The notes under the pieces were generated by a model. It was given only the letters and a program-made list of their open reading frames with translations. It searched no databases and had not been told where the DNA came from. Shown piece after piece: positions 1-64,000 of a stretch of DNA of 64,000 nucleotides. The stretch is from assembly GCF_018390635.1 (NCBI RefSeq), contig NZ_JAHBGE010000013.1, forward strand, positions 1 to 64,000, written 5' to 3'. Each line of letters begins with the position of its first letter. Positions within the stretch are counted from its first letter, which is position 1. The position numbers and the translations under genes are program-made. The stretch comes from Ancylobacter lacus. GTDB lineage: Bacteria > Pseudomonadota > Alphaproteobacteria > Rhizobiales > Xanthobacteraceae.

Positions 1-54
1 GAACGGTGGCCGGATAATGATTGGAATAGGTGGCCGGTTACGTCGGAATCCGCA
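1..54. mobile_element. Terminal end of an IS21-like insertion sequence
   Basis: Two repeats about 24 bp apart are visible: GGTGGCCGG at 5-13 and again at 29-37, each followed by a T(T/C)GGAAT block (21-27 and 43-49). The element appears to end in CA at 53-54. IS21-family elements carry several such repeats inside each end and terminate in TG...CA, so this is read as one end of an IS21-type element whose body lies left of the window. It abuts, in frame, the middle of a sensor kinase gene. The transposase genes are not in view, so the family call rests only on end structure. Confidence 0.6.
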
Positions 55-1932
55 GCCGATTTCCTTGGTGGTGAAGAAGGGCTCGAATGCCTTTGCGAGA
101 ACCTCCTCGGTCATGCCCGAGCCGGTGTCGGCGACGCTGAGCACGACGTAATCGCCCGGGCCCGGCTCCTCCGGCCGCCGCGGTGCGCCGCGGTGCTTCA
201 CATTGCCGGTTTCCACGGTGAGCAGGCCGCCGACCTCCATCGCGTCTCGCGCATTGATCGCGAGGTTGAGGATGATCAGCTCGATCTGGGTCGGGTCGAC
301 CAGCGCCGGCCAGAGACCCGGCTTCAGCACGGTTTCGAGCCGGATGCTGCCGCCCATGGTGCTCTGAAGCAGATCCTGCATACCGGCGACCGTCTCGTTC
401 AGGTCGAGCGGCTTGGGTTCCAGCCGCTGGCGCCGCGAGAAGGCCAGCAACTGCGCCGTCAGCTTTGCGCCGCGCTCGGCCGCCATCCGCATGTGGCCGA
501 GCCTTTCTCGGGAGCGATCCTGCACCCCGGCCCGCTCGAGTGCCCGCTCGACGAAGCCGATATTGCCAAGGACGACTGTCAGCAGATTGTTGAAATCGTG
601 GGCCACGCCCGCGGTGAGCTGGCCGACGGCCTCGAAGCGCTGCATCTGCCGCAACGTGTCCTCGACGCGCTCGCGTTCTTCGATCTGGTCCGCCAGCTCC
701 CGGTTTCGCTCGGCGAGGGCGGCGCTTGCGACCTTCTCGCTGGTCACGTCCCGGCCGACCGCATAGAAGGCGTCGCCCTCCGGCGTGGCGGTCCAGGATA
801 TCCACCGCCAGCTACCGTCGAGATGGCGCACCTGATTTTCCAGCCGGTCGATCTTGCGACCGGCGCCCAGCTGCCGGATCGCGGCTTCGAGGGTGGCGTG
901 TTCGTCGGGATGGACCAATATGCCGAGGCTGCTGCCGACGAGGTGGTCGGGATCGTAACCGAGCACGGCCTGCCACGCCGGGTTGATGCGGCGCAGCCGC
1001 CCGTCAGAGCCGACGACGGCGAAAAGGTCGGCGCTCAGCCGCCAGATGCGGTCCCGTTCGGCGGTCCTCTCCGCCACCTGCCGCTCCAGCGCGGAGGCGA
1101 GGTCGCGCAGGGCCTCGCTGGCGCGTCTTTCCTCGGTTATGTCCCGCATCACGCCGAGGAAGCGCTCGCACGCCTCTTCCACGAAGATGGCCTGGCCATG
1201 AATGGCCAGCCACCGCTCGCGCCCATCGACGGCGAGGACACGATATTCCTCGCGGAAGCGACCGTCGTGACCTTCGCGCCAGGTGATGGCGTCGTCGATC
1301 GATCGTCTCATCCTGTCACGGTCGGCAGGATGGCAACCATACAGCAGCGCGTCGGCGCCGAATTCCACAGGAGCGGTCAGACCAAAAAGGGACCGGCAAC
1401 GTTCGTCCAAGGTCAGTGTGCCGGTGGCAGGCTGATAGTCCCACACCCCGAGCTGGGCAGCCTCGGCGGCAAGCCGCGCGCTCATCTCGCTATGGCGCAG
1501 AGCCTCCTCGGTGCGGCGGCGCTCGGCGCGGTCCTGCGCCTGTTCCAGCGCGCGCTCGATCGCCGTCGGCAGCCGTGAGAGGTTGCGCTTCATCACGTAG
1601 TCGGTGGCGCCGCGCTTCAGCGCGTTGGTGGCGAATTCTTCGCCCACCACGCCTGAGACGAAGATGAAAGGCACTTCCGGCTGAAGCGCGCGGGCGATGG
1701 TGAGCGCGGACAAGCCGTCGAAATCGGGAAGCGAATAATCGGCGAGAACGATGTCGCAGGCCCGCTCCTCCAGCACCGAGACAAACTCGCGCCGGCGCAT
1801 CACCCGATCCATGGTGAAGCGGATCTGAGCCTTGCCGATGTGGGCGGCAAGCAGCTCGGCATCGATGTCGCTGTCCTCCAGCAGAAGGATGTGGATCGCC
1901 GGCCGTTCGTCTGCCTTAGCGTCAGGTTCCAT
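55..1932 (-). pseudogene. Hybrid sensor histidine kinase (receiver-PAS-PAS-HisKA-HATPase), 3' end lost to IS insertion
   Basis: ATG at 1932 gives 626 codons before the insertion-sequence end. The order is an N-terminal receiver (phospho-acceptor Asp in VLADYSLPDFDG), two PAS segments, a HisKA box AHDFNNLL (His about 445), an N box (LNLAINARDAM), a G1 box (VADTGSGM) and FEPFFTTKEIG. At that point the reading frame runs into IS sequence, and the G2 box (GTGLGL) and the end of the ATPase domain are missing. Loss of the ATP-lid glycines should abolish kinase activity. The start overlaps the upstream response regulator stop by 11 bp, so it is the third gene of a bphP-regulator-kinase operon. It would otherwise act as a cytosolic phosphorelay partner of the phytochrome. 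Confidence 0.75.
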
Positions 1933-2374
1933 AGCTGAGCCTCGGCGGCGGCTCGTTCAGGATCGCCCAGAACATGCCGAGGTCCTGGATGGCTTCGAAG
2001 AAGGCGTTGAAGTCCACCGGCTTGACCACGAAGGCGTTGACCCCGAGTTCGTAGCTGCGCACGAGGTCGCGCTCCTCGCGGGATGAGGTCAGCATGACGA
2101 CGGGAATCTGGCGCTGGGCCGGGTCGCGCTTCACCTGTTCCAGCACCTCGATGCCATCGACCTTCGGCAGCTTCAGGTCCAGAAGCACAACGGCCGGGTC
2201 GCCGGGAACGCGGTCAGCGTGCGGACCGCGCAGATACAGATAGTCCAACGCTTCCGCCCCATCGCGGGCGACCACGATCTTGTTGGCAAGCTGGCATTTC
2301 GCAAGGGCGGCAAGGGTGAGTTCAAGATCGCGGGGATTGTCTTCCACGAGAAGGATGGGGCGTAGATCAGCCAC
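1922..2374 (-). CDS. Single-domain response regulator (Rcp1-like), phytochrome partner
   Basis: A 150-residue CheY-like receiver without an output domain. Acidic residues (VEDN), phospho-acceptor Asp66 (VVLLDLKLP), the Thr/Ser of MLTSS and Lys of VVKPVDF are all visible. The GTG start at 2374 is chosen because it places VADLRPILLVEDN at the N-terminus and overlaps the kinase stop by 8 bp, which suggests translational coupling; a longer frame runs upstream but has no domain content. Regulators of this form (Rcp1 type, with an extended beta4-alpha4 region) commonly sit right after a bacteriophytochrome and accept its phosphate. Its output is inferred to pass to the downstream hybrid kinase or to another phosphorelay protein. 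Confidence 0.85.
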   Translation of the reverse strand: MADLRPILLVEDNPRDLELTLAALAKCQLANKIVVARDGAEALDYLYLRGPHADRVPGDPAVVLLDLKLPKVDGIEVLEQVKRDPAQRQIPVVMLTSSREERDLVRSYELGVNAFVVKPVDFNAFFEAIQDLGMFWAILNEPPPRLSYGT

Positions 2375-4589
2375 CGGGCGTGTCTCCTGTCGGCGTCTGC
2401 CGCTTCGGCAACGTGAAGGAGAATTCCGCACCCTTGCCGGGAGTTCCCTGCGCCGAGACGGTTCCCCCGTGCCGGTCGACGATTCGCTTCACCAACGCGA
2501 GCCCGATGCCGGTTCCCTCGAACTCCTCGGCGAGATGCAGGCGCTGGAACACGCCAAACAGCTTGCGGGCATAGGCCATCTCAAATCCCACGCCATTGTC
2601 CGAGACGGTGTAGGCGGTGGCCTCGCCGAGATCGGCGCCGGTGACGCGGATGCGGGCGACCTCCCGCGGGGCGGTGTATTTCACGGCGTTCTGCATCAGG
2701 TTGAGCAGCGCCTGCCGGATCATGCTGCCGTCGCCCCAGGCAGGTGGAAGATCGCCGATCTCCCACTCGACCACGCGCGCACCTATGTCGGTCGCCAGCG
2801 AGCGCTTCACCTCGGCCGCGAGCTTGTTCATGTCGAGGCTCGACGAGGCGAGGCGGTGGCGACCGAGCTGCGAGAAGCTGAGCAGGTCGTCCACGAGCCG
2901 CCCTGCCGCCGCCGCCGCTTCCTTGATCGACGTCAGGTAGTGGCGTGAGGTTGGCTCCAGCCCCGCCTCCCGCTCGCTCAGCAGCTCCGCATAGCCGGCG
3001 ATGTGGCGGAACGGCGCGCGCAGGTCATGCGAGACGGAGTAGGAGAACGCCTCCAGCTCCTGGTTGGTACGCTCCAGCTTGTCCGACAGTTCGGCTCGCT
3101 CCTCGGCGTGGTGAAGCAGGAAGTTCTGGACCGCCGCGCGGAACGAGGCGGCGCTCTCGATCTGCGCCGCGCTCCAGGGCCGGGCCTGAAGCCGCACCTG
3201 CTCGCGCCATGTCTCGAAGGAGCGGCGGGGGTGCAGGCGCCGGGCGCCTTCCTCTACCGCCTTGTGCGGATTACCGGCCCACTCGACCTCCTGCACGATT
3301 TCCGGCCGCAGCCAGATGAGCAGGTCCGGCCGGATCTGCGAGACCGAGATCGCGAGCACGCCGCTGACGATTCCGGCTTCGGCCGCGAAGGCGGGCCAGA
3401 GCGCGGCAAGGGAAGGGGTGGAGAAGACCTGCTCCCCGGTCTCGTGGATGCGCGCGGCGAGGTCGCGAAGGACGTTTTCCGGCGGCACCCGGCCGGTGGT
3501 GGTCAGGCGCCCTTCCACCAGCGCGGCGGCCCCATCCGCTTCGGTGATGCCCAGCCAGAGTTCGCTATTGGCGGCGAGGCCGGCATCGAGCGCCTCGGTT
3601 CCCGACAGGGCGGCGAGCAGGTCGCTTTCCCGCCGGCCCAGCCGCAGCCGGTTCGCGGCATGTTCGGCCTGCTGGCGGGCCTCGATGTTGAGGGAAAGCA
3701 CCTGTCCGATCATGTCGCAGGCCCCGCGCACCTGCGCGTCCACGCCGTGCGGGCCGCTGCTGTGGCCGGAGATCAGCCCCCACAGGCCGCCGTTCACGAC
3801 GATGGATATCGACATGGACGCCTGCGTGCCCATGTTGCGCATGTATTCGAGATGCACCGGCGAGACGCTGCGCAGCGCGGCCAGCGACAGATCCAGCCGG
3901 CGACCATCGACCGGCGACAGCGCCGGCTCGACAGGGCAGGGCGTGTAGCCGGCATCGACGATCAGCCTCAGCCGGTTCAGCACATAGAGCGCACGGGCCT
4001 GGGCAGGAATGTCGGAGGCGGGAAAACGCTGGCGCAGCAGCGTGGGCAGCACGCCATCGGAACTCTCGGCCAGCACGGTGCCATCACCTTTCTCGTCGAA
4101 ACGGTAGAGCAGCGTGCGGTTGAAGCCGGTGAGGGCACGGACATGGTCGACGGCGGCCTCGGCCATGGCGTCGAGGCTTGCGGCGTGGGAGAGCCGGTCG
4201 AGAAACGCCCGGACATGACCATAGAGGCCGTGAGGTACTGCGGTGTTGGATGACGCCACCGGCTCCAGCTCGACCACCGCGCCTTGCGCCGTGACGTGTC
4301 CGCTCATCGTGAAGGGCCGGCCGGTGATATCGACGACGTGGACCGTTGCCGGCTCTCCTCCCGCCAGCCAGTCCTCGATGCGGCGAAGAAGATCAGGCGC
4401 CTCGTCATTGAGCCGCTCCCCCAAGCCGACGGAGAGCCCGGTCACCTCCCGCAGATTGCGGCTGGCGTGGCGGAGCCTGCCATCTTCAGGCGAGAGCACC
4501 ATCAGCGCGCCCTGTGGCTGGATGGCGCCCGGGATATGGATGGGTTCGGCCGCGCAGCCGGCCAGCATTTCCGGCGTCACCCCGCTCAT
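2367..4589 (-). CDS. bphP: Bacteriophytochrome histidine kinase
   Basis: A 740-residue red/far-red light sensor kinase. Domain order is PAS (about 15-115), GAF (about 130-300), PHY (about 310-490), HisKA and HATPase. The biliverdin-binding cysteine is Cys12 in LAGCAAEPIHIPG, followed by IQPQGAL. The GAF chromophore motif PASDIPAQAR is intact. The H box is VSHDLRAPF (His521), and the ATPase shows DNGVGF and GTGIGLALV. The start at 4589 has GGAG 8 bp upstream and puts the cysteine where this family has it. An in-frame ATG at 4661 would add 24 residues without a well-spaced ribosome site. It is first in a three-gene operon whose last gene is broken. Confidence 0.93.
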   Translation of the reverse strand: MSGVTPEMLAGCAAEPIHIPGAIQPQGALMVLSPEDGRLRHASRNLREVTGLSVGLGERLNDEAPDLLRRIEDWLAGGEPATVHVVDITGRPFTMSGHVTAQGAVVELEPVASSNTAVPHGLYGHVRAFLDRLSHAASLDAMAEAAVDHVRALTGFNRTLLYRFDEKGDGTVLAESSDGVLPTLLRQRFPASDIPAQARALYVLNRLRLIVDAGYTPCPVEPALSPVDGRRLDLSLAALRSVSPVHLEYMRNMGTQASMSISIVVNGGLWGLISGHSSGPHGVDAQVRGACDMIGQVLSLNIEARQQAEHAANRLRLGRRESDLLAALSGTEALDAGLAANSELWLGITEADGAAALVEGRLTTTGRVPPENVLRDLAARIHETGEQVFSTPSLAALWPAFAAEAGIVSGVLAISVSQIRPDLLIWLRPEIVQEVEWAGNPHKAVEEGARRLHPRRSFETWREQVRLQARPWSAAQIESAASFRAAVQNFLLHHAEERAELSDKLERTNQELEAFSYSVSHDLRAPFRHIAGYAELLSEREAGLEPTSRHYLTSIKEAAAAAGRLVDDLLSFSQLGRHRLASSSLDMNKLAAEVKRSLATDIGARVVEWEIGDLPPAWGDGSMIRQALLNLMQNAVKYTAPREVARIRVTGADLGEATAYTVSDNGVGFEMAYARKLFGVFQRLHLAEEFEGTGIGLALVKRIVDRHGGTVSAQGTPGKGAEFSFTLPKRQTPTGDTPGG

Positions 4590-4788
4590 CGCGCCATCTC
4601 CGGCGTCGAAGACGCACAGGCGGTTGCCGGGAAAATGCCTCGTTTCGTGCCCACCAGCCATATCCCCTCTTCCGACTGCGGGAGAGAACTACGGCGGCAC
4701 CAGGCATGCAACCTACCGGTGCGTGTTTGGTGTGATGACACCTCAGGCGCGTTTGTGCGGCGGCTTGGTGCGCCGCGCGATCTCAGAG

Positions 4789-5736
4789 CTAGTCCAGTGC
4801 CGGTCCGACCGGGACGATGCCGTTGGGGTTGAGCGCCTTCACCGAGTAGTAGCCGCGCTTGATGTGGTCGACATTCACCGTCTGCCGCACGCCGGGTACC
4901 GCCAGCATCCGGTGGAGGAAACCGCTGAGGGCCGCATAGTCCTTCAGCATCCGCCGATTGCACTTGAAGAGCCCGTGATAGGCGAAGTCGAACCGCACCA
5001 GCGTGACGAACAGCCGGATGTCGGTTTCGGTGAGGCGGTCGCCGAACAGGAAGGGGCCGCCGGCGGCCAGCCGGGCCTCAAGCTCGTCCAGCATGCCGAA
5101 CACATCGGTGAAGGCTTCCTCATAGGCGATCTGGGTGGTGGCGAAGCCGGCGCGATACACTCCGTTGTTCAGGCGGGGATAGATCGCCTCGTTGAGCGCG
5201 TCGATCTGCGGGCGCAGCGGCTCGGGATAGAGGTCGACCGTCGAATCCGCGAGGTCGCCGAAGCCATCGTTCAGCATCCGCACGATGTCGGCGGATTCGT
5301 TGTTGACGATGGTGCCGCGCTGCTTGTCCCACAAGACCGGCACCGTGGCCCGGCCGGTGTAATGCGGGTTGGCGCGGGTGTAGAGCTCGTGGAGATAGGT
5401 CGCGCCATTCAGCGTGTCGCGATCCGCGCCGGGATAGTCGCCGAAGCGCCAGCCTTGATCCGTGAGCGCGGGCTCCACCACCGAGACCGAGATGGCCGTT
5501 TCCAGCCCTTTGAGCGCGCGGGCGATCAGCGTCCGCGACGCCCAGGGGCAAATCAGTGCGACATAAAGGTGATAGCGCCCCGCCTCGGCACGGAAGCCTG
5601 CCTCGCCCGGGGGGCCGACGGCACCATCCGGCGTGACCCAGTGGCGGAAGCCGGAAATCTGGCGTACGAAACCACCCTTGGCATCGGTAGCCTGCACCGG
5701 ATGCCATTCTGCCGTCCATTTGCCGTCGACGAGCAT
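4789..5736 (-). CDS. yqjG: Glutathionyl-hydroquinone reductase
   Basis: A 315-residue member of the Xi-class glutathione transferases (YqjG/ECM4). These enzymes reduce glutathionyl-hydroquinones to hydroquinones using glutathione, in the cytosol. The catalytic cysteine is Cys63 in ICPWASRT, the position known for E. coli YqjG, and the family segments NNESADIVRMLN, YPEPLR and LTETDIRLFVTLVRFD are present. The start at 5736 is supported by GGAG 7 bp upstream; a GTG 42 bp further up is less likely. It follows doxX closely. In E. coli a DoxX gene (yqjF) also precedes yqjG and the LysR protein YhaJ controls the pair, so a quinone or nitroaromatic detoxification unit is inferred. Confidence 0.93.
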   Translation of the reverse strand: MLVDGKWTAEWHPVQATDAKGGFVRQISGFRHWVTPDGAVGPPGEAGFRAEAGRYHLYVALICPWASRTLIARALKGLETAISVSVVEPALTDQGWRFGDYPGADRDTLNGATYLHELYTRANPHYTGRATVPVLWDKQRGTIVNNESADIVRMLNDGFGDLADSTVDLYPEPLRPQIDALNEAIYPRLNNGVYRAGFATTQIAYEEAFTDVFGMLDELEARLAAGGPFLFGDRLTETDIRLFVTLVRFDFAYHGLFKCNRRMLKDYAALSGFLHRMLAVPGVRQTVNVDHIKRGYYSVKALNPNGIVPVGPALD

Positions 5737-5809
5737 GCTGCGCTCCGGTGCCGTGGGAGGGTGGGACGCCGGCGGCACCGCCCGTCAGGCGAGCGTCGCC
5801 GGCAGCGGT

Positions 5810-6214
5810 TCACGCCCGCGAGGTGGGCTTCAGCGCCAGCGGGCCGTCCCCAATGAGGGCCAGCGCCAGCAGACCGGCGATCCACAGGGCGATGAACTCC
5901 CAACCGCCATTGGGGTTGGTGAAGAAGAAGCCGGCGGCAAAATGCACCGTCACCAGCGCGCCGACAAGGATCGGAATCAGCGCCAGCGCCGCCACACGGG
6001 CATAGACGCCCAGAAGGAGGGCGACGGCGCCGACCACTTCCCACACGATCGTGACATAGGCCAGCCAGCCGGGCAGGCCCAGCGAGCTGAAAAAGCCGGC
6101 GGTGCCGGCGGGGGTGAACACGAAGATCTTCAGCCCGGCATGGGCGAGAAACAGGATGCCCAGCGTGAGGCGGAGCAGAAGCGCGGCGTAGGGAGCGGTG
6201 CGGGCGTCGGTCAT
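5810..6214 (-). CDS. DoxX family membrane protein
   Basis: A 134-residue integral membrane protein with four hydrophobic segments (about 10-30, 48-70, 73-97 and 105-125). The opening LLLRLTLGILFLAHAGLKIF and the middle GRVAALALIP-type stretch are typical of DoxX. Members are linked to quinone-dependent oxidation or electron transfer at the inner membrane, though biochemical roles are uneven. It lies 73 bp upstream of yqjG on the same strand and downstream of a LysR gene, which matches the yqjFG/yhaJ arrangement. Whether the LysR controls it is inferred from order only. Confidence 0.85.
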   Translation of the reverse strand: MTDARTAPYAALLLRLTLGILFLAHAGLKIFVFTPAGTAGFFSSLGLPGWLAYVTIVWEVVGAVALLLGVYARVAALALIPILVGALVTVHFAAGFFFTNPNGGWEFIALWIAGLLALALIGDGPLALKPTSRA

Positions 6215-6317
6215 GAGGGGTCTCGCGAGGGATGAGGGTCGCGGGGATCATGCCGAGGGTGGCGTCGTTTGATTATACCCCTGCCGGGCGGAAGATTGCT
6301 TCCAGAGAGGAAGAAAT

Positions 6318-7232
6318 CTACCAGCCGCGATCCCATTCTGGCTCCCCATGGAAGCGCCTGACGAGGAAGTCGACCAGTGCCCGCACCTTCCCGGCGAGAT
6401 GGCGGCCCGGCGGGTAGATGGCGAAAATCCCCCGCGCCGGCGCCTCGAGACCCCGCAGTACCGGGACGATCCGTCCCGCTCTCAGGCTGTCGCCGGCCAT
6501 GAAGGTCGGCATACGGGCGACGCCGAGGCCGGCGATGGCGGCGTCGAGGCAGGCCTCGGCATTGGAAAAGCGCATCCGCGCGGCAACCGGCACCAGCATC
6601 GGCTGGGCGGCGCCGGCCGGGTGGAAGTCCCAGTTCAGCGGATCGGGGAAATTGGTGTCGATGATGCAGGCGTGGTGGGCGAGGTCTTCCGGCCGGGCCG
6701 GGCTGCCCCGCTCGGCGAGATAGGCGGGGGAGGCCACCACCACGACCCGGCTGTCGCAGAGCTTGCGGGCGACGAGGCTGGAATCGCCCGGCCGCCCGAT
6801 GCGGATGGCGGCGTCGAAGCCTTCGTCGATCAGGTTCACCAGCCGGTCGGAGAAGCTGACATCGAGCTGTATGGCGGGGAATTCCTGCGCGAAGGCGATG
6901 AGCTGCGGCACGAGCTGGCAGGTGCCGAAGGAGGCGGGCGCGCTCAGCCGCAGCCGTCCGGCCGGCGCGGCGGAGGCGTTGCGCACCGAGGCATCCAGCG
7001 CGTCGAACTCCTCCAGCAGAGCTTTCACCCGCTCGTAATAGGCCCGTCCTATTTCCGTCGGCGCTAGCGCGCGGGTGGTTCGGCTCAGAAGCTGCACGCC
7101 CAGCTCCGCTTCGAGCTGCGACACCAGCTTGGAGGCCTGCCCGCTGCTGGTGCCGAGCCGGCGCGCCGCGGCGGCGAAGCTGCCGAGGTCGAGTACGGCG
7201 ACCAGCATGCGGTCACGATCGAGGCGGGACAT
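6318..7232 (-). CDS. LysR-family transcriptional regulator
   Basis: 304 residues with an N-terminal winged HTH (SFAAAARRLGTSSGQASKLVSQLEAELGVQLLSRTTRALAPTE split over about 17-58) and a periplasmic-binding-like effector domain (about 85-290). The RTTRALAPTEIG / FDAAIRIG pattern places it in the large CrgA/DsdC-like group that often controls adjacent oxidoreductases or drug exporters. The Met at 7232 is preferred to one 18 bp upstream because it aligns with the family N-terminus. It lies upstream of, and on the same strand as, doxX-yqjG and is the likely regulator of that pair. Confidence 0.88.
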   Translation of the reverse strand: MSRLDRDRMLVAVLDLGSFAAAARRLGTSSGQASKLVSQLEAELGVQLLSRTTRALAPTEIGRAYYERVKALLEEFDALDASVRNASAAPAGRLRLSAPASFGTCQLVPQLIAFAQEFPAIQLDVSFSDRLVNLIDEGFDAAIRIGRPGDSSLVARKLCDSRVVVVASPAYLAERGSPARPEDLAHHACIIDTNFPDPLNWDFHPAGAAQPMLVPVAARMRFSNAEACLDAAIAGLGVARMPTFMAGDSLRAGRIVPVLRGLEAPARGIFAIYPPGRHLAGKVRALVDFLVRRFHGEPEWDRGW

Positions 7233-7358
7233 GGCTTCCCCGGCAGGCATGGCGCGGGAATCGCGCCCTGCCGCATGATAAGGCCCGGCATACTGCCCCG
7301 CGAGAGTGGGCCGGCCGTGCAGGCGCCGGAGGCCGCGCAGGCCGACCGCCAGACCGGT

Positions 7359-8273
7359 TCAGCCGCGCCCGTCGACCCGCCGTTGCGCCAGATCGAGGAA
7401 GGCCTTCACCACCGCCGAACCGTCCCCGGCGCGGTGCGCCAGCCAGGTGGTGAGGTGCGGCACCGGCTCCGCCAGCCGTCGGGTCACCACATGCGGCAGG
7501 TTGATGGAGCGGAAGGAGGAGGCCATCAGCGACACCCCGAGATCAGCCGCGACCAGCCCGATGATGGTGATCGCCTCGCGCGCCTCCTGGCTGATGCGGG
7601 GGCGGAATCCGGCGTCGCGGCACAGCGCGTAGAACTGTTCCGAGGTGCTGGCGCCGGTCTCGGCGGAAAAATGCACGAAAGGATCGCCGGCAAGCTCGGC
7701 GAGCTGGATGCGCGCCTCCGGCGGCGTCTGCGCCAGCCGGTGATTGGCATGCAGGAACAGCAGCAGCTCCTCGCGGTGCAGCTCCACGGCCGTGACGCTG
7801 TCATCGGCGGCGGTGGGGTCGGCGGGCGCGCGGAGGAAGGCGACGTCGAGCGCGTTGTCGCGCAGCGCCTGCATCTGCTGGGTGCTCAGCATCTCCTGAA
7901 GGGTCAGGTGTACCGCCGGACGGGCCTGACGGAAGGCGTGGATCAGCGCGGGCATGATGTTGGCGAGCGGTGCCGAGGCGGTGAAGCCGATGCGCAGCTC
8001 GCCCACCTCGCCCCGCGCCGCCCGCTGGCCGACCTGCATCGCCTGGCCCATCCGCGCCAGCACGGCGCGGGCCTCCGGCAGGAACAGCCGCCCCGCTTCA
8101 GTCAGCTCCACCCGACGGCTGGTGCGCGCCAGCAGCGGCCCGCCGATGTCGTTTTCCAGCGCCTGAATCTGCTGGCTGAGCGGGGGCTGGGAAAGGCCGA
8201 GTCGCTGGGCGGCCCGGCCGAAATGCAGTTCCTCGGCCAGCACGACGAAGGACCGTAGATGCCGCAGATCCAT
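7359..8273 (-). CDS. LysR-family regulator, divergent from an MFS exporter
   Basis: 304 residues that begin at the family N-terminus (MDLRHLRSFVVLAEELHFGR). The HTH is AAQRLGLSQPPLSQQIQALE and the effector domain follows from about residue 90. The opening and the GEVGELRIGF segment resemble the BenM/CatM/YnfL branch. It is transcribed divergently from an MFS gene, the same pairing as E. coli ynfL/ynfM, and a TATTG-GA-CAATA palindrome lies in the gap. It probably controls the exporter and itself; the ligand is unknown. Confidence 0.88.
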   Translation of the reverse strand: MDLRHLRSFVVLAEELHFGRAAQRLGLSQPPLSQQIQALENDIGGPLLARTSRRVELTEAGRLFLPEARAVLARMGQAMQVGQRAARGEVGELRIGFTASAPLANIMPALIHAFRQARPAVHLTLQEMLSTQQMQALRDNALDVAFLRAPADPTAADDSVTAVELHREELLLFLHANHRLAQTPPEARIQLAELAGDPFVHFSAETGASTSEQFYALCRDAGFRPRISQEAREAITIIGLVAADLGVSLMASSFRSINLPHVVTRRLAEPVPHLTTWLAHRAGDGSAVVKAFLDLAQRRVDGRG

Positions 8274-8304
8274 TCGGAAAACCTAACGATCGCAACAAAA
8301 CAGG

Positions 8305-8316
8305 TATTGGACAATA
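8305..8316. promoter_or_regulatory. Candidate LysR operator between divergent genes
   Basis: TATTGGACAATA is a perfect inverted repeat (TATTG / CAATA, 2-bp centre) in the short gap between the LysR gene starting at 8273 and the MFS gene. It has the A/T-rich T-N11-A character of LysR boxes, in otherwise GC-rich sequence. The assignment is inferred from position and symmetry. Confidence 0.45.
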
Positions 8317-8370
8317 TGGATGGTCGGCCGCATCACTGCCGTCAACCCCATCTCACCCAGCCCTGTTTCC

Positions 8371-9633
8371 ATGACCAAGCCTGTCGCTCCTTCCGCGCTC
8401 GACCTTGCCACGCCCATCGCGGCGCCTGCCGCCGTGCCCGGTGCGGACCTGCTCATCCGCAAGGGGACGCGCCATTTCATCCTTACCAATCTGGCGCTGT
8501 TCTCGGCCGGTTTCTCCACCTTCGCGCTGATTTATTGCGTCCAACCGCTGATGCCGCTGTTTTCGGCGGAGTTTGGCATCAGCCCGGCGCAGAGCAGCCT
8601 CGCGCTCTCCGCCACCACGGCCCTGCTGGCGGTTGCGATGCTTGTCGCCTCCGCCCTATCGGAGGTGGTGGGGCGCAAGCCGGTGATGGTGGCCTCGCTC
8701 ATTGCCTCGTCGCTGCTGATGATGGCCTGCCCCTTCGTGCGGGACTGGAACGATCTCGTCTGGCTGCGGGCGCTGTCGGGCATCACCTTCAGCGGGCTTC
8801 CCGCGGTGGCGATGGCCTATGTCGGGGAAGAGATGCACGAGGAGTCCGTCGGGCTGGCGATGGGGCTTTATATCGGCGGCTCGGGCCTCGGCGGGCTCGG
8901 CGGGCGTGCCATCGTCGGCGTATTGGCAGACTTTTTCTCTTGGCGGCACGGGCTGTTCGCCGTTGGCGCGGTGGGCGTGCTCTGCGGCCTTGTGCTGTGG
9001 TGGAGCCTGCCGGCCTCGCGGAATTTTCGCCGCGCCTCGCCCTCGCCACGGGTGATGCTGGCCGCCTTCCTCGCGCATCTCGGCGATGCCCGACAGCGGG
9101 CGCTGTTCCTGACCGGCTTTCTGCTGCTGGGCAGCTTCGTGTGTGTCTACAACTACACCGGCTACCGGCTGATGGCGGCGCCGTTCCATCTGCGTCAGAG
9201 CACGGTGAGCCTCGTTTTCGCGGTGTATCTCGTCGGTATCTTCGCCTCCGCCTATATCGGCGATCTCGGTAGCCGGATCGGCCGGGGGCCGGTGCTGTGC
9301 CTGTCGATGGGCCTGATGCTGGGGGGGACGCTGGTGACGCTGGTGCCAAGCCTGCCGGTCATCCTGCTGGGGCTCGCCGCGCTCACCTTCGGCTTCTTCG
9401 GCGCCCATTCGGTTGCCAGCAGCTGGGTGGGGGCCAATGCCAGCCACTCCAAGGCGCAGGCCTCCTCGCTTTACCTGTTCGCCTATTATCTCGGCTCCAG
9501 CGTCATCGGCACGTTGGGCGGGGTGTTCTGGGCGAAGGGGGCGTGGCCGGGTGTGGTGGGGCTACTGGCCGTGCTGCTGGCTATCGGCCTTGCCGGCGCC
9601 GCCTGGCTGGCGCGCTCGGCCCGGCCGGCCTAG
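8371..9633 (+). CDS. MFS transporter, YnfM-like
   Basis: A 420-residue major facilitator with twelve predicted membrane helices. It shows the loop 2-3 motif SEVVGRKPVM (GxxxDRxGRR-like) and a TM5 GGSGLGGLGGR segment. Divergent pairing with a BenM/YnfL-type LysR gene matches E. coli ynfM. Such proteins export small molecules such as arabinose or drugs; the substrate here is unknown. An in-frame ATG at 8320 would lie almost on the candidate operator, so the Met at 8371 is preferred, although neither start has a strong ribosome site. Confidence 0.85.
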   Translation: MTKPVAPSALDLATPIAAPAAVPGADLLIRKGTRHFILTNLALFSAGFSTFALIYCVQPLMPLFSAEFGISPAQSSLALSATTALLAVAMLVASALSEVVGRKPVMVASLIASSLLMMACPFVRDWNDLVWLRALSGITFSGLPAVAMAYVGEEMHEESVGLAMGLYIGGSGLGGLGGRAIVGVLADFFSWRHGLFAVGAVGVLCGLVLWWSLPASRNFRRASPSPRVMLAAFLAHLGDARQRALFLTGFLLLGSFVCVYNYTGYRLMAAPFHLRQSTVSLVFAVYLVGIFASAYIGDLGSRIGRGPVLCLSMGLMLGGTLVTLVPSLPVILLGLAALTFGFFGAHSVASSWVGANASHSKAQASSLYLFAYYLGSSVIGTLGGVFWAKGAWPGVVGLLAVLLAIGLAGAAWLARSARPA

Positions 9634-9647
9634 CGCCGGCGGGGACG

Positions 9648-9824
9648 TCAGGCCGGGCTGTCCGGCCGCCCGATGCGCCGCCGCCGCGCCTCGCCACGGC
9701 AGCGGTCGGAGCAGGTTTCGATGGTTTCCCACACCCGCGCCCATTTCTTGCGCCATACGAAGGGGCGGGCGCAAATGGTGCAGGTTTTCTGCGGAAAGTG
9801 GGCCTTTTCCCGTCGCTTCGGCAC
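9648..9824 (-). CDS. DUF2256 family small zinc-finger-like protein
   Basis: A 58-residue protein from a GTG at 9824 to a TGA at 9648-9650. It shows the family pattern: basic N-terminus, KTCTICARPFVWRKKW, then ETCSDRCRGEARRRR. The four cysteines (CxxC and CxxxC) probably bind zinc. DUF2256 proteins have no established function and often lie beside SDR or cryptochrome/photolyase-type genes. Its start is 2 bp after the stop of the upstream SDR gene, so the two are almost certainly co-transcribed and possibly translationally coupled. Confidence 0.85.
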   Translation of the reverse strand: MPKRREKAHFPQKTCTICARPFVWRKKWARVWETIETCSDRCRGEARRRRIGRPDSPA

Positions 9825-9826
9825 GT

Positions 9827-10546
9827 TCAGCCCCGGTTGCGGAGCGTTGACCGCCCGCCGTCCACAGCGATGATCTGCCCGGTGATCCAGCCGGCCTCAC
9901 CGGAAAGAAGGTATTGAGCTAAGGAGGCGACGTCTTCGGGGTCGCCGAGGCGCTGGAGGGGGTGGAGCTGGGCGATGGCGCCGGCCATCTGCTCGTTCGA
10001 GGTCAGCGCCGCGGCCAGCGGGGTGCGGGTCAGCGAGGGGGCGACGGCGTTGACGCGCAGCTTCGGCGCCAGCTCGGCGGCGAGGGCCCGCGTCAGCCCC
10101 TCCACCGCGCCCTTGGCCATGGCGACGCTGGCATGGGCGGGGAAGCCCTGCTGCACGGCGACCGTCGAAAACAGCACCACCGCGGGCGTCCCTTCCCCCG
10201 CCTTCAGCCCCGGAAGGGCGGCCCGCACCGCCGCCGCCGCGCCCAGCGCGTTCAGCCGGAAGTCGGCGAGGAAGTCCGATTCCGTGAGCTTTGACAAGGG
10301 CTTGAGATTGATGGAGCCCACCGCGTAGGCGAGCCCGGCCAGCGGCCCCGGCGCGTCGGCGGCGACCCGGGCGAACAGCTCCGCATCGAGCACGTCGCCC
10401 GCGGTGAAGCTCGCGCCGGTTTCCTGCGCCAGCGCCTTGAGCCGGGCCGGGTCGCGGGCGACGAGGTGCAGCCGGGCCCCGCTCCGGGCCAGCCGGCGGG
10501 CGAGGGCGGCGCCGATTCCGCCGGTGCCGCCATAGATGATGTACAT
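9827..10546 (-). CDS. Atypical short-chain dehydrogenase/reductase lacking the catalytic Tyr
   Basis: A 239-residue Rossmann protein. The nucleotide-binding loop is YGGTGGIGAALARRLA near the N-terminus and the terminal segment is GWITGQIIAVDGG. The usual YxxxK motif is altered: in HASVAMAK the lysine is kept, but Val stands where Tyr is expected four residues earlier. GGAGG lies 7 bp before the ATG. It heads a two-gene unit with the DUF2256 protein. The fold is secure; ordinary SDR dehydrogenase activity is doubtful, and a binding or non-redox role is possible. Confidence 0.85.
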   Translation of the reverse strand: MYIIYGGTGGIGAALARRLARSGARLHLVARDPARLKALAQETGASFTAGDVLDAELFARVAADAPGPLAGLAYAVGSINLKPLSKLTESDFLADFRLNALGAAAAVRAALPGLKAGEGTPAVVLFSTVAVQQGFPAHASVAMAKGAVEGLTRALAAELAPKLRVNAVAPSLTRTPLAAALTSNEQMAGAIAQLHPLQRLGDPEDVASLAQYLLSGEAGWITGQIIAVDGGRSTLRNRG

Positions 10547-10632
10547 GGTCCACCCTCCGAAACCTGCCTTTTACGGCCCCGCGCCGCCGCCGGTTCAGGG
10601 CGCCGGCGGGGCCGTTTCGGTGTGGAGGGTCG

Positions 10633-10691
10633 GTGCGGTGAGGTGGACGATGAGGCCGATGACCGGCCTGAGTGTGGACGATGAGGCCGAT
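10633..10691. repeat. Direct repeat pair, also found inside an ABC transporter gene
   Basis: An 18-bp sequence, GTGGACGATGAGGCCGAT, occurs at 10643-10660 and again at 10674-10691. The first copy extends left so that 10633-10652 (GTGCGGTGAGGTGGACGATG) is identical to 56608-56627. It lies in the non-coding gap between the SDR and adhP genes. The nature of the repeat is unknown. Confidence 0.6.
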
Positions 10692-10697
10692 CGCGGC

Positions 10698-10725
10698 GTG
10701 GACGACAGCCTCGCGCGCCGTCCAC
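10698..10725 (-). terminator. Possible hairpin downstream of adhP
   Basis: GTGGACG (10698-10704) pairs with CGTCCAC (10719-10725) around a 14-nt loop, starting 16 bp past the adhP stop. No T-run follows in the adhP direction, so intrinsic termination would be weak. Confidence 0.25.
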
Positions 10726-10740
10726 CGCCGCCGGCGGGCC

Positions 10741-11766
10741 TCAGTTCATCTCCAGCACGATGCGCCCGTCGATGCCGCCCTCTTCCATCCGGGCGAAAAT
10801 CGCGTTGATGTTCTCCAGCCGGTCCCAGGAGAAGTGGGCGGCGACCGCGCCGTCGCCGGCGAAGGCGAGCGCCTCCTCCAGATCCTGCCGGGTGCCGACG
10901 ATGGAGCCGCGCACGGTGATGCGCTTCAGCACGGTGTCGAAGATCGGCATGGCGAAGTGGCCGGGCGGCAGGCCCACCAGCGCCATGGTGCCGTGGGAGC
11001 GCAGCATGCCGAAGGCCTGCTCGAAGGCGGTGGGGGAGACGGCGGTGACCAGCACGCCATGCACCCCGCCGATCTGCTTCTGGAGCAGTTCCGCCGGATT
11101 CTCCTCGCGGGCGTTGATGGCGATCTCGGCGCCCAGCGTGCGGGCCAGCGCCAGCTTCTCGGGGTGGACGTCGACGGCGGCGACATGCATGCCCATCGCC
11201 CTGGCGTATTGCACCGCCATGTGGCCGAGCCCGCCGATGCCGGAGACGGCGACCCACTCGCCGGGCTTCACCTCGGTTTCCTTCAGCCCCTTATAGACCG
11301 TGACACCGGCGCAGAGCACCGGCGCGGCCGGGCCCCAGGCGAGATTGTCGGGCAGCCGGCCGACATAGTTGGGGTCGGCGAGGGCGTAGTCGGCGAAGCT
11401 GCCGTTCACGGAATAGCCGGTGTTCTGCTGCGAGCCGCACAGCGTCTCCCAGCCGGTGCGGCAGTGCGGGCAGTAGCCGCAGGCGGTGTGCAGCCACGGC
11501 ACGCCGACCCGGTCGCCTTCCTTTACCCGTTTCACGTTGCGGCCGATGGCGGCGACGGTGCCGACGCCTTCATGGCCGGGAATGAAGGGCGGATTGGGCT
11601 TCACCGGCCAGTCGCCGTTCACCGCGTGAAGGTCGGTGTGGCACACGCCGGTCGCGGCGATACGCACGAGGATCTGGTCGGGACCCGGCTCGGGGATCGG
11701 CCGTTCCTCGATCACCAGCGGGGTGCGGAAGGTGCGGCAGACGGCGGCCTTCATCATGTTGGTCAT
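10741..11766 (-). CDS. adhP: Zinc-dependent alcohol dehydrogenase
   Basis: A 341-residue medium-chain dehydrogenase that oxidises primary alcohols with NAD+, or reduces aldehydes. Catalytic zinc ligands are in GVCHTDLHA and GHEGVG, with the later cysteine in PAAPVLCAG. Structural zinc cysteines are in CGYCPHCRTGWETLC. The Rossmann loop is GIGGLGHMAVQYA. A strong AGGAGAG ribosome site precedes the ATG at 11766, with no gene close upstream, so it has its own promoter. It is the usual length for AdhP. Confidence 0.94.
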   Translation of the reverse strand: MTNMMKAAVCRTFRTPLVIEERPIPEPGPDQILVRIAATGVCHTDLHAVNGDWPVKPNPPFIPGHEGVGTVAAIGRNVKRVKEGDRVGVPWLHTACGYCPHCRTGWETLCGSQQNTGYSVNGSFADYALADPNYVGRLPDNLAWGPAAPVLCAGVTVYKGLKETEVKPGEWVAVSGIGGLGHMAVQYARAMGMHVAAVDVHPEKLALARTLGAEIAINAREENPAELLQKQIGGVHGVLVTAVSPTAFEQAFGMLRSHGTMALVGLPPGHFAMPIFDTVLKRITVRGSIVGTRQDLEEALAFAGDGAVAAHFSWDRLENINAIFARMEEGGIDGRIVLEMN

Positions 11767-12020
11767 TGGGCTCTCTCCTGATGGGCGCCAACCTTTCCCA
11801 TCCGCCCCGCCCGGTCCTTGACCCCGGTCAATTATGTCGGTTCATGACGAAAACGGCCGCCGCCCGCGCGCGATGAGCGCCCGTGGCCGGCTTTTCCGTG
11901 CGATTCCGCCGGCCGCCCGCCAAGGCGCGCGCGTCGCTGGCGCAGGCGCCGCCCGCGCTCCGGCCATGCCCGCAGGTGGCGCGGAACGGCGCGGCCGGCG
12001 TGAGGGCCGGCCGGCCGGCG

Positions 12021-12515
12021 TCACGCCCGCGCCCGCCGCACCCCGGCGGCGGTCTGGACGTAGCCGATGATAAGCATGACGGCGTTGTAGAAGGTGAGGC
12101 CGAGGCCGGCGAGCATGACGGCCACCCCGACGACGTCGCCGAGGAGGAACCCGATCATGAACCCGAAGAGAATGGACAGGATCGGGAACAGGAACAGCGA
12201 CAGGATCGTGTTGGCGATCAACGCGATGAGCGGCACCGCGAAGCCGCGCCGGCGGCCGGGATAGGCGACGCCGAGGACGACCGGCTTGTAGAAGTTCTTG
12301 AAATGCACAAAGAGGATCGCTTCCTCGCCGACATCGAGCAGGTCGTACATATCCTTCATGCAGTGGACGTCGCGCAGCACCGTGTCGCCGATCTCGATCA
12401 CCGAGACGGTGCCGGAGACGCGGACATGCCCCACCGGACTGCTGACCCTCGTATTGACGATCATGTCGCCTTCCTTGGCGCCGACGCGCTTCAGGATACC
12501 CCGATATTCCTTCAT
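12021..12515 (-). CDS. Hypothetical membrane protein with a soluble N-terminal domain
   Basis: 164 residues from an ATG at 12515 with GGAG 6 bp upstream; the frame stays open further upstream but the extra part is proline/arginine-rich and unlike a real protein. Residues 1-85 look like a beta-rich soluble domain (GDMIVNTRVSSPVGHVRVSGTVSVIEIGDTVLRDV). They are followed by two long hydrophobic stretches (about 95-125 and 130-155) ending in a basic tail. I do not recognise the family. It stands alone between adhP and a LuxR-type regulator on the same strand. Confidence 0.7.
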   Translation of the reverse strand: MKEYRGILKRVGAKEGDMIVNTRVSSPVGHVRVSGTVSVIEIGDTVLRDVHCMKDMYDLLDVGEEAILFVHFKNFYKPVVLGVAYPGRRRGFAVPLIALIANTILSLFLFPILSILFGFMIGFLLGDVVGVAVMLAGLGLTFYNAVMLIIGYVQTAAGVRRARA

Positions 12516-12679
12516 GCCAGCTCCTTCGTCGCCCGGCGCCAATGGCCCTGCCGCTCGCCCGGCAGCGGGCGGCGCGCGGCGGAAGGCCTCGCGTCGCGGC
12601 CGGTCGGGGCATGGGATTTCCGGGAACGAGAGTGCAGCGCGGCATGGCCGGTTTTCCCCTCCCAAACAGGGGGGAGGGC

Positions 12680-13822
12680 TCAGGGAGCGTCGTGCGCCGG
12701 CAGGGCCGCGACGCTGCGCGCCAGCAGGGCGGCGGCCTCTGCCTGCCGGCGGGTGCCGGTCTTGGCGAGGATGTTCTTCAGGTGCCAGCGCACCGTGCCG
12801 AGGCCGATGCCCTGGCGGCTGGCGATCTCCTCCGCCGACCGGCCGGCGCCGAGCTCCGCCGCGATCGCGGCTTCCGTGGGCGTGAGGCCGAACAGCTCCC
12901 GCAGCCGGTCGTGGTGGAGCGAGGGGCGCTCGGGGTCCTTCAGGAAAACGAGGGCGAGCGGCCCGGGATCGGGACCCGGAGACCAGCGCGGCCGCAGCGG
13001 GGCCAGCGTCAGGGTCAGGGGCAGTCGTCCCGCCCGGGCGATGGCGAGGGCCGGCGGGGCGGTGCCGGCCGGTCCGCTGCCCGCCGCGGCCAGCGCGGCG
13101 CGCAGCGCGAGGGCGAAGCGGTCCTGAAGCAGCGGGTCCCGCAGATAGAAGCGCCCGTGCAGCACGCCGAGATCGACGCTGCCGCGCAGGCTCTCTTCCG
13201 CCGGCGCGTTGGCATGGACGATCCGGCCGCGCCGGTCGAGCACGAGCACCCCGGTGTCGAGGCGGTCCAGCGCGTCGAGGGCGGCGGCCTGCGCGAGGCT
13301 CGCCTTCCCCAGGTGGCGGCCGAGCCGCACGGCGCGGGCGAGGTGCGGCAGCAGGAGCGCCGCGGCGTGGCGGTCCCGCGCGTCATGGGCCGGCGCGGAT
13401 TCCGGCCGGTGAATGCCGAGCACGCCCACCGCGCCATCGCCGAGGGTGAAGGCGGCGCCGACCAGATGGAAGATGTCGAAGGCCGCCAGCCATTCCCGAT
13501 AGAAGCCGCTGCGGCGCTGCTCCTCCGGCGACACCAGCATCTCGGCGGTGACGATCCGGTCCATGCCGTGCGCCACGCTGCGCTGGACCCAGAGGTCGCG
13601 GCGGTGCCAGTCTTCCGTCCAGGCCCGCTTCTGCGCGGGCACGACCATGTTGTCCGTGGTTTCCAGCAGCTCCACCTCGCCCGCGGCGCCGTGGACCTTG
13701 ACGACGGCGCTGGTGGAATCGAAGGCGCGGGCGATGTGCCCGGCGGTGCCGCGCCACAGCCGCGCGTCGACCGCCGCATCGTAGAGATGGCCGATCAGGT
13801 CATCGGGCAGGATGGCATCCAT
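12680..13822 (-). CDS. LuxR-type HTH transcriptional regulator
   Basis: 380 residues from the Met at 13822 (MDAILPDDLIGHLYDAAVD). The C-terminal LuxR/FixJ HTH (about 315-375) is clear: FGLTPTEAAIAAELGAGRSAEEIASRQGIGLGTVRWHLKNILAKTG, split over that span. The N-terminal 300 residues hold a PAS/GAF-like sensory region without an obvious cofactor site. There is no receiver Asp and no autoinducer-domain DP motif, so it is not a classic response regulator or AHL receptor. No operon partner is evident. Confidence 0.82.
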   Translation of the reverse strand: MDAILPDDLIGHLYDAAVDARLWRGTAGHIARAFDSTSAVVKVHGAAGEVELLETTDNMVVPAQKRAWTEDWHRRDLWVQRSVAHGMDRIVTAEMLVSPEEQRRSGFYREWLAAFDIFHLVGAAFTLGDGAVGVLGIHRPESAPAHDARDRHAAALLLPHLARAVRLGRHLGKASLAQAAALDALDRLDTGVLVLDRRGRIVHANAPAEESLRGSVDLGVLHGRFYLRDPLLQDRFALALRAALAAAGSGPAGTAPPALAIARAGRLPLTLTLAPLRPRWSPGPDPGPLALVFLKDPERPSLHHDRLRELFGLTPTEAAIAAELGAGRSAEEIASRQGIGLGTVRWHLKNILAKTGTRRQAEAAALLARSVAALPAHDAP

Positions 13823-13910
13823 GGGCCGGGGTCCGGGCGGGGGTGGCGTTCGTCCACCCGCGCACCATAACAAGGATCGAACGGGCCAACGACGTGACGC
13901 AGGGTGATCT

Positions 13911-14423
13911 ATGGATAGGTGTTTTCTTCCCCGCGGGCCGGGGCCGTCCCGCGAGCCGACGGCGCCTTTCCTGTCACGGCTGAGGGGGCTGCCGGTGCTG
14001 GCCCGGCTGCTGCTGGCGGCGCCGGCCGCGCTGGTGCTGGCGCCGGCATGGGCGCAGGCGCCCGTCGCGTCGCCGTCCGCCCCGGCGGCGCCCTGTGCCG
14101 AGGCCGGCGGCTATGCCCTGACCGACTGCCTCGCGACCGAATTCGCCAAGGCCGACGCCGCCCTGAACGCGGCGTGGAAGAAGGTCAACGGCCTCATCGC
14201 CGCCGATCCCGACACCCCGGCCGACCAGAAGGCGGCGTGGAAGGCCCATCTGCTGGCGGCGCAGAAGGCGTGGCTCGCCTTTCGCGACGCCGACTGCCGG
14301 TTCGAGCTGGTGGCGGCGGAGTGGCACAATGGCAGCGGCACCACCGCCGCCCAGCAGCAATGCGCGCTGGAACTGACGCAGGCCCGCACCCGCGAACTGC
14401 TGGAACGCTACGCCCCGAACTGA
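13911..14423 (+). CDS. Secreted LprI/DUF1311 family protein
   Basis: The mature part carries the LprI-type domain: CAEAGGYALTDCLATEFAKADAALNAAW, followed by LAFRDADCRFE and a final Cys in QQCALELTQARTRELLERY. Four cysteines could form two disulfides in the periplasm. The family includes lysozyme inhibitors, but many members have no tested role. An export signal ends near AWAQA. The ATG at 13911 gives a long N-terminus; a GTG at 13995 with GAGGGGG 6 bp upstream gives a compact signal peptide and may be the real start. Confidence 0.78.
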   Translation: MDRCFLPRGPGPSREPTAPFLSRLRGLPVLARLLLAAPAALVLAPAWAQAPVASPSAPAAPCAEAGGYALTDCLATEFAKADAALNAAWKKVNGLIAADPDTPADQKAAWKAHLLAAQKAWLAFRDADCRFELVAAEWHNGSGTTAAQQQCALELTQARTRELLERYAPN

Positions 14424-14558
14424 GGGGGACGGGAAGGCGGCGCCTCGGGAATCGCTGGCCGGGGGAAGGTGGTTCGTGAGCGCTTCGCCCCGGCGTGACG
14501 TGCCTCGGGGGCGGATCTGCCGCTGACAACCGGTGGGCTGGCGTGGCAGGCTGGTGTC

Positions 14559-15020
14559 ATGAGTGTCGAATCCGTCCGCGCCTTTCTCGCCGTCCACGCC
14601 CCGGACATCGCCATCATCGAACTGGAAAGCTCGACCGCCACGGTGGCCGAGGCGGCCGAGGGCCATGGCGTCGCGCCGGCCCGGATCGCCAAGACGCTGT
14701 CGCTGCGGGTCGGCGAGCGCCGCTTCCTTCTGGTCACGCGCGGGGATGCCCGGCTCGACAACCGCAAGGCCAAGGCGGCCTTCGGCGGCAAGGCGAGCCT
14801 GCTCGATCCCGTCGAGGTGGCGGCGCTCACCGGCCATCCCGTCGGCGGGGTGTGTCCGTTCGGCCTCGCCACGGCGCTGCCGGTCTATTGCGACGTGTCG
14901 CTGCGGGCGTTCGACGAGGTGGTGCCGGCGGCGGGCTCCACCACCAGCGCCCTGCGCATCGCGCCGGAGCGGATGGCGCGGCTGGTCGGCGCGCAGTGGG
15001 TGGATGCCTGCCAGTCCTGA
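14559..15020 (+). CDS. YbaK/EbsC (ProX-like) aminoacyl-tRNA deacylase
   Basis: A 153-residue single-domain protein of the YbaK/EbsC/ProXp superfamily, which hydrolyses mischarged aminoacyl-tRNAs in trans. Features are the early STATVAEAAEGHGV, the lysine in RIAKTLSLRV, NRKAKAAFG, the GHPVGGVCPFGL loop and the closing TSALRIAPERMARLV. Its length matches free-standing YbaK proteins. It has its own start 135 bp after the LprI-like gene and ends just before the convergent kinase. The exact tRNA substrate (Cys-tRNA-Pro, Ala-tRNA-Pro or other) cannot be told from sequence. Confidence 0.9.
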   Translation: MSVESVRAFLAVHAPDIAIIELESSTATVAEAAEGHGVAPARIAKTLSLRVGERRFLLVTRGDARLDNRKAKAAFGGKASLLDPVEVAALTGHPVGGVCPFGLATALPVYCDVSLRAFDEVVPAAGSTTSALRIAPERMARLVGAQWVDACQS

Positions 15021-15026
15021 ACCGCC

Positions 15027-16412
15027 TCAGCCGGCCGGGGGCTCGGTGCCGGCGGGCCGGTCGATCCGGCCGGGGAAGGCGATGCGGGCGCGCGTGCCGC
15101 GCGGCGGCGTCCCGGCCGCCCCGCCGGCGATGGTGAAGCCGGCGCCGTGCAGCGCGGCGACGCGGCGGACGATCTCCAGCCCGATGCCGAGCCCGCCGGC
15201 GCGCTTGTAGAAGCCCGGCGCGTCCGGGCGGGGCGGGGCGGAAAAGCCGACCCCGTCGTCGCTCACCACGATGGCGCCACCGGGCTCGGAGGCGACGAGG
15301 ATCGCGACCCCCGGCCCGGCATGGCGCACCGCGTTCTCCACCAGATTGCGCACCGCGTCGCGCAGCAGCGCCGGCTGGCCCTCCACCACCGGGTTGTCGG
15401 AGGGCTCGAAGCCGATGCTGCCGCCCCGCTCGAACACCAGACCGGCCATGGAGCCGACGATCTCTTCCAGGAAGGGATCGAGCGCGATCGGCACGAAGCC
15501 GCGCCGGTCGGCCGCCTCCAGCCGGGCGAGGGCGAGGATCTGGTCGATGAAGCGCGAGAGCTCGTCCAGCTCCGCCAGCGCCTTGCGGGCCCGGGGATGG
15601 TCGATCCGCTCCAGCTCCAGCCGCACGATGGCGAGCGGGGTGCGGATCTCATGGGCGATGGCCGAGGTGAACAGCTTCTGCCCGGACACGAGGTCGCGCA
15701 CCCGGGCATAGGAGCGGTTCACCGCGCCGGCGAGCTGGGCGATCTCCAGCGGCATGCCGGCGGTGTCGAGCCCGCCTTCGGGCTGCATCGGGTCGAGCCG
15801 GTCCGCCGCCTCCGCCGCCTCCCGCACCGGGCGCAGCGCGGCGCGGATGGAATAGAGGCTGGCCCCCAGCACGAACAGCAGGGTCAGCGACATCGGCACC
15901 AGCATGTGGTCGACCGCCTCGTCCGCCAGCACCCGCCACACCGCGTGCTGCGGGTCGCGGTCGATGGCCAGCTCGATGAAGGCGCTTCGCGCGCCGATCT
16001 CCACCGTGTGGCCGCCGGCGAAGGAGAGCGGGTAGCCCTCGCCGCGCATGCGCATCCAGAACGAGGGCGGGTTCAGCTCGAGGGGCAGGAAATGCTCGGT
16101 GCAGGATTCATCGCACTGCGAGTAGAGGATCACGCCGGAGGCGGTGCGCACCCGCGCCACATAGCCCGAGCCCTCACGGCCGTAGCGCGCCCGCAGCCCC
16201 GCCGGCAGCTCGTAGCCGAGCCGGCCGTCATGCAGGCTGAAGCCCGCGGCCAGCGCCTCGGTCTCGCGCTCCAGCAGCAGCCGGGCGAGGTTGTCCGGCT
16301 CGCGGACATATTCCCACAGCACGGCGGCGAGCTGGGCCAGCATCGCCAGCGCCGCGAACAGCACGATGCGCCGGGCGACCAGGCTGGCGAGCGGGCGCGC
16401 CCGCGCGCTCAC
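15027..16412 (-). CDS. Membrane sensor histidine kinase
   Basis: 461 residues. TM1 (about 10-32) and TM2 (about 165-190) enclose a periplasmic sensor region with two cysteines (SQCDESCTEHF). HisKA has AIAHEIRTPLA (His254), followed by an N box (NLVENAVRHAG), a G1 box (DDGVGF) and a G2 box (GLGIGLEIV). The GTG start overlaps the stop of the upstream response regulator (GTGA), which is strong evidence of coupling. It is the last gene of a PepSY / cytochrome b / regulator / kinase operon. Similar operons respond to redox or metal cues at the membrane; the signal is unknown here. Confidence 0.92.
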   Translation of the reverse strand: MSARARPLASLVARRIVLFAALAMLAQLAAVLWEYVREPDNLARLLLERETEALAAGFSLHDGRLGYELPAGLRARYGREGSGYVARVRTASGVILYSQCDESCTEHFLPLELNPPSFWMRMRGEGYPLSFAGGHTVEIGARSAFIELAIDRDPQHAVWRVLADEAVDHMLVPMSLTLLFVLGASLYSIRAALRPVREAAEAADRLDPMQPEGGLDTAGMPLEIAQLAGAVNRSYARVRDLVSGQKLFTSAIAHEIRTPLAIVRLELERIDHPRARKALAELDELSRFIDQILALARLEAADRRGFVPIALDPFLEEIVGSMAGLVFERGGSIGFEPSDNPVVEGQPALLRDAVRNLVENAVRHAGPGVAILVASEPGGAIVVSDDGVGFSAPPRPDAPGFYKRAGGLGIGLEIVRRVAALHGAGFTIAGGAAGTPPRGTRARIAFPGRIDRPAGTEPPAG

Positions 16413-17086
16413 CCCGGAACCTCGCGCAGCATGTAGCCGACCCCGCGCACGGTCTCGATCGCGGTGCCGGTGGGATGGGCGGCGAGCTTCTTGCGGATAC
16501 GCGAGAGCAGCAGCTCAACCGCGTTGGTCGACATCTCCTCGTCGAAGCCGGAAAGCTTGGCCTCCAGCACCCGCTTGGCGGTGACGCGGCCGAGGTCGCG
16601 CATCAGGATTTCCAGCACCGCGCGCTCGCGCGGGGTGAGCGCGATGGCGGCGCCGGCGCAGCTCACCTCCAGCGTGGCGAGGTCGAAGCGCAGCGCCCCG
16701 GCCTCCAGCACCGGGGCGACCGCCAGCGGGGCGCGGCGCAGCAGCGCCCGGGCCCGGGCCAGCAGCTCGCCATTGTTGAACGGCTTGGTGAGGTAGTCGT
16801 CGGCGCCCGCGTCGAGCCCGGCGATGCGCTCGTCCACCGCGCCGCGGGCGGTGATGACAAGCACCGGCGTCATGCGGCGGCGGCGGCGCAGGCCGCGCAC
16901 CAGGTCGAGGCCGTCGCCGTCGGGCAGGCCGAGGTCGAGCAGGATGAGGTCGTATTCCTCGCCCTCCATCGCCGCCTCGGCCTCCGCCGCGCTGCCGACG
17001 GCGTCGAGCCGCCAGCCGGCATCGCGGATGGTCTCCCCCACCAGCTCGCGCAGGCGCGGGCTGTCTTCGATCAGCAGCAGCCTCAC
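16409..17086 (-). CDS. OmpR/PhoB-family response regulator
   Basis: 225 residues: receiver 1-115 (acidic pocket IEDS, phospho-acceptor Asp51 in LLDLGLPDG, Lys in LTKPF) and a C-terminal winged helix (about 130-220: LTPRERAVLEILMRD, NAVELLLSRIRKKL, ETVRGVGYML). It partners the kinase directly downstream. OmpR/PhoB-type proteins bind as dimers to direct repeats 11 bp apart; two such repeat pairs lie in the promoter region of this operon (18040-18124), so autoregulation is likely. Confidence 0.93.
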   Translation of the reverse strand: MRLLLIEDSPRLRELVGETIRDAGWRLDAVGSAAEAEAAMEGEEYDLILLDLGLPDGDGLDLVRGLRRRRRMTPVLVITARGAVDERIAGLDAGADDYLTKPFNNGELLARARALLRRAPLAVAPVLEAGALRFDLATLEVSCAGAAIALTPRERAVLEILMRDLGRVTAKRVLEAKLSGFDEEMSTNAVELLLSRIRKKLAAHPTGTAIETVRGVGYMLREVPG

Positions 17087-17126
17087 GGCGTCGGCCCCCC
17101 GGCCACGGTACCCATCGGCTTCATCT

Positions 17127-17693
17127 CTAGGCTTTTTTCCGGCCCGTCACCATCGACCAGACCAGATTCTCGCGGTGGCGCCAGCTCTCGAACAGCGCCG
17201 CCGCGGCGTGGAACAGGGCCAGCACGAGGATGGCGTTCGCCAGGGTCTCGTGAAGCTCCTCCAGCCAGTCGGCGCCCCAGAAGGCGTCGAGCCCCATCAT
17301 CCAGCCGGTGACGCTGACGCCGGCGAGCAGCGCCATCAGCGCCAGCATCATCACCGCCCCCGCCGGGTTGTGGCCCAGCGTGCGGGGCTCGCGGCCCCGG
17401 ACCAGCGCGGCGAGGTAGCGTGCCAGCCGGGTCGGGCCGGGCACGAAATCGGAGAAGCGCGCATGGGGCGTGCCGATGAAGCCCCAGACGAAGCGGATGA
17501 CGAGGGCGGCGGCGACGGCGTAGCCGATCACCTTGTGCGCCCGCCCGCCGTCTTCCACGACGAACAGGTTCAGCACGCAGCCCGCCACGACGGTCCAGTG
17601 GAAGAGGCGCACCAGAGGGTCCCACACCGGGACCGTCGCGGTGGCCGTGGCCGGGCGCTGCTGCGTCCCGGCCGGCGTGTCCTGGGTGACCAT
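17127..17693 (-). CDS. Cytochrome b561-type di-haem membrane protein
   Basis: 188 residues with about four membrane helices. Candidate haem-ligating histidines are in LFHWTVV, HKVIGYAV and the paired LHETLANAILVLALFH. It starts at 17693, 14 bp after the PepSY gene stop, with a short soluble N-terminus before the PVWDPLVRLFHW family opening. Members move electrons between quinols and periplasmic partners. Co-transcription with the PepSY protein and a two-component pair suggests an inner-membrane redox module under its own sensor. Confidence 0.9.
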   Translation of the reverse strand: MVTQDTPAGTQQRPATATATVPVWDPLVRLFHWTVVAGCVLNLFVVEDGGRAHKVIGYAVAAALVIRFVWGFIGTPHARFSDFVPGPTRLARYLAALVRGREPRTLGHNPAGAVMMLALMALLAGVSVTGWMMGLDAFWGADWLEELHETLANAILVLALFHAAAALFESWRHRENLVWSMVTGRKKA

Positions 17694-17707
17694 GGTGCGG
17701 TACGGGG

Positions 17708-17980
17708 TCAGTCGATCTCGGACTTCACGACGGCGCCGGTCACCGGGTTGAAGTAGACTTCGGCCTTCCGGTTGTCCTTGGTGTAGCCGTAGATCTCGTA
17801 GCAGGAGCCGGTGGTCTTGAAGGTCTTGATCTTCTGATAGCCCATCTCGGCGACCTTGGCCTTCATGGCGTCCTCGGTCATCCACTTGTCCTTGGCCTCG
17901 GTGGTGCAGACCGGGCCGGCCATCGCGGCGACGGGCGCGGCGATCAGGGTGGCGGCGAGGGCGGCGGTGATGATGCGCAT
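17708..17980 (-). CDS. Small periplasmic PepSY-domain protein
   Basis: 90 residues with an N-terminal signal peptide (about 1-21, ending AMAGP) and one PepSY domain: DAMKAKVAEMGYQKIKTFK, then YEIYGYTKDNRKAEVYFNP and a closing TGAVVKSE. Two cysteines (CTTE and SCYE) may form a disulfide in the periplasm. The ATG at 17980 has AAGGGAAA upstream; a longer reading lacks a signal peptide at its start. It is first in the operon with cytochrome b561, regulator and kinase, an arrangement common in proteobacteria. Confidence 0.9.
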   Translation of the reverse strand: MRIITAALAATLIAAPVAAMAGPVCTTEAKDKWMTEDAMKAKVAEMGYQKIKTFKTTGSCYEIYGYTKDNRKAEVYFNPVTGAVVKSEID

Positions 17981-18039
17981 GGTGTTTCCCTTTCGTTGTG
18001 TCGGTCGCTGCCGACGCCGCAAGGGATAGGCTGCCCCGG

Positions 18040-18124
18040 CTGTCGGCCGGCTGTCGGGCCGGCACGATGGCCGCCGGCCGGGTTACCGCCGGGCGGTATT
18101 GCGCGGCCGACAGGATTCCGACAG
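18040..18124. promoter_or_regulatory. Two tandem 11-bp-spaced repeat pairs between divergent genes
   Basis: CTGTCGG occurs at 18040-18046 and 18051-18057. Its reverse complement CCGACAG occurs at 18107-18113 and 18118-18124. In each pair the copies are exactly 11 bp apart, one helical turn, the spacing of OmpR/PhoB half-sites. One pair faces the PepSY operon and the other faces the phosphatase gene. They are inferred to be binding sites of the operon's own regulator (16409-17086). Confidence 0.65.
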
Positions 18125-18167
18125 GTTTCCCGCGCTAGAACTACGCGCTTGTGTGGGGAGTACCGTG

Positions 18168-18752
18168 ATGGCGCGAAGGACCGGCCGGCTGAGGGCGTGG
18201 AGCCGCGGGCTCGCCTTTGCGCTCCTGGCGCTACTGCTGCCGGCTGGCGGCTATGCCGGGTGGTATTACCTGACTGGCAATGTCCATGCCGTGATCGAGG
18301 GCGAACTCTACCGCTCCGCCACGCTTTCGCCGGGCCGGCTCACGGACGTCATCGCCACGCACGGCATCCGCACCATCGTCAATCTGCGCGGCGCCGCGGA
18401 ATCGCAGGCGTGGTACCGCGAGGAATCCCGCATCGCCGCGGCCGCCGGAATCCGGCTGATCGACCTGCCATGGTCGGCCCGCCGCGAGCTGACCGACGCG
18501 CAGGTCGCGACCTTCCTCGCGGAGATGAAGGACGCGCCCCGCCCGGTGCTGATCCACTGCCGCTCCGGCTCCGACCGCACCGGGCTCGCCTCGGCGCTCT
18601 ACCTCGCCGCGCTGAAGAAGGCCGACGAGGTCACGGCCGAGGCGCAGCTTTCGCTGCGCTACGGCCATTTCGGCCTGCCCTTCATGCCGTATTACGCGAT
18701 GGACGCGACCTTCGACCGGCTGGAGCCGAGCTTCGGCTATCCCGCCGACTGA
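18168..18752 (+). CDS. Membrane-anchored dual-specificity/tyrosine phosphatase-like protein
   Basis: 194 residues. An N-terminal hydrophobic segment (about 15-35) anchors or exports it; the catalytic domain then shows LYRSATLSP, the general-acid region near LPWSARRE, and the P-loop HCRSGSDRTG (Cys131, Arg137), the HCx5R signature of cysteine phosphatases. GGGGAG 7 bp before the ATG supports the start at 18168. It is divergent from the PepSY/cytochrome/two-component operon and shares its repeat-rich promoter gap, so joint control is likely. The substrate (protein, phosphoinositide or polysaccharide precursor) is unknown. Confidence 0.88.
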   Translation: MARRTGRLRAWSRGLAFALLALLLPAGGYAGWYYLTGNVHAVIEGELYRSATLSPGRLTDVIATHGIRTIVNLRGAAESQAWYREESRIAAAAGIRLIDLPWSARRELTDAQVATFLAEMKDAPRPVLIHCRSGSDRTGLASALYLAALKKADEVTAEAQLSLRYGHFGLPFMPYYAMDATFDRLEPSFGYPAD

Positions 18753-18774
18753 GCCGCGCCGAGGGCCGGACGGC

Positions 18775-19191
18775 TTACTTCACGATGAGCTTGAGCAGGC
18801 TCTGGCCGGCCTTGGAGTCCAGTTCCTTGGCGGTCAGCTTGCCGTCCTTGTTCTTGTCGGCGGCGTTGAAGCGGGCGCGCACCAGCGAGAGATACTCGTC
18901 CAGCTCGAGGGTCTGGTCGCCGTCCTTGTTGATCTTGGCCCAGTCCTTCTTGGTCAGGCGGCCTTCGGTCTCGTCCGGCTCCAGCGTGGTGTCGCCGTCG
19001 GGATTGATGGCGTGGAACGTCTTGGTGCCGAGGTCGATCGCCTCGGGAATTTCCAGCGTCTGGTCGCCGTCCTTGTTGTACTGGGCGAGGAATTCGGCGC
19101 CGGTGAGGGCGAAGGCCGAGCTGGCCATGCCGATGGAGACGAGGCTGGCGAGGCCGGCGGCGGCGGCGAGGCGGGTGAGGGAACGTGTCAT
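18775..19191 (-). CDS. Secreted EF-hand calcium-binding protein
   Basis: 138 residues with a signal peptide (about 1-29, ending SSAFA) and four EF-hand-like loops: NKDGDQTLEIPE, NPDGDTTLEPDE, NKDGDQTLELDE and DKNKDGKLTAKE. Each has the acidic ligand pattern and a closing Glu. GGAG precedes the ATG at 19191. It ends 22 bp from the convergent phosphatase gene. A periplasmic calcium-buffering or structural role is inferred; there is no catalytic domain. Confidence 0.88.
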   Translation of the reverse strand: MTRSLTRLAAAAGLASLVSIGMASSAFALTGAEFLAQYNKDGDQTLEIPEAIDLGTKTFHAINPDGDTTLEPDETEGRLTKKDWAKINKDGDQTLELDEYLSLVRARFNAADKNKDGKLTAKELDSKAGQSLLKLIVK

Positions 19192-19337
19192 GGGAGAACT
19201 CCTTCGGTAGTAACCCACAACCATTTCTAGGCGATCGCGTTCCTCACCTCCATGACCTGGATCAGCCCGTACCGGGGCCGGGTCCCGGCGGCCGGGGCCC
19301 GGCTTCGCCCCGGCGTGCCGGGCCGCCGGGCCACGGA

Positions 19338-20246
19338 TCAGCGGCGGGGCAAGGCTTTGCCGACGGGCGCGGCATATTGGGGGATGCGCTCGATCCGCGG
19401 CTGGTAGTCCCCGGTCGCGATGACATGCCGCACATGGGCGGCGATCTCCTCCATCGGCGCGAACCAGACGTCGCCGCGCTCGCGCAGCTTTTCGAGGAAC
19501 TGCGCCACCACGTGCCAGCGGGCCAGCCGGCCGGTGGCGAAGGGGTGCACCACCGGCACCCAGAGGCCGCCATAGAGATAGGCCGCCTCGAATTCCTCGG
19601 CGAAGATGCGGAAGCCGTCGGACGGGGCGCGGATCGGCATCATGTAGTCGAGGTCCATCGACTGGACGAACTGCGGCCAGTCGTCGAGGCCCCAGTGGCT
19701 CGGCAGCTCCACCAGCCGCTCGCCGGTGGCCCGGCTTTCCAGCAGATAGGGCACGTCGTCGCCCATCAGCGAGGCATCGTAGGCAAAGCCCCGCTCCAGC
19801 AGCAGGTCGAGCGAATCCGCCGAGAAATTGTAGAGCGGCGCCCGCCAGCCGCGCGGCGCCCGCCCGGTCATCCGCACATGCACCGCGCTCGCCACGTCGA
19901 GCCAGTGGGCCTGGTCCTCGCGGGTCTGGCCCACCGGATTCTCGTGGATGTAGCTGTGGTGGCCGATCTCGTTGCCGCCGGCGAGGATCGCCTCCACCGC
20001 CTCGGGGTACTGCTCCATGCACCACGCCGGGACGAAGAAGGTCTGCCGGATGCCGAGCCGCCGGTAGGTCTCGACGATGCGCGGCACCGCGACGGTGGGG
20101 CCGTAGCGCAGCATGGAGATGGCGGAGACGCGGTTGTTGCCGTCAGTGGGGTAGTCGAGATGGATGAGGCTGTCGGCATCCATGTCGAAGGTGACGCAGG
20201 CCGCGCATTTCGCCCCGTTGGGCCAGGGGATGGGGTTCTTGATCAT
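19338..20246 (-). CDS. Polysaccharide deacetylase family protein (PuuE-like)
   Basis: 302 residues with a NodB-type barrel. It opens WPNGAKCAACVTFDMDADS, with the motif-1 acidic residues, and has GHHSYIHENP carrying metal histidines and WRAPLYNFS. The PuuE/peptidoglycan-deacetylase-like subgroup includes allantoinases and amidohydrolases rather than only sugar deacetylases. GGAG upstream supports the ATG at 20246. It follows a ureohydrolase and a PLP enzyme on the same strand with a divergent LysR, which points to catabolism of a ureide- or guanidino-type nitrogen compound; the substrate is not known. Confidence 0.8.
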   Translation of the reverse strand: MIKNPIPWPNGAKCAACVTFDMDADSLIHLDYPTDGNNRVSAISMLRYGPTVAVPRIVETYRRLGIRQTFFVPAWCMEQYPEAVEAILAGGNEIGHHSYIHENPVGQTREDQAHWLDVASAVHVRMTGRAPRGWRAPLYNFSADSLDLLLERGFAYDASLMGDDVPYLLESRATGERLVELPSHWGLDDWPQFVQSMDLDYMMPIRAPSDGFRIFAEEFEAAYLYGGLWVPVVHPFATGRLARWHVVAQFLEKLRERGDVWFAPMEEIAAHVRHVIATGDYQPRIERIPQYAAPVGKALPRR

Positions 20247-20444
20247 CGGGAACTCCGGGAGAGAGGCGGCAACGGGCCTGCAAGAGCCGTGCAAGGGCAA
20301 GGCCGGGCGGGGGCAAGGCCGGGTCATGGCAAGCCGGCGGGGGTAGGCCGGGCGGGGAAGATGGGCCTGCGGGGGAGGCGGGCGGAGCCGGGTGCCAAGA
20401 ACCCGATGCCCCCCCGCGCGCCGTCCGCCGCCCGCCCTTGGGGC

Positions 20445-21422
20445 TCAGCCCTCCCGGGCGTGCATGATGCGGCCGATGAGGTTCATCAGGATCTGCGCGG
20501 CGAGGATGGCGGTGGAGCCGGTGTGGTCGTAGTCCGGCGCCACCTCCACGAGGTCGACCCCGACGATGGTGCCGCGCTTCGCCAGTCCCGCCAGCAGCTC
20601 CAGCACCTCGTAATAGATGAAGCCGCCATGGCTCGGCGTGCCGGTGCCCGGCGCGATGGACGGGTCGAAGCCGTCAATGTCGATGGTCACGTAATAGCGC
20701 TGGCCGGCCGGCACCCGCTCCAGCACCGCCTCGACCCCGAGCTTGCGGATCTGCCGCACCGACAGGATGTCCGAGCCCATGGCGCGGGCGTCGTCATAGC
20801 CTTCCTTGGCGGTGGAGGAGACGTTGCGGATGCCGAACTGCGAGAGGCCGGAGACATAGGGCTTCTCGGCGGCGCGGCGCATCGGGTTGCCGTGGCCGTA
20901 GCGCACGCCGTGGCGCTCGTCGACGAAGTCGAGATGGGCGTCGATCTGCACGAGGTGGATCGGCCCCTTTTCCGCGCAGTCGTCGGAGAAGGCGTTGATG
21001 CAGGGAATGTTGACCGAATGGTCGCCGCCGAGCACCACCGGCAGCGCGCCGGCCTTCAGGATGGCGCGCACCCCCGCCTCGATGGCGGCGTGGCTCTGGG
21101 TGGTGTCGGTGTGGACGATGTCGGCGTCGCCGATGTCGACGATGCGCACCTTGTCCGCCGGCAGGTAGGTGACGTCGTCCTCATGGTCATAGGCGCCGCC
21201 ATGGCCGAAGGAGAACAGGGTGGACGCCTCGCGGATCGCGCGGGGCCCGAAACGGGCGCCGGCGCGCCACTGGGTGCCGAAGTCGAACGGCGCGCCGAGA
21301 ATGGCGACGTCGGCCTCGATCGCGTCCCAGTCCGGCTGGTAGGGGTTCTTGCCGAAGGTGCAGATGCCCACGAAGGGCAGGTTGAGGCGGCCGGTCTCGT
21401 AGCTGTTCTTGCGGTCGGTCAT
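20445..21422 (-). CDS. speB: Agmatinase/guanidino-acid ureohydrolase
   Basis: A 325-residue ureohydrolase with a binuclear Mn centre. Ligand motifs are intact: GGDHSVN, DAHLDF and DIDGFDP. Members hydrolyse agmatine, guanidinobutyrate, guanidinopropionate or similar compounds to urea plus an amine. The extended N-terminus (GRLNLPFVGICTFGKNPY) is shared by many proteobacterial guanidino-acid hydrolases, so the symbol is only a family label. It lies 33 bp downstream of the PLP enzyme gene and upstream of the deacetylase-like gene, in one inferred operon. Confidence 0.88.
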   Translation of the reverse strand: MTDRKNSYETGRLNLPFVGICTFGKNPYQPDWDAIEADVAILGAPFDFGTQWRAGARFGPRAIREASTLFSFGHGGAYDHEDDVTYLPADKVRIVDIGDADIVHTDTTQSHAAIEAGVRAILKAGALPVVLGGDHSVNIPCINAFSDDCAEKGPIHLVQIDAHLDFVDERHGVRYGHGNPMRRAAEKPYVSGLSQFGIRNVSSTAKEGYDDARAMGSDILSVRQIRKLGVEAVLERVPAGQRYYVTIDIDGFDPSIAPGTGTPSHGGFIYYEVLELLAGLAKRGTIVGVDLVEVAPDYDHTGSTAILAAQILMNLIGRIMHAREG

Positions 21423-21455
21423 CAGGATCGCTCACGGGTGGTCGGGAAAAGGCGT

Positions 21456-22706
21456 TCAGGCGGCGGCGAGGGCGCCGAGGAGCCGCCGCACTTCGTCGGC
21501 GGTGTTGTAATGGGCGAGGCCGACGCGGTTGACGCCGCCGCCGGGGCCGATGCCGAGCCGCCCGGCCGCCTCCTGGGCGTAGAAGCTGCCGGCCCAGGCG
21601 AAGATGTTCTCGTCCGCCAGCGCCTGCGCCACCGCGGCGGGGTGCTTGCCCGGCAGGCGGAAGGAGAAGGTCGGCACCCGCCCTTCCAGCCGGTTCGGGC
21701 TGGAAAGGCCGTAGAGGGTGAGGCCGGGAATGGCGGCGGCGCCGTCGAGGAAAACCCGCATCAGCTCCGCCTCATGGGCGATGGCGGCGGCATAGCCCGC
21801 CACGATCCGCTCGCGCAGCGGGGCGGCGGGGTCGGCCCCGCCCAGGGTCGCGCCGAGCCCGGCCATGTGCTCGATGGCGCCGAGCGTGCCGGCCTGCGCC
21901 TCGAAGGAGGGGGTGCCGGGGGCGAAGCGCCACGGCATCGCGGCGGGGGAGGGCCGCACCTTCAGCGGCGTCAGCCGGTCGCGCAGCGCCGGGGCGAGGT
22001 AGAGCACCGCGGCATGGGGGCCGAAGAACTTGTAGGCCGAGGCGCAGAGGATGTCGCAGCCGATCGCCTTCACGTCGACCGGCAGGTGCGGGGCGGACTG
22101 CACCGCGTCCACCACCGTCACCGCCCCGGCGGCGCGGCCGGCGGCGACGATGCGGGCGACGTCGTTGATGGTGCCGAGCAGGTTGCTGGCGTGGCTGCAG
22201 GCGACGAGGCGGGTGCGCGGCCCGATCAGCCCGTCCAGCGCGGCATAGTCGTATTCGAAGCTCTCCGGGCTGAAGTCGAGCCAGCGGACGGTGACGCCCT
22301 TTTCCTGCGCCATGGTGAGCCAGGGCGCGACATTGGCGTCGTGGTCCATCCGCGTCAGCACGATCTCGTCGCCGGTCTTCCAGTCGCGCGAGAGCATGTA
22401 GGCGAAGGCGAAGAACAGCGAGGTGGTGTTGAGGCCGAACACGATCTCGTCCGCCCCGGCGTTGAACAGGGCACCGGCGCCGGCATGGGCCTCCAGCATC
22501 AGCGCCTCGGCGGCGCGGGAGGTGCGGAAGCTGCCGCCGTCATTGGCGCAGCTCTCGACCAGGGCGCGGTTCATCCGCTCCAGGCAGCGCGCCGCCACCT
22601 GGGTGCCGGCCGGCGCGTCGGCATAGAGCCGCGCGCGGCCCTCGTCGCGCACCGCGAGCCCCGGAAAGGCCGCCCGCACCGCCTCCATATCCCACCGTGC
22701 CGCCAT
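21456..22706 (-). CDS. Cysteine desulfurase-like PLP-dependent enzyme
   Basis: 416 residues, aminotransferase class V fold. The PLP lysine is in CASAYKFFGPHAAVLY; the cofactor Asp is in VVDAVQSAPH and the substrate loop near FGLNTTSLFFAF. It belongs to the cysteine-desulfurase-like subfamily that lacks an evident catalytic Cys loop, so true sulfur mobilisation is not assured; a lyase or transaminase role is possible. GGAGG 5 bp before the ATG fixes the start. It is the first gene of the operon with the ureohydrolase and deacetylase, and divergent from a LysR gene 145 bp away. Confidence 0.82.
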   Translation of the reverse strand: MAARWDMEAVRAAFPGLAVRDEGRARLYADAPAGTQVAARCLERMNRALVESCANDGGSFRTSRAAEALMLEAHAGAGALFNAGADEIVFGLNTTSLFFAFAYMLSRDWKTGDEIVLTRMDHDANVAPWLTMAQEKGVTVRWLDFSPESFEYDYAALDGLIGPRTRLVACSHASNLLGTINDVARIVAAGRAAGAVTVVDAVQSAPHLPVDVKAIGCDILCASAYKFFGPHAAVLYLAPALRDRLTPLKVRPSPAAMPWRFAPGTPSFEAQAGTLGAIEHMAGLGATLGGADPAAPLRERIVAGYAAAIAHEAELMRVFLDGAAAIPGLTLYGLSSPNRLEGRVPTFSFRLPGKHPAAVAQALADENIFAWAGSFYAQEAAGRLGIGPGGGVNRVGLAHYNTADEVRRLLGALAAA

Positions 22707-22851
22707 GCCTGCCTCCGCCGCCGTGCCCGTTTCCCTGCGCAGGCTGCGGCAGCGGCGGGCTTCGGAAAAGAGGATATGAGGCGTCCTTGCATCGCTGGTT
22801 TCGATGTATCCTGCGTCGGCGTCCCGGGCGGGCGCGGAGCGGCGAGGGCGC

Positions 22852-23781
22852 ATGCGCAGGCTATCCGACATCGATTTCCGGCTGCTGCGGGTGTTCAAGG
22901 CGGTGGTGGATGCCGGCGGGCTGGTGGGGGCGCAGGCGAGCCTCAACCTCTCGCAGTCCACCGTCTCGACCCAGCTCGCCGAGCTGGAGAAGCGGCTCGG
23001 CTTCCGGCTGTGCCACCGCGGCCGCGCCGGCTTCGCCCTGACCCGGGCCGGCCAGCGCACGCACGACGCCTGCATTGATCTCTTCGCGGCGGTGGACCGG
23101 TTCCAGAACACCACGGCCTCGATCTCCGGCGAGCTGAAGGGCGTGCTGCGGCTCGGCACGGTGGACGCCATCGCTACCAACGCCTTCTGGGACCTCTCGC
23201 GGCTGCTCGCCGCCTTCAGCGAGCGGGCTCCCTCGGCGGTGATCGAGGTGTTCGTCGATTCGCCGATCGACATCGAGCGGCTGGTGAGCGAGGGCACGCG
23301 CGATCTCACCATCGGCCCGGTGTCGCGGCCGGCGACGGGGCTGGTCTATGTCCCGCTGTTCCGCGAGCGGCACGCGCTGTACTGCGGCGCGGGCCACGGC
23401 TTCGCCGGACGGGCGCGGGTGCCGGCGAGCCTGATCCGCCGCGAGCCCTTCGTCGCCCGGCGCTATCTCCAGCGGCTCGACCTCCAGCGCTTCGGCCAGA
23501 TGCGCCCCTCCGCGATCGTCGAGCACATGGAAGCGCAGGCGCTACTGATCCGATCCGGCCGTTTCATCGGATATCTACCGGTGCACTATGCCGAAGGCTT
23601 TCGCGACGGCGGGTTGTGCCGGGTCGACACCGAGGAACCGGGCGACTTCTTCTCGCCCTTTTTCCTCATCCACCGTAGCGGCGCGGAGGAGAACCTGCTG
23701 GTGCGCGCCTTCCTCAACCGGGTTGCGGAGCGGGCCGCGCCTCCCGGGCCCGCCGGCACGGATGTGCTGGGGCCGGAGTGA
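22852..23781 (+). CDS. LysR-family regulator of the divergent PLP/ureohydrolase operon
   Basis: 309 residues starting MRRLSDIDFRLLRVFKAVVDAGG, the usual LysR N-terminus; an in-frame ATG 48 bp earlier is unlikely. The HTH spans about 20-60 (AQASLNLSQSTVSTQLAELEKRLG) and the effector domain about 90-290. It is divergent from the operon 22706-19338, so it is the likely activator of that pathway. Its effector is expected to be the pathway substrate. Confidence 0.88.
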   Translation: MRRLSDIDFRLLRVFKAVVDAGGLVGAQASLNLSQSTVSTQLAELEKRLGFRLCHRGRAGFALTRAGQRTHDACIDLFAAVDRFQNTTASISGELKGVLRLGTVDAIATNAFWDLSRLLAAFSERAPSAVIEVFVDSPIDIERLVSEGTRDLTIGPVSRPATGLVYVPLFRERHALYCGAGHGFAGRARVPASLIRREPFVARRYLQRLDLQRFGQMRPSAIVEHMEAQALLIRSGRFIGYLPVHYAEGFRDGGLCRVDTEEPGDFFSPFFLIHRSGAEENLLVRAFLNRVAERAAPPGPAGTDVLGPE

Positions 23782-23881
23782 GGCGGAAGGGGCGGCGGCA
23801 TGCCGAAGGGGTGCACGGAAGTCGGACGGTTGCCTTTATGGCGGCGCGGGGTGGTCCCGGTGCCGGGGGGAATGGTGCAGC

Positions 23882-25054
23882 ATGACGTTGAGGCAACACA
23901 GCGGGGCCAGCGCCTCGTCACCGGCCGGCGCCGCGGCGTTGCCGCTGGGCCAGGGTGCCGAGCCGGTCGATGTCCTGCGCCACCGCTTCCTGCGCACCGC
24001 GATGATCGCGACGGTCGTTTGGGGTGCGGTGATCCTGAGCGGTTCGGGCCTCGGCCTGCTGGCGATGGACCCGCCGCAGGGCCGCAACAACGTCCTGTTC
24101 GTCGGGTTCAATCTCGTCCTGCTGCTGGCGCTGCAGCGCTGGCCGGAGCGGGCGGTCCCGATCGGCTGGGCCTATCTGTCCGGTGCCTTCGTCCTCGCAA
24201 CCTCGGCCCAGTTCCTGGTGTCGGACGATCAGTTCCGGATGCTGCTGTTCTTTCCGTTGACGGGCGGTGCGTTCCTCATCCTCGGACGGCGGGCCGGCTG
24301 GCTCAGCATCGTCGCGGCCTCCGTGGTGCTGGCGGTGGCGATGGCGCAGGGGGCATTCGCGGTGTCGCCGCTGGCGGTGTCGAGCTTCCTGCTGTCGATA
24401 GGATTCTGCGGGCTTTTCTTCCACGTGTTCGAGCGGCAGGCGCGGGCGGCGCTGGACCTTGTGGCGGCGCAGAACGCGGCCCTGGATGCCGCCGCGCGGC
24501 AGGACCCGCTCACCGGCCTTCCCAATCTGCGCGCGTTCCGCGAGGCGGTGATCCGGCCCGCCGGCGCGCCGCAGGCGACGCCGGAGCCCTTCGCCGTCGT
24601 CTTTGTCGATGTCGACCATTTCAAGTCGATCAATGACCGCTTCGGCCATGGCGGCGGCGACCTCGTGCTGGCGGCCGTGGCGCGGTCGCTGCGCGTGCCG
24701 CTGCGGCCCGGCGACATGGTGGCGCGGATCGGCGGCGAGGAGTTCGCCGTGCTGCTGCCGGCCACCGGGCTTGCCGCCGCCGCCGCGGTGGGGGAACGGC
24801 TGCGGGCCGCCGTCGCGGCTTTGCAGGTGGACCTCGGCGGGGTGCGGGTGGCGGTGACGGTTTCGGTGGGCGTCGCGGTGGCGCGACATGTCGGCGAGAG
24901 CGTCGACGCCGTGCTGCGCGACGCCGATGTCGCGATGTACCGGGCGAAGGCGGAAGGCCGCAACCGTGTGATGAGCGGCCCGCCGGCCCCGCCGGCGGGG
25001 GCCGCCGCCATGCCTGAGGTGGCGCGGGCCGAGAACCCGCCGCCCGGCGTCTGA
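23882..25054 (+). CDS. Membrane diguanylate cyclase
   Basis: 390 residues. Six or so hydrophobic segments (about 35-195) form a MASE-like membrane sensor. A GGDEF domain follows (about 215-370) with DPLTGLPNLRAFRE, FVDVDHFKSINDRFGH and the active loop GGEEF at 284-288. The inhibitory I-site RxxD (RPGD) lies exactly five residues before the loop, so c-di-GMP feedback is expected. It synthesises c-di-GMP from GTP at the inner membrane. No EAL domain is present. It stands alone between a LysR gene and the convergent glucose dehydrogenase. Confidence 0.9.
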   Translation: MTLRQHSGASASSPAGAAALPLGQGAEPVDVLRHRFLRTAMIATVVWGAVILSGSGLGLLAMDPPQGRNNVLFVGFNLVLLLALQRWPERAVPIGWAYLSGAFVLATSAQFLVSDDQFRMLLFFPLTGGAFLILGRRAGWLSIVAASVVLAVAMAQGAFAVSPLAVSSFLLSIGFCGLFFHVFERQARAALDLVAAQNAALDAAARQDPLTGLPNLRAFREAVIRPAGAPQATPEPFAVVFVDVDHFKSINDRFGHGGGDLVLAAVARSLRVPLRPGDMVARIGGEEFAVLLPATGLAAAAAVGERLRAAVAALQVDLGGVRVAVTVSVGVAVARHVGESVDAVLRDADVAMYRAKAEGRNRVMSGPPAPPAGAAAMPEVARAENPPPGV

Positions 25055-25186
25055 TCCCGCGCCGGGCCGTGGTCCGGGCGCGGGCGCCTGCCGCGTGGCT
25101 TGGTCGATGGCGGGGCCCGCCCCCGGCGTGGTGCCGGCGGCGGGCGTTCGGGCCGCGCGCTTGGGTTGTGCGCTTGGGCCGCGCGC

Positions 25187-27499
25187 TCAGCGCTGGGCCG
25201 GGAGCGCGTAGGCGATGACATAGTCGCCGGCGCGGGTGCCCAGCGAGCCATGGCCGCCGGCGACCTGCACCACGAACTGGCGCCCGCCCGCCTCGTAGCT
25301 CATCGGGGTCGCCTGCCCGCCCGCCGGCAGCCGCTGCTGCCAGATCTGCGCGCCGGTGTGCACGTCATAGGCCCGGATGTAGTCGTCGATCGTGGCGGCG
25401 AGGAAGGCGACGCCGGTGGCGGTGAGGATCGGCCCGCCAATGCCGGGCACGCCGAGCTTGAGCGGCGGCAGCGCCACGCTGGCGGCGTCGCGGATGGTGC
25501 CGTTGCGGTGCATCCACGCCTTGGCGCCGGTCTTCAGGTCGACGCCGGCGACATAGCCCCAGGGCGGCGCCTGGCAGGGCAGGCCGAGCGGGGAGACGAA
25601 GGGACCCATCCGCACGCCATAGGCGCCGCCCTCGTTCACGTTCAGCCCGGCCTCGCTGGAATTGGCCTGCTCGTCGGCCGAAATATCCTCGGAAGGCACC
25701 AGCTGCGAGGTGAAGGCGAGATAGGTCGGCATGCCGAACATCACCTGCCGCACCGGGTCCACCGCGACCGAGCCCCAGTTGAACACCCCGAAATTGCCGG
25801 GATAGACCAGCGTGCCCTCCAGCGAGGGCGGGGTGTAGCGCCCCTCATAGCGCAGCGAGCGGAACTTGATGCGGCAGGCGAGCTGGTCCAGCAGGCTGGC
25901 GCCCCACATGTCGGCCTCGCGCAGCGGCGGCGGGTTGAAGCTCAGCTCGGACACCGGCTGGGTCGGCGAGGTGGTGTCGCCCGCGATCGCGCCGCCGGGC
26001 GCCGGCACCTCGTGCAGCGGGACGATGGGCTCGCCGGTGCGGCGGTCCAGCACGAAGATGTCGCCCTGCTTGGTGGGGCCGACCAGCGCCGGCACCGGGC
26101 CGGCGGCGGTGGTGAGGTCGATCAGCACCGGCTGGGCCGGCACGTCCATGTCCCACAGGTCGTGATGCACGGTCTGGCGCACCCAGCGCACCTGCCCGGT
26201 GGCGACGTCCAGCGCGACGATGGAGGAGGAGAACCGCTCCACCGCCGGGCTGCGGTCCATGCCGAGCTGGTCCGGGGTGCGGTTGCCGAGCGGGATATAG
26301 ACGAGGCCGAGCGCCGGATCGGCGCTGAACACCGACCAGCTGTTGGGCGAATTGGGGGTGTAGGTCTCCCCCGCGGCGAGCGGGGTGGTGCGGTCGGGAT
26401 TGCCGGAATCCCAGTTCCACACCAGGGCGCCGCTGCGCGCGTCATAGGCCCGGATCACCCCGGAGGGGGACTCGTTGGCGTAATTGTCGTTCACAGCCCC
26501 GCCGATTATGACGAGGCCGTTCACCACCGCCGGCGGCGAGGTGGAATAGTAGAAGCCGCTGCGCTGGTTCGGCATGTTGGCCCACAGATTCACCGTGCCG
26601 CCCTCGCCGAAGCCGGGGCACACCTCGCCGCTGGCGGCGTCGAGCGCGATCAGCCGGGCGTCCGAGGTGGGCAGGAACACGCGCGCCGCGCAGGCGGCCC
26701 CGGGATTGGCGGTGTCACGGAAATAGGAAACGCCGCGGCAGGTCTGGTGCTGGCGGTTTCTGTCCAGCCCGCCCTTGGGGTCGAAGCGCCAGCGCTCCTG
26801 CCCGGTGGCGGCGTCGAGCGCGATGGCGATGTTGTGCGGGGTGCAGAGATAGAGCAGCTCGCCGACCTTCAGCGGCGTCACCTGATAGGTGGTCTCGGTC
26901 ACGTCGTCGGGGCCGCGCACGTCGCCGGTCCGGTAGGTCCAGGCGACCTCGAGGTTGCCCACGTTCTCGGGGGTGATCTGGGTCAGCGGGGTGTAGCGCT
27001 GGCCCGCGAGGGTGCGGCCGTAATGCTGCCACTCCCCGGCGGGGGTGGGGTCGAGGGTGCCGGCGGTGCCGGAGCCGCTGTCCGCCAGCCGGCCTTCCAG
27101 CCGCTGCTCGTCGCGCAGCAGGGAGGCGCCGGCCACGCCGAGGCTGACCAGGATCACCGCCGCCAGCGCCACGCGGCCGGCATCCCAGCGGCGCAGCCCG
27201 CCCACCGCCCACGGGGTGAGCAGCCACAGCCCGAGCAGGATGACGAGCCCGCCGCGGGTGCCGAGCGGCCACCAGTCCAGCCCGACCTCCCACAGCGCCC
27301 AGCCCAGCGTCGCCGCGACCAGCAGGGCGTAGAGCAGCCGTGCGTGCCGGTTCCGCCGCCAGACGAGGTAGGCGCAGGCGACGAGGCCAAGGCCCAGCGC
27401 GGCGTAGAACCCGCTGCCGCCGAGCGCGATCAGCCAGACGCCGCCGCCGAGCAGGAACAGGCCGATGAGGCCCAGGAGAAGGGTGGTGAGAACGCGCAT
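25187..27499 (-). CDS. gcd: Membrane-bound PQQ-dependent glucose dehydrogenase
   Basis: 770 residues: five N-terminal membrane helices (about 1-140) and a periplasmic eight-bladed PQQ propeller. Family marks include GEWQHYGRTLAGQRYTPL, TYRTGD, QTCRGVSYF, HHDLWDMDVPAQP, GPTKQGDIFVLDR and the closing GGHGSLGTRAGDYVIAYALP. It oxidises glucose and other aldoses to lactones and passes electrons to ubiquinone. The Met at 27499 begins the first helix and gives a length close to E. coli Gcd; the frame is open upstream to about 27610, but with proline/arginine-rich sequence. No pqq biosynthesis genes are in this window. A perfect LacI-type palindrome lies 167 bp upstream. Confidence 0.93.
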   Translation of the reverse strand: MRVLTTLLLGLIGLFLLGGGVWLIALGGSGFYAALGLGLVACAYLVWRRNRHARLLYALLVAATLGWALWEVGLDWWPLGTRGGLVILLGLWLLTPWAVGGLRRWDAGRVALAAVILVSLGVAGASLLRDEQRLEGRLADSGSGTAGTLDPTPAGEWQHYGRTLAGQRYTPLTQITPENVGNLEVAWTYRTGDVRGPDDVTETTYQVTPLKVGELLYLCTPHNIAIALDAATGQERWRFDPKGGLDRNRQHQTCRGVSYFRDTANPGAACAARVFLPTSDARLIALDAASGEVCPGFGEGGTVNLWANMPNQRSGFYYSTSPPAVVNGLVIIGGAVNDNYANESPSGVIRAYDARSGALVWNWDSGNPDRTTPLAAGETYTPNSPNSWSVFSADPALGLVYIPLGNRTPDQLGMDRSPAVERFSSSIVALDVATGQVRWVRQTVHHDLWDMDVPAQPVLIDLTTAAGPVPALVGPTKQGDIFVLDRRTGEPIVPLHEVPAPGGAIAGDTTSPTQPVSELSFNPPPLREADMWGASLLDQLACRIKFRSLRYEGRYTPPSLEGTLVYPGNFGVFNWGSVAVDPVRQVMFGMPTYLAFTSQLVPSEDISADEQANSSEAGLNVNEGGAYGVRMGPFVSPLGLPCQAPPWGYVAGVDLKTGAKAWMHRNGTIRDAASVALPPLKLGVPGIGGPILTATGVAFLAATIDDYIRAYDVHTGAQIWQQRLPAGGQATPMSYEAGGRQFVVQVAGGHGSLGTRAGDYVIAYALPAQR

Positions 27500-27658
27500 G
27501 GGGATTGTGCCGAGCCTGTGCCGGGGTCGGGGCGCGGGCGCCCGATGCGGGTTAACGGGCCGCGCCGCGATGCGTTCCGTGGAGAAGGAAGGCTCCCATT
27601 GCCCGGCCACGGCCGGAGAGGCGGCCGGTTGGACGAAGCGGCGGAGAAATGTATGCTG

Positions 27659-27674
27659 TTGGCAGCGCTGCCAA
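27659..27674. promoter_or_regulatory. Perfect LacI/GalR-type operator palindrome upstream of gcd
   Basis: TTGGCAGCGCTGCCAA is a 16-bp perfect palindrome with a central CG, the hallmark of LacI/GalR-family operators. It lies in the 545-bp divergent gap between gcd (starts 27499) and an otnC-like gene (starts 28045). A promoter-like TTGGCA overlaps it toward gcd. Apart from this site I see nothing else convincing in 27500-28044. Confidence 0.6.
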
Positions 27675-28044
27675 CGAGGTTTCCGTATCGGTAACGGGAA
27701 GGCGTGGCCGGTGCCCGGCTCCCGAAGGCGGGGCGGTCATGCGGCGGCGGACGGCGGGCCAAGGCGAAGGCGAGGGCGATGCGGCGGCGGATGGCGGAGC
27801 GGTGGTGGCACGGTCGGGGTGACGGCCGACGCGCCGCTCGTGCGCGGAACCGCGCGCGGCACCGCACGTGGAACGCCGTGGCGCCGGCCCGCGCCATCCC
27901 CGCTCCACCGCCGCCCGCTTTGGCGGGGATGGCGCCGGTGCGGGTTCCCGCGCCGCCGGCCGGGACGCCGGCACATGGCGGGCGCGCTCGAACCCGGCCT
28001 CGAACCCTTCAGGGCCCCATCGCGGCCCGCAACAGGACACTGCC

Positions 28045-28758
28045 ATGACCGAGACCAAGCTCCGCGAGGAGATCTGCCTGTTCGGCCGCTCGCTGTTCGA
28101 GCGCGGGCTCACGCCCGGTTCCTCCGGCAATATCAGCGTGCGGCTGGAGGATGGCGGCTGGCTGGTGACGCCCACCAACGCCTCGCTCGGCTTCCTCGAT
28201 CCCGCCCGGCTGTCGCGGCTGGACGCCCAGGGCCACCTGCTCGCCGGCGACCGCCCGACCAAGGAGATTCCGCTGCACGCGGCGGTCTATGAGACGCGGG
28301 GGCCGGCGCGGGCGATCGTCCACCTGCACTCCACCCACTCGGTCGCGGTCTCGATGCTGCCGGAGATCGACCCGCGCGCGGTGCTGCCGCCGATGACGCC
28401 CTATTACCTCATGCGGGCGGGGCAGACCGCCCTCGTGCCCTATTACCGCCCGGGCGACCCGGCGGTGGCGGACGCCATACGCGGGCTCGGCGGGCGCTAT
28501 TCCTCGGTGCTGCTCGCCAATCACGGCCCGGTGGTGGCCGGCGAATCGCTGGAGGGCGCGGTGTTCGCGGCGGAGGAGCTGGAGGAGACGGCGAAGCTCT
28601 ATCTGCTGCTGCGCGGGCTGAACCCGCGCTATCTCTCGCCGGCACAGGTGGCGGACCTCACCGCGGTGTTCGGCCTGACGCTGCCCGAGCCCGACGCTGG
28701 CCATGCCGGCTGCGACGGCCCGGCCTGCAACCACCCCGACCACCACCACCACGGCTGA
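28045..28758 (+). CDS. otnC: Class II aldolase, 3-oxo-tetronate 4-phosphate decarboxylase-like
   Basis: 237 residues of the class II aldolase/adducin family. Key features are SSGNISVRL, the TPTNASLG loop, the zinc-site histidines in HLHSTHSVAV, and ANHGPVVAG with the third histidine. The family-specific order matches OtnC, which decarboxylates 3-oxo-tetronate 4-phosphate to DHAP in tetronate catabolism. The usual partners otnK and otnI are not nearby, so the substrate is uncertain. The C-terminus is unusual: CDGPACNHPDHHHHG, a Cys/His-rich tail that could bind metal. AGGA lies upstream of the ATG. Confidence 0.85.
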   Translation: MTETKLREEICLFGRSLFERGLTPGSSGNISVRLEDGGWLVTPTNASLGFLDPARLSRLDAQGHLLAGDRPTKEIPLHAAVYETRGPARAIVHLHSTHSVAVSMLPEIDPRAVLPPMTPYYLMRAGQTALVPYYRPGDPAVADAIRGLGGRYSSVLLANHGPVVAGESLEGAVFAAEELEETAKLYLLLRGLNPRYLSPAQVADLTAVFGLTLPEPDAGHAGCDGPACNHPDHHHHG

Positions 28759-28775
28759 GGCGGGCCGCGCCCGCC

Positions 28776-29267
28776 TCAGGGCGTGCCGGCGGCGCGGGTG
28801 ACGGCGGATTCCAGCCAGTGCGACAGGCTCTGGCCGCTCTCCCGCGCCCGGCTCGCCGCCGCCTCCAGCGTCGCCGGGGGCAGGGCGAGATCGACGATCA
28901 CGCGGTCGTCGGGCGCCCAGCCATAGACCGCCGCCGCCACCCGGGCGGCGAACTGGCGCAGACGCCGCGCCTTCTCCTCGCCGCCGAGGGCGGGATCATT
29001 GGCGATGGCCGGGCAATGCGCGGCGATGAGATGGTCGACCACGGTTCCCGGCGCGGCGCCGTCGCGGCGGAAAGTGTCGACCAGCTCCGCAAGCCGGGCG
29101 GGGTCGTCCAGCCCGTCACCCTTCGGCATCTGCCGGCGGAGATCGCCGAGGGTCGGCAGCGCCTCCGGCTGGGTCATGAACGGGCAGAGCGGGGCCGGCT
29201 CGGCCGCCTGCGCCGGAGCACCGGCACAGGCGAGAAAAAGAAACAGCGGCAGGGCGAAGATACGCAT
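28776..29267 (-). CDS. Hypothetical secreted protein
   Basis: 163 residues from the Met at 29267. A signal peptide is clear (FALPLFLFLACAGAPAQAAE). The mature part is mostly helical, with two conserved-looking cysteines (LCPFM and AAHCPAI) and the segment YGWAPDDRVIVDLALPPATLEAA. I do not recognise the family. The frame is open further upstream, but without a signal peptide at its start. It is convergent with the otnC-like gene and has no visible operon partner. Confidence 0.65.
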   Translation of the reverse strand: MRIFALPLFLFLACAGAPAQAAEPAPLCPFMTQPEALPTLGDLRRQMPKGDGLDDPARLAELVDTFRRDGAAPGTVVDHLIAAHCPAIANDPALGGEEKARRLRQFAARVAAAVYGWAPDDRVIVDLALPPATLEAAASRARESGQSLSHWLESAVTRAAGTP

Positions 29268-29453
29268 CGGGAGGGTTCCACGGCCGGGCGCGGCCGGCAG
29301 GGCGCCGGCCGCCGGCATGAGGGGGGTGCTCCGGAGATAGGGTCCGGTCGCCCGGTCTGCGAGGGTGGCCGCGGACAGAGGAGCCGTGGGAGCGATCACC
29401 CTCGGCTTGTGCTGAAACTCGGGGAGGAGACGCCGCCGCCGCGCTCTGAAGCC

Positions 29454-30236
29454 TCACGCAGTGGGAACCGTTCCGCCATCGATGACATATTCGGTGCCGG
29501 TTATGGCTGCGGCGCGCGGCGATGCCAGGAAGGCGATCAGATCGGCGATCTCACCGGGCCTGACGGGTCGACCGAGCGGAATGCCGCCGAGCGAATTCAT
29601 GATGATCCTCTTGCCGCCCTCATAGTCGGTTCCGGCCTCCCGCGCGAGCCGTTCCGCGAGCGCCACAGCGGCGTCTGTCTCGATCCAGCCCGGCGACACG
29701 CGAACAACGCGGATGCCCCTGGGGGTCACTTCCTTTGACAGGCTCTTGCTGTAGGTCGACAGAGCCGCTTTCGCTGCTGCATAGGCCGTCGTCGATTCCG
29801 GCAGCGGCAGTTCGTGCTGGATCGACGTCACATGGATGATGACGCCTGATCCCTGCGTGATCATCGACGGAAGCAGCGTCCGATCGAGCCGGACGGCAGG
29901 CATGAGATTGTGATTGATCTCCTTTTGCCATTCCTCATCGGTCAATGCCGCAAAGCCGCCTGCCGGCGCGCTCGATCCTCCAAGCATATTGACGAGGATG
30001 TCGATGCCGCCGAATGTCTGAAGCACGTCCTTGGCGACCTTGGTGCAACCCTGTGAGGTCAACAGGTCGGCTGCGATGTAACGGATGTTCCCCGTTCCCT
30101 TCTTGGGCACGGTCCTGGCCGTTGCCACGACACGCGCGCCAGCGGCCGCCAATGCCTGAACGACCGCTGCGCCCGCCCCCTTGGTGCCGCCTGTCACGAG
30201 GGCACGTTTCCCATCAAGGCCAAGATCGAAGCTCAT
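29454..30236 (-). CDS. Short-chain dehydrogenase/reductase
   Basis: A 260-residue classical SDR. It has the NAD(P) loop [15 protein letters not shown], the NMLGG segment, catalytic Ser in VTSIQHE, the YAAAK motif (Tyr and Lys intact) and the terminal GTEYVIDGG. The substrate is unknown. Its start overlaps the stop of the upstream SnoaL-like gene (ATGA), so the two are co-translated. Codon use is noticeably less GC-rich than in neighbouring genes, which suggests acquisition by transfer together with the next two genes. Confidence 0.9.
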
Positions 30237-30559
30237 AGGACGATCTCCAGCCGGGCGATCGCATCACCAGAGAGCGTGAACGCGTAGCGAAGGTCCACGG
30301 GGCTCCCCGGAAAATTCCCGGTGAGATGGGCGGTGACGATGATCCTGTCGTCCTGATCGTCAACGGCGACGGGTTCGGCGACATAATCGTATGTCGCGGA
30401 TGCCTCGAGCTTCCAGGCCGCGATCGCGTCGCGCCCTGTGTACGTCTTCTTCTCGTCGATCACCACGGCATCGGCCGTGAAGCATTCGGCGATCGCCGCA
30501 CCATCCGTCGCATCCGCGGCAAAGTACTTGGCTATGGGCTTAGGTAGTGCGACGGGCAT
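30233..30559 (-). CDS. NTF2/SnoaL-like small protein
   Basis: A 108-residue single-domain cone fold of the SnoaL/NTF2 superfamily: the helix [40 protein letters not shown], and a beta-rich C-terminus. Such proteins act as isomerases, hydrolases or binding partners; the active-site chemistry cannot be assigned. It overlaps the SDR start by 4 bp and is divergent from an HxlR regulator 97 bp away, an arrangement that recurs in stress- or xenobiotic-responsive cassettes. Confidence 0.85.
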
Positions 30560-30634
30560 GATCGATCTCCGGGTTGATCTTGTCTCGGTATCGAAAATGA
30601 CCTAACTTTCCAAATTCACAAGAACACACGAAAA

Positions 30635-30649
30635 AGTAAGGTACTTACT
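30635..30649. promoter_or_regulatory. Candidate HxlR operator
   Basis: AGTAAGGTACTTACT is an imperfect palindrome (AGTAA / TTACT around GGTAC) in the A/T-rich gap between the SnoaL/SDR pair and the divergent HxlR gene, 7 bp before the latter's start. HxlR-type repressors bind GTAC-centred sites of this kind. Assignment is by position and symmetry. Confidence 0.5.
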
Positions 30650-30656
30650 GAAAAGT

Positions 30657-31019
30657 ATGTCACACCACTACACGAGAGAAACGGCAGCCCAGGGCATCGA
30701 GAACGCGCTGAAGCTCCTCGAGGGGCGCTGGAAGCTGGTGATCCTGTTTCACCTCTTTGGCGGGCATGTTCTGCGCTTCTCCGATCTCGAGCGCGCGATC
30801 CCGGGAATCTCCCAGAAAATGCTCATCCAGCAGCTTCGGCAGATGGAAAAGGACGGGATCGTGCGCCGCATCGTCCACCAGCAGGTGCCCCCGAAGGTCG
30901 AATATTGCCTCACGGACTGGGGACAGGCCCTGTGCCCGGCTTTGGACGCGCTGCTCACCTGGTCGGCGCAGCGGGAAAGCACGGACGTGGAGCGCGAGGA
31001 AGCGACACGTCAGGACTGA
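30657..31019 (+). CDS. HxlR-family transcriptional regulator
   Basis: A 120-residue winged-HTH regulator with the family core: ALKLLEGRWKLVILFHLFGG, RFSDLERAIPGISQKMLIQQLRQME and VEYCLTDWGQAL. One cysteine (EYCLTDWG) is at a place where some HxlR/YodB proteins sense quinones or aldehydes by thiol modification, but this is not shown here. It is divergent from the SnoaL/SDR pair and probably represses it. Base composition is lower in GC, like that pair. Confidence 0.9.
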   Translation: MSHHYTRETAAQGIENALKLLEGRWKLVILFHLFGGHVLRFSDLERAIPGISQKMLIQQLRQMEKDGIVRRIVHQQVPPKVEYCLTDWGQALCPALDALLTWSAQRESTDVEREEATRQD

Positions 31020-31383
31020 GGAATATGAGCTTCATTGAAGGCATGGCCAGAGGACGGGTCGCCTTATCGCCACGTCGCGTCGATGACGACATTGCCGCGG
31101 ATGCTCTGGTTCGTGTCGTCGATGATGTCGTCGGCGGCCTTGATCTTGCGGCCTCGGCTTCGCGCGCGCGACCAGCGCAGCGACGGGGCGGCCCGGATAT
31201 CATCCCGGAGACATGCTGCGGTTGTATATCCAGGGTGATCTCGATCAGGTTCGCTCCTCCCGTCTGCTGGAACGCGCCTCCCGCCCGTGTCGAGCGCCCC
31301 TGGCGTGACGTTCGCCGTCAGGTTGTGGGGCCCGGTCGAGGTCGCGAAGCCCTGCGCGGTTATAGCCCGTCCTCCGCTCCCGC
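31020..31383. other. Gap with possible degraded coding sequence
   Basis: No confident gene. The minus strand keeps an open frame (about 31064-31414) whose end reads KAADDIIDDTNQSIRGNVVID, and a second frame over 31185-31260 reads FQQTGGANLIEITLDIQ. Each looks partly protein-like, as if one reading frame had been broken by an indel. The gap is lower in GC, like the neighbouring cassette, and could be a transfer scar. Confidence 0.3.
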
Positions 31384-32040
31384 TCAGTTCCGGCCGCGAT
31401 GGGCGGAGCGCCATTGATGGGGGGTGTCGCCGACGAAGCGGCGGAACACGGTGGTGAAATGCGCCTGGGTCTGGAAGCCGACGCCGAGCGCGATCTCCAC
31501 CAGCGGGGTGCGGGTTTCCAGAAGAAGCTGGCAGGCCCGCTCGATCCGGCGCCGCAGCAGATATTCGTGCGGGCGCTGGCCGGTGGCGACCCGGAACTGC
31601 GCGGCGAAGTGCATGCGGGAGAGGCCGGCGGCCTGGGCCATGTCGGCAAGACCGATGGGGCGGGCGAGATGGGCGTCGACAAAGGCCACGACCCGCTTCA
31701 TCCGCCAGGCGACGAGGCCGGATTTCGGCCGCCGCGGCTCCCGCCGGATCGCCGGGGCCGGCGCGCTCTCGGGCGCCGGCAGGCCGAGCTGCCGGGCGAC
31801 GATGCGGCGCGGCGCGTCATCCTGCAGGGCCCCGGCTGCCACCGCGGCGGCCATGGCCGCCTGCACCGCGTCCAGCAAACGCTGCATCGCCGGGTCGATG
31901 GCTTCAACGCTTTCCGGCGCCGCGACATCGCGGGCGCGAAGGGGCGGCATGGCGGCGGCGGGCCGCGCGGGGCGCAGGGCCGCGCCGTCGCGGCGGACAT
32001 GGCCTTCGGCAGGCAGCGTGACATGGAAGGACACGGTCAT
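31384..32040 (-). CDS. AraC-family transcriptional regulator
   Basis: 218 residues. The C-terminal AraC HTH pair is clear (about 115-212): PIGLADMAQAAGLSRMHFAAQFR and VEIALGVGFQTQAHFTTVFRRFVGDTPHQWR. The N-terminal 100 residues are short and alanine/proline-rich, without a cupin fold, so there is no evident ligand domain. No target operon is adjacent; upstream lies a 774-bp gap holding a palindromic motif at 32252. Confidence 0.85.
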   Translation of the reverse strand: MTVSFHVTLPAEGHVRRDGAALRPARPAAAMPPLRARDVAAPESVEAIDPAMQRLLDAVQAAMAAAVAAGALQDDAPRRIVARQLGLPAPESAPAPAIRREPRRPKSGLVAWRMKRVVAFVDAHLARPIGLADMAQAAGLSRMHFAAQFRVATGQRPHEYLLRRRIERACQLLLETRTPLVEIALGVGFQTQAHFTTVFRRFVGDTPHQWRSAHRGRN

Positions 32041-32251
32041 TCTCCATCGTCATCGGGGCGGAGCGAGCGACGCCGTCGCGGGCCGGGGCGGAAGCTGCGC
32101 GGGAAGGCGCGACGCTGCGCCTGTCCTCGCGAGGCCTTTGCCCGTCAGCCGCGGGGGCGGTGCTCACCGGCGATGGAGGAAGCTTAGAGAAGCCGCGGTG
32201 CGGCTCCATTCTACGTGGGGTTCGTCACCCCGTTGATCGGTACATCCCGCA

Positions 32252-32270
32252 CATACCAAGGTATAGGGCG
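32252..32270. promoter_or_regulatory. YATACC-N2-GGTAT motif, copy 1
   Basis: ATACCAAGGTAT (32253-32264) is a perfect palindrome followed by AGGGCG. It lies in the 32041-32814 gap between an AraC gene and a FixJ-like regulator. Related sites occur at 38470, 39262 and 41295. Apart from this motif I found no gene or other structure in the gap. Confidence 0.5.
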
Positions 32271-32814
32271 CGGCCGGCGTGGCGGTATCATCGCCCGGAT
32301 TCGCCGCCGCCCGCGCCTTGTCCCTCGCGCAGGGCGGGCGAGTGGCCCAAACCGCCGGCCGGCCCCGGCCTCTGTCCCCGCAGGGATGCCGCCCGGCGTG
32401 GGAACTCGATAGACGTTGCGCGTGAGAATCGTCCCTAGTGGGCGCGGTTCGCCGTCTGCGCCGCCGTCGCCGTGCGGCCCTGAGGCGGGACGCCGGCCGA
32501 TGCTCGGCCGGACCAGCAGGGGGAGCGCGTGGAGGCATGGTGGACAGCGTCGCATCGGATCCGTCACCCGGGCACGGCCCGGGGCCTTGGCGGTACGGGC
32601 CGGCGGCGGACCACAGGGCGGGGATTCATGAGCGTGGCCGCAGCGTGGCCGCCCTTGCCTTCGGCGTGTCCGGCCCCGGCCGATGGCGGCACCAGCCACC
32701 TCCGGTGTCCGCCGCGCGCCGGATACCCTCGTGGCGGACGGACCGCCGCCACGCCCGCGCCCCGCGCGGCATGCGGTTCGACATCGTGCCTCCCGTGCTG
32801 AAGGAACCTGCCCC

Positions 32815-33468
32815 GTGACCCTGCGCCCGCAACCCCGCCGTCCCGAACCCGCCGAGCCGCTGGTGATCGTGGTGGACGACGACGCCGCGCTGCGCGACGC
32901 GCTGTCCAGCCTGTTCCGGTCGGTCGGCCTGCGGGTGCAGCTCTTCGCCTCGGCGGCCGAGCTGCTGGCGGCCACCTTGCCGGAAGGCCCCCGCTGCCTC
33001 GTGCTCGACATCCGCCTTCCCGGCGTGAGCGGGCTCGACTTCCAGGCCCAGCTCGCCCGCTCCGACCGCGACATGCCGATCATCATCATGACCGGCCACG
33101 GCGATATCCCGATGTCGGTGCGGGCGATGAAGGCGGGGGCCGTGGACTTCCTCACCAAGCCGTTCCGCGACCAGGACATGCTGGACGCCGTGGCGGCGGC
33201 GCTCGAACTCGACCGCGCCCGCCGCGAGGCCCGCCGCGCCATCTCCGACCTGCAGCAGCTCTATGAAGCGCTGACCCCGCGGGAGAAGCAGGTGATGGCG
33301 CTGGTCACCTCCGGCCTGATGAACAAGCAGATCGCGGCGGAGATCGGGCTCAGCGAGATCACGGTGAAGATTCATCGCGGCCATGTGATGCGCAAGATGA
33401 AGGCGCCCTCGCTGGCCGATCTGGTGCGGATGGCCGAGACGCTGGGGCTTGCCCACGCCAAGGGCTGA
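32815..33468 (+). CDS. FixJ-family response regulator
   Basis: 217 residues from a GTG at 32815 with AAGGA upstream. The receiver (about 16-130) has the acidic pocket VVDDD, Asp65 ([12 protein letters not shown]), [18 protein letters not shown] and the Lys of LTKPF, all FixJ/TodT-like. The LuxR HTH (about 150-210) is [37 protein letters not shown]. No kinase is directly adjacent; the PAS kinase at 36479-38377 is the nearest candidate partner. It is a transcription factor inferred to bind the palindromic motif scattered over 32-41 kb. Confidence 0.92.
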
Positions 33469-33739
33469 CCACCAAGGGCTGACCGGCCGCCGGCCCCGGC
33501 GGCGCGGGGTGCGGCGTCCGGCTTTGCCGCGCGGCCGGCGCGGGAGGCGCTTGATCTCGTGCATCGACCGCGCCGTGTTCCCGGGCTAAAGCCTGATCGG
33601 GTTGAGCCGCCCGGCCCGTGCCGGCCCCCGGAGGGAGGGGCCGACGGATCGGCCGGCTCCGGCCCGGCAGGGACGTGCCGACCGCTACGACCGCGACCAG
33701 GACCGCCGGCCCCGGCGCGGCACCGACAGGAGGAACCCC

Positions 33740-33955
33740 ATGACGTCTCCCACCGATCCCGTCCCCTCCCATCTCGCCAGCGCGGCCGAGCTTGACCAGC
33801 GCATCGCCGACCTGCGCGAGAACCTGCGCGATCTCGTCGAGCAGGCGGCTGCCTATTCTGGCGCCGAGGATGAGGAACGCAGCGCCGCCCGCATCGCCGA
33901 GCAGCAGGAGCGGCTGGACGCGCTGCTGAAGGAGCGCGCCGCGCTGCCGGAGTGA
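33740..33955 (+). CDS. Small hypothetical coiled-coil protein
   Basis: 71 residues from an ATG at 33740 with a textbook AGGAGG 5 bp upstream. The whole protein is charged and helical (AAELDQRIADLRENLRDLVEQ, then RIAEQQERLDALLKERAAL), with heptad-like leucine spacing and no membrane segment. I do not recognise a family. It follows a 271-bp gap after the FixJ-like gene and probably has its own promoter. Confidence 0.7.
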   Translation: MTSPTDPVPSHLASAAELDQRIADLRENLRDLVEQAAAYSGAEDEERSAARIAEQQERLDALLKERAALPE

Positions 33956-34117
33956 CCCGCGCGGCGCTGCCGGTGACGCGCGCGGCAGCGCCAGTGTTCC
34001 GTCGCGCCAGTGTCCGGTCGCGGCGAAGGCGCGGCGCCGCCTGCAGCGTGCCGCGCCCCGTCGTCTGCGGGCTTCGGGGCCGGCCGGACCTTTCGGCCGG
34101 CGCCGGTACTCGTGAAA

Positions 34118-34143
34118 GCTCCCGGCACGACGGCGCCGGGAGC
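34118..34143 (-). terminator. Hairpin terminator downstream of the MFS gene
   Basis: GCTCCCGGC (34118-34126) pairs perfectly with GCCGGGAGC (34135-34143) around an 8-nt loop. Read in the MFS direction it begins 8 bp after the stop and is followed by TTTC, so it is a plausible though weak intrinsic terminator. Confidence 0.5.
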
Positions 34144-34150
34144 CGGCCGT

Positions 34151-35338
34151 TCAGCCGGCGGTGCGGCGGGCAAGGCCCGCGAGCTGGAGCGCGGTGCCCA
34201 CGGCGGCGAAGCCGGTGCCGAGCGCCAGCACCGCCCCCCAGCCTCCGGCGCCGAAGGCCAGTGTCGCCGCGGCCGAGCCCACCGCGCCGCCGACGAACAT
34301 CGCCCCCATCAGCACCGTGTTAAGCCGGGCCCGGGCGGCGGGGCGCAGCGAGAAGGCGATGTGCTGGTTGGAGACCAGCGCGGTCTGCACCCCGAAATCC
34401 AGCAGGATCACCCCCGCGACCAGCCCGGCCAGCGAACCCCACAGCCCGAACACCAGCCAGGAGGCGAGGGTGGCGAGCGCGCCGAGCATCACCGCCCGGC
34501 TCGGCCCGTGCCGGTCGGCGAAGCGGCCGGCCAGCGGGGCGGCGAGGATGCCGACCGCGCCGACCAGGCCGAACAGCCCGGCCACCTCGGTGCCGAGGCC
34601 GAAGCGCGGCTCCGCCAGCCGGAAGGCGAGGATGGTCCAGAAGCTGGAGAACGCCGCGAACAGCGCGGCCTGGGTCAGCGCCGCGCGCCGCAGCGCCGCG
34701 AACTCCATCCACAAATGGCCGATCGAGCCCAGCAGGCGGCGATAGGAGAGGGTGGAATCCGGCGCGCTGTGCGGCAGCACCATGGCCATCAGCAGCGCCG
34801 CGGCGAGCGCGATCGGCACCGCGAGCCAGAACATCTCGCGCCAGCCGCCATGCGCGGCGACGACGCCGGCCAGCGTGCGGCTGAGCAGGATGCCGGCGAG
34901 CAGCCCGGCCATCACCGTGCCCACCGTCGCGCCGCGCCGGGCGGGGGCGGCGAGATGGGCGGCGAGCGGCACGATCTGCTGCGCCACCGTCGCCGACAGC
35001 CCGACCGCCAGCGAGGCGGCCACCAGCGTGGCGCCGCCCGGCGCCATCGCCGCCGCCGCCATCGCCGCGGCCAGCAGCAGGAACTGCGCGACGATCAGCC
35101 GGCGCCGTTCCACGAGGTCGCCGAGCGGCACCAGCAGGAACAGGCCAAGCGCGTAGCCGATCTGCGTCGCCGTGGGCACGGCGCCGGTGAGGGCGCCGGG
35201 CAGGTCGAGCTCGATCACCGCGAGCATGGGCTGGTTGTAGTAGATGTTCGCCACCGCGACGCCGGCGGCGGCGGCCATCGAGAAGGTGGCGATGGGGCCG
35301 AGCACGGCCGCCTCGTCCACCGCGTCATGCGTTGTCAT
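34151..35338 (-). CDS. MFS transporter
   Basis: 395 residues with twelve predicted helices. The opening [24 protein letters not shown] and the loop motif [10 protein letters not shown] are typical of the small proteobacterial MFS group related to YgaY/YtbD. The start at 35338 has AGGAGA 8 bp upstream; the open frame further up is not protein-like. It is divergent from a LysR gene that probably controls it. It is likely an exporter; substrate unknown. Confidence 0.88.
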
Positions 35339-35454
35339 GCGGGTCTCTCCTGCGCCCGCCATCGCTCTCGGCGGCGGCGGGGTTTTGTCAGGCCCGTCGC
35401 GGTTTGGGTGCGGCAGGCCATCGGGTTGCAGGCAAGATAGACCGTCACGAAAAG

Positions 35455-35490
35455 CGTTATAGTGGGTCGATCCGATACACGAGTATAACG
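35455..35490. promoter_or_regulatory. Inverted repeat between divergent MFS and LysR genes
   Basis: CGTTATA (35455-35461) and TATAACG (35484-35490) are perfect inverted arms 22 bp apart, just before the LysR start at 35503. Widely spaced A/T-rich arms fit a LysR recognition region, but no experimental match is known to me. Confidence 0.4.
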
Positions 35491-35502
35491 GGAATAGTGA
35501 CA

Positions 35503-36381
35503 ATGGACTTCCAGAGCCTCGCGGTGCTGGTGGAGACCGCCTCGGCCGGCAGCCTCGCTGGCGCCGCGCGGCGGCTGCGCCTCACACCGATGGCGGCGAC
35601 CCGGCTGCTGGCCGGGCTGGAGAAGGAGCTCGGCGCCCGCCTCGTTCAGCGCACCACCCGGGCGCTCTCCCTCACCGAGGAGGGGCTGGCCTTCCTGCCC
35701 CATGCCGAGGCGCTGCTGGAGGAGCAGGCCGCGGCCCTGGCGAGCCTCAAGGGGCGGGAGGGCCGCGCCGCCGGGCTGCTGCGGGTCACCGCCTCGCTCG
35801 CTTTCGGCCGGCAGGTGGTGGCGCCGCTGATGGTCGATTTCATGCGCACGCACCCGGCGGTGACGGTGGACCTGCGGCTCTCCGACAGTCTGGTCGACAT
35901 CGTGGCGGAAGGCTTCGACCTCGCCATCCGCATCGCCCTGCTGGAGGACAGCACGCTGGTGGCGCGCCGGCTCGCCGACAATCCGCGCCGGCTGGTCGCG
36001 GCGCCGGCCTATCTCGCCGCGGCCGGCCGCCCGGCCCGGCTGGCCGAGCTGGAACGGCACGAATGCCTCACCGTGAGCGGCGCGCCGCACTGGTCGTTCA
36101 GCACCGGCGCGGCGACCCGGCGGGTCAAGGCCGCCGGCCGCTTCAGCGCCAATTCCATCGACGCCTTGCACGAGGCCTGCCGGGGCGGGCTCGGCATCGC
36201 CAACCTGTCGGAGTGGGACGTGCGGGAGGACGTGGCGCGCGGCGCGCTGGTGCCGCTGGCGCTGGAGGACGCGGAGCCGGAGCCGCTGGCGATCTGGGCG
36301 GTCTATCCCACCCGCCGCATGGTGCCGGTGCGGGTGCGGCTGTTCATCGAGGCGCTCGCCGCCCGCCTCGCGCCGGGCTGA
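35503..36381 (+). CDS. LysR-family transcriptional regulator
   Basis: 292 residues beginning [25 protein letters not shown]. The HTH is at about 18-58 ([36 protein letters not shown] within it) and the effector domain at about 88-290 ([20 protein letters not shown]). It belongs to the CrgA-like group. Divergent placement 164 bp from the MFS gene suggests it regulates that exporter. Confidence 0.88.
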
Positions 36382-36478
36382 GCGGCGCCGTCGCCCGGCG
36401 CGCCGATTGCCGGCGCGTCCTCCAACGGGCGCCCGCCGCCCGCGCCTCGCGGGGTGTGCCGGAGGACCGCTCCGCCGC

Positions 36479-38377
36479 TCAGGCCGCCTCCGGCCGCGGC
36501 AGCCAGAGCGAGACGCGGCCGCCGGCGCCGGGTGTGGCGGCGGCGATGCGGATCTCGCCGTCATGGGCGGAGATGATGGTGCGGCACATGGCGAGGCCGA
36601 GGCCCATGCCCTGACGCTTGGTGGTGAAGAACGGCTCGAACGCCTTGTGCGCCGCCTCGTCGCTGAAGCCGGGGCCGGTGTCGGCCACCTCCACCAGCAC
36701 CCCCCGGTCCATGGGCGCGGTGCGCACCGAAAGCACGCGGCGCTCCGGGCCGACCGTTTCCATCGCCTGCACGGCATTGGTGAGAAGATTGATGATGACC
36801 TGCTGCAGCAGGATGCGGTCGCCATGGACGAGGGCGCCCGCCGCCTCGAGGCGCGCGGTCAGGGTGACGCCGCGGGCGCCGATGTCGTTGCGCAGCAGGT
36901 GCAGCGTCTCGTCCACGAGCACGTCGAGTTCCAGCGCGGTGCGTTCCGGCTCGACCTTGGCCATGAAGCTGCGGACCCGGCGCACCACCTCCGACACCCG
37001 CCGCGCCGCGGCCGAGGTTTCCTCCAGCGCGGCGCGGACCTCGCCGAGCTCCGGCGGGTCGCGCTCCATCCACCGTCGCGCCGCGGCGGCGCTGGTGACG
37101 ATGGCGGCGAGCGGCTGGTTGATCTCGTGGGCGATGGAGGCGGAGACCTCGCCGATGGTGGCGGCGCGCAGGGCGTGGTCCAGCTGGGCGCGGGTGTTCT
37201 GCAGCGCCTCCTGCACCTTCAGCCGCTCGGTGATGTTCAGCACGCTCGCCTGCACCCGCTCCAGCGCGCCGTCCGGCGGGAAGTTGAAGGCGACGATGAC
37301 GCGCAGCACCTCGCCGCGCCGGGTGCGGATCGTCGCCTCGCCCTCGAAGCTCGGCGCCCCGGCGTCGAGGGCCAGCAGGAAGTCGACGAAGCTCTCGGAG
37401 GGGTCGGCGAGAAATTCGTCGAGATGGGAGAAGAACTCCTCGCGCGAGGCGACGCCCATGAGCTTCAGGCCGGTGCCGTTGACGTCGGTCACCTGCACCA
37501 TGCGGCGCAGCGCGCGGACGAAGGCGGGATTCTGCTGGAGATGGGCGGCCATGTCGCCGACGCCGTTCGCCCGGGCCTTCGCGAGCGCCGCCTTGAGCGG
37601 GCGCAGGTCGTGCTCCCAGATGGCGACGGCGAGGGTTTCGAAGATGGTGCGGAAGCGCTGCTCGCTCTTCTTCAGCGCCTCCACCGCGGCCCGGCGTTCG
37701 GTGATGTCGGTGTTGGTCTCCAGCGTCGTGCCGGAGCGCCGGCCGATCCGCGCCTTCTGCCGCCAGCGGCTGGAAACGTGGATGAGCCGCCCGTCGCGGG
37801 TGCGCTGGGTCAGCTCGCCCTCCCAGCTCCCGGAGGCGGCCAGCGCCGTGGCGATGGCCTCGCGCGGCTGGGGAAAGCGGGTCGAGAGCAGGACGTGGGC
37901 ATCCTTGCCCCAGGCCTCGGCGGAGGACCAGCCGTAGAGCGTCTCGGCGGCCCGGTTCCAGTAGATCACGCAGCCCTGCGCGTCGGAGAGGTACATGGCG
38001 TCGCTGGTGACATCCAGCAGTTCGGCCTGGGCCGCCAGGGTCTCGCGCTCGCCGAGCCGCTTCAGGAGGATGAAGGAGGTGGCGACGATGGCGGCGAGGC
38101 TGAACAGCAGCCGCAGCACCGCCTCGACACGCGGGTCGTGGCCATGGACCAGGAGGAAGCCCGCCAGCGTGAGGCTGACGCAGGCCGCCGTCCAGAGCTG
38201 CAATGCCCGCTCGGAGGTGGTGTCGCCGACGATGAGGAGGACCAGCACATAGAGCACAGCCACCGCGCTGCCGAGCGTGGTGAAGGCGTCGATGGCGAAG
38301 ATCGCGGCGGCGAGCGCCGCGGCCCCGGCGTGGCGGCCGGCGCGTGCCCCGGCGGGCGGGGCGGCTTGTCTGCGCAT
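36479..38377 (-). CDS. PAS-domain sensor histidine kinase (FixL-like class)
   Basis: 632 residues: an N-terminal hydrophobic module with about three helices (20-110), two PAS regions (about 120-245 and 255-390), HisKA with SIAHEINQPLAAI (His417), an N box (INLLTNAVQAM), a G1 box (VADTGPGF), FEPFFTTKRQG and a G2 box (GMGLGLAMC). The HEINQPL H box and QG-MGLGL lid belong to the FixL/DctB/TodS-type HPK4 class, which usually pairs with FixJ-type regulators. The likely partner is the regulator at 32815-33468 or the receiver at 39305. No haem-PAS signature was recognised, so the signal is unknown. No strong ribosome site is visible at this start. Confidence 0.9.
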   Translation of the reverse strand: MRRQAAPPAGARAGRHAGAAALAAAIFAIDAFTTLGSAVAVLYVLVLLIVGDTTSERALQLWTAACVSLTLAGFLLVHGHDPRVEAVLRLLFSLAAIVATSFILLKRLGERETLAAQAELLDVTSDAMYLSDAQGCVIYWNRAAETLYGWSSAEAWGKDAHVLLSTRFPQPREAIATALAASGSWEGELTQRTRDGRLIHVSSRWRQKARIGRRSGTTLETNTDITERRAAVEALKKSEQRFRTIFETLAVAIWEHDLRPLKAALAKARANGVGDMAAHLQQNPAFVRALRRMVQVTDVNGTGLKLMGVASREEFFSHLDEFLADPSESFVDFLLALDAGAPSFEGEATIRTRRGEVLRVIVAFNFPPDGALERVQASVLNITERLKVQEALQNTRAQLDHALRAATIGEVSASIAHEINQPLAAIVTSAAAARRWMERDPPELGEVRAALEETSAAARRVSEVVRRVRSFMAKVEPERTALELDVLVDETLHLLRNDIGARGVTLTARLEAAGALVHGDRILLQQVIINLLTNAVQAMETVGPERRVLSVRTAPMDRGVLVEVADTGPGFSDEAAHKAFEPFFTTKRQGMGLGLAMCRTIISAHDGEIRIAAATPGAGGRVSLWLPRPEAA

Positions 38378-38450
38378 GGAGGCATCGTCTGTTGCAAGGA
38401 TCAGCCGGAGCTGTTTGCCATCATACAGACGAAGCCGCCGCTGGGCAGTG

Positions 38451-38488
38451 ACCTAAGGTAATGCTCGTCTATGCCTGAGTATAGGGTG
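38451..38488. promoter_or_regulatory. YATACC-N2-GGTAT motif, copy 2, upstream of the PAS kinase
   Basis: TATGCCTGAGTATAGGGTG at 38470-38488 matches the copy at 32252 with two changes in the arms. A separate small palindrome, ACCTAAGGT, lies at 38451-38459. Both are within 115 bp upstream of the kinase start. Confidence 0.45.
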
Positions 38489-38593
38489 AGGCGCGTGGCC
38501 CGTCGTGCCCCCGGGTCGGGGAACCTGTCGCCCGGGCCGGGCCGCAGCCCAGCGCGCCGCGCGGGGATGGCGGCCGGCCGGGCGGCGGTCGGC

Positions 38594-39112
38594 TCAGTGC
38601 TGGGCGCGGGTGCACTCGTAGAGGAACCAGGTGCGGCGCTCGGCCTCGTCGATCCACACCTCGATCAGGCTGGTGCTGGCGACGTCGTTATACTCCTCGC
38701 ACACCGCATGCGCGGCGCGCAGGAAGCCGGTGAGGCGCATATTGTCGTCGGCGAGCTCCGCCAGCATGTCCTGCGCGGTGACGTACTCGGCGTCGTTGTC
38801 CTCAAGGCGCTGGAGCCGCTGGATATGGCCGATCGACCGCAGCGTGGTGCCGCCGACCTTGCGGGCGCGCTCGGCGATCGCGTCGGTGGTGGCGAAGATC
38901 TGGTCGCCCTGCTCGTCGAGCATCAGGTGGTAGTCGCGGAAATGCGGGCCGGAGAGATGCCAGTGGAAATTCTTCGTCTTGAGGTAGAGCGCGAACATGT
39001 CGGCCAGCAGGCCGGTCAGCGCCGCGGCGATGTCGCGGGTGGCGTCGGCCCCGAGATCGGTGGGGGTGCGAAGGGGGGCGATCTGGCGCGTCTTGAGCGG
39101 GTTCGTGGTCAT
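38594..39112 (-). CDS. dps: Dps family DNA-binding ferritin-like protein
   Basis: 172 residues. The ferroxidase-site residues are present: NFHWHLSGPHFRDYHLMLDEQGDQI, with His, His, Asp and Glu at family spacing. The C-terminal YNDVASTSLIEVWIDEAERRTWFLYECT is typical. Twelve subunits form a shell that oxidises Fe(II) with hydrogen peroxide and protects DNA. The N-terminal tail is only mildly basic. It sits among a PAS kinase and a single-domain receiver, and a copy of the regional palindrome lies 150 bp upstream, so stress control by that system is inferred. Confidence 0.93.
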   Translation of the reverse strand: MTTNPLKTRQIAPLRTPTDLGADATRDIAAALTGLLADMFALYLKTKNFHWHLSGPHFRDYHLMLDEQGDQIFATTDAIAERARKVGGTTLRSIGHIQRLQRLEDNDAEYVTAQDMLAELADDNMRLTGFLRAAHAVCEEYNDVASTSLIEVWIDEAERRTWFLYECTRAQH

Positions 39113-39261
39113 GGGACACTCCGTGGGCCGGAAGGGAACGCGGAACCGGCCCGGGCGCGGGAGAGGGGGAGATGCTCCCGCGGCGCTTGCGGCCGGTTCC
39201 GACGCTTCTGAACCTAGGCGTTCGCCGCGGGCCGCGAAATTGGCCGTTCGGTTGCGCCGCT

Positions 39262-39281
39262 CATACGAGGATATGGTGCGG
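39262..39281. promoter_or_regulatory. YATACC-N2-GGTAT motif, copy 3, upstream of dps
   Basis: CATACGAGGATATGGTGCGG at 39262-39281 shares the ATAC...TATGGTGCGG pattern with the site at 41295. It lies 150 bp upstream of the dps start and within the gap after the single-domain receiver gene. Confidence 0.45.
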
Positions 39282-39304
39282 CGATCCCCGGCGGTAGGCG
39301 CGGA

Positions 39305-39664
39305 TCAGAGCGCCGGTCCCACCGTGCGCTCCAGCCACTCGATCATCTCGGTGCCGTCGAACGGCTTGGCGAGGAAGGCGACGGCGCCGGCCTCCGTCAC
39401 CTGGCGCCGCAGCCTCTCCTCGGGAAAGGCGGTGATGAAGATGAGCGGGGTGGCGACGCCGCGCCGGCGCAGCGCCGACTGCATCTCGATCCCGCTCATG
39501 CCGGGCATCTGCACATCGGTGATGATGCAGGCGGCCTCGCCGAGCAGCGGAGAGGAGAGGAACTCCTCGGCGCCGGCGAAGGTGCCGGTGGCGAAGCCGA
39601 GCGAGCGCACGAGGCTGGCGGTCGCGGTCCGCACGGACTCGTCGTCGTCGATGATGGCGATCAT
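39305..39664 (-). CDS. Single-domain response regulator (FixJ-type receiver)
   Basis: 119 residues: a receiver with IDDDES, Asp50 (IITDVQMPGMSG), FITAF and the Lys of LAKPFDG, and no output domain. The sequence is closer to FixJ/TodT receivers than to CheY. It could act as a phosphate sink or as a phosphorelay branch for the nearby PAS kinase. The ATG at 39664 is at the family N-terminus; upstream GTG or TTG codons are possible. The dps gene follows on the same strand after 192 bp. Confidence 0.85.
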   Translation of the reverse strand: MIAIIDDDESVRTATASLVRSLGFATGTFAGAEEFLSSPLLGEAACIITDVQMPGMSGIEMQSALRRRGVATPLIFITAFPEERLRRQVTEAGAVAFLAKPFDGTEMIEWLERTVGPAL

Positions 39665-39865
39665 CGGTGGTTGGCGCACTCGCAAGACCCTCTGGCACGC
39701 CGGACACAGCCGGTCTGTCGCCCCCTGGGGCAGCTATAGCGCTCCTGCGGCGTACAACGAAAGTCATATCAAGGTTTGGTCGGCCGTCGCCGGCGACGGG
39801 CAGACGCGGCAAAAAGGCACGGCCGCCGCGCGGGTGCGCGGCGGCCGTCCGAAGGCGTGATCGGC

Positions 39866-40861
39866 TCAACCCTTGATGAAGGCGAGCAGGTCCGGGTTGA
39901 TCACGTCGGCCTCGGTGGTGAGCATGCCGTGGGGGTAGCCCTTGTAGACCTTCAGCGTGCCGTTCTTCAGCAGCTTGACGGACAGCAGCGCCGAATCCGC
40001 GATCGGCACGATCTGGTCGTCGTCGCCGTGCATCACCAGCGTGGGAACCGAGATGGCCTTGAGGTCTTCGGTCTGGTCGGTCTCGGAGAAGGCCTTGATG
40101 CCCTCGTAATGGGCCTTGGCGCTGCCCATCATGCCCTGGCGCCACCAGTTCTGGATCACGCCGGGATACACCTTCGCGCCCTCGCGGTTGAAGCCGTAGA
40201 ACGGGCCGGTGGGGACATCGAGGAAGAACTGGGCGCGGTTGTCGGCGGTCGCCTTGCGGAAGCTGTCGAACACCTCCAGCGGCAGGCCGCCGGGATTGGA
40301 CTCGGTCTTGAGCATCAGCGGGGGAACCGCGGAAACCAGCACCGCCTTGGCGACGCGGCCGGCCGGCTCGCCATGCTTGGCCACATAGCGCGCGACTTCG
40401 CCGCCGCCGGTGGAATGGCCGATATGCACGGCGTTCTTCAGGTCGAGATGCTCCACCACCGCGAAGGCGTCGGCGGCGTAGTGGTCCATGTCGTGACCCT
40501 CGCTGACCTGCGCCGAACGGCCGTGGCCGCGGCGGTCATGGGCGACCACGCGGAAGCCGTTGAGGACGAAGAACATCATCTGGGCGTCCCAGTCGTCCGA
40601 CGACAGCGGCCAGCCGTGGTGGAACATGATGGGCTGGGCGTCCTTCGGGCCCCAGTCCTTGTAGAAGATGTCGACGCCGTCCTTGGTCGTGACGTAACCC
40701 ATGGTTTCGTTCCTTTCGGGTGGGGAGGTGGTGAGGGAAGACGAGGGGGTCTGCGCCGCCACCGGGAAGGGCAGGGCGGCGAGCATGCCGGCGCCGAGGC
40801 CGAGGGCCATGACGCTGCGCCGGTCGGGTCGAGCGGGGTCGAAGGTCGTGCGGTCGGCCAT
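39866..40861 (-). CDS. Tat-exported alpha/beta hydrolase, non-haem haloperoxidase-like
   Basis: 331 residues. The first 36 form a twin-arginine signal (PDRRSVMALGLGAGMLAALP, ending PVAAQ). The enzyme part (from about 54, MGYVTTKDGVDIFYKDWG) has the oxyanion HHGWPLS, nucleophile elbow GHSTGGG, Asp in MHGDDDQIV and His in GYPHGM, the catalytic triad of cofactor-free chloroperoxidases/perhydrolases. An internal ATG at 40702 has its own AAGGA site and would give the usual cytosolic 278-residue form, so two products are possible. Two OhrR-like operators lie 190-215 bp upstream, linking it to peroxide stress. Confidence 0.88.
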   Translation of the reverse strand: MADRTTFDPARPDRRSVMALGLGAGMLAALPFPVAAQTPSSSLTTSPPERNETMGYVTTKDGVDIFYKDWGPKDAQPIMFHHGWPLSSDDWDAQMMFFVLNGFRVVAHDRRGHGRSAQVSEGHDMDHYAADAFAVVEHLDLKNAVHIGHSTGGGEVARYVAKHGEPAGRVAKAVLVSAVPPLMLKTESNPGGLPLEVFDSFRKATADNRAQFFLDVPTGPFYGFNREGAKVYPGVIQNWWRQGMMGSAKAHYEGIKAFSETDQTEDLKAISVPTLVMHGDDDQIVPIADSALLSVKLLKNGTLKVYKGYPHGMLTTEADVINPDLLAFIKG

Positions 40862-41046
40862 GACGGGCTCCAGCTTCGGGCATGCCGGCAGCGTTGCGGC
40901 GCCCGCTGCGGGCGCCGCCCGTGCCGGGCGAAAGGGTGGTACGGATCGCGGCGCGCCCGGGCCTGACGCTGGGCGCGGTCCGCGGTCCCTGTGGTTGAGC
41001 GGAGCGGGTTGCTGCCAAAGGGGGCGCCGCTTTCCGTGACTTATTT

Positions 41047-41075
41047 AATCGCACACGATTTAATCGTACGCGATA
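41047..41075. promoter_or_regulatory. Tandem OhrR/MarR-like operators
   Basis: AATCG-CACA-CGATT at 41047-41060 is a perfect inverted repeat, and AATCG-TACG-CGATA at 41062-41075 is a near copy 15 bp on. They sit in a strikingly A/T-rich island in the 40862-41358 gap. MarR-type organic-peroxide repressors (OhrR) bind sites of this shape. The downstream gene is the haloperoxidase-like hydrolase. Confidence 0.55.
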
Positions 41076-41269
41076 TATACTTTCGTCTCGTTGCCGTTCC
41101 CTGCGGGGTGGCGGCCTCGGCTACACGCCCCGATCCGGGTGCACGCACCGATGATGGCCGGGGCCTCAAGGGCTCGGGCGGGCGCCCTGCGGCGGTCCGC
41201 CCTGTCGGCCCCAGCGGAACGAAGCCTAGAGGGTTGGGGATTTATCTCAATTGAGCCAACGGCTTCCGC

Positions 41270-41314
41270 ACCTAGGCCTTACGCGTGCGCGGGCTATACG
41301 TCGGTATGGTGCGG
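41270..41314. promoter_or_regulatory. YATACC-N2-GGTAT motif, copy 4
   Basis: TATACGTCGGTATGGTGCGG at 41295-41314 is the best match to the copy at 39262. ACCTAGGC at 41270-41277 lies beside it, and a perfect CTCAATTGAG palindrome is at 41246-41255. The group is 385-455 bp upstream of the hydrolase start and just past the end of the YqaA-like gene. Confidence 0.45.
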
Positions 41315-41358
41315 GGCTATGGCTGCGCGGCAGCCGGTCTCCGCGCGCGGCGAGACGG

Positions 41359-41796
41359 TCAGGCCGCGGCGAGCGTCACCGCCGCCAGCACGGCGTAGCG
41401 CGCCAGTTTCGCCACGCTCACCAGCAGCAGGAACACCGGCAAGGGCTCGCGGAGCATGCCGGCCACCAGCGTCAGCGGGTCGCCCACCACCGGGGCCCAG
41501 CTCAGCAGCAGCGACCAGCGGCCACAGCGGCGGTACCAGCCCTGCGCGCGGTCGAGCTGCGCCTCGCTCGCGGGAAACCAGCGGGCGTGGCGGAAGCGCT
41601 CGATGCCGCGCCCCAGCGCCCAGTTGATCACCGAGCCCAGCACATTGCCGGCGGTGGCCACCGCCACCAGCAGCCAGGGCGGCTGCGCCCCTAGCAGCAG
41701 CAGGCCCACCAGCGCCGCTTCCGACTGCATCGGCAGCAGGGTGGCGGCGATCAGCGCGGTGGCGAACAGCCCGGCATAGACGGCAAGGTCGGTCAT
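41359..41796 (-). CDS. yqaA: YqaA family membrane protein (VTT/DedA-like domain)
   Basis: A 145-residue inner-membrane protein with four hydrophobic segments. It has the family marks LPMQSEAALVGLLL, NVLGSVINWALGRG, and the amphipathic WAPVVGDPLTLVAGMLR re-entrant segment of the SNARE-associated/VTT fold. DedA-superfamily members flip or transport lipids; YqaA itself is untested. Start at 41796. No operon partner is certain, though the oxidase gene lies 169 bp upstream on the same strand. Confidence 0.87.
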   Translation of the reverse strand: MTDLAVYAGLFATALIAATLLPMQSEAALVGLLLLGAQPPWLLVAVATAGNVLGSVINWALGRGIERFRHARWFPASEAQLDRAQGWYRRCGRWSLLLSWAPVVGDPLTLVAGMLREPLPVFLLLVSVAKLARYAVLAAVTLAAA

Positions 41797-41965
41797 CGCC
41801 GCGCGACACCGACGGGAATGCGGGCGGCGGGGCCGAAACAGGCGGGGTGGGGACGAGGGGAGGCCGGCGCATTCATGGCCTCTGCATAACGCGTGCCGCC
41901 GCCGCCGTCGCCCCTGCCGGCAGCACCGGGGCCAGGCACGGCCTTGTCTGCGGCGGCTTCCGGCC

Positions 41966-43267
41966 TCAGCCGGGCTCGTGGGCGTCGCGGTAGCGGTAAA
42001 GCGCCAGCAGGGCCGGGGCGACGCACCGCGCCACACCGTGGAGCGGGTAGGGCGCGACGGCGGTGAGCGGCACCGGCAGCTCCGCCGGGGCCGCCCCCTC
42101 GATCGCGTCCGCCAGCACCGGCCCCAGCGCCACCGAGAGCGCCACGCCGCGCCCGTTGCAGGCGATCCAGCTCCATAGGCCTTCCGCGACGCGGTGGAAG
42201 CGCGGCATGCGGTCGGCCGTCATCCCGAGCCGGCCGTTCCAGACCCTGTCGAAGCGCGGCACGCCCATCTGCGGGAACAGCGCCGCCAGCCGCACGCCGA
42301 CGAGGCGCTTCAGCCGTTCGGCGCCGTTCAGCGGAACGATGAGCGCGCCCCCGGTGACGAGCCGGCCCCGGGCGTCCCAGCGGAAGAAGCGCAGGTCGCC
42401 ATGGGTGTCGGAGAGCGCCTGCCGGCCGGGCAGCACCGTGGCGCGGACCGCCGCCGGCAGCGGCTCGGTCGCCATCTGCCAGGAGAGGACGGGCACCAGC
42501 GAGCGGGCGAGGGCCGGGGCGAGGCGGGGCGCGAAGGCGTCGGTATAGGCGTTGGCGGCCATCACCACCTGATCGGCGATCACCCGGCCTCGCGGCGTCG
42601 ACAGCACCCAGCCGGTCCGGGCACGCGTCAGGCTCTGCACCGGGCTGGCCTCGAACAGCGTGGCCCCCGCCGCTTCCACCACGCCGGCGAGGCCGCGGGC
42701 GAGGGCGAGCGGGTTGATGTGGCCGCCGCTGGTGTTGAGCATGGCGCCGTGCCACGCGGACGAGCCGACCAGCCGCGCCGTCTCCGCCGCGTCCAGCAGC
42801 CGCACCGGGGCGCTGCGCCGGGCCCAGGCTTCCACCCGCGCCGCCGAAAGCCTGACCCGTCCCGGCGAATGCGCCGGCTGCACCCAGCCGGTCTGCTCCG
42901 CCTCGCAGGCGATGGCATGGGCGCGCACGAGGCCGAACAGCGCGTCGGCACTGCCGGCGACCAGCCGCACGAAGCGTTCGCCGGTCTCGCCGTGGCGGGC
43001 GACGATGGCGTCGGGCTCGGCCCCGGTGAGGGTGGGGATGACCTGCCCGTTATTGCGCCCGGAGGCGCCCCAGCCCACCCGCGCGGCTTCCAGAACCACC
43101 ACCCTGTGCCCGCGTCCGGCAAGGGCGAGCGCGACGGACAGGCCGGTGAAGCCGGCGCCGACCACCGCGACGTCGGTCCGCCATTCGCCCTCCAGGGCGG
43201 GCCGCGCCGGTGTCTCCGGCGTCACCGCGGCCCAGAGCGTGGCCGGCATGGCGGGCGGCGGCATCAT
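41966..43267 (-). CDS. FAD-dependent amine/amino-acid oxidase (DAO family)
   Basis: 433 residues with an N-terminal FAD-binding DAO fold: VAVVGAGFTGLSVALALAGRG, then VVLEAARVGWGASGRNNGQV and the late GRGVALSVALGPVLADAI. GWGASGRNNGQ is typical of the PuuB/OrdL gamma-glutamylputrescine-oxidase-like group. It likely oxidises a secondary amine or D-amino acid with release of hydrogen peroxide. GAGGAGA upstream supports the start at 43267. It lies 26 bp after the racemase gene in a shared operon with a divergent Lrp-type regulator, which suggests amino-acid catabolism. Confidence 0.88.
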   Translation of the reverse strand: MMPPPAMPATLWAAVTPETPARPALEGEWRTDVAVVGAGFTGLSVALALAGRGHRVVVLEAARVGWGASGRNNGQVIPTLTGAEPDAIVARHGETGERFVRLVAGSADALFGLVRAHAIACEAEQTGWVQPAHSPGRVRLSAARVEAWARRSAPVRLLDAAETARLVGSSAWHGAMLNTSGGHINPLALARGLAGVVEAAGATLFEASPVQSLTRARTGWVLSTPRGRVIADQVVMAANAYTDAFAPRLAPALARSLVPVLSWQMATEPLPAAVRATVLPGRQALSDTHGDLRFFRWDARGRLVTGGALIVPLNGAERLKRLVGVRLAALFPQMGVPRFDRVWNGRLGMTADRMPRFHRVAEGLWSWIACNGRGVALSVALGPVLADAIEGAAPAELPVPLTAVAPYPLHGVARCVAPALLALYRYRDAHEPG

Positions 43268-43293
43268 GCGGGCGGTCTCCTCTCGCAGCGGGA

Positions 43294-44016
43294 TCAGGCG
43301 GCAACCCGGCCGATATCCAGCGCGCCGTCGAGAAAGTCCACCGCTGCCCGCGCGTGCAGCAGGGTGGAATCGAACATCGGCAGGGTGCTGTCCTCGGCCC
43401 TCACCAGCAGGCCGATCTCGGTGCAGCCGAGGATGACGCTGTCGGCGCCGCGCGCCGCCGCGGCGGCCATGATCTCGCGGTAGCGCAGCCGCGAGGCGGC
43501 GGTGACCACGCCCTGGCACAGCTCGTCGAAGATGATGTCGTGGATGTCGGTGCGCTCGCCGGCTTCCGGCACCATCGCCTCGATGCCGAAGCGGGCCCGC
43601 AGCCGGTCGCGGTAGAAGCTTTCTTCCATGGTGTAGCGGGTGGCGAGCAGCAGCGGCCGGCGCATGCCCGCCGCCGTCAGCGCGTGGCCGGCCACGTCGA
43701 CGATGTGGATCAGCGGCACCGGCAGGGCGCGGGCGATCTCGTCGGCGACGAGGTGCATGGTGTTGGTGCAGATGAGGATGCTGCCGGCGCCGGCCCGCAC
43801 CAGCCCCTGCGCGACCGCCGTGAGCCGCGCCGCCGCGAGGTCCCAGCGCCCGGCCTTCTGCAGCGCGACGATCTCGCTGAAGTCGACCGAATGCAGCAGG
43901 ATATCCGCCGAGGCGAGGCCGCCGCGCCGCTCCCGCACCATCTCGTTGATGGCGCGGTAATAGACGGCAGTGCTCTCCCAGCTCATGCCGCCGATCAGGC
44001 CAATGGTGCGCGACAT
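43294..44016 (-). CDS. Aspartate/glutamate racemase family protein
   Basis: 240 residues with two catalytic cysteines at mirrored positions: LICTNTMHLV and VILGCTEIGLL. The opening IGLIGGMSWESTAVYYRAIN is the YgeA/aspartate-racemase signature. It is PLP-independent and interconverts L- and D-amino acids. It is first in the operon with the FAD oxidase; together they could convert an L-amino acid to its D-form and oxidise it. The divergent Lrp gene probably controls both. Confidence 0.9.
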   Translation of the reverse strand: MSRTIGLIGGMSWESTAVYYRAINEMVRERRGGLASADILLHSVDFSEIVALQKAGRWDLAAARLTAVAQGLVRAGAGSILICTNTMHLVADEIARALPVPLIHIVDVAGHALTAAGMRRPLLLATRYTMEESFYRDRLRARFGIEAMVPEAGERTDIHDIIFDELCQGVVTAASRLRYREIMAAAAARGADSVILGCTEIGLLVRAEDSTLPMFDSTLLHARAAVDFLDGALDIGRVAA

Positions 44017-44158
44017 CCGGGCTCTCCCTGTTTTCGAAGCTGCGGAGAGACTAGGCCGGCGGCGTCGGCGAGTCCGCGCGTGCGAAAGCGTCATCTGCTT
44101 TCTTTTTGCAAATGGATTGCGTTTTTATTCCGTTACATCGAAAATAATTGCGCATGCT

Positions 44159-44170
44159 CGCGCTAGCGCG
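44159..44170. promoter_or_regulatory. Palindrome in the racemase/lrp divergent promoter
   Basis: CGCGCTAGCGCG is a perfect 12-bp palindrome 23 bp before the Lrp-type gene start. The rest of the 44017-44192 gap is A/T-rich, with TTTTTGCAAATGG and ATAATTGCGCA stretches suited to Lrp binding. Confidence 0.4.
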
Positions 44171-44192
44171 CAAACAGCCATGGAGACGTAGG

Positions 44193-44654
44193 GTGCTGGA
44201 TATTCGTGACCGGCGAATCCTCGAAACCCTGCAGGCGGACGCGACAGTGCCTGTCGCCGATCTCGCGGATATGGTGGGGCTGTCGGTCTCGGCGTGCTGG
44301 CGGCGCATCAAGGCGCTGGAGGAGGCCGGGCTGATCGCGGCCCGGGTCGCGCTGGTCGACCGGCGCAAGGCCAATGTCGGCATGACCGTCTTTGTCGGCG
44401 TGCGCACCTCGCGCCATTCCATCGAGTGGCTGGAGGCGTTCCGAAAGGTGATGGCCGAGATTCCCGAGATCGTCGAGGCCTACCGGCTCACCGGCGATAT
44501 GGACTATCTCCTGCGCATCGTGGTGCCGGGTGTCGAGGTCTATGACGCCGTGTACAAGCAGATGATCAGCCGGCTCGATTTCACCGACGTCACCTCCTTC
44601 ATCTCGATGGAGGAGCTGAAATACACCACCGCCATCCCGCTGCGCTACGCCTGA
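44193..44654 (+). CDS. Lrp/AsnC-family transcriptional regulator
   Basis: 153 residues from a GTG at 44193 with GGAG 8 bp upstream. The HTH is LDIRDRRILETLQADATVPVADLADMVGLSVSACWRRIKALEEAG over about 2-45, followed by the RAM ligand domain (about 65-145) with VEAYRLTGDMDYLLRIVV. The family senses amino acids. It is divergent from the racemase-oxidase operon and is the likely switch for it. Confidence 0.92.
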   Translation: MLDIRDRRILETLQADATVPVADLADMVGLSVSACWRRIKALEEAGLIAARVALVDRRKANVGMTVFVGVRTSRHSIEWLEAFRKVMAEIPEIVEAYRLTGDMDYLLRIVVPGVEVYDAVYKQMISRLDFTDVTSFISMEELKYTTAIPLRYA

Positions 44655-44698
44655 GCCGGCCGCCGGGGAAGGCCCGGCGGCCGGCGCGGCGCGGGCCC

Positions 44699-45634
44699 TC
44701 AGAGCAGGGATTTGGCCAGCAGCATGTGCACGCCCTTGTTGCCGTCCACCATCTGCGTCACCCTCAGGTTGCCGGCCAGCGAGCACAGCATGTAGGCCTG
44801 GTTGCGCGAGAGGTTGGTGCGCAGGCACACATGCTTCACCATCTCGCGGGTGGCCTGCCGCGCGGCGTCGTCGAGGTCTTCGTCGAGCCCGATCGACATC
44901 AGGTGGGTCGAGCTTTCCGCGAAGGGCCAGTCCAGCTCCATGTCCTTGCGCACGGTGAGGCGGAACGAGCCGGTGACGCCGGTTTCCAGCGCGGTGATGC
45001 ACACTTCGCCGTCGCCCTGCACGCCGTGGCCGTCGCCGGCGAAGAACAGCGCGCCCTCGTTGAAGACGGGCAGATACAGCGTGGTGCCGGCGCGCAGCTC
45101 CTTGTTGTCCATGTTGCCGCCGAAGGCGCGCGGCACCGGCGAGCCGCAGCGGCCCCAGGCCGGCGGCGGGGCGGTGGCGATGATGCCGAAGAACGGATCG
45201 AGCGGGATTTCCGTGCCCCACGGCATCACGCACACGTCGCGGGCATGGTCGACCACGGGGTGGATGGTCTCGTAGTCGGTGAACTCGTCTGGCAGGGTGC
45301 CGAGCAGCGGCAGGATGGAGACGAAGCCCCAGTCCTGGCGCACCTTCACGTCGAGAATGTCGACCTGCAGCGTGTCGCCGGGGCGGGCGTCCTTCACGAA
45401 GACCGGGCCGGTGATGAAGTGCGGGCCGGCGCCCTGCGGCAGGGTGTTGAGCGCGCGCAGATAGTCCTCCGGCACCGGCAGGTTCTCGGGCAGGGTTTCC
45501 TTGCCGCCGGCGGGGAAGGAATGCAGCGTGACGACGTCGCCGGAGGCGACCTCCAGCACCGGCGGGGTCGTGCTGTCGAGATAACCCCAGACCATGTTCT
45601 CCGGCGTGGCGGGGATTTCAAAGCGGCGCGACAT
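44699..45634 (-). CDS. fmdA: Formamidase/acetamidase
   Basis: A 311-residue FmdA_AmdA family enzyme that hydrolyses formamide or short amides to ammonia. Family marks are GDTLQVDILDVKV, PFFGIIATAP, GGNMDNKELRAGTTLYLPV and GDGHGVQGDGEVC, a metal-site region. It lies 46 bp downstream of urtE in the same direction, so it is the sixth gene of the urea/amide transport operon. It would turn imported amide into ammonia; no urease genes appear here. Confidence 0.92.
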   Translation of the reverse strand: MSRRFEIPATPENMVWGYLDSTTPPVLEVASGDVVTLHSFPAGGKETLPENLPVPEDYLRALNTLPQGAGPHFITGPVFVKDARPGDTLQVDILDVKVRQDWGFVSILPLLGTLPDEFTDYETIHPVVDHARDVCVMPWGTEIPLDPFFGIIATAPPPAWGRCGSPVPRAFGGNMDNKELRAGTTLYLPVFNEGALFFAGDGHGVQGDGEVCITALETGVTGSFRLTVRKDMELDWPFAESSTHLMSIGLDEDLDDAARQATREMVKHVCLRTNLSRNQAYMLCSLAGNLRVTQMVDGNKGVHMLLAKSLL

Positions 45635-45680
45635 GCAAAACTCCTGGAATGCGCGACGGGAAGGGAACCGGTGACGGGTT

Positions 45681-46373
45681 TCAGACGGCGATGAAGCGGG
45701 TGAGATGATCCCGCGTCATCGTCACGGCGCGGCCGGATTCGACCACCGCGCCGCGGGAGAGGATGACGAAAGCGTCCGCCGTTTCGATCGCGAAGTCGAG
45801 ATACTGCTCCACCAGCAGGATGGAGATGCGGCCCTTGAGGGCGCGCAGCACCTCGCCGATGGCAGCGACGATGTTGGGCTGGATGCCTTCGGTGGGCTCG
45901 TCGAGGATGAGGAGCTGCGGCCGGGTGACCAGCGCGCGGGCAATGGCGAGCTGCTGCTGCTGGCCGCCGGACAGCGCGCCGCCGGAGCGCTTCCACATCT
46001 CGCGCAGCACCGGGAACAGGCTCACCGCCTCCTCCATCGCCGCCGTGCCATGGGTGCCGTGGGCCCGGGCGGCGGCCTCGATGTTCTCGCCCACCGTCAA
46101 TTCGGCGAAGATCTCCCGCCCCTGCGGGACATAGGCGAGGCCGGCGCGGGAGCGCCGGTTGGGCGACCACGCGGTGGCGTCCGCGCCGTCCACCAGCACC
46201 CGGCCGGCGGTGGGCGCGAGGAGGCCCATGATGCATTTGAGCAGGGTGGTCTTGCCCGCGCCGTTGCGGCCCAGCACGGCGAGGCACTCGCCCGGCGCGA
46301 TCTCCAGCCCGACCCGGCGCAGCACCTGCGCCGAGCCGTAATGCTGATCGAGTTCCTCGACGCGGAATTCCAT
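45681..46373 (-). CDS. urtE: Urea ABC transporter ATP-binding protein UrtE
   Basis: A 230-residue LivF-type ATPase. Walker A GRNGAGKTTLLK, signature ALSGGQQQQLAIARAL, Walker B LILDEPTEGIQPNIV and the switch His region LLVEQYLDFA are intact. The GIQPNI segment after Walker B marks the UrtE/LivF class. It starts 2 bp after urtD stops. Confidence 0.94.
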   Translation of the reverse strand: MEFRVEELDQHYGSAQVLRRVGLEIAPGECLAVLGRNGAGKTTLLKCIMGLLAPTAGRVLVDGADATAWSPNRRSRAGLAYVPQGREIFAELTVGENIEAAARAHGTHGTAAMEEAVSLFPVLREMWKRSGGALSGGQQQQLAIARALVTRPQLLILDEPTEGIQPNIVAAIGEVLRALKGRISILLVEQYLDFAIETADAFVILSRGAVVESGRAVTMTRDHLTRFIAV

Positions 46374-46375
46374 GC

Positions 46376-47104
46376 TCAGCGCCCCAGATAGACGTCGACG
46401 ACGCCGGCATCCGCCCGGACCTTGTCCATCGGCCCTTCGAACAGGGTGCGCCCCTCATGCAGCACCGTGACCTTGTCGGCGATACGCTCGACGAAATCCA
46501 TGTCGTGCTCCACCACCACGATGGCGCGGTCGGGCCGGTTCAGCGCCCGCACCAGCGCGGCGGTGCGCGCGGTTTCCTCATCCGTCAGCCCGGCGACCGG
46601 CTCGTCCAGCATCAGCACGCGCGGGTCGGAGGCCAGCACCATGCCGATCTCGAGCCACTGCTTCTGGCCATGGCCCAGCTCGCCGGCGAGGCGGCCGGCC
46701 TGGTCGGCCAGTCCCACCGTCTCCAGCACCTCGCCGATGCGGTCCTCCAGCGCCGGGCCTTCGGGCCCGCGGCGGAAGCCGGTACCCGCGCCGATGGCGA
46801 TGTGCTGGCGCACGGTGAGGCCTTCGAACACGCTCGGCTTCTGGAACTTGCGGCGGATGCCGGCGCGGGCGATAGCGGCCTCGCTGCGGCCGGTGATGTC
46901 CTCGCGGCCATCGAACAGGACGCGGCCCTGCTTCGGCCGGGTGATGCCGGAGATGACGTCCAGCAGCGTGGTCTTGCCGGCGCCGTTCGGCCCGATCACC
47001 GCGCGCACCTCGCCATAGTCGATGGCGAGGGAGAGGTCGTCTATGGCGTGGAAGCTGCCGAACCGCACGGTCAGCCCATCCACCAGCAGCGCGGTGAGGC
47101 TCAT
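46376..47104 (-). CDS. urtD: Urea ABC transporter ATP-binding protein UrtD
   Basis: A 242-residue LivG-type ATPase: Walker A GPNGAGKTTLLD, Q-loop region, signature-like ELGHGQKQWLEIGM (a known variation of LSGGQ in UrtD proteins), Walker B VLMLDEPVAGL and VVEHDMDFV. The ATG overlaps the urtC stop by 4 bp. The LGHGQKQWLEIGM form separates it from general LivG proteins. Confidence 0.94.
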   Translation of the reverse strand: MSLTALLVDGLTVRFGSFHAIDDLSLAIDYGEVRAVIGPNGAGKTTLLDVISGITRPKQGRVLFDGREDITGRSEAAIARAGIRRKFQKPSVFEGLTVRQHIAIGAGTGFRRGPEGPALEDRIGEVLETVGLADQAGRLAGELGHGQKQWLEIGMVLASDPRVLMLDEPVAGLTDEETARTAALVRALNRPDRAIVVVEHDMDFVERIADKVTVLHEGRTLFEGPMDKVRADAGVVDVYLGR

Positions 47105-48198
47105 GGCCGGGCCTCCCCGACATCGGCGGCGAGCCGGCGCGGGCCCATGGGCCGCACCAGCCGCAGCCGGGCAAGGTCGATGAGCCCGTTCGGGAACACC
47201 AGCACCACCAGCACGATGAGACCGGACAGGATGAAGGGCCACACCTCCGGCGCGGCGAAGGACAGCCAGAACTTGATGGCGTTCACCAGCAGCGCCCCCA
47301 CCACCGCCCCCACCAGATGGCCGCGCCCGCCGATGGCGACCCACACCGCGATCTCGAGCGACAGTTCCGGCGAGAGCAGGCGCGGGTTGATGATGCCGAC
47401 CTGCGGCACGTAGAGCATGCCCGCCACCATTGCGATGAGCGCGGAGAGGCACCACACCGCGAGCTTCAGCCGCAGCGTCTCGTAGCCCAGTGTGCGCAGG
47501 CGGGTTTCGTCGTCGCGGGTCGCCAGCATCAGCGCGCCGAAGCGGCTGCCGACCAGCCAGCGGCAGCCGGCCAGCACCAGCGCCAGCACCAGCAGCGAGG
47601 CGACGGCGAGCCCGGTTATCATGCCGCTGGTGCCCATCGGCCAGCCGAACATCACGGAAAAGCCGGTCATGCCGTTATTTCCGCCGAAGCCGGTGTCGTT
47701 GCGGAACATCAGCAGCATCGCGACATAGACCAGCGCCTGGGTGATGATGGCGAAATAGACCCCGCCGACCCGCGAGCGGAACGAGACGTAGCCGAACAGC
47801 CCGGCGACCAGCGTGGTGAGCACCACCGCCACCGCCAGCGCATAGGGAAAGGCGCCGAAGCCGGCCCAGTAGAACGGGAAGTCCTTCCACCCCATGAACT
47901 GCAGGAAGTCCGGCACCGTGCCGGTGACCTCGAAGGAGTGTTTGAGCAGGTACATCGCCACGACATAGCCGCCGAGCGCGAAGAACAGCCCGTGGCCGAG
48001 CGAGAGAATGCCGAGATAGCCCCAGATCAGGTCCAGCGAGAGCGCCAGCACCGCGAAGGCGGCGAGCTGGCCGATCGCGTTGGCGAGATAGCGCGACATC
48101 TCCAGCGGCGTGCCGGCCAGCAGCGGCAGGGCGGCGGCGGTGGCCAGCAGCAGCGCGAGCACGGCGAGGAAGGGGCGGTCGGCGGTCCAGCGGGTCAT
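47101..48198 (-). CDS. urtC: Urea ABC transporter permease UrtC
   Basis: A 365-residue LivM-type permease with about ten helices. Family segments are LSLDLIWGYLGILSLGHGLFFALGGY, FAIITQALVYVAMLLMF, NDTGFGGNNGMTGF (UrtC-specific) and GGRGHLVGAVVGALLVN. Start and stop overlap urtB and urtD by 4 bp (ATGA), so the three are translated as a coupled set. Confidence 0.94.
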   Translation of the reverse strand: MTRWTADRPFLAVLALLLATAAALPLLAGTPLEMSRYLANAIGQLAAFAVLALSLDLIWGYLGILSLGHGLFFALGGYVVAMYLLKHSFEVTGTVPDFLQFMGWKDFPFYWAGFGAFPYALAVAVVLTTLVAGLFGYVSFRSRVGGVYFAIITQALVYVAMLLMFRNDTGFGGNNGMTGFSVMFGWPMGTSGMITGLAVASLLVLALVLAGCRWLVGSRFGALMLATRDDETRLRTLGYETLRLKLAVWCLSALIAMVAGMLYVPQVGIINPRLLSPELSLEIAVWVAIGGRGHLVGAVVGALLVNAIKFWLSFAAPEVWPFILSGLIVLVVLVFPNGLIDLARLRLVRPMGPRRLAADVGEARP

Positions 48199-49808
48199 TT
48201 GCGGCGCCCCTTCACGGCGAACAGCCCTTCGGGCCGCCATTGCAGGAAGGCGATGATCATCAGCAGCACGATGACCTTCGCCGCCACGGCGCCCCACAGC
48301 GGCTCGATGAGCACGTTGATCTGGCCGATGCCCAGCGCGGCCACCACCGTTCCGGCGATGGTGCCGACCCCGCCGAGCACCACCACCATGAAGCTGTCGA
48401 TGATGAAGTTCTGCCCCATCTGCGGGTTCACGCTGTAGATCGGCGACAGCGCCAGCCCGGCGAGGCCGGCCAGCCCCGAGCCGAGGCCGAAGGCCATCAT
48501 GTCGACCCGGCGGGTGGGAATGCCGATGCAGGCGGCCATGTCGCGGTTCTGGGTCACGGCGCGGATGTTGAGGCCGAGCGGGGTCTTGCGCACCGTCGCC
48601 CAGGTGACCAGCAGCGTGACGGCGGCGAACAGGATCGCGAACATGCGGTTCCAGGTGAAGATGAAGTCGCCGATCACCGGCACCCCGCCGGAGACGTAGA
48701 ACGGCGTCTCGAACTGAAGGTTCTGGGTGCCGAACACGACCCGCACCGTGTTCACCAGGAACAGGCTCACCGCCCAGGTGGCGAGCAGGCTCATCAGCGG
48801 GCGGCGGTAGAGGTGGCGCAGCAGCAGCGCCTCCAGCGCGATTCCGATGCCCGCCGTCACCAGGAAGGCGACGGGGATGGCGAGAACGAGATACCAGTCG
48901 AGCAGCGCCGGCGCCGCCTGCCGCAGCCCCTGCTGCACCAGCCACGTCACATAGGCGCCGATCATGATCAGCTCGCCCTGGGCGAGGTTGATGACGCCCA
49001 TCAGGCCGAAGATGATGGCGAGGCCGATCGCGGCCATGAACAGGATGCTGGCGAAGCTGAGCCCGTTATAGAGCGTGGCCAGCGCGTCGCCGAGGGCGAT
49101 GCCGCGCCGGATGGTGGCGAGACCGGCGTCCACCGCCTGCCGGAAGGCGGGGTCGGCGGCATAGGCGGGGTCCTTCGCCAGCGCCTCGACCTGGGTGAGC
49201 GCGCGCCGGCTCGGATGTTCGGCGATGCGGCCGATGGCGCGGATGCGGGCGGCGGGGTCGGCGGCGTTGAGGGCGGCGGTCTGCGCCAGCGTCTCGATGC
49301 GCGTCCTGAGGCCGGGATCGGTCTCGCCCTGCGCGGCGGCTTCCAGCAGGCCCTCGGGAAGGGCGGCGGGCCGGCGCTCCAGCGTGGCGAGCGCGGCGGT
49401 CCGGGTGGCGGGATCGGCCGCGCTGCGCAGCGCCAGGGCGGCGTCGGCCTGCTCGAACACCGCGCGGTTCTTCAGGCTCAGCACCGGGGTGCGGGCGTCC
49501 GGCGCGGGGGCTCGCGGAGCCCTGGTCACAGCATCGGTGCCGGTTGCCGCCAGCACGGCGCCGGTGTCGTCGCAGGCGAGCGTCTTGTCGAGCGCCGCCC
49601 GGGCGAGCGGCGCGGCCCAGCCGATCTCCTCGGGCGTTCCGCTCGCCGCGAGGGTGGAGAGGGCCGCCGCGGCCTCGCCCATCTGCCCGGCATTGCCGCA
49701 GAGCTTCTCGACGAGAGCGGCGCGGGCAGCCGGCTCCGCGCCGGCCGCACAGGCCGGAGCGGCGATCAGCAGGCCCGCGATCAGCAGGGGGAGGCGCCAG
49801 AGCGTCAT
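48195..49808 (-). CDS. urtB: Urea ABC transporter permease UrtB
   Basis: 537 residues. A signal peptide and an alanine-rich periplasmic HEAT-like domain (about 20-235) precede the LivH-type permease (about 240-530: YNGLSFASILFMAAIGLAIIFGLMGVINLAQGELIMIGAY in it). This long N-terminal extension is normal for UrtB and absent from branched-chain LivH. It ends GRRK, overlapping urtC. Confidence 0.94.
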   Translation of the reverse strand: MTLWRLPLLIAGLLIAAPACAAGAEPAARAALVEKLCGNAGQMGEAAAALSTLAASGTPEEIGWAAPLARAALDKTLACDDTGAVLAATGTDAVTRAPRAPAPDARTPVLSLKNRAVFEQADAALALRSAADPATRTAALATLERRPAALPEGLLEAAAQGETDPGLRTRIETLAQTAALNAADPAARIRAIGRIAEHPSRRALTQVEALAKDPAYAADPAFRQAVDAGLATIRRGIALGDALATLYNGLSFASILFMAAIGLAIIFGLMGVINLAQGELIMIGAYVTWLVQQGLRQAAPALLDWYLVLAIPVAFLVTAGIGIALEALLLRHLYRRPLMSLLATWAVSLFLVNTVRVVFGTQNLQFETPFYVSGGVPVIGDFIFTWNRMFAILFAAVTLLVTWATVRKTPLGLNIRAVTQNRDMAACIGIPTRRVDMMAFGLGSGLAGLAGLALSPIYSVNPQMGQNFIIDSFMVVVLGGVGTIAGTVVAALGIGQINVLIEPLWGAVAAKVIVLLMIIAFLQWRPEGLFAVKGRRK

Positions 49809-49876
49809 GTCGGGATCAAGACGGCCGCCCCCAGCGAGGACGGCCGCCCCTCATGCGGGGAGGGAAGGGTGCGGGC

Positions 49877-51127
49877 TCAGCCATAGGGGCTGAAGGGCAC
49901 CGGCTTCGGCGTGTCCTTGGACTGCCACAGGATGTCGAAGCCCTGCTTGTCGTTGACCGAGCCGATGAACACGCCGCGGGCGACGTAGTTGTTCTCGCCG
50001 GTCATCGAGATCTTGTAGCCCGACGGGCAGTCGAAGGAGAGGCCGGCAAACGCCTTGGACACCTCCGGCACGTCGAACGAGCCGGCCTTGGCCGCCGCCA
50101 TCGCCCAGAGGTGCACGGAGTCATAGGCCGAGACCATCGGGTCGATGGCGACGTCGCCCTTGAAGGGCACGTTCTTGGCCTTCACATAGTCCGCCCAGTT
50201 CTTCAGGAAGGCGACGTTGGCCGGGCCCTTGGCGTTCTGGAGATAGGCCCAGCAGTTGAGGTGGCCCACCAGCTTGGAGGTGTCGAGACCTTCGAGGTCG
50301 GCTTCCACCATGTCGAGGCCGAGCACCGGGATGTCGGTCGCCTTGATGCCCTGATTGGCGAATTCGCGCATGAAATCGGGGATGGAGTTGCCCACCACGG
50401 TGAGGATCACCACCGGCTGGCCGCCGCCCTGGTCGGCGAAGGCGCGGATCTGGTTCACCAGCGTCTGGAAGTTGGAGAAGCCGAAGGGGACATATTCCTC
50501 CTTCCACGCGCTCTCCGGAATGCCCTTGGACTTGAAGTAACCCTTGAGCTGCTTGTTGATGGTGCGCGGCCACACATAGTCCGAGCCGAGCATGAAGAAG
50601 CGCTTGGCGGAGACGCCTTCCTCGCCCATCAGGTAATCCACCGCCGGCAGCACCGAGCTGGCCGGGGGCGAGTTCACATAGACGACGTTCTTGGAGTTCT
50701 CGTCGCCCTCGAAGTGCAGGGGATAGTAGAGCAGGCCGTTCTCCTGCTCGACCACCGGCAGCACGGTCTTGCGCGACACCGAGGTCCAGCAGCCGAACAG
50801 CGCCGCCACCTTCTCCTGCTGCAGCATCTGCTTGGCGGACTGGGCGTAGAGCGGCCAGTCGGAGGCGGGATCGGACACCAGCACGTCGATGGTGCGGGCG
50901 TTGACGCCACCCTTGGCGTTGATCTCGTCGGCGGCCATCTTCACAACATAGTTCAGCCGGCCTTCGAGATTGGCCATGGTGCCGGAGGACGAGAACAGGC
51001 ACCCGAGCTTGACCGGACCCGCCGCCTGCGCGCTGCGCAGAATGGCCGGCATGCCGATCGGAGATGCCAGCCCGGCGGCGGCGAGACCGCTGGCCTGCAG
51101 GAAGGAACGCCGCGAAAACTGAGCCAT
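49877..51127 (-). CDS. urtA: Urea ABC transporter substrate-binding protein UrtA
   Basis: 416 residues with a twin-arginine signal (SRRSFLQASGLAAAG) and a periplasmic type-I binding protein. Family marks are VKLGCLFSSSGTMANLEG, FGCWTSVSRKTVLPVVEQENGLLYYPLHFEG and GSDYVWPRTINKQ, which together are specific to UrtA rather than amino-acid-binding LivJ. The Met at 51127 has GAGG upstream. It is the first gene of urtABCDE-fmdA. The close link to a formamidase suggests amide as well as urea uptake. Such operons are usually nitrogen-controlled; I did not find a clear sigma-54 site. Confidence 0.94.
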   Translation of the reverse strand: MAQFSRRSFLQASGLAAAGLASPIGMPAILRSAQAAGPVKLGCLFSSSGTMANLEGRLNYVVKMAADEINAKGGVNARTIDVLVSDPASDWPLYAQSAKQMLQQEKVAALFGCWTSVSRKTVLPVVEQENGLLYYPLHFEGDENSKNVVYVNSPPASSVLPAVDYLMGEEGVSAKRFFMLGSDYVWPRTINKQLKGYFKSKGIPESAWKEEYVPFGFSNFQTLVNQIRAFADQGGGQPVVILTVVGNSIPDFMREFANQGIKATDIPVLGLDMVEADLEGLDTSKLVGHLNCWAYLQNAKGPANVAFLKNWADYVKAKNVPFKGDVAIDPMVSAYDSVHLWAMAAAKAGSFDVPEVSKAFAGLSFDCPSGYKISMTGENNYVARGVFIGSVNDKQGFDILWQSKDTPKPVPFSPYG

Positions 51128-51535
51128 GGACCACCTCAACGGTTCGATGATGGTCGCAATTCTGTTGCGCAGGCCCTCGCGCGCAACTTCATATAATGTT
51201 CAGCCCTGCCCAAAGCGGCGCCAAGCCGCCGCCGCCCGCCGGCATTGTGTCAGGATTGCCAATGACACCGCCGCGCCGGGACGCACCCCGTTACGTCCGC
51301 GCCCCGGATCCGGGCGGCTCGCGTATCGGAACGGGCGATGTTGCCCTGGGATAAATCCCATTCACCCCGGCGGGAACTGATCTATAGTGATGCCCATAAA
51401 AATCGCACGCTTTTGCGATGTGCGGAGCGCGGCCACCGCACGTCCCGCCTCTTCCGCTTGCGCGTGACGCGCGGGTCGCCGAGGGGTTGTCCCGGCCGCG
51501 GGGCCTGATCCGTCAACGACTGCCGAGGGCGAGCC
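51128..51535. promoter_or_regulatory. Divergent promoter gap with an inverted repeat
   Basis: The gap lies between urtA and a small HTH gene. ATCGCA-CGCTTT-TGCGAT at 51402-51419 is a perfect 6-bp inverted repeat about 120 bp before the HTH gene. An A/T-rich CATATAATG stretch near 51190 may belong to a promoter. Nothing else is evident. Confidence 0.35.
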
Positions 51536-51916
51536 ATGCGACGTTCGCAGTTCACTGACAGCGAGATCCTCCACCTGATCCGCGAAGCCGATGCGGGGGT
51601 GCCGGTCGGCGAGATCTGCCGCACCGCGCAGGTGTCGCTGCGCACCTTCTACCGCTGGCGCCGCCGCTTCGGCGGGCTGAGCGCGCCGGCGGTGATGCAG
51701 ATGAAGGAGCTCGAAGCCGAGAACCGCCGTCTGCGCGCGATGATCGACAATCTCTCCGCCCGGCTGAAGGCGCCCCCGCCCGGGGAACTGCCGCACCTGC
51801 CGGAGCGCCATGGCGCCGGCACTCTCGGCCAGCCGGAGCGTGCCTCGCTGATCGCGGCGGAGCGCTGCGGCGGCGCGGTGGTGGGCCGCTTCGCCTCGGT
51901 GCGGATCGGGCGCTGA
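51536..51916 (+). CDS. Solo transposase OrfA-like HTH protein
   Basis: 126 residues. Residues 1-55 match the IS3-family OrfA/Tnp_8 HTH (RRSQFTDSEILHLIREADAGVPVGEICRTAQVSLRTFYRWRRRFGG within them). A leucine-zipper-like helix follows (MQMKELEAENRRLRAMIDNLSARL), then an unrelated C-terminal tail of about 45 residues. No OrfB catalytic gene, frameshift window or terminal repeats are nearby. It is either a relic or, more likely given the intact frame and added tail, a DNA-binding protein derived from a transposase. It ends 28 bp from the convergent pip gene. Confidence 0.75.
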   Translation: MRRSQFTDSEILHLIREADAGVPVGEICRTAQVSLRTFYRWRRRFGGLSAPAVMQMKELEAENRRLRAMIDNLSARLKAPPPGELPHLPERHGAGTLGQPERASLIAAERCGGAVVGRFASVRIGR

Positions 51917-51944
51917 CGCGGGGTCGCCGCCCGGCCGGCCGCGC

Positions 51945-52847
51945 TCAGTCATGCTGCCGGAGGAAGGCGGAAACCGCCGCGAGGCAGGCCACCTTCTCCT
52001 CCACATGGGGCATGTGGCTGGAATCGGCAAAGAGCTTCCAGGTGCAGTCCGGCACGCGCTCGCGATAGGGGCGCACCACCTCCGGCGTCGCCTCGTCATG
52101 GGCGCCGGAGATCAGCAGCGTCGGCGCCGCGATGAGGTGGAGCCGGTCCTCGATGGTCCAGTCCTTCATCGTGCCGATGACGTGGAACTCGGTTGGCCCG
52201 TTCATGTGGCGGTAGACCGTGTTGTCCTCGTCCATCGCGGCGAAGGTGCGCGCCACCTCCGCCGGCCAGGGCGAGACCCGGCAGACATGGCGATCGTAGA
52301 ACACGCGGGACGCCGCGATGTAGTCGGGATGGGTCAGGGTGCCGGCGGCCTCATGCGCCAGCAGGGTCGCCTGCACCTCGGCGGGCAGATCGCGGCGCAG
52401 CCGGTTGGCCTCCGCCACCCAGGTGTGCATGTTGGCCGGGGAATTGGCGATGACCAGTGCCTTGAGCCCTGCCGGCCGGCGCACGGCGTGCTCGGCGCCC
52501 AGCATGCCGCCCCAGGACTGGCCGAGAAAGGCGTAGCGGCCGGAGATGCCGAGATGGGCGAGCAGGTTGTCAAGTTCAGCGAGGAACAGCTCGACCGTCC
52601 AGAAATCCGCGCCCTTTTCCGGCAGATGAGTCGAGCGGCCATTGCCGAGCTGGTCGTAATGGATGACCACGCGGCCATCCAGCGCGGCGATGTCCCTGAA
52701 CGAATCGACATAGTCGTGGGTGCAGCCCGGCCCGCCATGGGCGACCACCAGCGGCAGCCGCTCGCCCGTCAGCGTGCCCGTCACGCGGTACCATGTCCGG
52801 TAGTCGCGGAACGGGGCATGGCCTTCCAGCGTGTCGATGGCACTCAC
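51945..52847 (-). CDS. pip: Proline iminopeptidase-family hydrolase
   Basis: 300 residues from a GTG at 52847 with GAGGAGA upstream. The alpha/beta-hydrolase fold shows the oxyanion HGGPG (37-41), nucleophile Ser111 (GQSWGG), Asp in [10 protein letters not shown] and His in SSHMPHVEE. The S33 family removes N-terminal proline or other residues, or cleaves small amides. A perfect lux box is centred 73 bp upstream, and the LuxR solo gene follows it on the same strand. In plant-associated bacteria pip is the standard target of OryR/PipR-type regulators. Confidence 0.92.
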
Positions 52848-52912
52848 GCGCAGTCTCCTCGGCGGGGATCGGGAATGCCGGGAGAATAGGAAGGCAACGG
52901 CCGCCGCGTCAG

Positions 52913-52928
52913 CTATCACAACTGATAG
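52913..52928. promoter_or_regulatory. lux box upstream of pip
   Basis: CTATCA-CAAC-TGATAG is a perfect inverted repeat with a 4-bp centre in the pip promoter, the size and symmetry of lux boxes. The same arms recur at 53792-53807. It is inferred to be bound by the LuxR solo encoded at 52963-53733. Confidence 0.75.
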
Positions 52929-52962
52929 GACCGTCGCCGTTCCCGCGCCCCGGGCGGGCGCG

Positions 52963-53733
52963 TCAGTCCAGCGGTCCGTCCAGCAGGTGCAGCCGGGCCG
53001 CGAGAACGGCGGCGTGCATGCGGTTGCGCGCGCCGAGCTTGCGGGTGGCGGCGTTGAGGTGCATCACCACCGTGGGTACCGAGCGGTCGATGAGGCGGGA
53101 GATTTCCTTGGCGGAGAGCCCGTCCGCCGAATGGCGCAGGCATTCGCGCTCCCGGGCGGTGAGCCGCGCCGGCCCGGCGGTCCGCCGCACCTCGCTGAGC
53201 GAGCCGGCCGCCTCGCGCTGGAAGATGTGGGCGGCCAGCCCGACCTCGGCGAGGCACAGACGGGCCTCGCGCTCACACCGCCCGGCCTCGCCGCTGCGGG
53301 TGCCGGTGACGGTGGCGTAGTCGCCCCCCGGCATATGGATGGGCACGGTGACGCCGGCGGTGAGGCCGCGCTCGGCCAGGAAATGCGCCACCGGGGCGCT
53401 TTCCTCGGTGAGGAAGGCGCGGATCAGCGTCTCCGCCTTGGGATCGTAGTTCCAGAAGAACGGCGCGGTGGTGCGCACCGCGACCCGCTGCACCGGGTCG
53501 AGCCGGGCATAGCCATGGCCGGACCAGTAGTCGCGCATGGTCTCGTCGATGTTCCGCAGCTCCAGCACGGCGGGCAGCATCATGCGGCCGTCGAGCCCGT
53601 AGCGGGTGAGGGTGTAGTCGTAGATCAGGGTGTCGAAGCCGTAGTCGCGCATCACGCCGTACAGCCGGTCGATATGCTCGGAAAGCGTCGCCCCGCTGCG
53701 CAGCCGCTGCTCGATCGTGGTGACGTCCGGCAT
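52963..53733 (-). CDS. LuxR solo of the plant-associated (PAB) subfamily
   Basis: 256 residues: autoinducer-binding domain (about 15-165) and LuxR HTH (about 190-250: [47 protein letters not shown]). Against TraR numbering, the conserved Asp70-Pro71 are D79-P80 and Trp85 is W94. The position of Trp57 is Met (M66) and of Tyr61 is Trp (W70). This W57M/Y61W pair marks OryR, XccR, PsoR, NesR and PipR, which answer plant-derived compounds rather than AHLs. No luxI is near. The neighbours are pip and a peptide ABC transporter, and lux boxes flank the gene. Confidence 0.93.
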
Positions 53734-53791
53734 CGCCCTTGTCCCTGTGGTCGCCTGCGGGCACGCCGGAGGCCAGCCCGCGGCGGGAACC

Positions 53792-53807
53792 CTATCACTT
53801 CTGATAG
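53792..53807. promoter_or_regulatory. lux box between luxR and the ABC transporter operon
   Basis: CTATCA-CTTC-TGATAG is a perfect inverted repeat identical in its arms to the box before pip. It is centred 66 bp upstream of luxR and 249 bp upstream of the first transporter gene, so it may serve luxR autoregulation, the divergent operon, or both. Confidence 0.75.
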
Positions 53808-54048
53808 CTGGCGGGCACCGGCAATTCCGCTGAAAATTAAGCGTGCATAAGACTTGGGCAGCCCTCGCGCGGCTGGCGTCACTTTCGGCCCACTATAGGG
53901 AAGACAATCCGGCATGCTGCTGCGGCCCGCCTCGTTTCGTACCACCGAACAGCGTCGGTGTGCGGGCATGCTCGACTTGCCGGCCTGGCCACGTGCGGGA
54001 AAATCGGCGCCGTTCGTCCATTTTCCTCTCCGCCGCCCGGGCTGACCC

Positions 54049-54987
54049 ATGCACCGTTACCGTTTCATCCTGACGCGCCCGCTGCAGTTTCTGCCGGTGG
54101 TGCTTGGCGTCAGCCTCATCACCTTCGTGCTGGTGCGGCTCATTCCCGGCGATCCCGCGCGGGTGCTGCTCGGCGCCCGCGCCACCCCCACCGCCATCGC
54201 CAATATCCGCGCCCAATACGGGCTCGATGAGCCGATCTGGCTGCAATACCTCTACTTTCTGCGCAACCTCGCCCATGGCGAGATGGGCACCTCGATCGTG
54301 TTCCGCATCGACGTGCTCGACCTCATCGTCACCCGGATCGAGCCGACCGTCGCCCTCGTGCTGGCGAGCGTGCTGCTCTCGGTGCTGATCGCGGTGCCGC
54401 TGGCGGCGCTGGCGGCGCGCAACCGGGGGCGGCCGGTCGACCATCTCGTGCGCATCGTCTCCACCTTCGGCATCGGCTTTCCCCCCTTCTGGCTGGGACT
54501 GATGCTGATCCTGTTCCTCGCCGTGCAGGTGCCGCTGTTCCCGGTTTCCGGCTATGGCACCAGCGTGGGTGAGAAGCTGGCCCATCTCGTCCTGCCCGCG
54601 CTCACCGTGGCGCTGTCGCTCTCCACCGTGCTGCTGCGCTCGCTGCGGGCGGCGATGATCGAGGGGCTGAAATCGGACGTCGCCACCGCCGCCCGTGCGC
54701 GCGGCATGCCGGAAGGGGTCGTGTTCTGGCGCCACGTTCTGCCCAATGCGGTGGCGCCGACCATCAACCTGCTGGCGGTCAATGTCGGCTGGCTGATCGG
54801 CAGCACCGTCGTGGTCGAGAGCGTGTTTGCCCTGCCGGGTATGGGGCAGCTGCTGGTGCGGGCAATTTTCTCCCGTGATTACATGGTGGTACAGGCTATC
54901 GCCATGGTCTTCGCCTGCGCCACCGTGCTGGTGAACCTCGCCGCCGACATCGCGACCGTGGCGGTCGACCCGCGGGTGAAGCTGTGA
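54049..54987 (+). CDS. Peptide-type ABC transporter permease (DppB-like)
   Basis: 312 residues, six helices, opening LTRPLQFLPVVLGVSLITFVLVRLIPGDP-like as in DppB/GsiC (MHRYRFILTRP start). The EAA-type loop SDVATAARARGMPEGVVFWRHVLPNA is intact. It is the first gene of a four-gene operon divergent from the LuxR solo; the next gene's GTG overlaps its TGA. The leader of about 240 bp holds no other evident gene. Confidence 0.92.
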   Translation: MHRYRFILTRPLQFLPVVLGVSLITFVLVRLIPGDPARVLLGARATPTAIANIRAQYGLDEPIWLQYLYFLRNLAHGEMGTSIVFRIDVLDLIVTRIEPTVALVLASVLLSVLIAVPLAALAARNRGRPVDHLVRIVSTFGIGFPPFWLGLMLILFLAVQVPLFPVSGYGTSVGEKLAHLVLPALTVALSLSTVLLRSLRAAMIEGLKSDVATAARARGMPEGVVFWRHVLPNAVAPTINLLAVNVGWLIGSTVVVESVFALPGMGQLLVRAIFSRDYMVVQAIAMVFACATVLVNLAADIATVAVDPRVKL

Positions 54988-55808
54988 GCGCCGCGATGCT
55001 GCACACCCGGCGTCCCGCCGCGTTGACGGCGGGGCTCGCCATCCTCGCCCTGTTCGTGCTGGCGGCGCTGCTCGCCAACCTCGTCGCGCCCTATGACCCG
55101 ATCGCGCAGGACGGGGCCGCCCGGCTGGTGGCGCTGAGCTGGGCCCACCCCTTCGGCACCGATAATTTCGGCCGCGACATTCTCTCGCGGGTGATCCACG
55201 GCGCCCGGGTCGACCTGCAGATGGCGCTGATCGGCGTGTTCTTCCCCTTCGTCATCGGCACCGTCATCGGCTCGCTGGCGGGCTTTGCCGGCGGGGTGGT
55301 GGACGCGGTGCTGATGCGGCTGATCGACATCATCCTGGCCTTTCCCTTCCTGGTGCTGATGCTCTCCATCATCGCCATCCTCGGGCCGGGATTGACGAGC
55401 TTTTACATAGCGATGGCGCTGGTCGGCTGGGTTTCCTACGCCCGGCTGGTGCGGGCGCAGATCCTGGTGCTGAAGAGCGCGGACTATGCGGTGGCGGCGG
55501 CGAGCCTCGGCTTTTCCCGCCCGCGCATCCTGTTCCGCCACCTGCTGCCCAACGCGATCGCCGGCTCGCTGGTGTTCTCGATGTCGGATGCGGTGCTGGT
55601 GCTGCTGTCGGGCGCGGCGATCAGCTATCTCGGGCTCGGCGTGCAGCCTCCGGTTGCGGAGTGGGGTGTGATGGTTGCGGAGGGCCAGCCCTTCGTCACC
55701 CAGGCGTGGTGGATCACGCTGTTCCCCGGCCTTGCCATCGTCTTGCTGGCGTTCGGTTTTTCCATGCTCGGCGATGCGCTGGGCGAGCTGATGGGGGTGC
55801 ACGAATGA
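54984..55808 (+). CDS. Peptide-type ABC transporter permease (DppC-like)
   Basis: 274 residues starting at a GTG that overlaps the previous stop. It has the DppC/GsiD opening (PYDPIAQDGAARLVALSWAHPFGTDNFGRDILSRVIHGARVDL in its first loop, in pieces), a SADYAVAAASLGFSRPRILFRHLLPNA EAA loop and six helices. It pairs with the DppB-like permease to form the membrane channel. Confidence 0.92.
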   Translation: MSAAMLHTRRPAALTAGLAILALFVLAALLANLVAPYDPIAQDGAARLVALSWAHPFGTDNFGRDILSRVIHGARVDLQMALIGVFFPFVIGTVIGSLAGFAGGVVDAVLMRLIDIILAFPFLVLMLSIIAILGPGLTSFYIAMALVGWVSYARLVRAQILVLKSADYAVAAASLGFSRPRILFRHLLPNAIAGSLVFSMSDAVLVLLSGAAISYLGLGVQPPVAEWGVMVAEGQPFVTQAWWITLFPGLAIVLLAFGFSMLGDALGELMGVHE

Positions 55809-57580
55809 GCGCCCCGCTGCTCTCGATCCGCGACCTCGACGTCGTCGCCCGCAGCCGGGAAGGCGACCGCCCCTTGCTGGAAGGCATCTCGCTCGACCTC
55901 GCCCGCGGCGAGGTGCTGGGCCTCGTCGGGGAGAGCGGCTCGGGCAAGAGCCTGCTGTGCCGCACCATCGTCGGGCTGATGCCGTCGCCCGCGCTGGTGC
56001 GGACGGGTGGAAAAATTCTGCTGAAAGATCAGGACATTGCCGGTGCCGATCCTGCCAGCCTGCGCCGGCTGCGGGGCGCCGAGATCGGCATGATCTTCCA
56101 GAACCCCTCCAGCCATCTCGACCCGGTGATGCGGATCGGCGACCAGATCGTGGAGGGGATCGCGTTCTATCGCGGCCTCGGCCGGGCGGCGGCGCGGGAG
56201 GCGGCGCTGGAGATCATGGCGCAGGTGGGCTTCACCGACCCGCCGCGCCAGTTTTCCAGCTATCCCCATGAGTTCTCAGGCGGAATGCGGCAGCGGGCGA
56301 TGATCGCCATCGCGCTCGGCTGCGACCCCGAGCTGCTGATCGCGGATGAGCCCACCACCGCGCTCGATGTCACGATCCAGGCCCAGATCCTGAGACTTCT
56401 CATGGAGTTGCGGGCGAAGCGGGGGCTTTCCATCATCCTCATAACCCACGATCTCGGGGTGGTGGCGCAGACCTGCGACCGCATCGCGGTGATGCGGCAG
56501 GGCCGGGTGGTGGAGGTGGGGGAGAAGCGGGCGCTGCTGCGGGCGCCGCAGGCCGCCTATACCCGCAGCCTGATCGCCAGCCACCCCTCCATGCCGGTGG
56601 AGGATGAGTGCGGTGAGGTGGACGATGTGTCCGATCACCCTGTCGCGGCGACCGATGTGGCCGGCGTGGCCGGGACGCCGGCGCCGGCCGCCGCTCCCGC
56701 GACGCCGGGAAGGCCACGGCCGCTGGTCGAGATCGACGACCTCCGGGTCTGCTTTCCCGCCGGCGGGGGCCTGTTCTCCCGCCGCCGCAGCTTCGCCGCC
56801 GTCGACGGGGTGTCGCTGAGCATCCTGCCGGGCGAGACGGTGGGGGTGGTGGGGGAGAGCGGCTCGGGCAAGTCGACGCTGGCCCGCGCCATGCTGGGGC
56901 TGACCCCGCTCACCTCCGGCCATGTCGCCTTCGAGGGGGAGAGCCTGGCGCTGAAGCCGCGCGCCACCCGCGAGCGGCTGCACCGCCACGCCGCGATGGT
57001 GTTTCAGGACCCGTTCAACGCGCTGAACCCCCGCTTCACCATCGGCGAGACGCTGGCGGAGGTGCTGCGGGTGCAGGGCAAGGTGCCGGCGGCGCGGATT
57101 GCCGACCGGGTCGGGGAGCTGCTCGACCTCGTGGAGCTGGACCGCAGCTTCGCGACCCGCCGGCCCCGCTCGCTCAGCGGCGGCCAGTGCCAGCGCGCCG
57201 GCATCGCCCGGGCGCTGGCGGTGGAACCGCGCCTCATCGTCGCCGACGAATGCATCGCCGCGCTCGACGTCACCATCCAGGCCCAGATCGTCGCGCTGTT
57301 CCGCCGGCTGGTGCGGAGCATGGAGCTGACGCTGGTCTTCATCGCCCACGACCTCGCGGTGGTGCGCCACCTCTGCGCGCGGGTGGTGGTGATGCACCAC
57401 GGCCGGGTGGTGGAGGAGGGGCCGACCGAGGCCGTCTTCGCCCGGCCGCGGCAGGCCTACACCGCGAACCTTCTCGCCGCCGTGCCCAGCATCGACCCCG
57501 GGCAGAGCCTGTTCGGGCCCGACCCCCGCCTCACCGTCTCCCCCGTCCCCGGAACCTCCCGCCAAGGAACGAACCCATGA
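55805..57580 (+). CDS. Fused dual-domain peptide ABC transporter ATPase (DppD-DppF fusion)
   Basis: 591 residues, two ATPase domains in one chain. Domain 1 (about 5-265): Walker [12 protein letters not shown], signature [15 protein letters not shown], Walker [13 protein letters not shown]. Domain 2 (about 310-570): Walker [12 protein letters not shown], signature [15 protein letters not shown], Walker [14 protein letters not shown]-loop IAHDLAV. Fusions of this type (GsiA/YejF form) serve di- and oligopeptide importers. The linker (about 265-305) is alanine/proline-rich and includes a 28-bp DNA repeat shared with 10633-10660. Start overlaps the preceding permease by 4 bp and the end overlaps the binding-protein gene. 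Confidence 0.93.
56608..56635. repeat. Copy of the 10633 repeat inside the ATPase linker
   Basis: GTGCGGTGAGGTGGACGATG at 56608-56627 is identical to 10633-10652; after three mismatches CCGAT also matches. The copy encodes part of the non-conserved linker between the two ATPase domains, where an insertion would be tolerated. Confidence 0.6.
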
Positions 57581-59091
57581 AAAGGCACCTGAAGAAGGCC
57601 GGCCTCGCCGCCTTCGCCGCCCTGCTGTCGCTGTCCGCCAGCCACGCCGCCTTCGCCGCCGGCGTGCTCACCATCGGCCGCAACGAGGATTCCACCACCT
57701 TCGACCCCATCAAGTCGGCGCAGAACGTCGACAACTGGGTGTTCTCGAACGTGTTCGACGTGCTGGTGCGGGTGGACCGCAGCGGCTCCAAGCTGGTGCC
57801 CGGCCTCGCCGAGAGCTGGACGATCTCCGAGGACGGCCTGACCTACACCTTCAAGCTGCGCGACGCGACCTTCTCCGACGGTTCGCCGGTGACGGCGGAG
57901 GACGCCGCCTTCTCGCTGCTGCGCATCCGTGACGACAAGGGCTCGCTCTGGTCCGACAGCTTCAAGATCGTCGACACCGCGACCGCCGCCGACCCGAAGA
58001 CGCTGGTGGTGAAGCTGAAGAGCAAGTCGGTGCCCTTCCTCGCCATGATGGCGCTGCCCAACGTCTCGGTGCTGCCGAAGAAGGCGGTGGAGGCCGACCC
58101 CGACGGCTTCGCCCAGAAGCCGGTGGGCTCGGGCGCCTTCAGCGTGGCGGAATGGCGCCGCGGCGACCGCATCATCCTGAAGAAGAACCCGCGCTACTGG
58201 GACGCCGGGCATGTGAGCCTCGACGGTGTCGAGTGGATCGTCATTCCCGACGACAACACCCGCATGCTGAACGTGCAGACCGGGCAGATCGACGCCGCCA
58301 TCACCGTGCCGTTCTCGCGGGTGTCGGAGCTGAAGAAGGACCCGAACCTCGTGGTGGAGATGGACCCCTCGACCCGCGAGGACCACCTGCTCATCAACCA
58401 CGAGCACGGCGCGCTCGCCAAGAAGGAGGTTCGCGAGGCCCTCGATCTCGCGATCGACAAGAAGGCGATCGTCGACGCCGCCACCTTCGGCATCGGCGAG
58501 GTGGCCTATTCCTACATCCCCAAGGGCGCGCTTTACCACTACGCCCAGAACCTGCAGCGGCCCTATGACCCCGCCAAGGCCAGGGAGATGCTGAAGGCGG
58601 CCGGGGCGTCCGACCTCACGCTGAAATACATCGTCAATGCCGGCAAGGAGACCGACGAGCAGATCGCGGTGCTGATCCAGCAGCAGCTCGCCCAGGCCGG
58701 CGTCAAGGTCGACCTGCAGAAGGTCGATCCCAGCCAGAGCTGGGACATGCTGGTGAACGGCGACTACGACATCTCGGTGATGTACTGGACCAACGACATT
58801 CTCGACCCCGACCAGAAGACCACCTTCGTGCTCGGCCACGACACCAACCTCAACTACATGACCCGCTACAAGAACGAGGAGGTGAAGGCGCTGGTGGAGG
58901 CCGCCCGGCTGGAGACCGACCCGGCCAAGCGCGAGGCGATGTATGTGCAGCTCCAGAAGATGGCCAAGGGCGACGTCAACTGGATCGACCTCTATTACAG
59001 CCCCTACGTGAACGTGACGCGCAAGAACATCGAGGGCTTCTACCAGAACCCGCTCGGCCGCTTCTTCCTCGAGGACACCGTGAAGAACTGA
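57577..59091 (+). CDS. Peptide-type ABC transporter substrate-binding protein (SBP_bac_5)
   Basis: 504 residues with a signal peptide (about 1-28, ending AAFAAG) and the class-C binding fold: LTIGRNEDSTTFDPIKSAQN, LVPGLAESWTISEDGLTYTFKLR, FSDGSPVTAEDAAFSLLR, KPVGSGAFSVAEWRRGDRIILKKNPRYW. These proteins bind di/oligopeptides, glutathione, opines or similar compounds. The ATG overlaps the ATPase stop (ATGA). As part of the LuxR-solo locus it may capture a plant-derived amide or peptide. A strong terminator follows 41 bp later. Confidence 0.93.
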   Translation: MKRHLKKAGLAAFAALLSLSASHAAFAAGVLTIGRNEDSTTFDPIKSAQNVDNWVFSNVFDVLVRVDRSGSKLVPGLAESWTISEDGLTYTFKLRDATFSDGSPVTAEDAAFSLLRIRDDKGSLWSDSFKIVDTATAADPKTLVVKLKSKSVPFLAMMALPNVSVLPKKAVEADPDGFAQKPVGSGAFSVAEWRRGDRIILKKNPRYWDAGHVSLDGVEWIVIPDDNTRMLNVQTGQIDAAITVPFSRVSELKKDPNLVVEMDPSTREDHLLINHEHGALAKKEVREALDLAIDKKAIVDAATFGIGEVAYSYIPKGALYHYAQNLQRPYDPAKAREMLKAAGASDLTLKYIVNAGKETDEQIAVLIQQQLAQAGVKVDLQKVDPSQSWDMLVNGDYDISVMYWTNDILDPDQKTTFVLGHDTNLNYMTRYKNEEVKALVEAARLETDPAKREAMYVQLQKMAKGDVNWIDLYYSPYVNVTRKNIEGFYQNPLGRFFLEDTVKN

Positions 59092-59132
59092 GCCTCGCCG
59101 GAAACCGGCCCGAGCCTCGCCCGAGGCTGGCG

Positions 59133-59166
59133 CGCCCGTCCGGTCCCGCAAGGGGCCGGGCGGGCG
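59133..59166 (+). terminator. Strong hairpin ending the ABC transporter operon
   Basis: A 15-bp stem with two G-U pairs closes a GCAA tetraloop (59148-59151). It begins 41 bp after the binding-protein stop. A smaller perfect stem AGCCTCG/CGAGGCT lies just before it at 59113-59128. The T-run is short, so partial dependence on Rho is possible. Confidence 0.6.
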
Positions 59167-59271
59167 TTGCCGTTCTGGCAGGCCCGGCGGCCCGGCCGCG
59201 GCGGGATTGCGGCGCCGGGCCGGCTGGAGGAAACGGGTTGCCGCGCCCCGCGCCGCGCCTTGGCGACGGTG

Positions 59272-61407
59272 TCAGGGCCGCGGCGGCTTGCGGCCCTTGC
59301 CGCCGGCGGGGCCGCTCTTGGGCTTGCCGGCAAAGCCGCCCGGCCGTTCCCGGCCCGGCGCGGCGTCGTTGGACCGGGCCGGGCGCTTGCCCGGGCGCGG
59401 CGTGTCGAAGCCGGGCTTGTCAAAACCCGGCTTGTCGAACCCCGGCTTTTCGCGCGCCGGCTTCTCGTAAGCGGGCTTGCCACGGGCCGGCTTGTCGTAG
59501 CCGGCCTTGGCATAAGAAGGCTTGTCATAGGCCGGCTTGGCATAAGAAGGCTTGTCATAGGCCGGCCGGTCCTCGGCCGCCTTCTCGCGCGGGGGCTTGC
59601 CGTAAGCCGCCCGGTCGGAAGCGATGGGGTCATAGGCCGGCTTGCCATGGGCGGGGCGGGGCCGGGCCGGGCGCTCGCCTTCCGCCGCCTCGCCGGAGGC
59701 GACGTCCCGCGCCGGGCGCCCGCGCGAGGGCCGTTCGCGGGCCTCCTCGCCGCGGGCGCGGTAGGGCGCGCGGGCGCGGGCCGGCGGCTCGGTCCGCCCG
59801 GCGGGCGGGCCGCCCGGCAGTTCCTCGATCACCACATCCGTGCCGTCCGGCTTGCGCGCCGCCTTGGCGAAGCGTTCCGCCGCCGCGAGCCCGACCTCGA
59901 ACGCGGTCTCGGTATCGAAGATGCGGATGGCGCCGATGTCCTGCCGGGTGACGTTGCCGCGCCGGCAGATCAGCGGCAGCAGCCATTTCGGGTCGGCATT
60001 GCTGCGGCGGCCGACATTGAGCCGGAACCACGCGCTGCCGCCCGGGCCGGCGGCGTCGTCGAAGCCGCGCGGCCGGCGCTCGCGGGCGCGGGGCTCGCCG
60101 GGATCGCTCACCTCCTCCGGCGCGGGCAGGCCGGCGCGGTAGAGCCGCACCAGCGCGGCGACCAGATGGGCGGCGTCGCGGCTCGCCAGCAGCGCGCTGG
60201 CGGCGGCGGCGTCTTCCTCGCCCGGCTCCTCCAGCAGCAGCGGGTCGCGCAGCATGCGGTCATGGTCGAGCTTGCGCACATCCTCGGCGGTGGGCGGGCC
60301 GGACCATTCCGGCGCGATGCCGAGCCCGGCCAGCAGGTCCTCGGCGCGGCGGCGGCGGAACGGCGGCACCATCAGCACGCTCACGCCCTTGCGGCCGGCG
60401 CGGCCGGTGCGGCCGCTGCGGTGCTGCAGGCTCTCCGCGTCATTGGGCAGGTCGGCGTGGATGACGAGGCCGAGATTGGGCAGGTCGATGCCGCGGGCGG
60501 CGACGTCGGTGGCGACGCAGACCCGGGCGCGGCCGTCGCGCAGCGCCTGCAGCGCGTGGTTGCGCTCGTTCTGGCTCAGCTCGCCCGACAGCGCCACGGC
60601 GGAGAACTGCCGTTCCTGCAGCGTGGCGTGGAGGTGGCGCACCGCCTCGCGGGTGTTGCAGAACACGATGGCGGTGGGGGTGTCGTAGAAGCGCAGCACG
60701 TTGACGACGGCGTGCTCCAGCTCCTTGGGGGCGACGCGGATGGCGCGGTATTCGATGTCGGCATGGCCGCCCTCGGCGCTCGCCACCTCGATGCGCAGCG
60801 CCTCGTTCTGGTAGCGCTTGGCCAGCGCGGTGATGCCGCGCGGCAGCGTCGCGGAGAACAGCAGGCTGCGCCGCTCCGGCGGGGTGGCGTCGAGGATGAA
60901 TTCCAGGTCCTCGCGGAAGCCGAGGTCCAGCATCTCGTCGGCCTCGTCCAGCACCGCGACGCGCAGCGCCGAGACGTCGAGCCGGCCGCGTTCGATGTGG
61001 TCGCGCAGCCGGCCGGGGGTGCCCACCACGATATGGGCGCCCTGCGCCAGCAGCCGCTGCTCCTGGCGCGGGTCCATGCCGCCGACGCAGGAGACGATGC
61101 GCGCGCCCGTCGCGGCGTAGAGCCAGACGAATTCGCGCTGCACCTGCAGCGCCAGCTCGCGGGTGGGCGCCACCACCAGCGCCAGCGGAATGGTCGCCGG
61201 GCCGAACTGCTCGTCGGTGCCGAGCAGGGTCTCGGCGGCGGCGAGGCCATAGGCCACCGTCTTGCCGGAGCCGGTCTGCGCCGAGACCAGCAGGTCGCGC
61301 CCGGCGGACTCGGGGGCGAGCACCGCGAGCTGCACCGGGGTGGGGTTGGTGTAGTCCCGCTCCGCCAGGGCGCGGGCAAGGGCGGGATTGGAGGTCATGA
61401 AGGGCAT
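59272..61407 (-). CDS. DEAD-box ATP-dependent RNA helicase
   Basis: 711 residues. Helicase core (about 1-380): Q motif NPTPVQLAVL, motif I AQTGSGKT, PTRELALQ, TPGRLRDH, DEAD in VLDEADEMLDLG, SAT (FSATLPR), and HRSGRTGRAGR. A DeaD/CsdA-type RNA-binding domain follows (about 440-525: WFRLNVGRRSNADPKWLLPLICRRGNVTRQDIGAIRIF). The C-terminal 170 residues are low-complexity and basic, with repeated (A/S)YDKP, AYEKP and GFDKP units. It unwinds structured RNA, in ribosome assembly or cold adaptation. The start could also be three codons later. Confidence 0.92.
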   Translation of the reverse strand: MPFMTSNPALARALAERDYTNPTPVQLAVLAPESAGRDLLVSAQTGSGKTVAYGLAAAETLLGTDEQFGPATIPLALVVAPTRELALQVQREFVWLYAATGARIVSCVGGMDPRQEQRLLAQGAHIVVGTPGRLRDHIERGRLDVSALRVAVLDEADEMLDLGFREDLEFILDATPPERRSLLFSATLPRGITALAKRYQNEALRIEVASAEGGHADIEYRAIRVAPKELEHAVVNVLRFYDTPTAIVFCNTREAVRHLHATLQERQFSAVALSGELSQNERNHALQALRDGRARVCVATDVAARGIDLPNLGLVIHADLPNDAESLQHRSGRTGRAGRKGVSVLMVPPFRRRRAEDLLAGLGIAPEWSGPPTAEDVRKLDHDRMLRDPLLLEEPGEEDAAAASALLASRDAAHLVAALVRLYRAGLPAPEEVSDPGEPRARERRPRGFDDAAGPGGSAWFRLNVGRRSNADPKWLLPLICRRGNVTRQDIGAIRIFDTETAFEVGLAAAERFAKAARKPDGTDVVIEELPGGPPAGRTEPPARARAPYRARGEEARERPSRGRPARDVASGEAAEGERPARPRPAHGKPAYDPIASDRAAYGKPPREKAAEDRPAYDKPSYAKPAYDKPSYAKAGYDKPARGKPAYEKPAREKPGFDKPGFDKPGFDTPRPGKRPARSNDAAPGRERPGGFAGKPKSGPAGGKGRKPPRP
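59506..59565. repeat. Exact 30-bp tandem duplication in the helicase tail
   Basis: Positions 59506-59535 are repeated without change at 59536-59565. Each unit encodes ten residues of the AYDKPSYAKP type. It keeps the frame and lies within a wider degenerate repeat zone (59400-59660). Confidence 0.85.
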
Positions 61408-61750
61408 GGCGGGTCCGGCCTATCTCGTCTTGTCGTCAGGCGTCGAACGGAGCCATCGGATGTCGTGAACGCTCTCTTTAATCGAGCCGGCGCGCCGACA
61501 CCACGGCCGGCGGCGCATCTTCGCGCAGAGGCGCCATGCAGCGGCGCGGGGCCTCGCGGCGCGGCGGGCGATGTTGGGAGTGCGCGCGGTTCACCGGCCG
61601 GCGGGGCGGGCCCGGCCGGGGGGCGGGGGTGAGCGATCGCGGTGGATGCCGGACGGTTTTACCGTGGCCCACCGCCGCATTCGCCTGCCATAGTCGGCGC
61701 GCCGGACCGATTCCGCCGCGCGTCCGTGGCGGCCGGCGTGTGCGGGAGGG
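61408..61750. other. Divergent promoter gap, no gene seen
   Basis: 343 bp between the helicase and the oxidoreductase starts. It should hold both promoters. I saw no convincing operator, hairpin or small gene. Confidence 0.5.
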
Positions 61751-64000
61751 ATGATGAGCGAGCATGTCCGGGTCGTGGTGATCGGCGGCGGGGCGGTGGG
61801 GGCGAGCTGCCTCTACCATCTGGCGAAGCTCGGCTGGACCGACGCGCTGCTGATCGAGCGCAACGAGCTGACCTCCGGCTCCACCTGGCACGCCGCCGGC
61901 AACGTGCCGACCTTCGCCGCCAGCCCGACCCTGCTGAAGCTGCAGAACTACTCCGCCGCGCTGTACCGCCGGCTCGGCGACGAGGTGGACTACCCCATCA
62001 ACTACCACGTGGTCGGCGCGCTGCGCCTCGCCCACACCGCCGAGCGCATGGCCGAGTTCCACCATATCGCCGCCATGGCGCGGATGAACGGGATGGACTT
62101 CGAGGTGCTGCCGCCGGAGGCGATTCCCGAGCGCCACCCCTTCATCGGGCTGGACGACCTCGTCGGCGCGCTGTGGGACCCCTATGACGGCGACATCGAC
62201 CCCGCCCAGCTCACCCAGGCGCTGGCCAAGGGCGCGCGCGACCTCGGCGCCCGCATCCGCCGCTTCACCCGCGTCACCGCGCTGGCCCGCACCCCCGGCG
62301 GGGAATGGAAGGTCACCACCGACCAGGGCGAGGTGATCGCCGAGGTGGTGGTGAACGCGGCCGGCTACCGCGCCGGCGAGATCATGGCGCTGCTCGGCCG
62401 GCATCTGCCCATCGTCTCGCTGCAGCACCAGTATCTCGTGACCGAGGACGTGCCCGAGGTGCTGGCCCACAGCGCCCGGCTGCCGCTGATGCGCGACCCC
62501 GATGTCGGCTATTATCTCCGGCAGGAGCGCGGCGGCTTCATCCTCGGCCCCTATGAGCGCGACCCGCGGCCGATGTGGCTGGAGGGCATCCCCGACGATT
62601 TCTCCTTCCAGCTCTGGGACCAGGACCTCGACCGGCTGGAGAGCGGCATAGAGGCGGCGATGGAGCGGGTGCCGGTGCTCGCCGCCGCCGGCATCCGCCG
62701 CGTCGTCAACGGGCCGATCCCCTATTCGCCGGACGGCAACCCCTATATCGGGCCGGAGCACGGCCTGCCGAATTTCTTCCACTGCAACACCTTCAGCTTC
62801 GGCATCGCCCAGGCCGGCGGCGCCGGCAAGTCGCTGGCGGAATGGGTGGTGGAGGGCCGGCCGGAATGGGACCTGTGGTCGCTCGACCGCCGCCGCTACA
62901 CCGGCTACGCCGACGACGCCTTCACCGTGGCGCGCGCGGTCGAGATCTACCAGAACGAATATGCCCCGGCCTTTCCCCATGAGGAGCGCCCGGCCGGGCG
63001 GCCGCAGCGGCGCTCCGCGCTCTACCCCGCGCAGGCCGCCGCCGGCGCGGTGTTCGGCCTGCGCAGCGGCTGGGAGCAGGTGGTCTATGTCGACCCGGAG
63101 GGGGTGGCGCCGCAGCCCTCGCTCACCTTCGGCCGGGTGCGCAACTGGTTCGACCTCGTCGGCGCGGAGGTGGCGGCGGTGCGCGGCGCCGCCGGGCTGA
63201 TCGAGCTGCCGGGCCTCGCCCGCTTCCGCATCGAGGGGCCCAGGGCGGCGGCCCATCTCGACCGGGTGCTGGCCTCGGCCCTGCCGGCGCCCGGCCATGC
63301 CGCCCGCGCTTTGGCGCTGGCGCCCGATGGCGGCCTTGCCAGCGACCTCTTCCTCATCCGCACCGGGCCCGAGGCCTTCCTCGCGACCGCCCCGGCGGCG
63401 GCGGAGTGGCACGATGACGACGTGCTGCGGCGCGGCCTGCCGGCGGACGGCACGGTGACGATCCGCGAGGCCGGCGCGGAGGAGACGGTGCTGCTGCTGG
63501 CCGGCCCGCAGGCGGACGCCATCCTCGGCGCGCTCACGGCGGCCGATCTCTCGACAGGCGACTTCCCGCCGCGGGCTGCACGGCCGCTCGTCGTGGCCGG
63601 GGTCGAAGTGCTGGCGGTGCGCGCGGGCTGCGGCGGGGAGCCGGGCTGGCAGCTTCATGTGGCGATGGCGGCGGCGCCCGGGCTTTACGCTGCGCTGCTC
63701 GCCGCCGGGGCGCCGCTGGGGCTGCGGCCGTTCGGCGCCTATGCGCTGGAGTGCCTGCGGCTGGAGGCCGGGGAGCCGGCCTGGAAGGTGGATATCGGCT
63801 TCGGCGAAACCCCGTTCGACGCCGGCCTCGGCGGCGCGGTGGAGGTGGGGAAGGCGGGCTTCGTCGGCCGCGACGCGCGGCCGGGGGAGGGCGCGCCGGT
63901 GGCGCGGCGGCTGGTGACCTTTACGCTGGCCGAGCCGGGCGAGGCCGACGCCCCGGCGGGGGCCCCGGTGTTCGCTGGGGATGCCTGCATCGGCGTGGTG
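61751..64000 (+). CDS. Dimethylglycine/sarcosine dehydrogenase-like FAD enzyme, 3' end outside the window
   Basis: At least 750 residues. The N-terminal DAO domain (about 5-390) has VVVIGGGAVGASCLYHLAKLG and GSTWHAAG, whose His is the covalent FAD site in sarcosine/dimethylglycine dehydrogenases. A GcvT-like folate-binding aminomethyltransferase domain follows (from about 430) with GAYALECLRLEAGEPAWKVDI and GKAGFVGRDA. These enzymes demethylate N-methylglycines and pass one-carbon units to tetrahydrofolate. GGGAGGG precedes the ATG pair at 61751/61754. The coding frame runs off the right edge. Confidence 0.88.
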   Translation, partial: MMSEHVRVVVIGGGAVGASCLYHLAKLGWTDALLIERNELTSGSTWHAAGNVPTFAASPTLLKLQNYSAALYRRLGDEVDYPINYHVVGALRLAHTAERMAEFHHIAAMARMNGMDFEVLPPEAIPERHPFIGLDDLVGALWDPYDGDIDPAQLTQALAKGARDLGARIRRFTRVTALARTPGGEWKVTTDQGEVIAEVVVNAAGYRAGEIMALLGRHLPIVSLQHQYLVTEDVPEVLAHSARLPLMRDPDVGYYLRQERGGFILGPYERDPRPMWLEGIPDDFSFQLWDQDLDRLESGIEAAMERVPVLAAAGIRRVVNGPIPYSPDGNPYIGPEHGLPNFFHCNTFSFGIAQAGGAGKSLAEWVVEGRPEWDLWSLDRRRYTGYADDAFTVARAVEIYQNEYAPAFPHEERPAGRPQRRSALYPAQAAAGAVFGLRSGWEQVVYVDPEGVAPQPSLTFGRVRNWFDLVGAEVAAVRGAAGLIELPGLARFRIEGPRAAAHLDRVLASALPAPGHAARALALAPDGGLASDLFLIRTGPEAFLATAPAAAEWHDDDVLRRGLPADGTVTIREAGAEETVLLLAGPQADAILGALTAADLSTGDFPPRAARPLVVAGVEVLAVRAGCGGEPGWQLHVAMAAAPGLYAALLAAGAPLGLRPFGAYALECLRLEAGEPAWKVDIGFGETPFDAGLGGAVEVGKAGFVGRDARPGEGAPVARRLVTFTLAEPGEADAPAGAPVFAGDACIGVV

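What the first reader, a model, noticed from the sequence alone, without database searches (positions are those of the whole stretch)
51945..59166. PipR/OryR-type plant-signal locus: PAB LuxR solo, pip and a peptide ABC importer
Seen: the LuxR protein has Met66 and Trp70 at the sites equal to TraR Trp57 and Tyr61, with Asp70, Pro71 and Trp85 kept; pip is adjacent; a four-gene peptide-type ABC operon is divergent and ends in a strong hairpin; no luxI is present. Known: the W57M/Y61W pair defines plant-associated LuxR solos, whose target is pip, and Pseudomonas PipR works with an ABC transporter to sense an ethanolamine-derived plant compound. Inference: this alphaproteobacterium imports a plant amide or peptide-like molecule through the transporter, and the LuxR solo reads it and raises pip.
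Basis: partly seen in the sequence, partly recalled or inferred. Interest (0 to 1): 0.87.

Follow-up and report, generated by a model that had tools for sequence, protein, structure and literature searches.

The report
PipR-type plant-signal locus lacking aapA
This looks like a real member of a known bacterial system that imports and senses a plant-type compound; one of its usual enzymes is missing here and sits instead in another operon that looks built to break down amino alcohols such as ethanolamine, which hints at what the imported compound is and what becomes of it.

Summary
Confirmed: window 51945-59091 holds pip, a LuxR solo with M and W at TraR positions 57/61, and a divergent importer whose binding protein is an AapF orthologue (PDB 7kz8). 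The LuxR groups with plant-type LuxRs, apart from LuxI-neighbouring ones. Two exact operator copies (CTATCA-N4-TGATAG) flank luxR; none other in 4.63 Mb. The genome has an AapA in another operon: DeoR, AapA, a kinase, and a PLP enzyme resembling ethanolamine-phosphate phospho-lyase. Of 30 genus genomes none has more than one AapA: 10 in the pip locus, 13 in that operon, 1 alone, 6 none. A like kinase heads an aapA-F importer run in three other genomes. Inference: the importer takes up an amino-alcohol amide, sensed by LuxR and cleaved by AapA/Pip. Ligand, regulation and plant role are unproven. New variant of a known kind.

The parts
51945..52847 (-). pip (PipA-type proline-iminopeptidase-family hydrolase); GTG start near 52847 is my reading, the longer ORF runs to 52919
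   Evidence: Pfam Abhydrolase_1; TIGR01250 above its cut-off; best PDB 7a6g 'Putative Proline iminopeptidase', 477 bits
52913..52928 (.). operator palindrome CTATCACAACTGATAG, centre 73 bp before the pip start codon
   Evidence: a like site before pip in 78 of 80 relatives with at most 2 mismatches
52963..53733 (-). LuxR solo, PipR/OryR/NesR type, M57/W61 in TraR numbering
53792..53807 (.). operator palindrome CTATCACTTCTGATAG in the luxR/importer divergent region
   Evidence: a like site before luxR in 80 of 80 relatives with at most 1 mismatch
53808..54048 (.). where aapA stands in relatives; the conserved leader beside the box is kept, the aapA gene is absent and no convincing remnant was found
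54049..54987 (+). importer permease 1 (AapB-like)
   Evidence: PF00528, PF19300
54984..55808 (+). importer permease 2 (AapC-like)
   Evidence: PF00528, PF12911
55805..57580 (+). importer ATPase, two domains in one gene (AapD+AapE-like); start is my reading of the ORF that begins at 55661
   Evidence: two PF00005 stretches and oligo_HPY
57574..59091 (+). substrate-binding protein, AapF orthologue; start approximate
   Evidence: PF00496; best PDB 7kz8/7kz9 AapF, 789 bits, next best 189
59129..59171 (+). strong GC hairpin after the importer operon, no T run

Best explanation
This is a PipR-type locus. The binding protein and ABC importer take up a small amide; the LuxR solo binds it in the cell and acts at the two palindromes flanking its own gene to raise pip and to control luxR and the importer; Pip hydrolyses the compound. 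In relatives a second hydrolase, AapA, heads the importer operon. Here that gene is gone, and its work is done in trans by the AapA of a separate operon (DeoR regulator, AapA, amino-alcohol kinase, PLP phospho-lyase). The imported compound is therefore most likely an amide of an amino alcohol, such as an ethanolamide, which is hydrolysed to the amino alcohol, phosphorylated, and split to aldehyde, ammonia and phosphate. Shown by sequence: gene content, clade, operators, absence of aapA at the locus, an AapA in the other operon, at most one AapA per genome in the genus. Inferred: ligand class, regulation, enzyme activities and the flow between the two operons.
For: Clade and signature: the 37 pip-locus LuxR rows form one group (100/100), all with M and W; the 6 LuxI-neighbouring rows have W and Y. 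AapF orthologue. Operators. aapA at the locus in 80 of 80 genome contigs relatives and in the 10 other genus genomes with the locus, six of which are also among the 80; absent here. Kinase and PLP enzyme: best solved relatives 6ef6; 5g4i and 6tor. Linkage: of 36 sampled genomes with AapA, 21 have the kinase at 1e-60 and 9 have it within 10 kb; the linked label needs 3 changes on a 46-row AapA tree. Three of the 9 have kinase-aapA-permease-permease-ATPase-ATPase-SBP in one run. Genus: 24 of 30 genomes have exactly one AapA, 6 none; 12 genomes without the locus have it in the catabolic cluster; G012 has the mirror image, aapA in the pip locus and a cluster without it. In 12 of 12 other genus clusters an ABC ATPase stands between SDR and DeoR; in the window genome the two are about 147 bp apart.
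Against: No ligand, regulation or activity was measured. The catabolic stretch L110 has no operator within 3 mismatches and has its own DeoR-type regulator. The four Pseudomonas-like genomes with W/W PipR loci lack this kinase (0 of 4), as do 5 of 13 order genomes whose AapA is not kinase-linked, so the downstream route is not universal. Of the 10 other pip-locus genomes in the genus only G012 was tested for the kinase, and it keeps an ABC ATPase in its cluster. Purified AapA of GM79 is an alanine aminopeptidase on the substrates tested (PMC4981722). That 6ef6 is a 1-amino-2-propanol kinase is recalled; its PDB name is aminoglycoside phosphotransferase. Shared ancestry is not removed from the counts.
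Confidence: 0.5

Rival explanations
1. Standard PipR signalling: the locus senses HEHEAA or a close plant compound only as a cue; the lack of aapA merely weakens signal turnover, and the AapA in the other operon is unrelated to it.
For: Nearly the same gene set and operator spacing as GM79 (PMC4981722); peptidase mutants of GM79 over-respond, so lack of aapA would raise sensitivity (PMC4981722); no operator at the catabolic cluster; the kinase is absent from the four Pseudomonas-like PipR genomes.
Against: Never more than one AapA per genome in the genus, the mirror-image arrangement in G012 and repeated AapA-kinase linkage suggest one shared metabolic job. The LuxR has M57, the HEHEAA-responsive PipR W57 (PMC7301841, passages).
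Confidence: 0.25
2. A peptide-scavenging locus: the importer brings in short peptides, Pip trims them and LuxR senses a peptide; AapA is an alanine aminopeptidase whose place beside the kinase reflects another substrate.
For: Binding protein of family SBP_bac_5; GM79 PipR answers Ser-His-Ser and protein hydrolysates, and PipA/AapA cleave aminoacyl naphthylamides (PMC4981722).
Against: The closest solved protein is AapF, solved with HEHEAA (ligand of 7kz9 named in a passage of PMC11168924); that its cavity excludes peptides with side chains is recalled, the paper is not held; kinase linkage.
Confidence: 0.15
3. A decaying locus: after losing aapA it no longer works and is drifting.
For: One gene of the conserved set is missing; the LuxR has a fairly long end branch (0.42).
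Against: The remaining genes are open, both operators are exact, permeases and binding protein are 82-86% identical to those of L002, L006 and L013, and the leader beside the lost gene is kept. A Rahnella victoriana plasmid has the same aapA-less layout.
Confidence: 0.07
4. The LuxR is an AHL receptor.
For: It has an Autoind_bind domain.
Against: Clade and signature; no luxI found (weak because uncontrolled).
Confidence: 0.03

Closest known systems
PipR system of Pseudomonas sp. GM79, pipA-pipR-aapABCDEF (PMC4981722: parts 1-3 of 6 read, i.e. abstract to discussion)
   Same: LuxR solo, pip downstream, divergent ABC importer with AapF orthologue, inverted repeat about 72 bp before the pip start
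   Different: aapA absent here; one two-domain ATPase gene instead of two; M57 instead of W57; different repeat sequence (CTATCA..TGATAG here; CTAG-containing repeats in the Pseudomonas-like and Klebsiella loci)
NesR of Sinorhizobium meliloti (table in PMC10134790, passages; locus L075 is from S. meliloti 4H41)
   Same: gene set and M/W signature; proteins 57-81% identical to L075, LuxR lowest
   Different: L075 keeps aapA; its LuxR falls in a separate Rhizobium-type group
PsrR of Kosakonia KO348 and PsaR2 of P. syringae pv. actinidiae (PMC7301841 and PMC10134790, passages)
   Same: The listed gene maps show pip and ABC-transporter genes beside luxR and name no second pip; PsrR has M/W
   Different: Gammaproteobacteria; no AapA in an amino-alcohol operon is mentioned in the passages seen
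Rahnella victoriana plasmid locus (L193)
   Same: luxR-pip with divergent importer and no aapA
   Different: 41% identical LuxR and two ATPase genes
Kinase/PLP-enzyme clusters, e.g. Agrobacterium fabrum C58 pAt (L190)
   Same: phosphotransferase, class III PLP enzyme, FabG-like SDR, PotD/PotF-type importer, DeoR regulator
   Different: pAt has an isochorismatase-family hydrolase and no AapA in the stretch read

Membership tests
PAB/PipR-OryR LuxR solos (class D) | Autoinducer-binding plus GerE domains | tested here: met
   the only PF03472 hit in the genome
PAB/PipR-OryR LuxR solos (class D) | no cognate luxI | tested here: inconclusive
   none found, but the search rang in no control genome
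PAB/PipR-OryR LuxR solos (class D) | W57M and Y61W with D70, P71, W85 kept | tested here: met
PAB/PipR-OryR LuxR solos (class D) | adjacent pip gene | tested here: met
PAB/PipR-OryR LuxR solos (class D) | groups with plant-type LuxRs and not with AHL receptors | tested here: met
   37 pip-locus rows one group 100/100 against 6 LuxI-neighbouring and 3 other rows; named OryR, PsoR and PipR proteins were not available as rows
PAB/PipR-OryR LuxR solos (class D) | inverted repeat in the pip promoter | tested here: met
PAB/PipR-OryR LuxR solos (class D) | responds to plant compounds and not to AHLs | not testable with these tools
   needs a reporter
GM79 Pip system | aapA at the head of the importer operon | tested here: not met
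   absent at the locus; an AapA lies on another contig
GM79 Pip system | AapF-type binding protein | tested here: met
   789 bits to 7kz8
GM79 Pip system | binding of HEHEAA | not testable with these tools
   contact residues are in papers not held
Canonical AHL receptor | W57 and Y61 | tested here: not met

The most novel reading that the evidence does not exclude
The PipR plant-signal system is at root the sensing and uptake arm of an amino-alcohol-amide salvage pathway. AapA is an amidase that frees an amino alcohol; it is found either in the PipR-controlled importer operon or in a DeoR-type kinase/phospho-lyase operon, and no genome of this genus keeps two. In this genome the PipR importer has taken the place of the catabolic operon's own ABC importer.
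Probability: 0.4. Interest if true: 0.75.

Novelty: new variant of a known kind. Interest (0 to 1): 0.56.

Why it matters
The ligands of most plant-type LuxR solos and the job of their pip enzymes are open questions. A repeated gene link between AapA (and, in three genomes, a whole aapA-F-like importer run) and an amino-alcohol-type kinase narrows the likely ligands to amino-alcohol amides. It offers a metabolic reason for the peptidases and makes both testable with purified proteins and simple gene removals in laboratory strains of soil and water bacteria.

Tried and rejected
Relocation of this locus's own aapA to contig C38: rejected, since the C38 AapA groups with catabolic-cluster AapAs and not with the genus's pip-locus AapAs. 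A remnant of aapA in 53808-54048: the best translated match (E 3e-4) lies in the conserved leader beside the box, the rest is at chance level. A wider LuxR regulon: 9 further sites at 2 mismatches; all sites together are 11 against 14 for the reversed-pattern control, so none is credited. Empty-site test: the DEAD helicase right of the locus is found in 26 of 30 genus genomes, but in the five stretches read nothing else of the window matched, and no window flank matched beside the other 10 genus pip loci, so an insertion could not be shown or dated. Recent transfer from Xaviernesmea: 71% LuxR identity is the highest, but the tree leaves the window on its own branch. A first AapA tree of the genus held one truncated row (L302) and was redone with trimmed rows. 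One search printed a Fisher value of 0.0003 that counted G027 as a catabolic-cluster genome; one search gives the mended value, 0.001. Binding-site comparison with AapF: the two PNAS papers are not held.

Caveats on counts: AapA cut-offs differ (1e-70 for order and genus, 1e-90 for class and phylum), and the class and phylum samples include more distant AapA-like proteins (56-60% identity). The figures (Fisher 5e-6 for co-occurrence, 2e-11 for linkage in the order sample) and (0.001 for exclusion in the genus) ignore shared ancestry. The relaxed operator pattern was not found in the more distant pip loci L181, L191, L193, L259 and the four Pseudomonas-like ones, so this operator form belongs to the closer group. 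In the random control, 42 of 1600 200-base chunks of the same loci held a site with at most one mismatch; chunks may overlap the sites themselves.

Full report
What is there. The LuxR gene (52963-53733, minus) encodes an autoinducer-binding and GerE-type protein, the only PF03472 hit in the genome. pip lies directly downstream and is closest to solved proline iminopeptidases. Divergently there are two permeases, a two-domain ATPase and a family-5 binding protein, with overlapping gene ends. The binding protein's best solved relative is AapF (7kz8/7kz9, 789 bits; the next hit has 189); 7kz9 holds HEHEAA (passage of PMC11168924).

Family. A tree of 46 LuxR proteins puts the 37 rows from pip loci on one side of a branch with 100/100 support. 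All 37 have M and W at TraR 57 and 61; the six LuxI-neighbouring rows have W and Y; of three further rows one has W/Y and two W/C. Long outgroup branches leave the order on the other side unsure. The window stands on its own branch in a 19-row group with eight Xaviernesmea/Rhizobium-type rows and ten genus rows. Named OryR, PsoR and PipR proteins were not available.

Operators. An inverted repeat in pip promoters is known for this family (PMC4981722; PMC7683790, passages). Here CTATCA-N4-TGATAG occurs exactly at 52913-52928 and 53792-53807 and nowhere else in 4,627,298 bases; no site has one mismatch, and the total of 11 sites with up to two mismatches is below the reversed-pattern control of 14. 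In 80 relatives a site with at most one mismatch precedes luxR in 80, and one with at most two precedes pip in 78. The pip site is centred 73 bp before the start codon; in GM79 it is 71.5 bp and is needed for PipR-dependent expression (PMC4981722). More distant pip loci do not show this form of the repeat. Direct control thus seems confined to this locus.

What is missing. In 80 of 80 relatives a second pip-like gene (aapA) heads the importer operon (one search kept the best 80 of 136 confirmed loci). The other 10 genus genomes that carry the locus, six of them also among the 80, have it too. The window keeps the leader next to the operator and the start of the first permease, but aapA is absent. 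The same lack is seen in a Rahnella victoriana plasmid, and the published maps of Kosakonia PsrR and of PsaR2 name no second pip (passages), so the layout itself is not unique.

Another AapA. The genome encodes an AapA (72% identical to that of A. aquaticus) on contig C38. It stands in a run SDR | DeoR-type regulator - AapA - phosphotransferase - class III PLP enzyme. The phosphotransferase's best solved relative is 6ef6 (272 bits; recalled as an aminopropanol kinase, named aminoglycoside phosphotransferase in the PDB). The PLP enzyme's are a bacterial phospholyase (5g4i, 349 bits) and ethanolamine-phosphate phospho-lyase (6tor, 289 bits). Trees show that this AapA belongs to the catabolic-cluster lineage and is not the genus's pip-locus copy moved away.

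The link recurs. AapA was found in 19 of 297 order genomes, 14 of 385 class genomes and 10 of 398 phylum genomes, 36 different genomes in all. The kinase was found in 14 of the 19 and in 7 of the 17 others. In 9 of the 36 the two lie within 10 kb: six clusters with DeoR, AapA, kinase and PLP enzyme, the window genome's among them, and three runs of kinase-aapA-permease-permease-ATPase-ATPase-binding protein without luxR or pip in the stretches read. The kinase of one of these runs also has 6ef6 as best solved relative (278 bits). The link needs three changes on the AapA tree. Isochorismatase- and nitrilase-type hydrolases, also amide-cutting families, stand beside the kinase in one cluster each (L172, L268).

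At most one AapA per genome in the genus. Of 30 genomes, 24 have exactly one AapA at 1e-70 and six none. Ten have it in the pip locus; twelve without a pip-type LuxR have it in the catabolic cluster; one (G027) has a lone pip-type copy; and the window genome has it in the cluster while its pip locus lacks it. G012 is the mirror image: aapA in the pip locus, and a DeoR-kinase-PLP cluster in which the kinase follows DeoR directly. In 12 of 12 other genus clusters an ABC ATPase lies between SDR and DeoR (by analogy with the annotated A. fabrum cluster it should belong to a Pot-type importer, which I did not classify); in the window genome SDR and DeoR are about 147 bp apart. The simplest reading is that the window genome runs one pathway from two operons: importer and Pip from this locus; AapA, kinase and lyase from the other. 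G012, however, keeps an ABC ATPase in its cluster as well as the pip importer.

Limits. Activities and ligand are inferred. The cluster has no LuxR operator. The Pseudomonas-like PipR genomes lack this kinase (0 of 4), so other routes must exist there. Only G012 among the genus's other pip-locus genomes was tested for the kinase. The two key PNAS papers on HEHEAA are not held. Literature searches: 3 of 3 papers listed; 13 of 13; 20 of 271; 25 of 528; 20 of 52; 15 of 15; 1 of 1. In the listings and in the passages I read I saw none that links AapA or the Pip system to an amino-alcohol kinase or phospho-lyase; this does not show that none exists.

Noticed in passing
window 51536-51916 (+): Small protein with an HTH_Tnp_1 domain between the urtA-like gene and pip; I did not look for the rest of an insertion element.
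   Followed up: no
window 46376-51139 (-): ORFs that look like a urea- or branched-chain-type ABC importer lie left of the locus; only the binding protein (49877-51139, Peripla_BP_5) was run against Pfam, the rest is read by eye.
   Followed up: no
window 39875-40771 (-): A hydrolase-like frame about 24% identical to AapA; not a Pip-locus gene.
   Followed up: no
L313 (G027) 8632-9579: A lone pip-type AapA with no luxR, pip or importer match in the 18 kb read, possibly a relic of a lost pip locus.
   Followed up: partly
L186, L259, L263: Two tandem AapA genes in front of the importer genes; L259 and L263 also have luxR and pip, L186 shows neither in the 15 kb read.
   Followed up: partly
L260, L262, L277: AapA with importer-like genes and no luxR or pip match in stretches of other class genomes.
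   Followed up: no
window 52963-53733 against relatives: LuxR diverges faster than the rest of the locus: about 41% identity to L191, L193 and L274 against 70-73% for the binding protein.
   Followed up: no
L190 (Agrobacterium fabrum C58 pAt): Kinase and PLP enzyme beside a PotD/PotF-type importer, an SDR, an isochorismatase-family hydrolase and a DeoR regulator, without AapA in the stretch read.
   Followed up: partly
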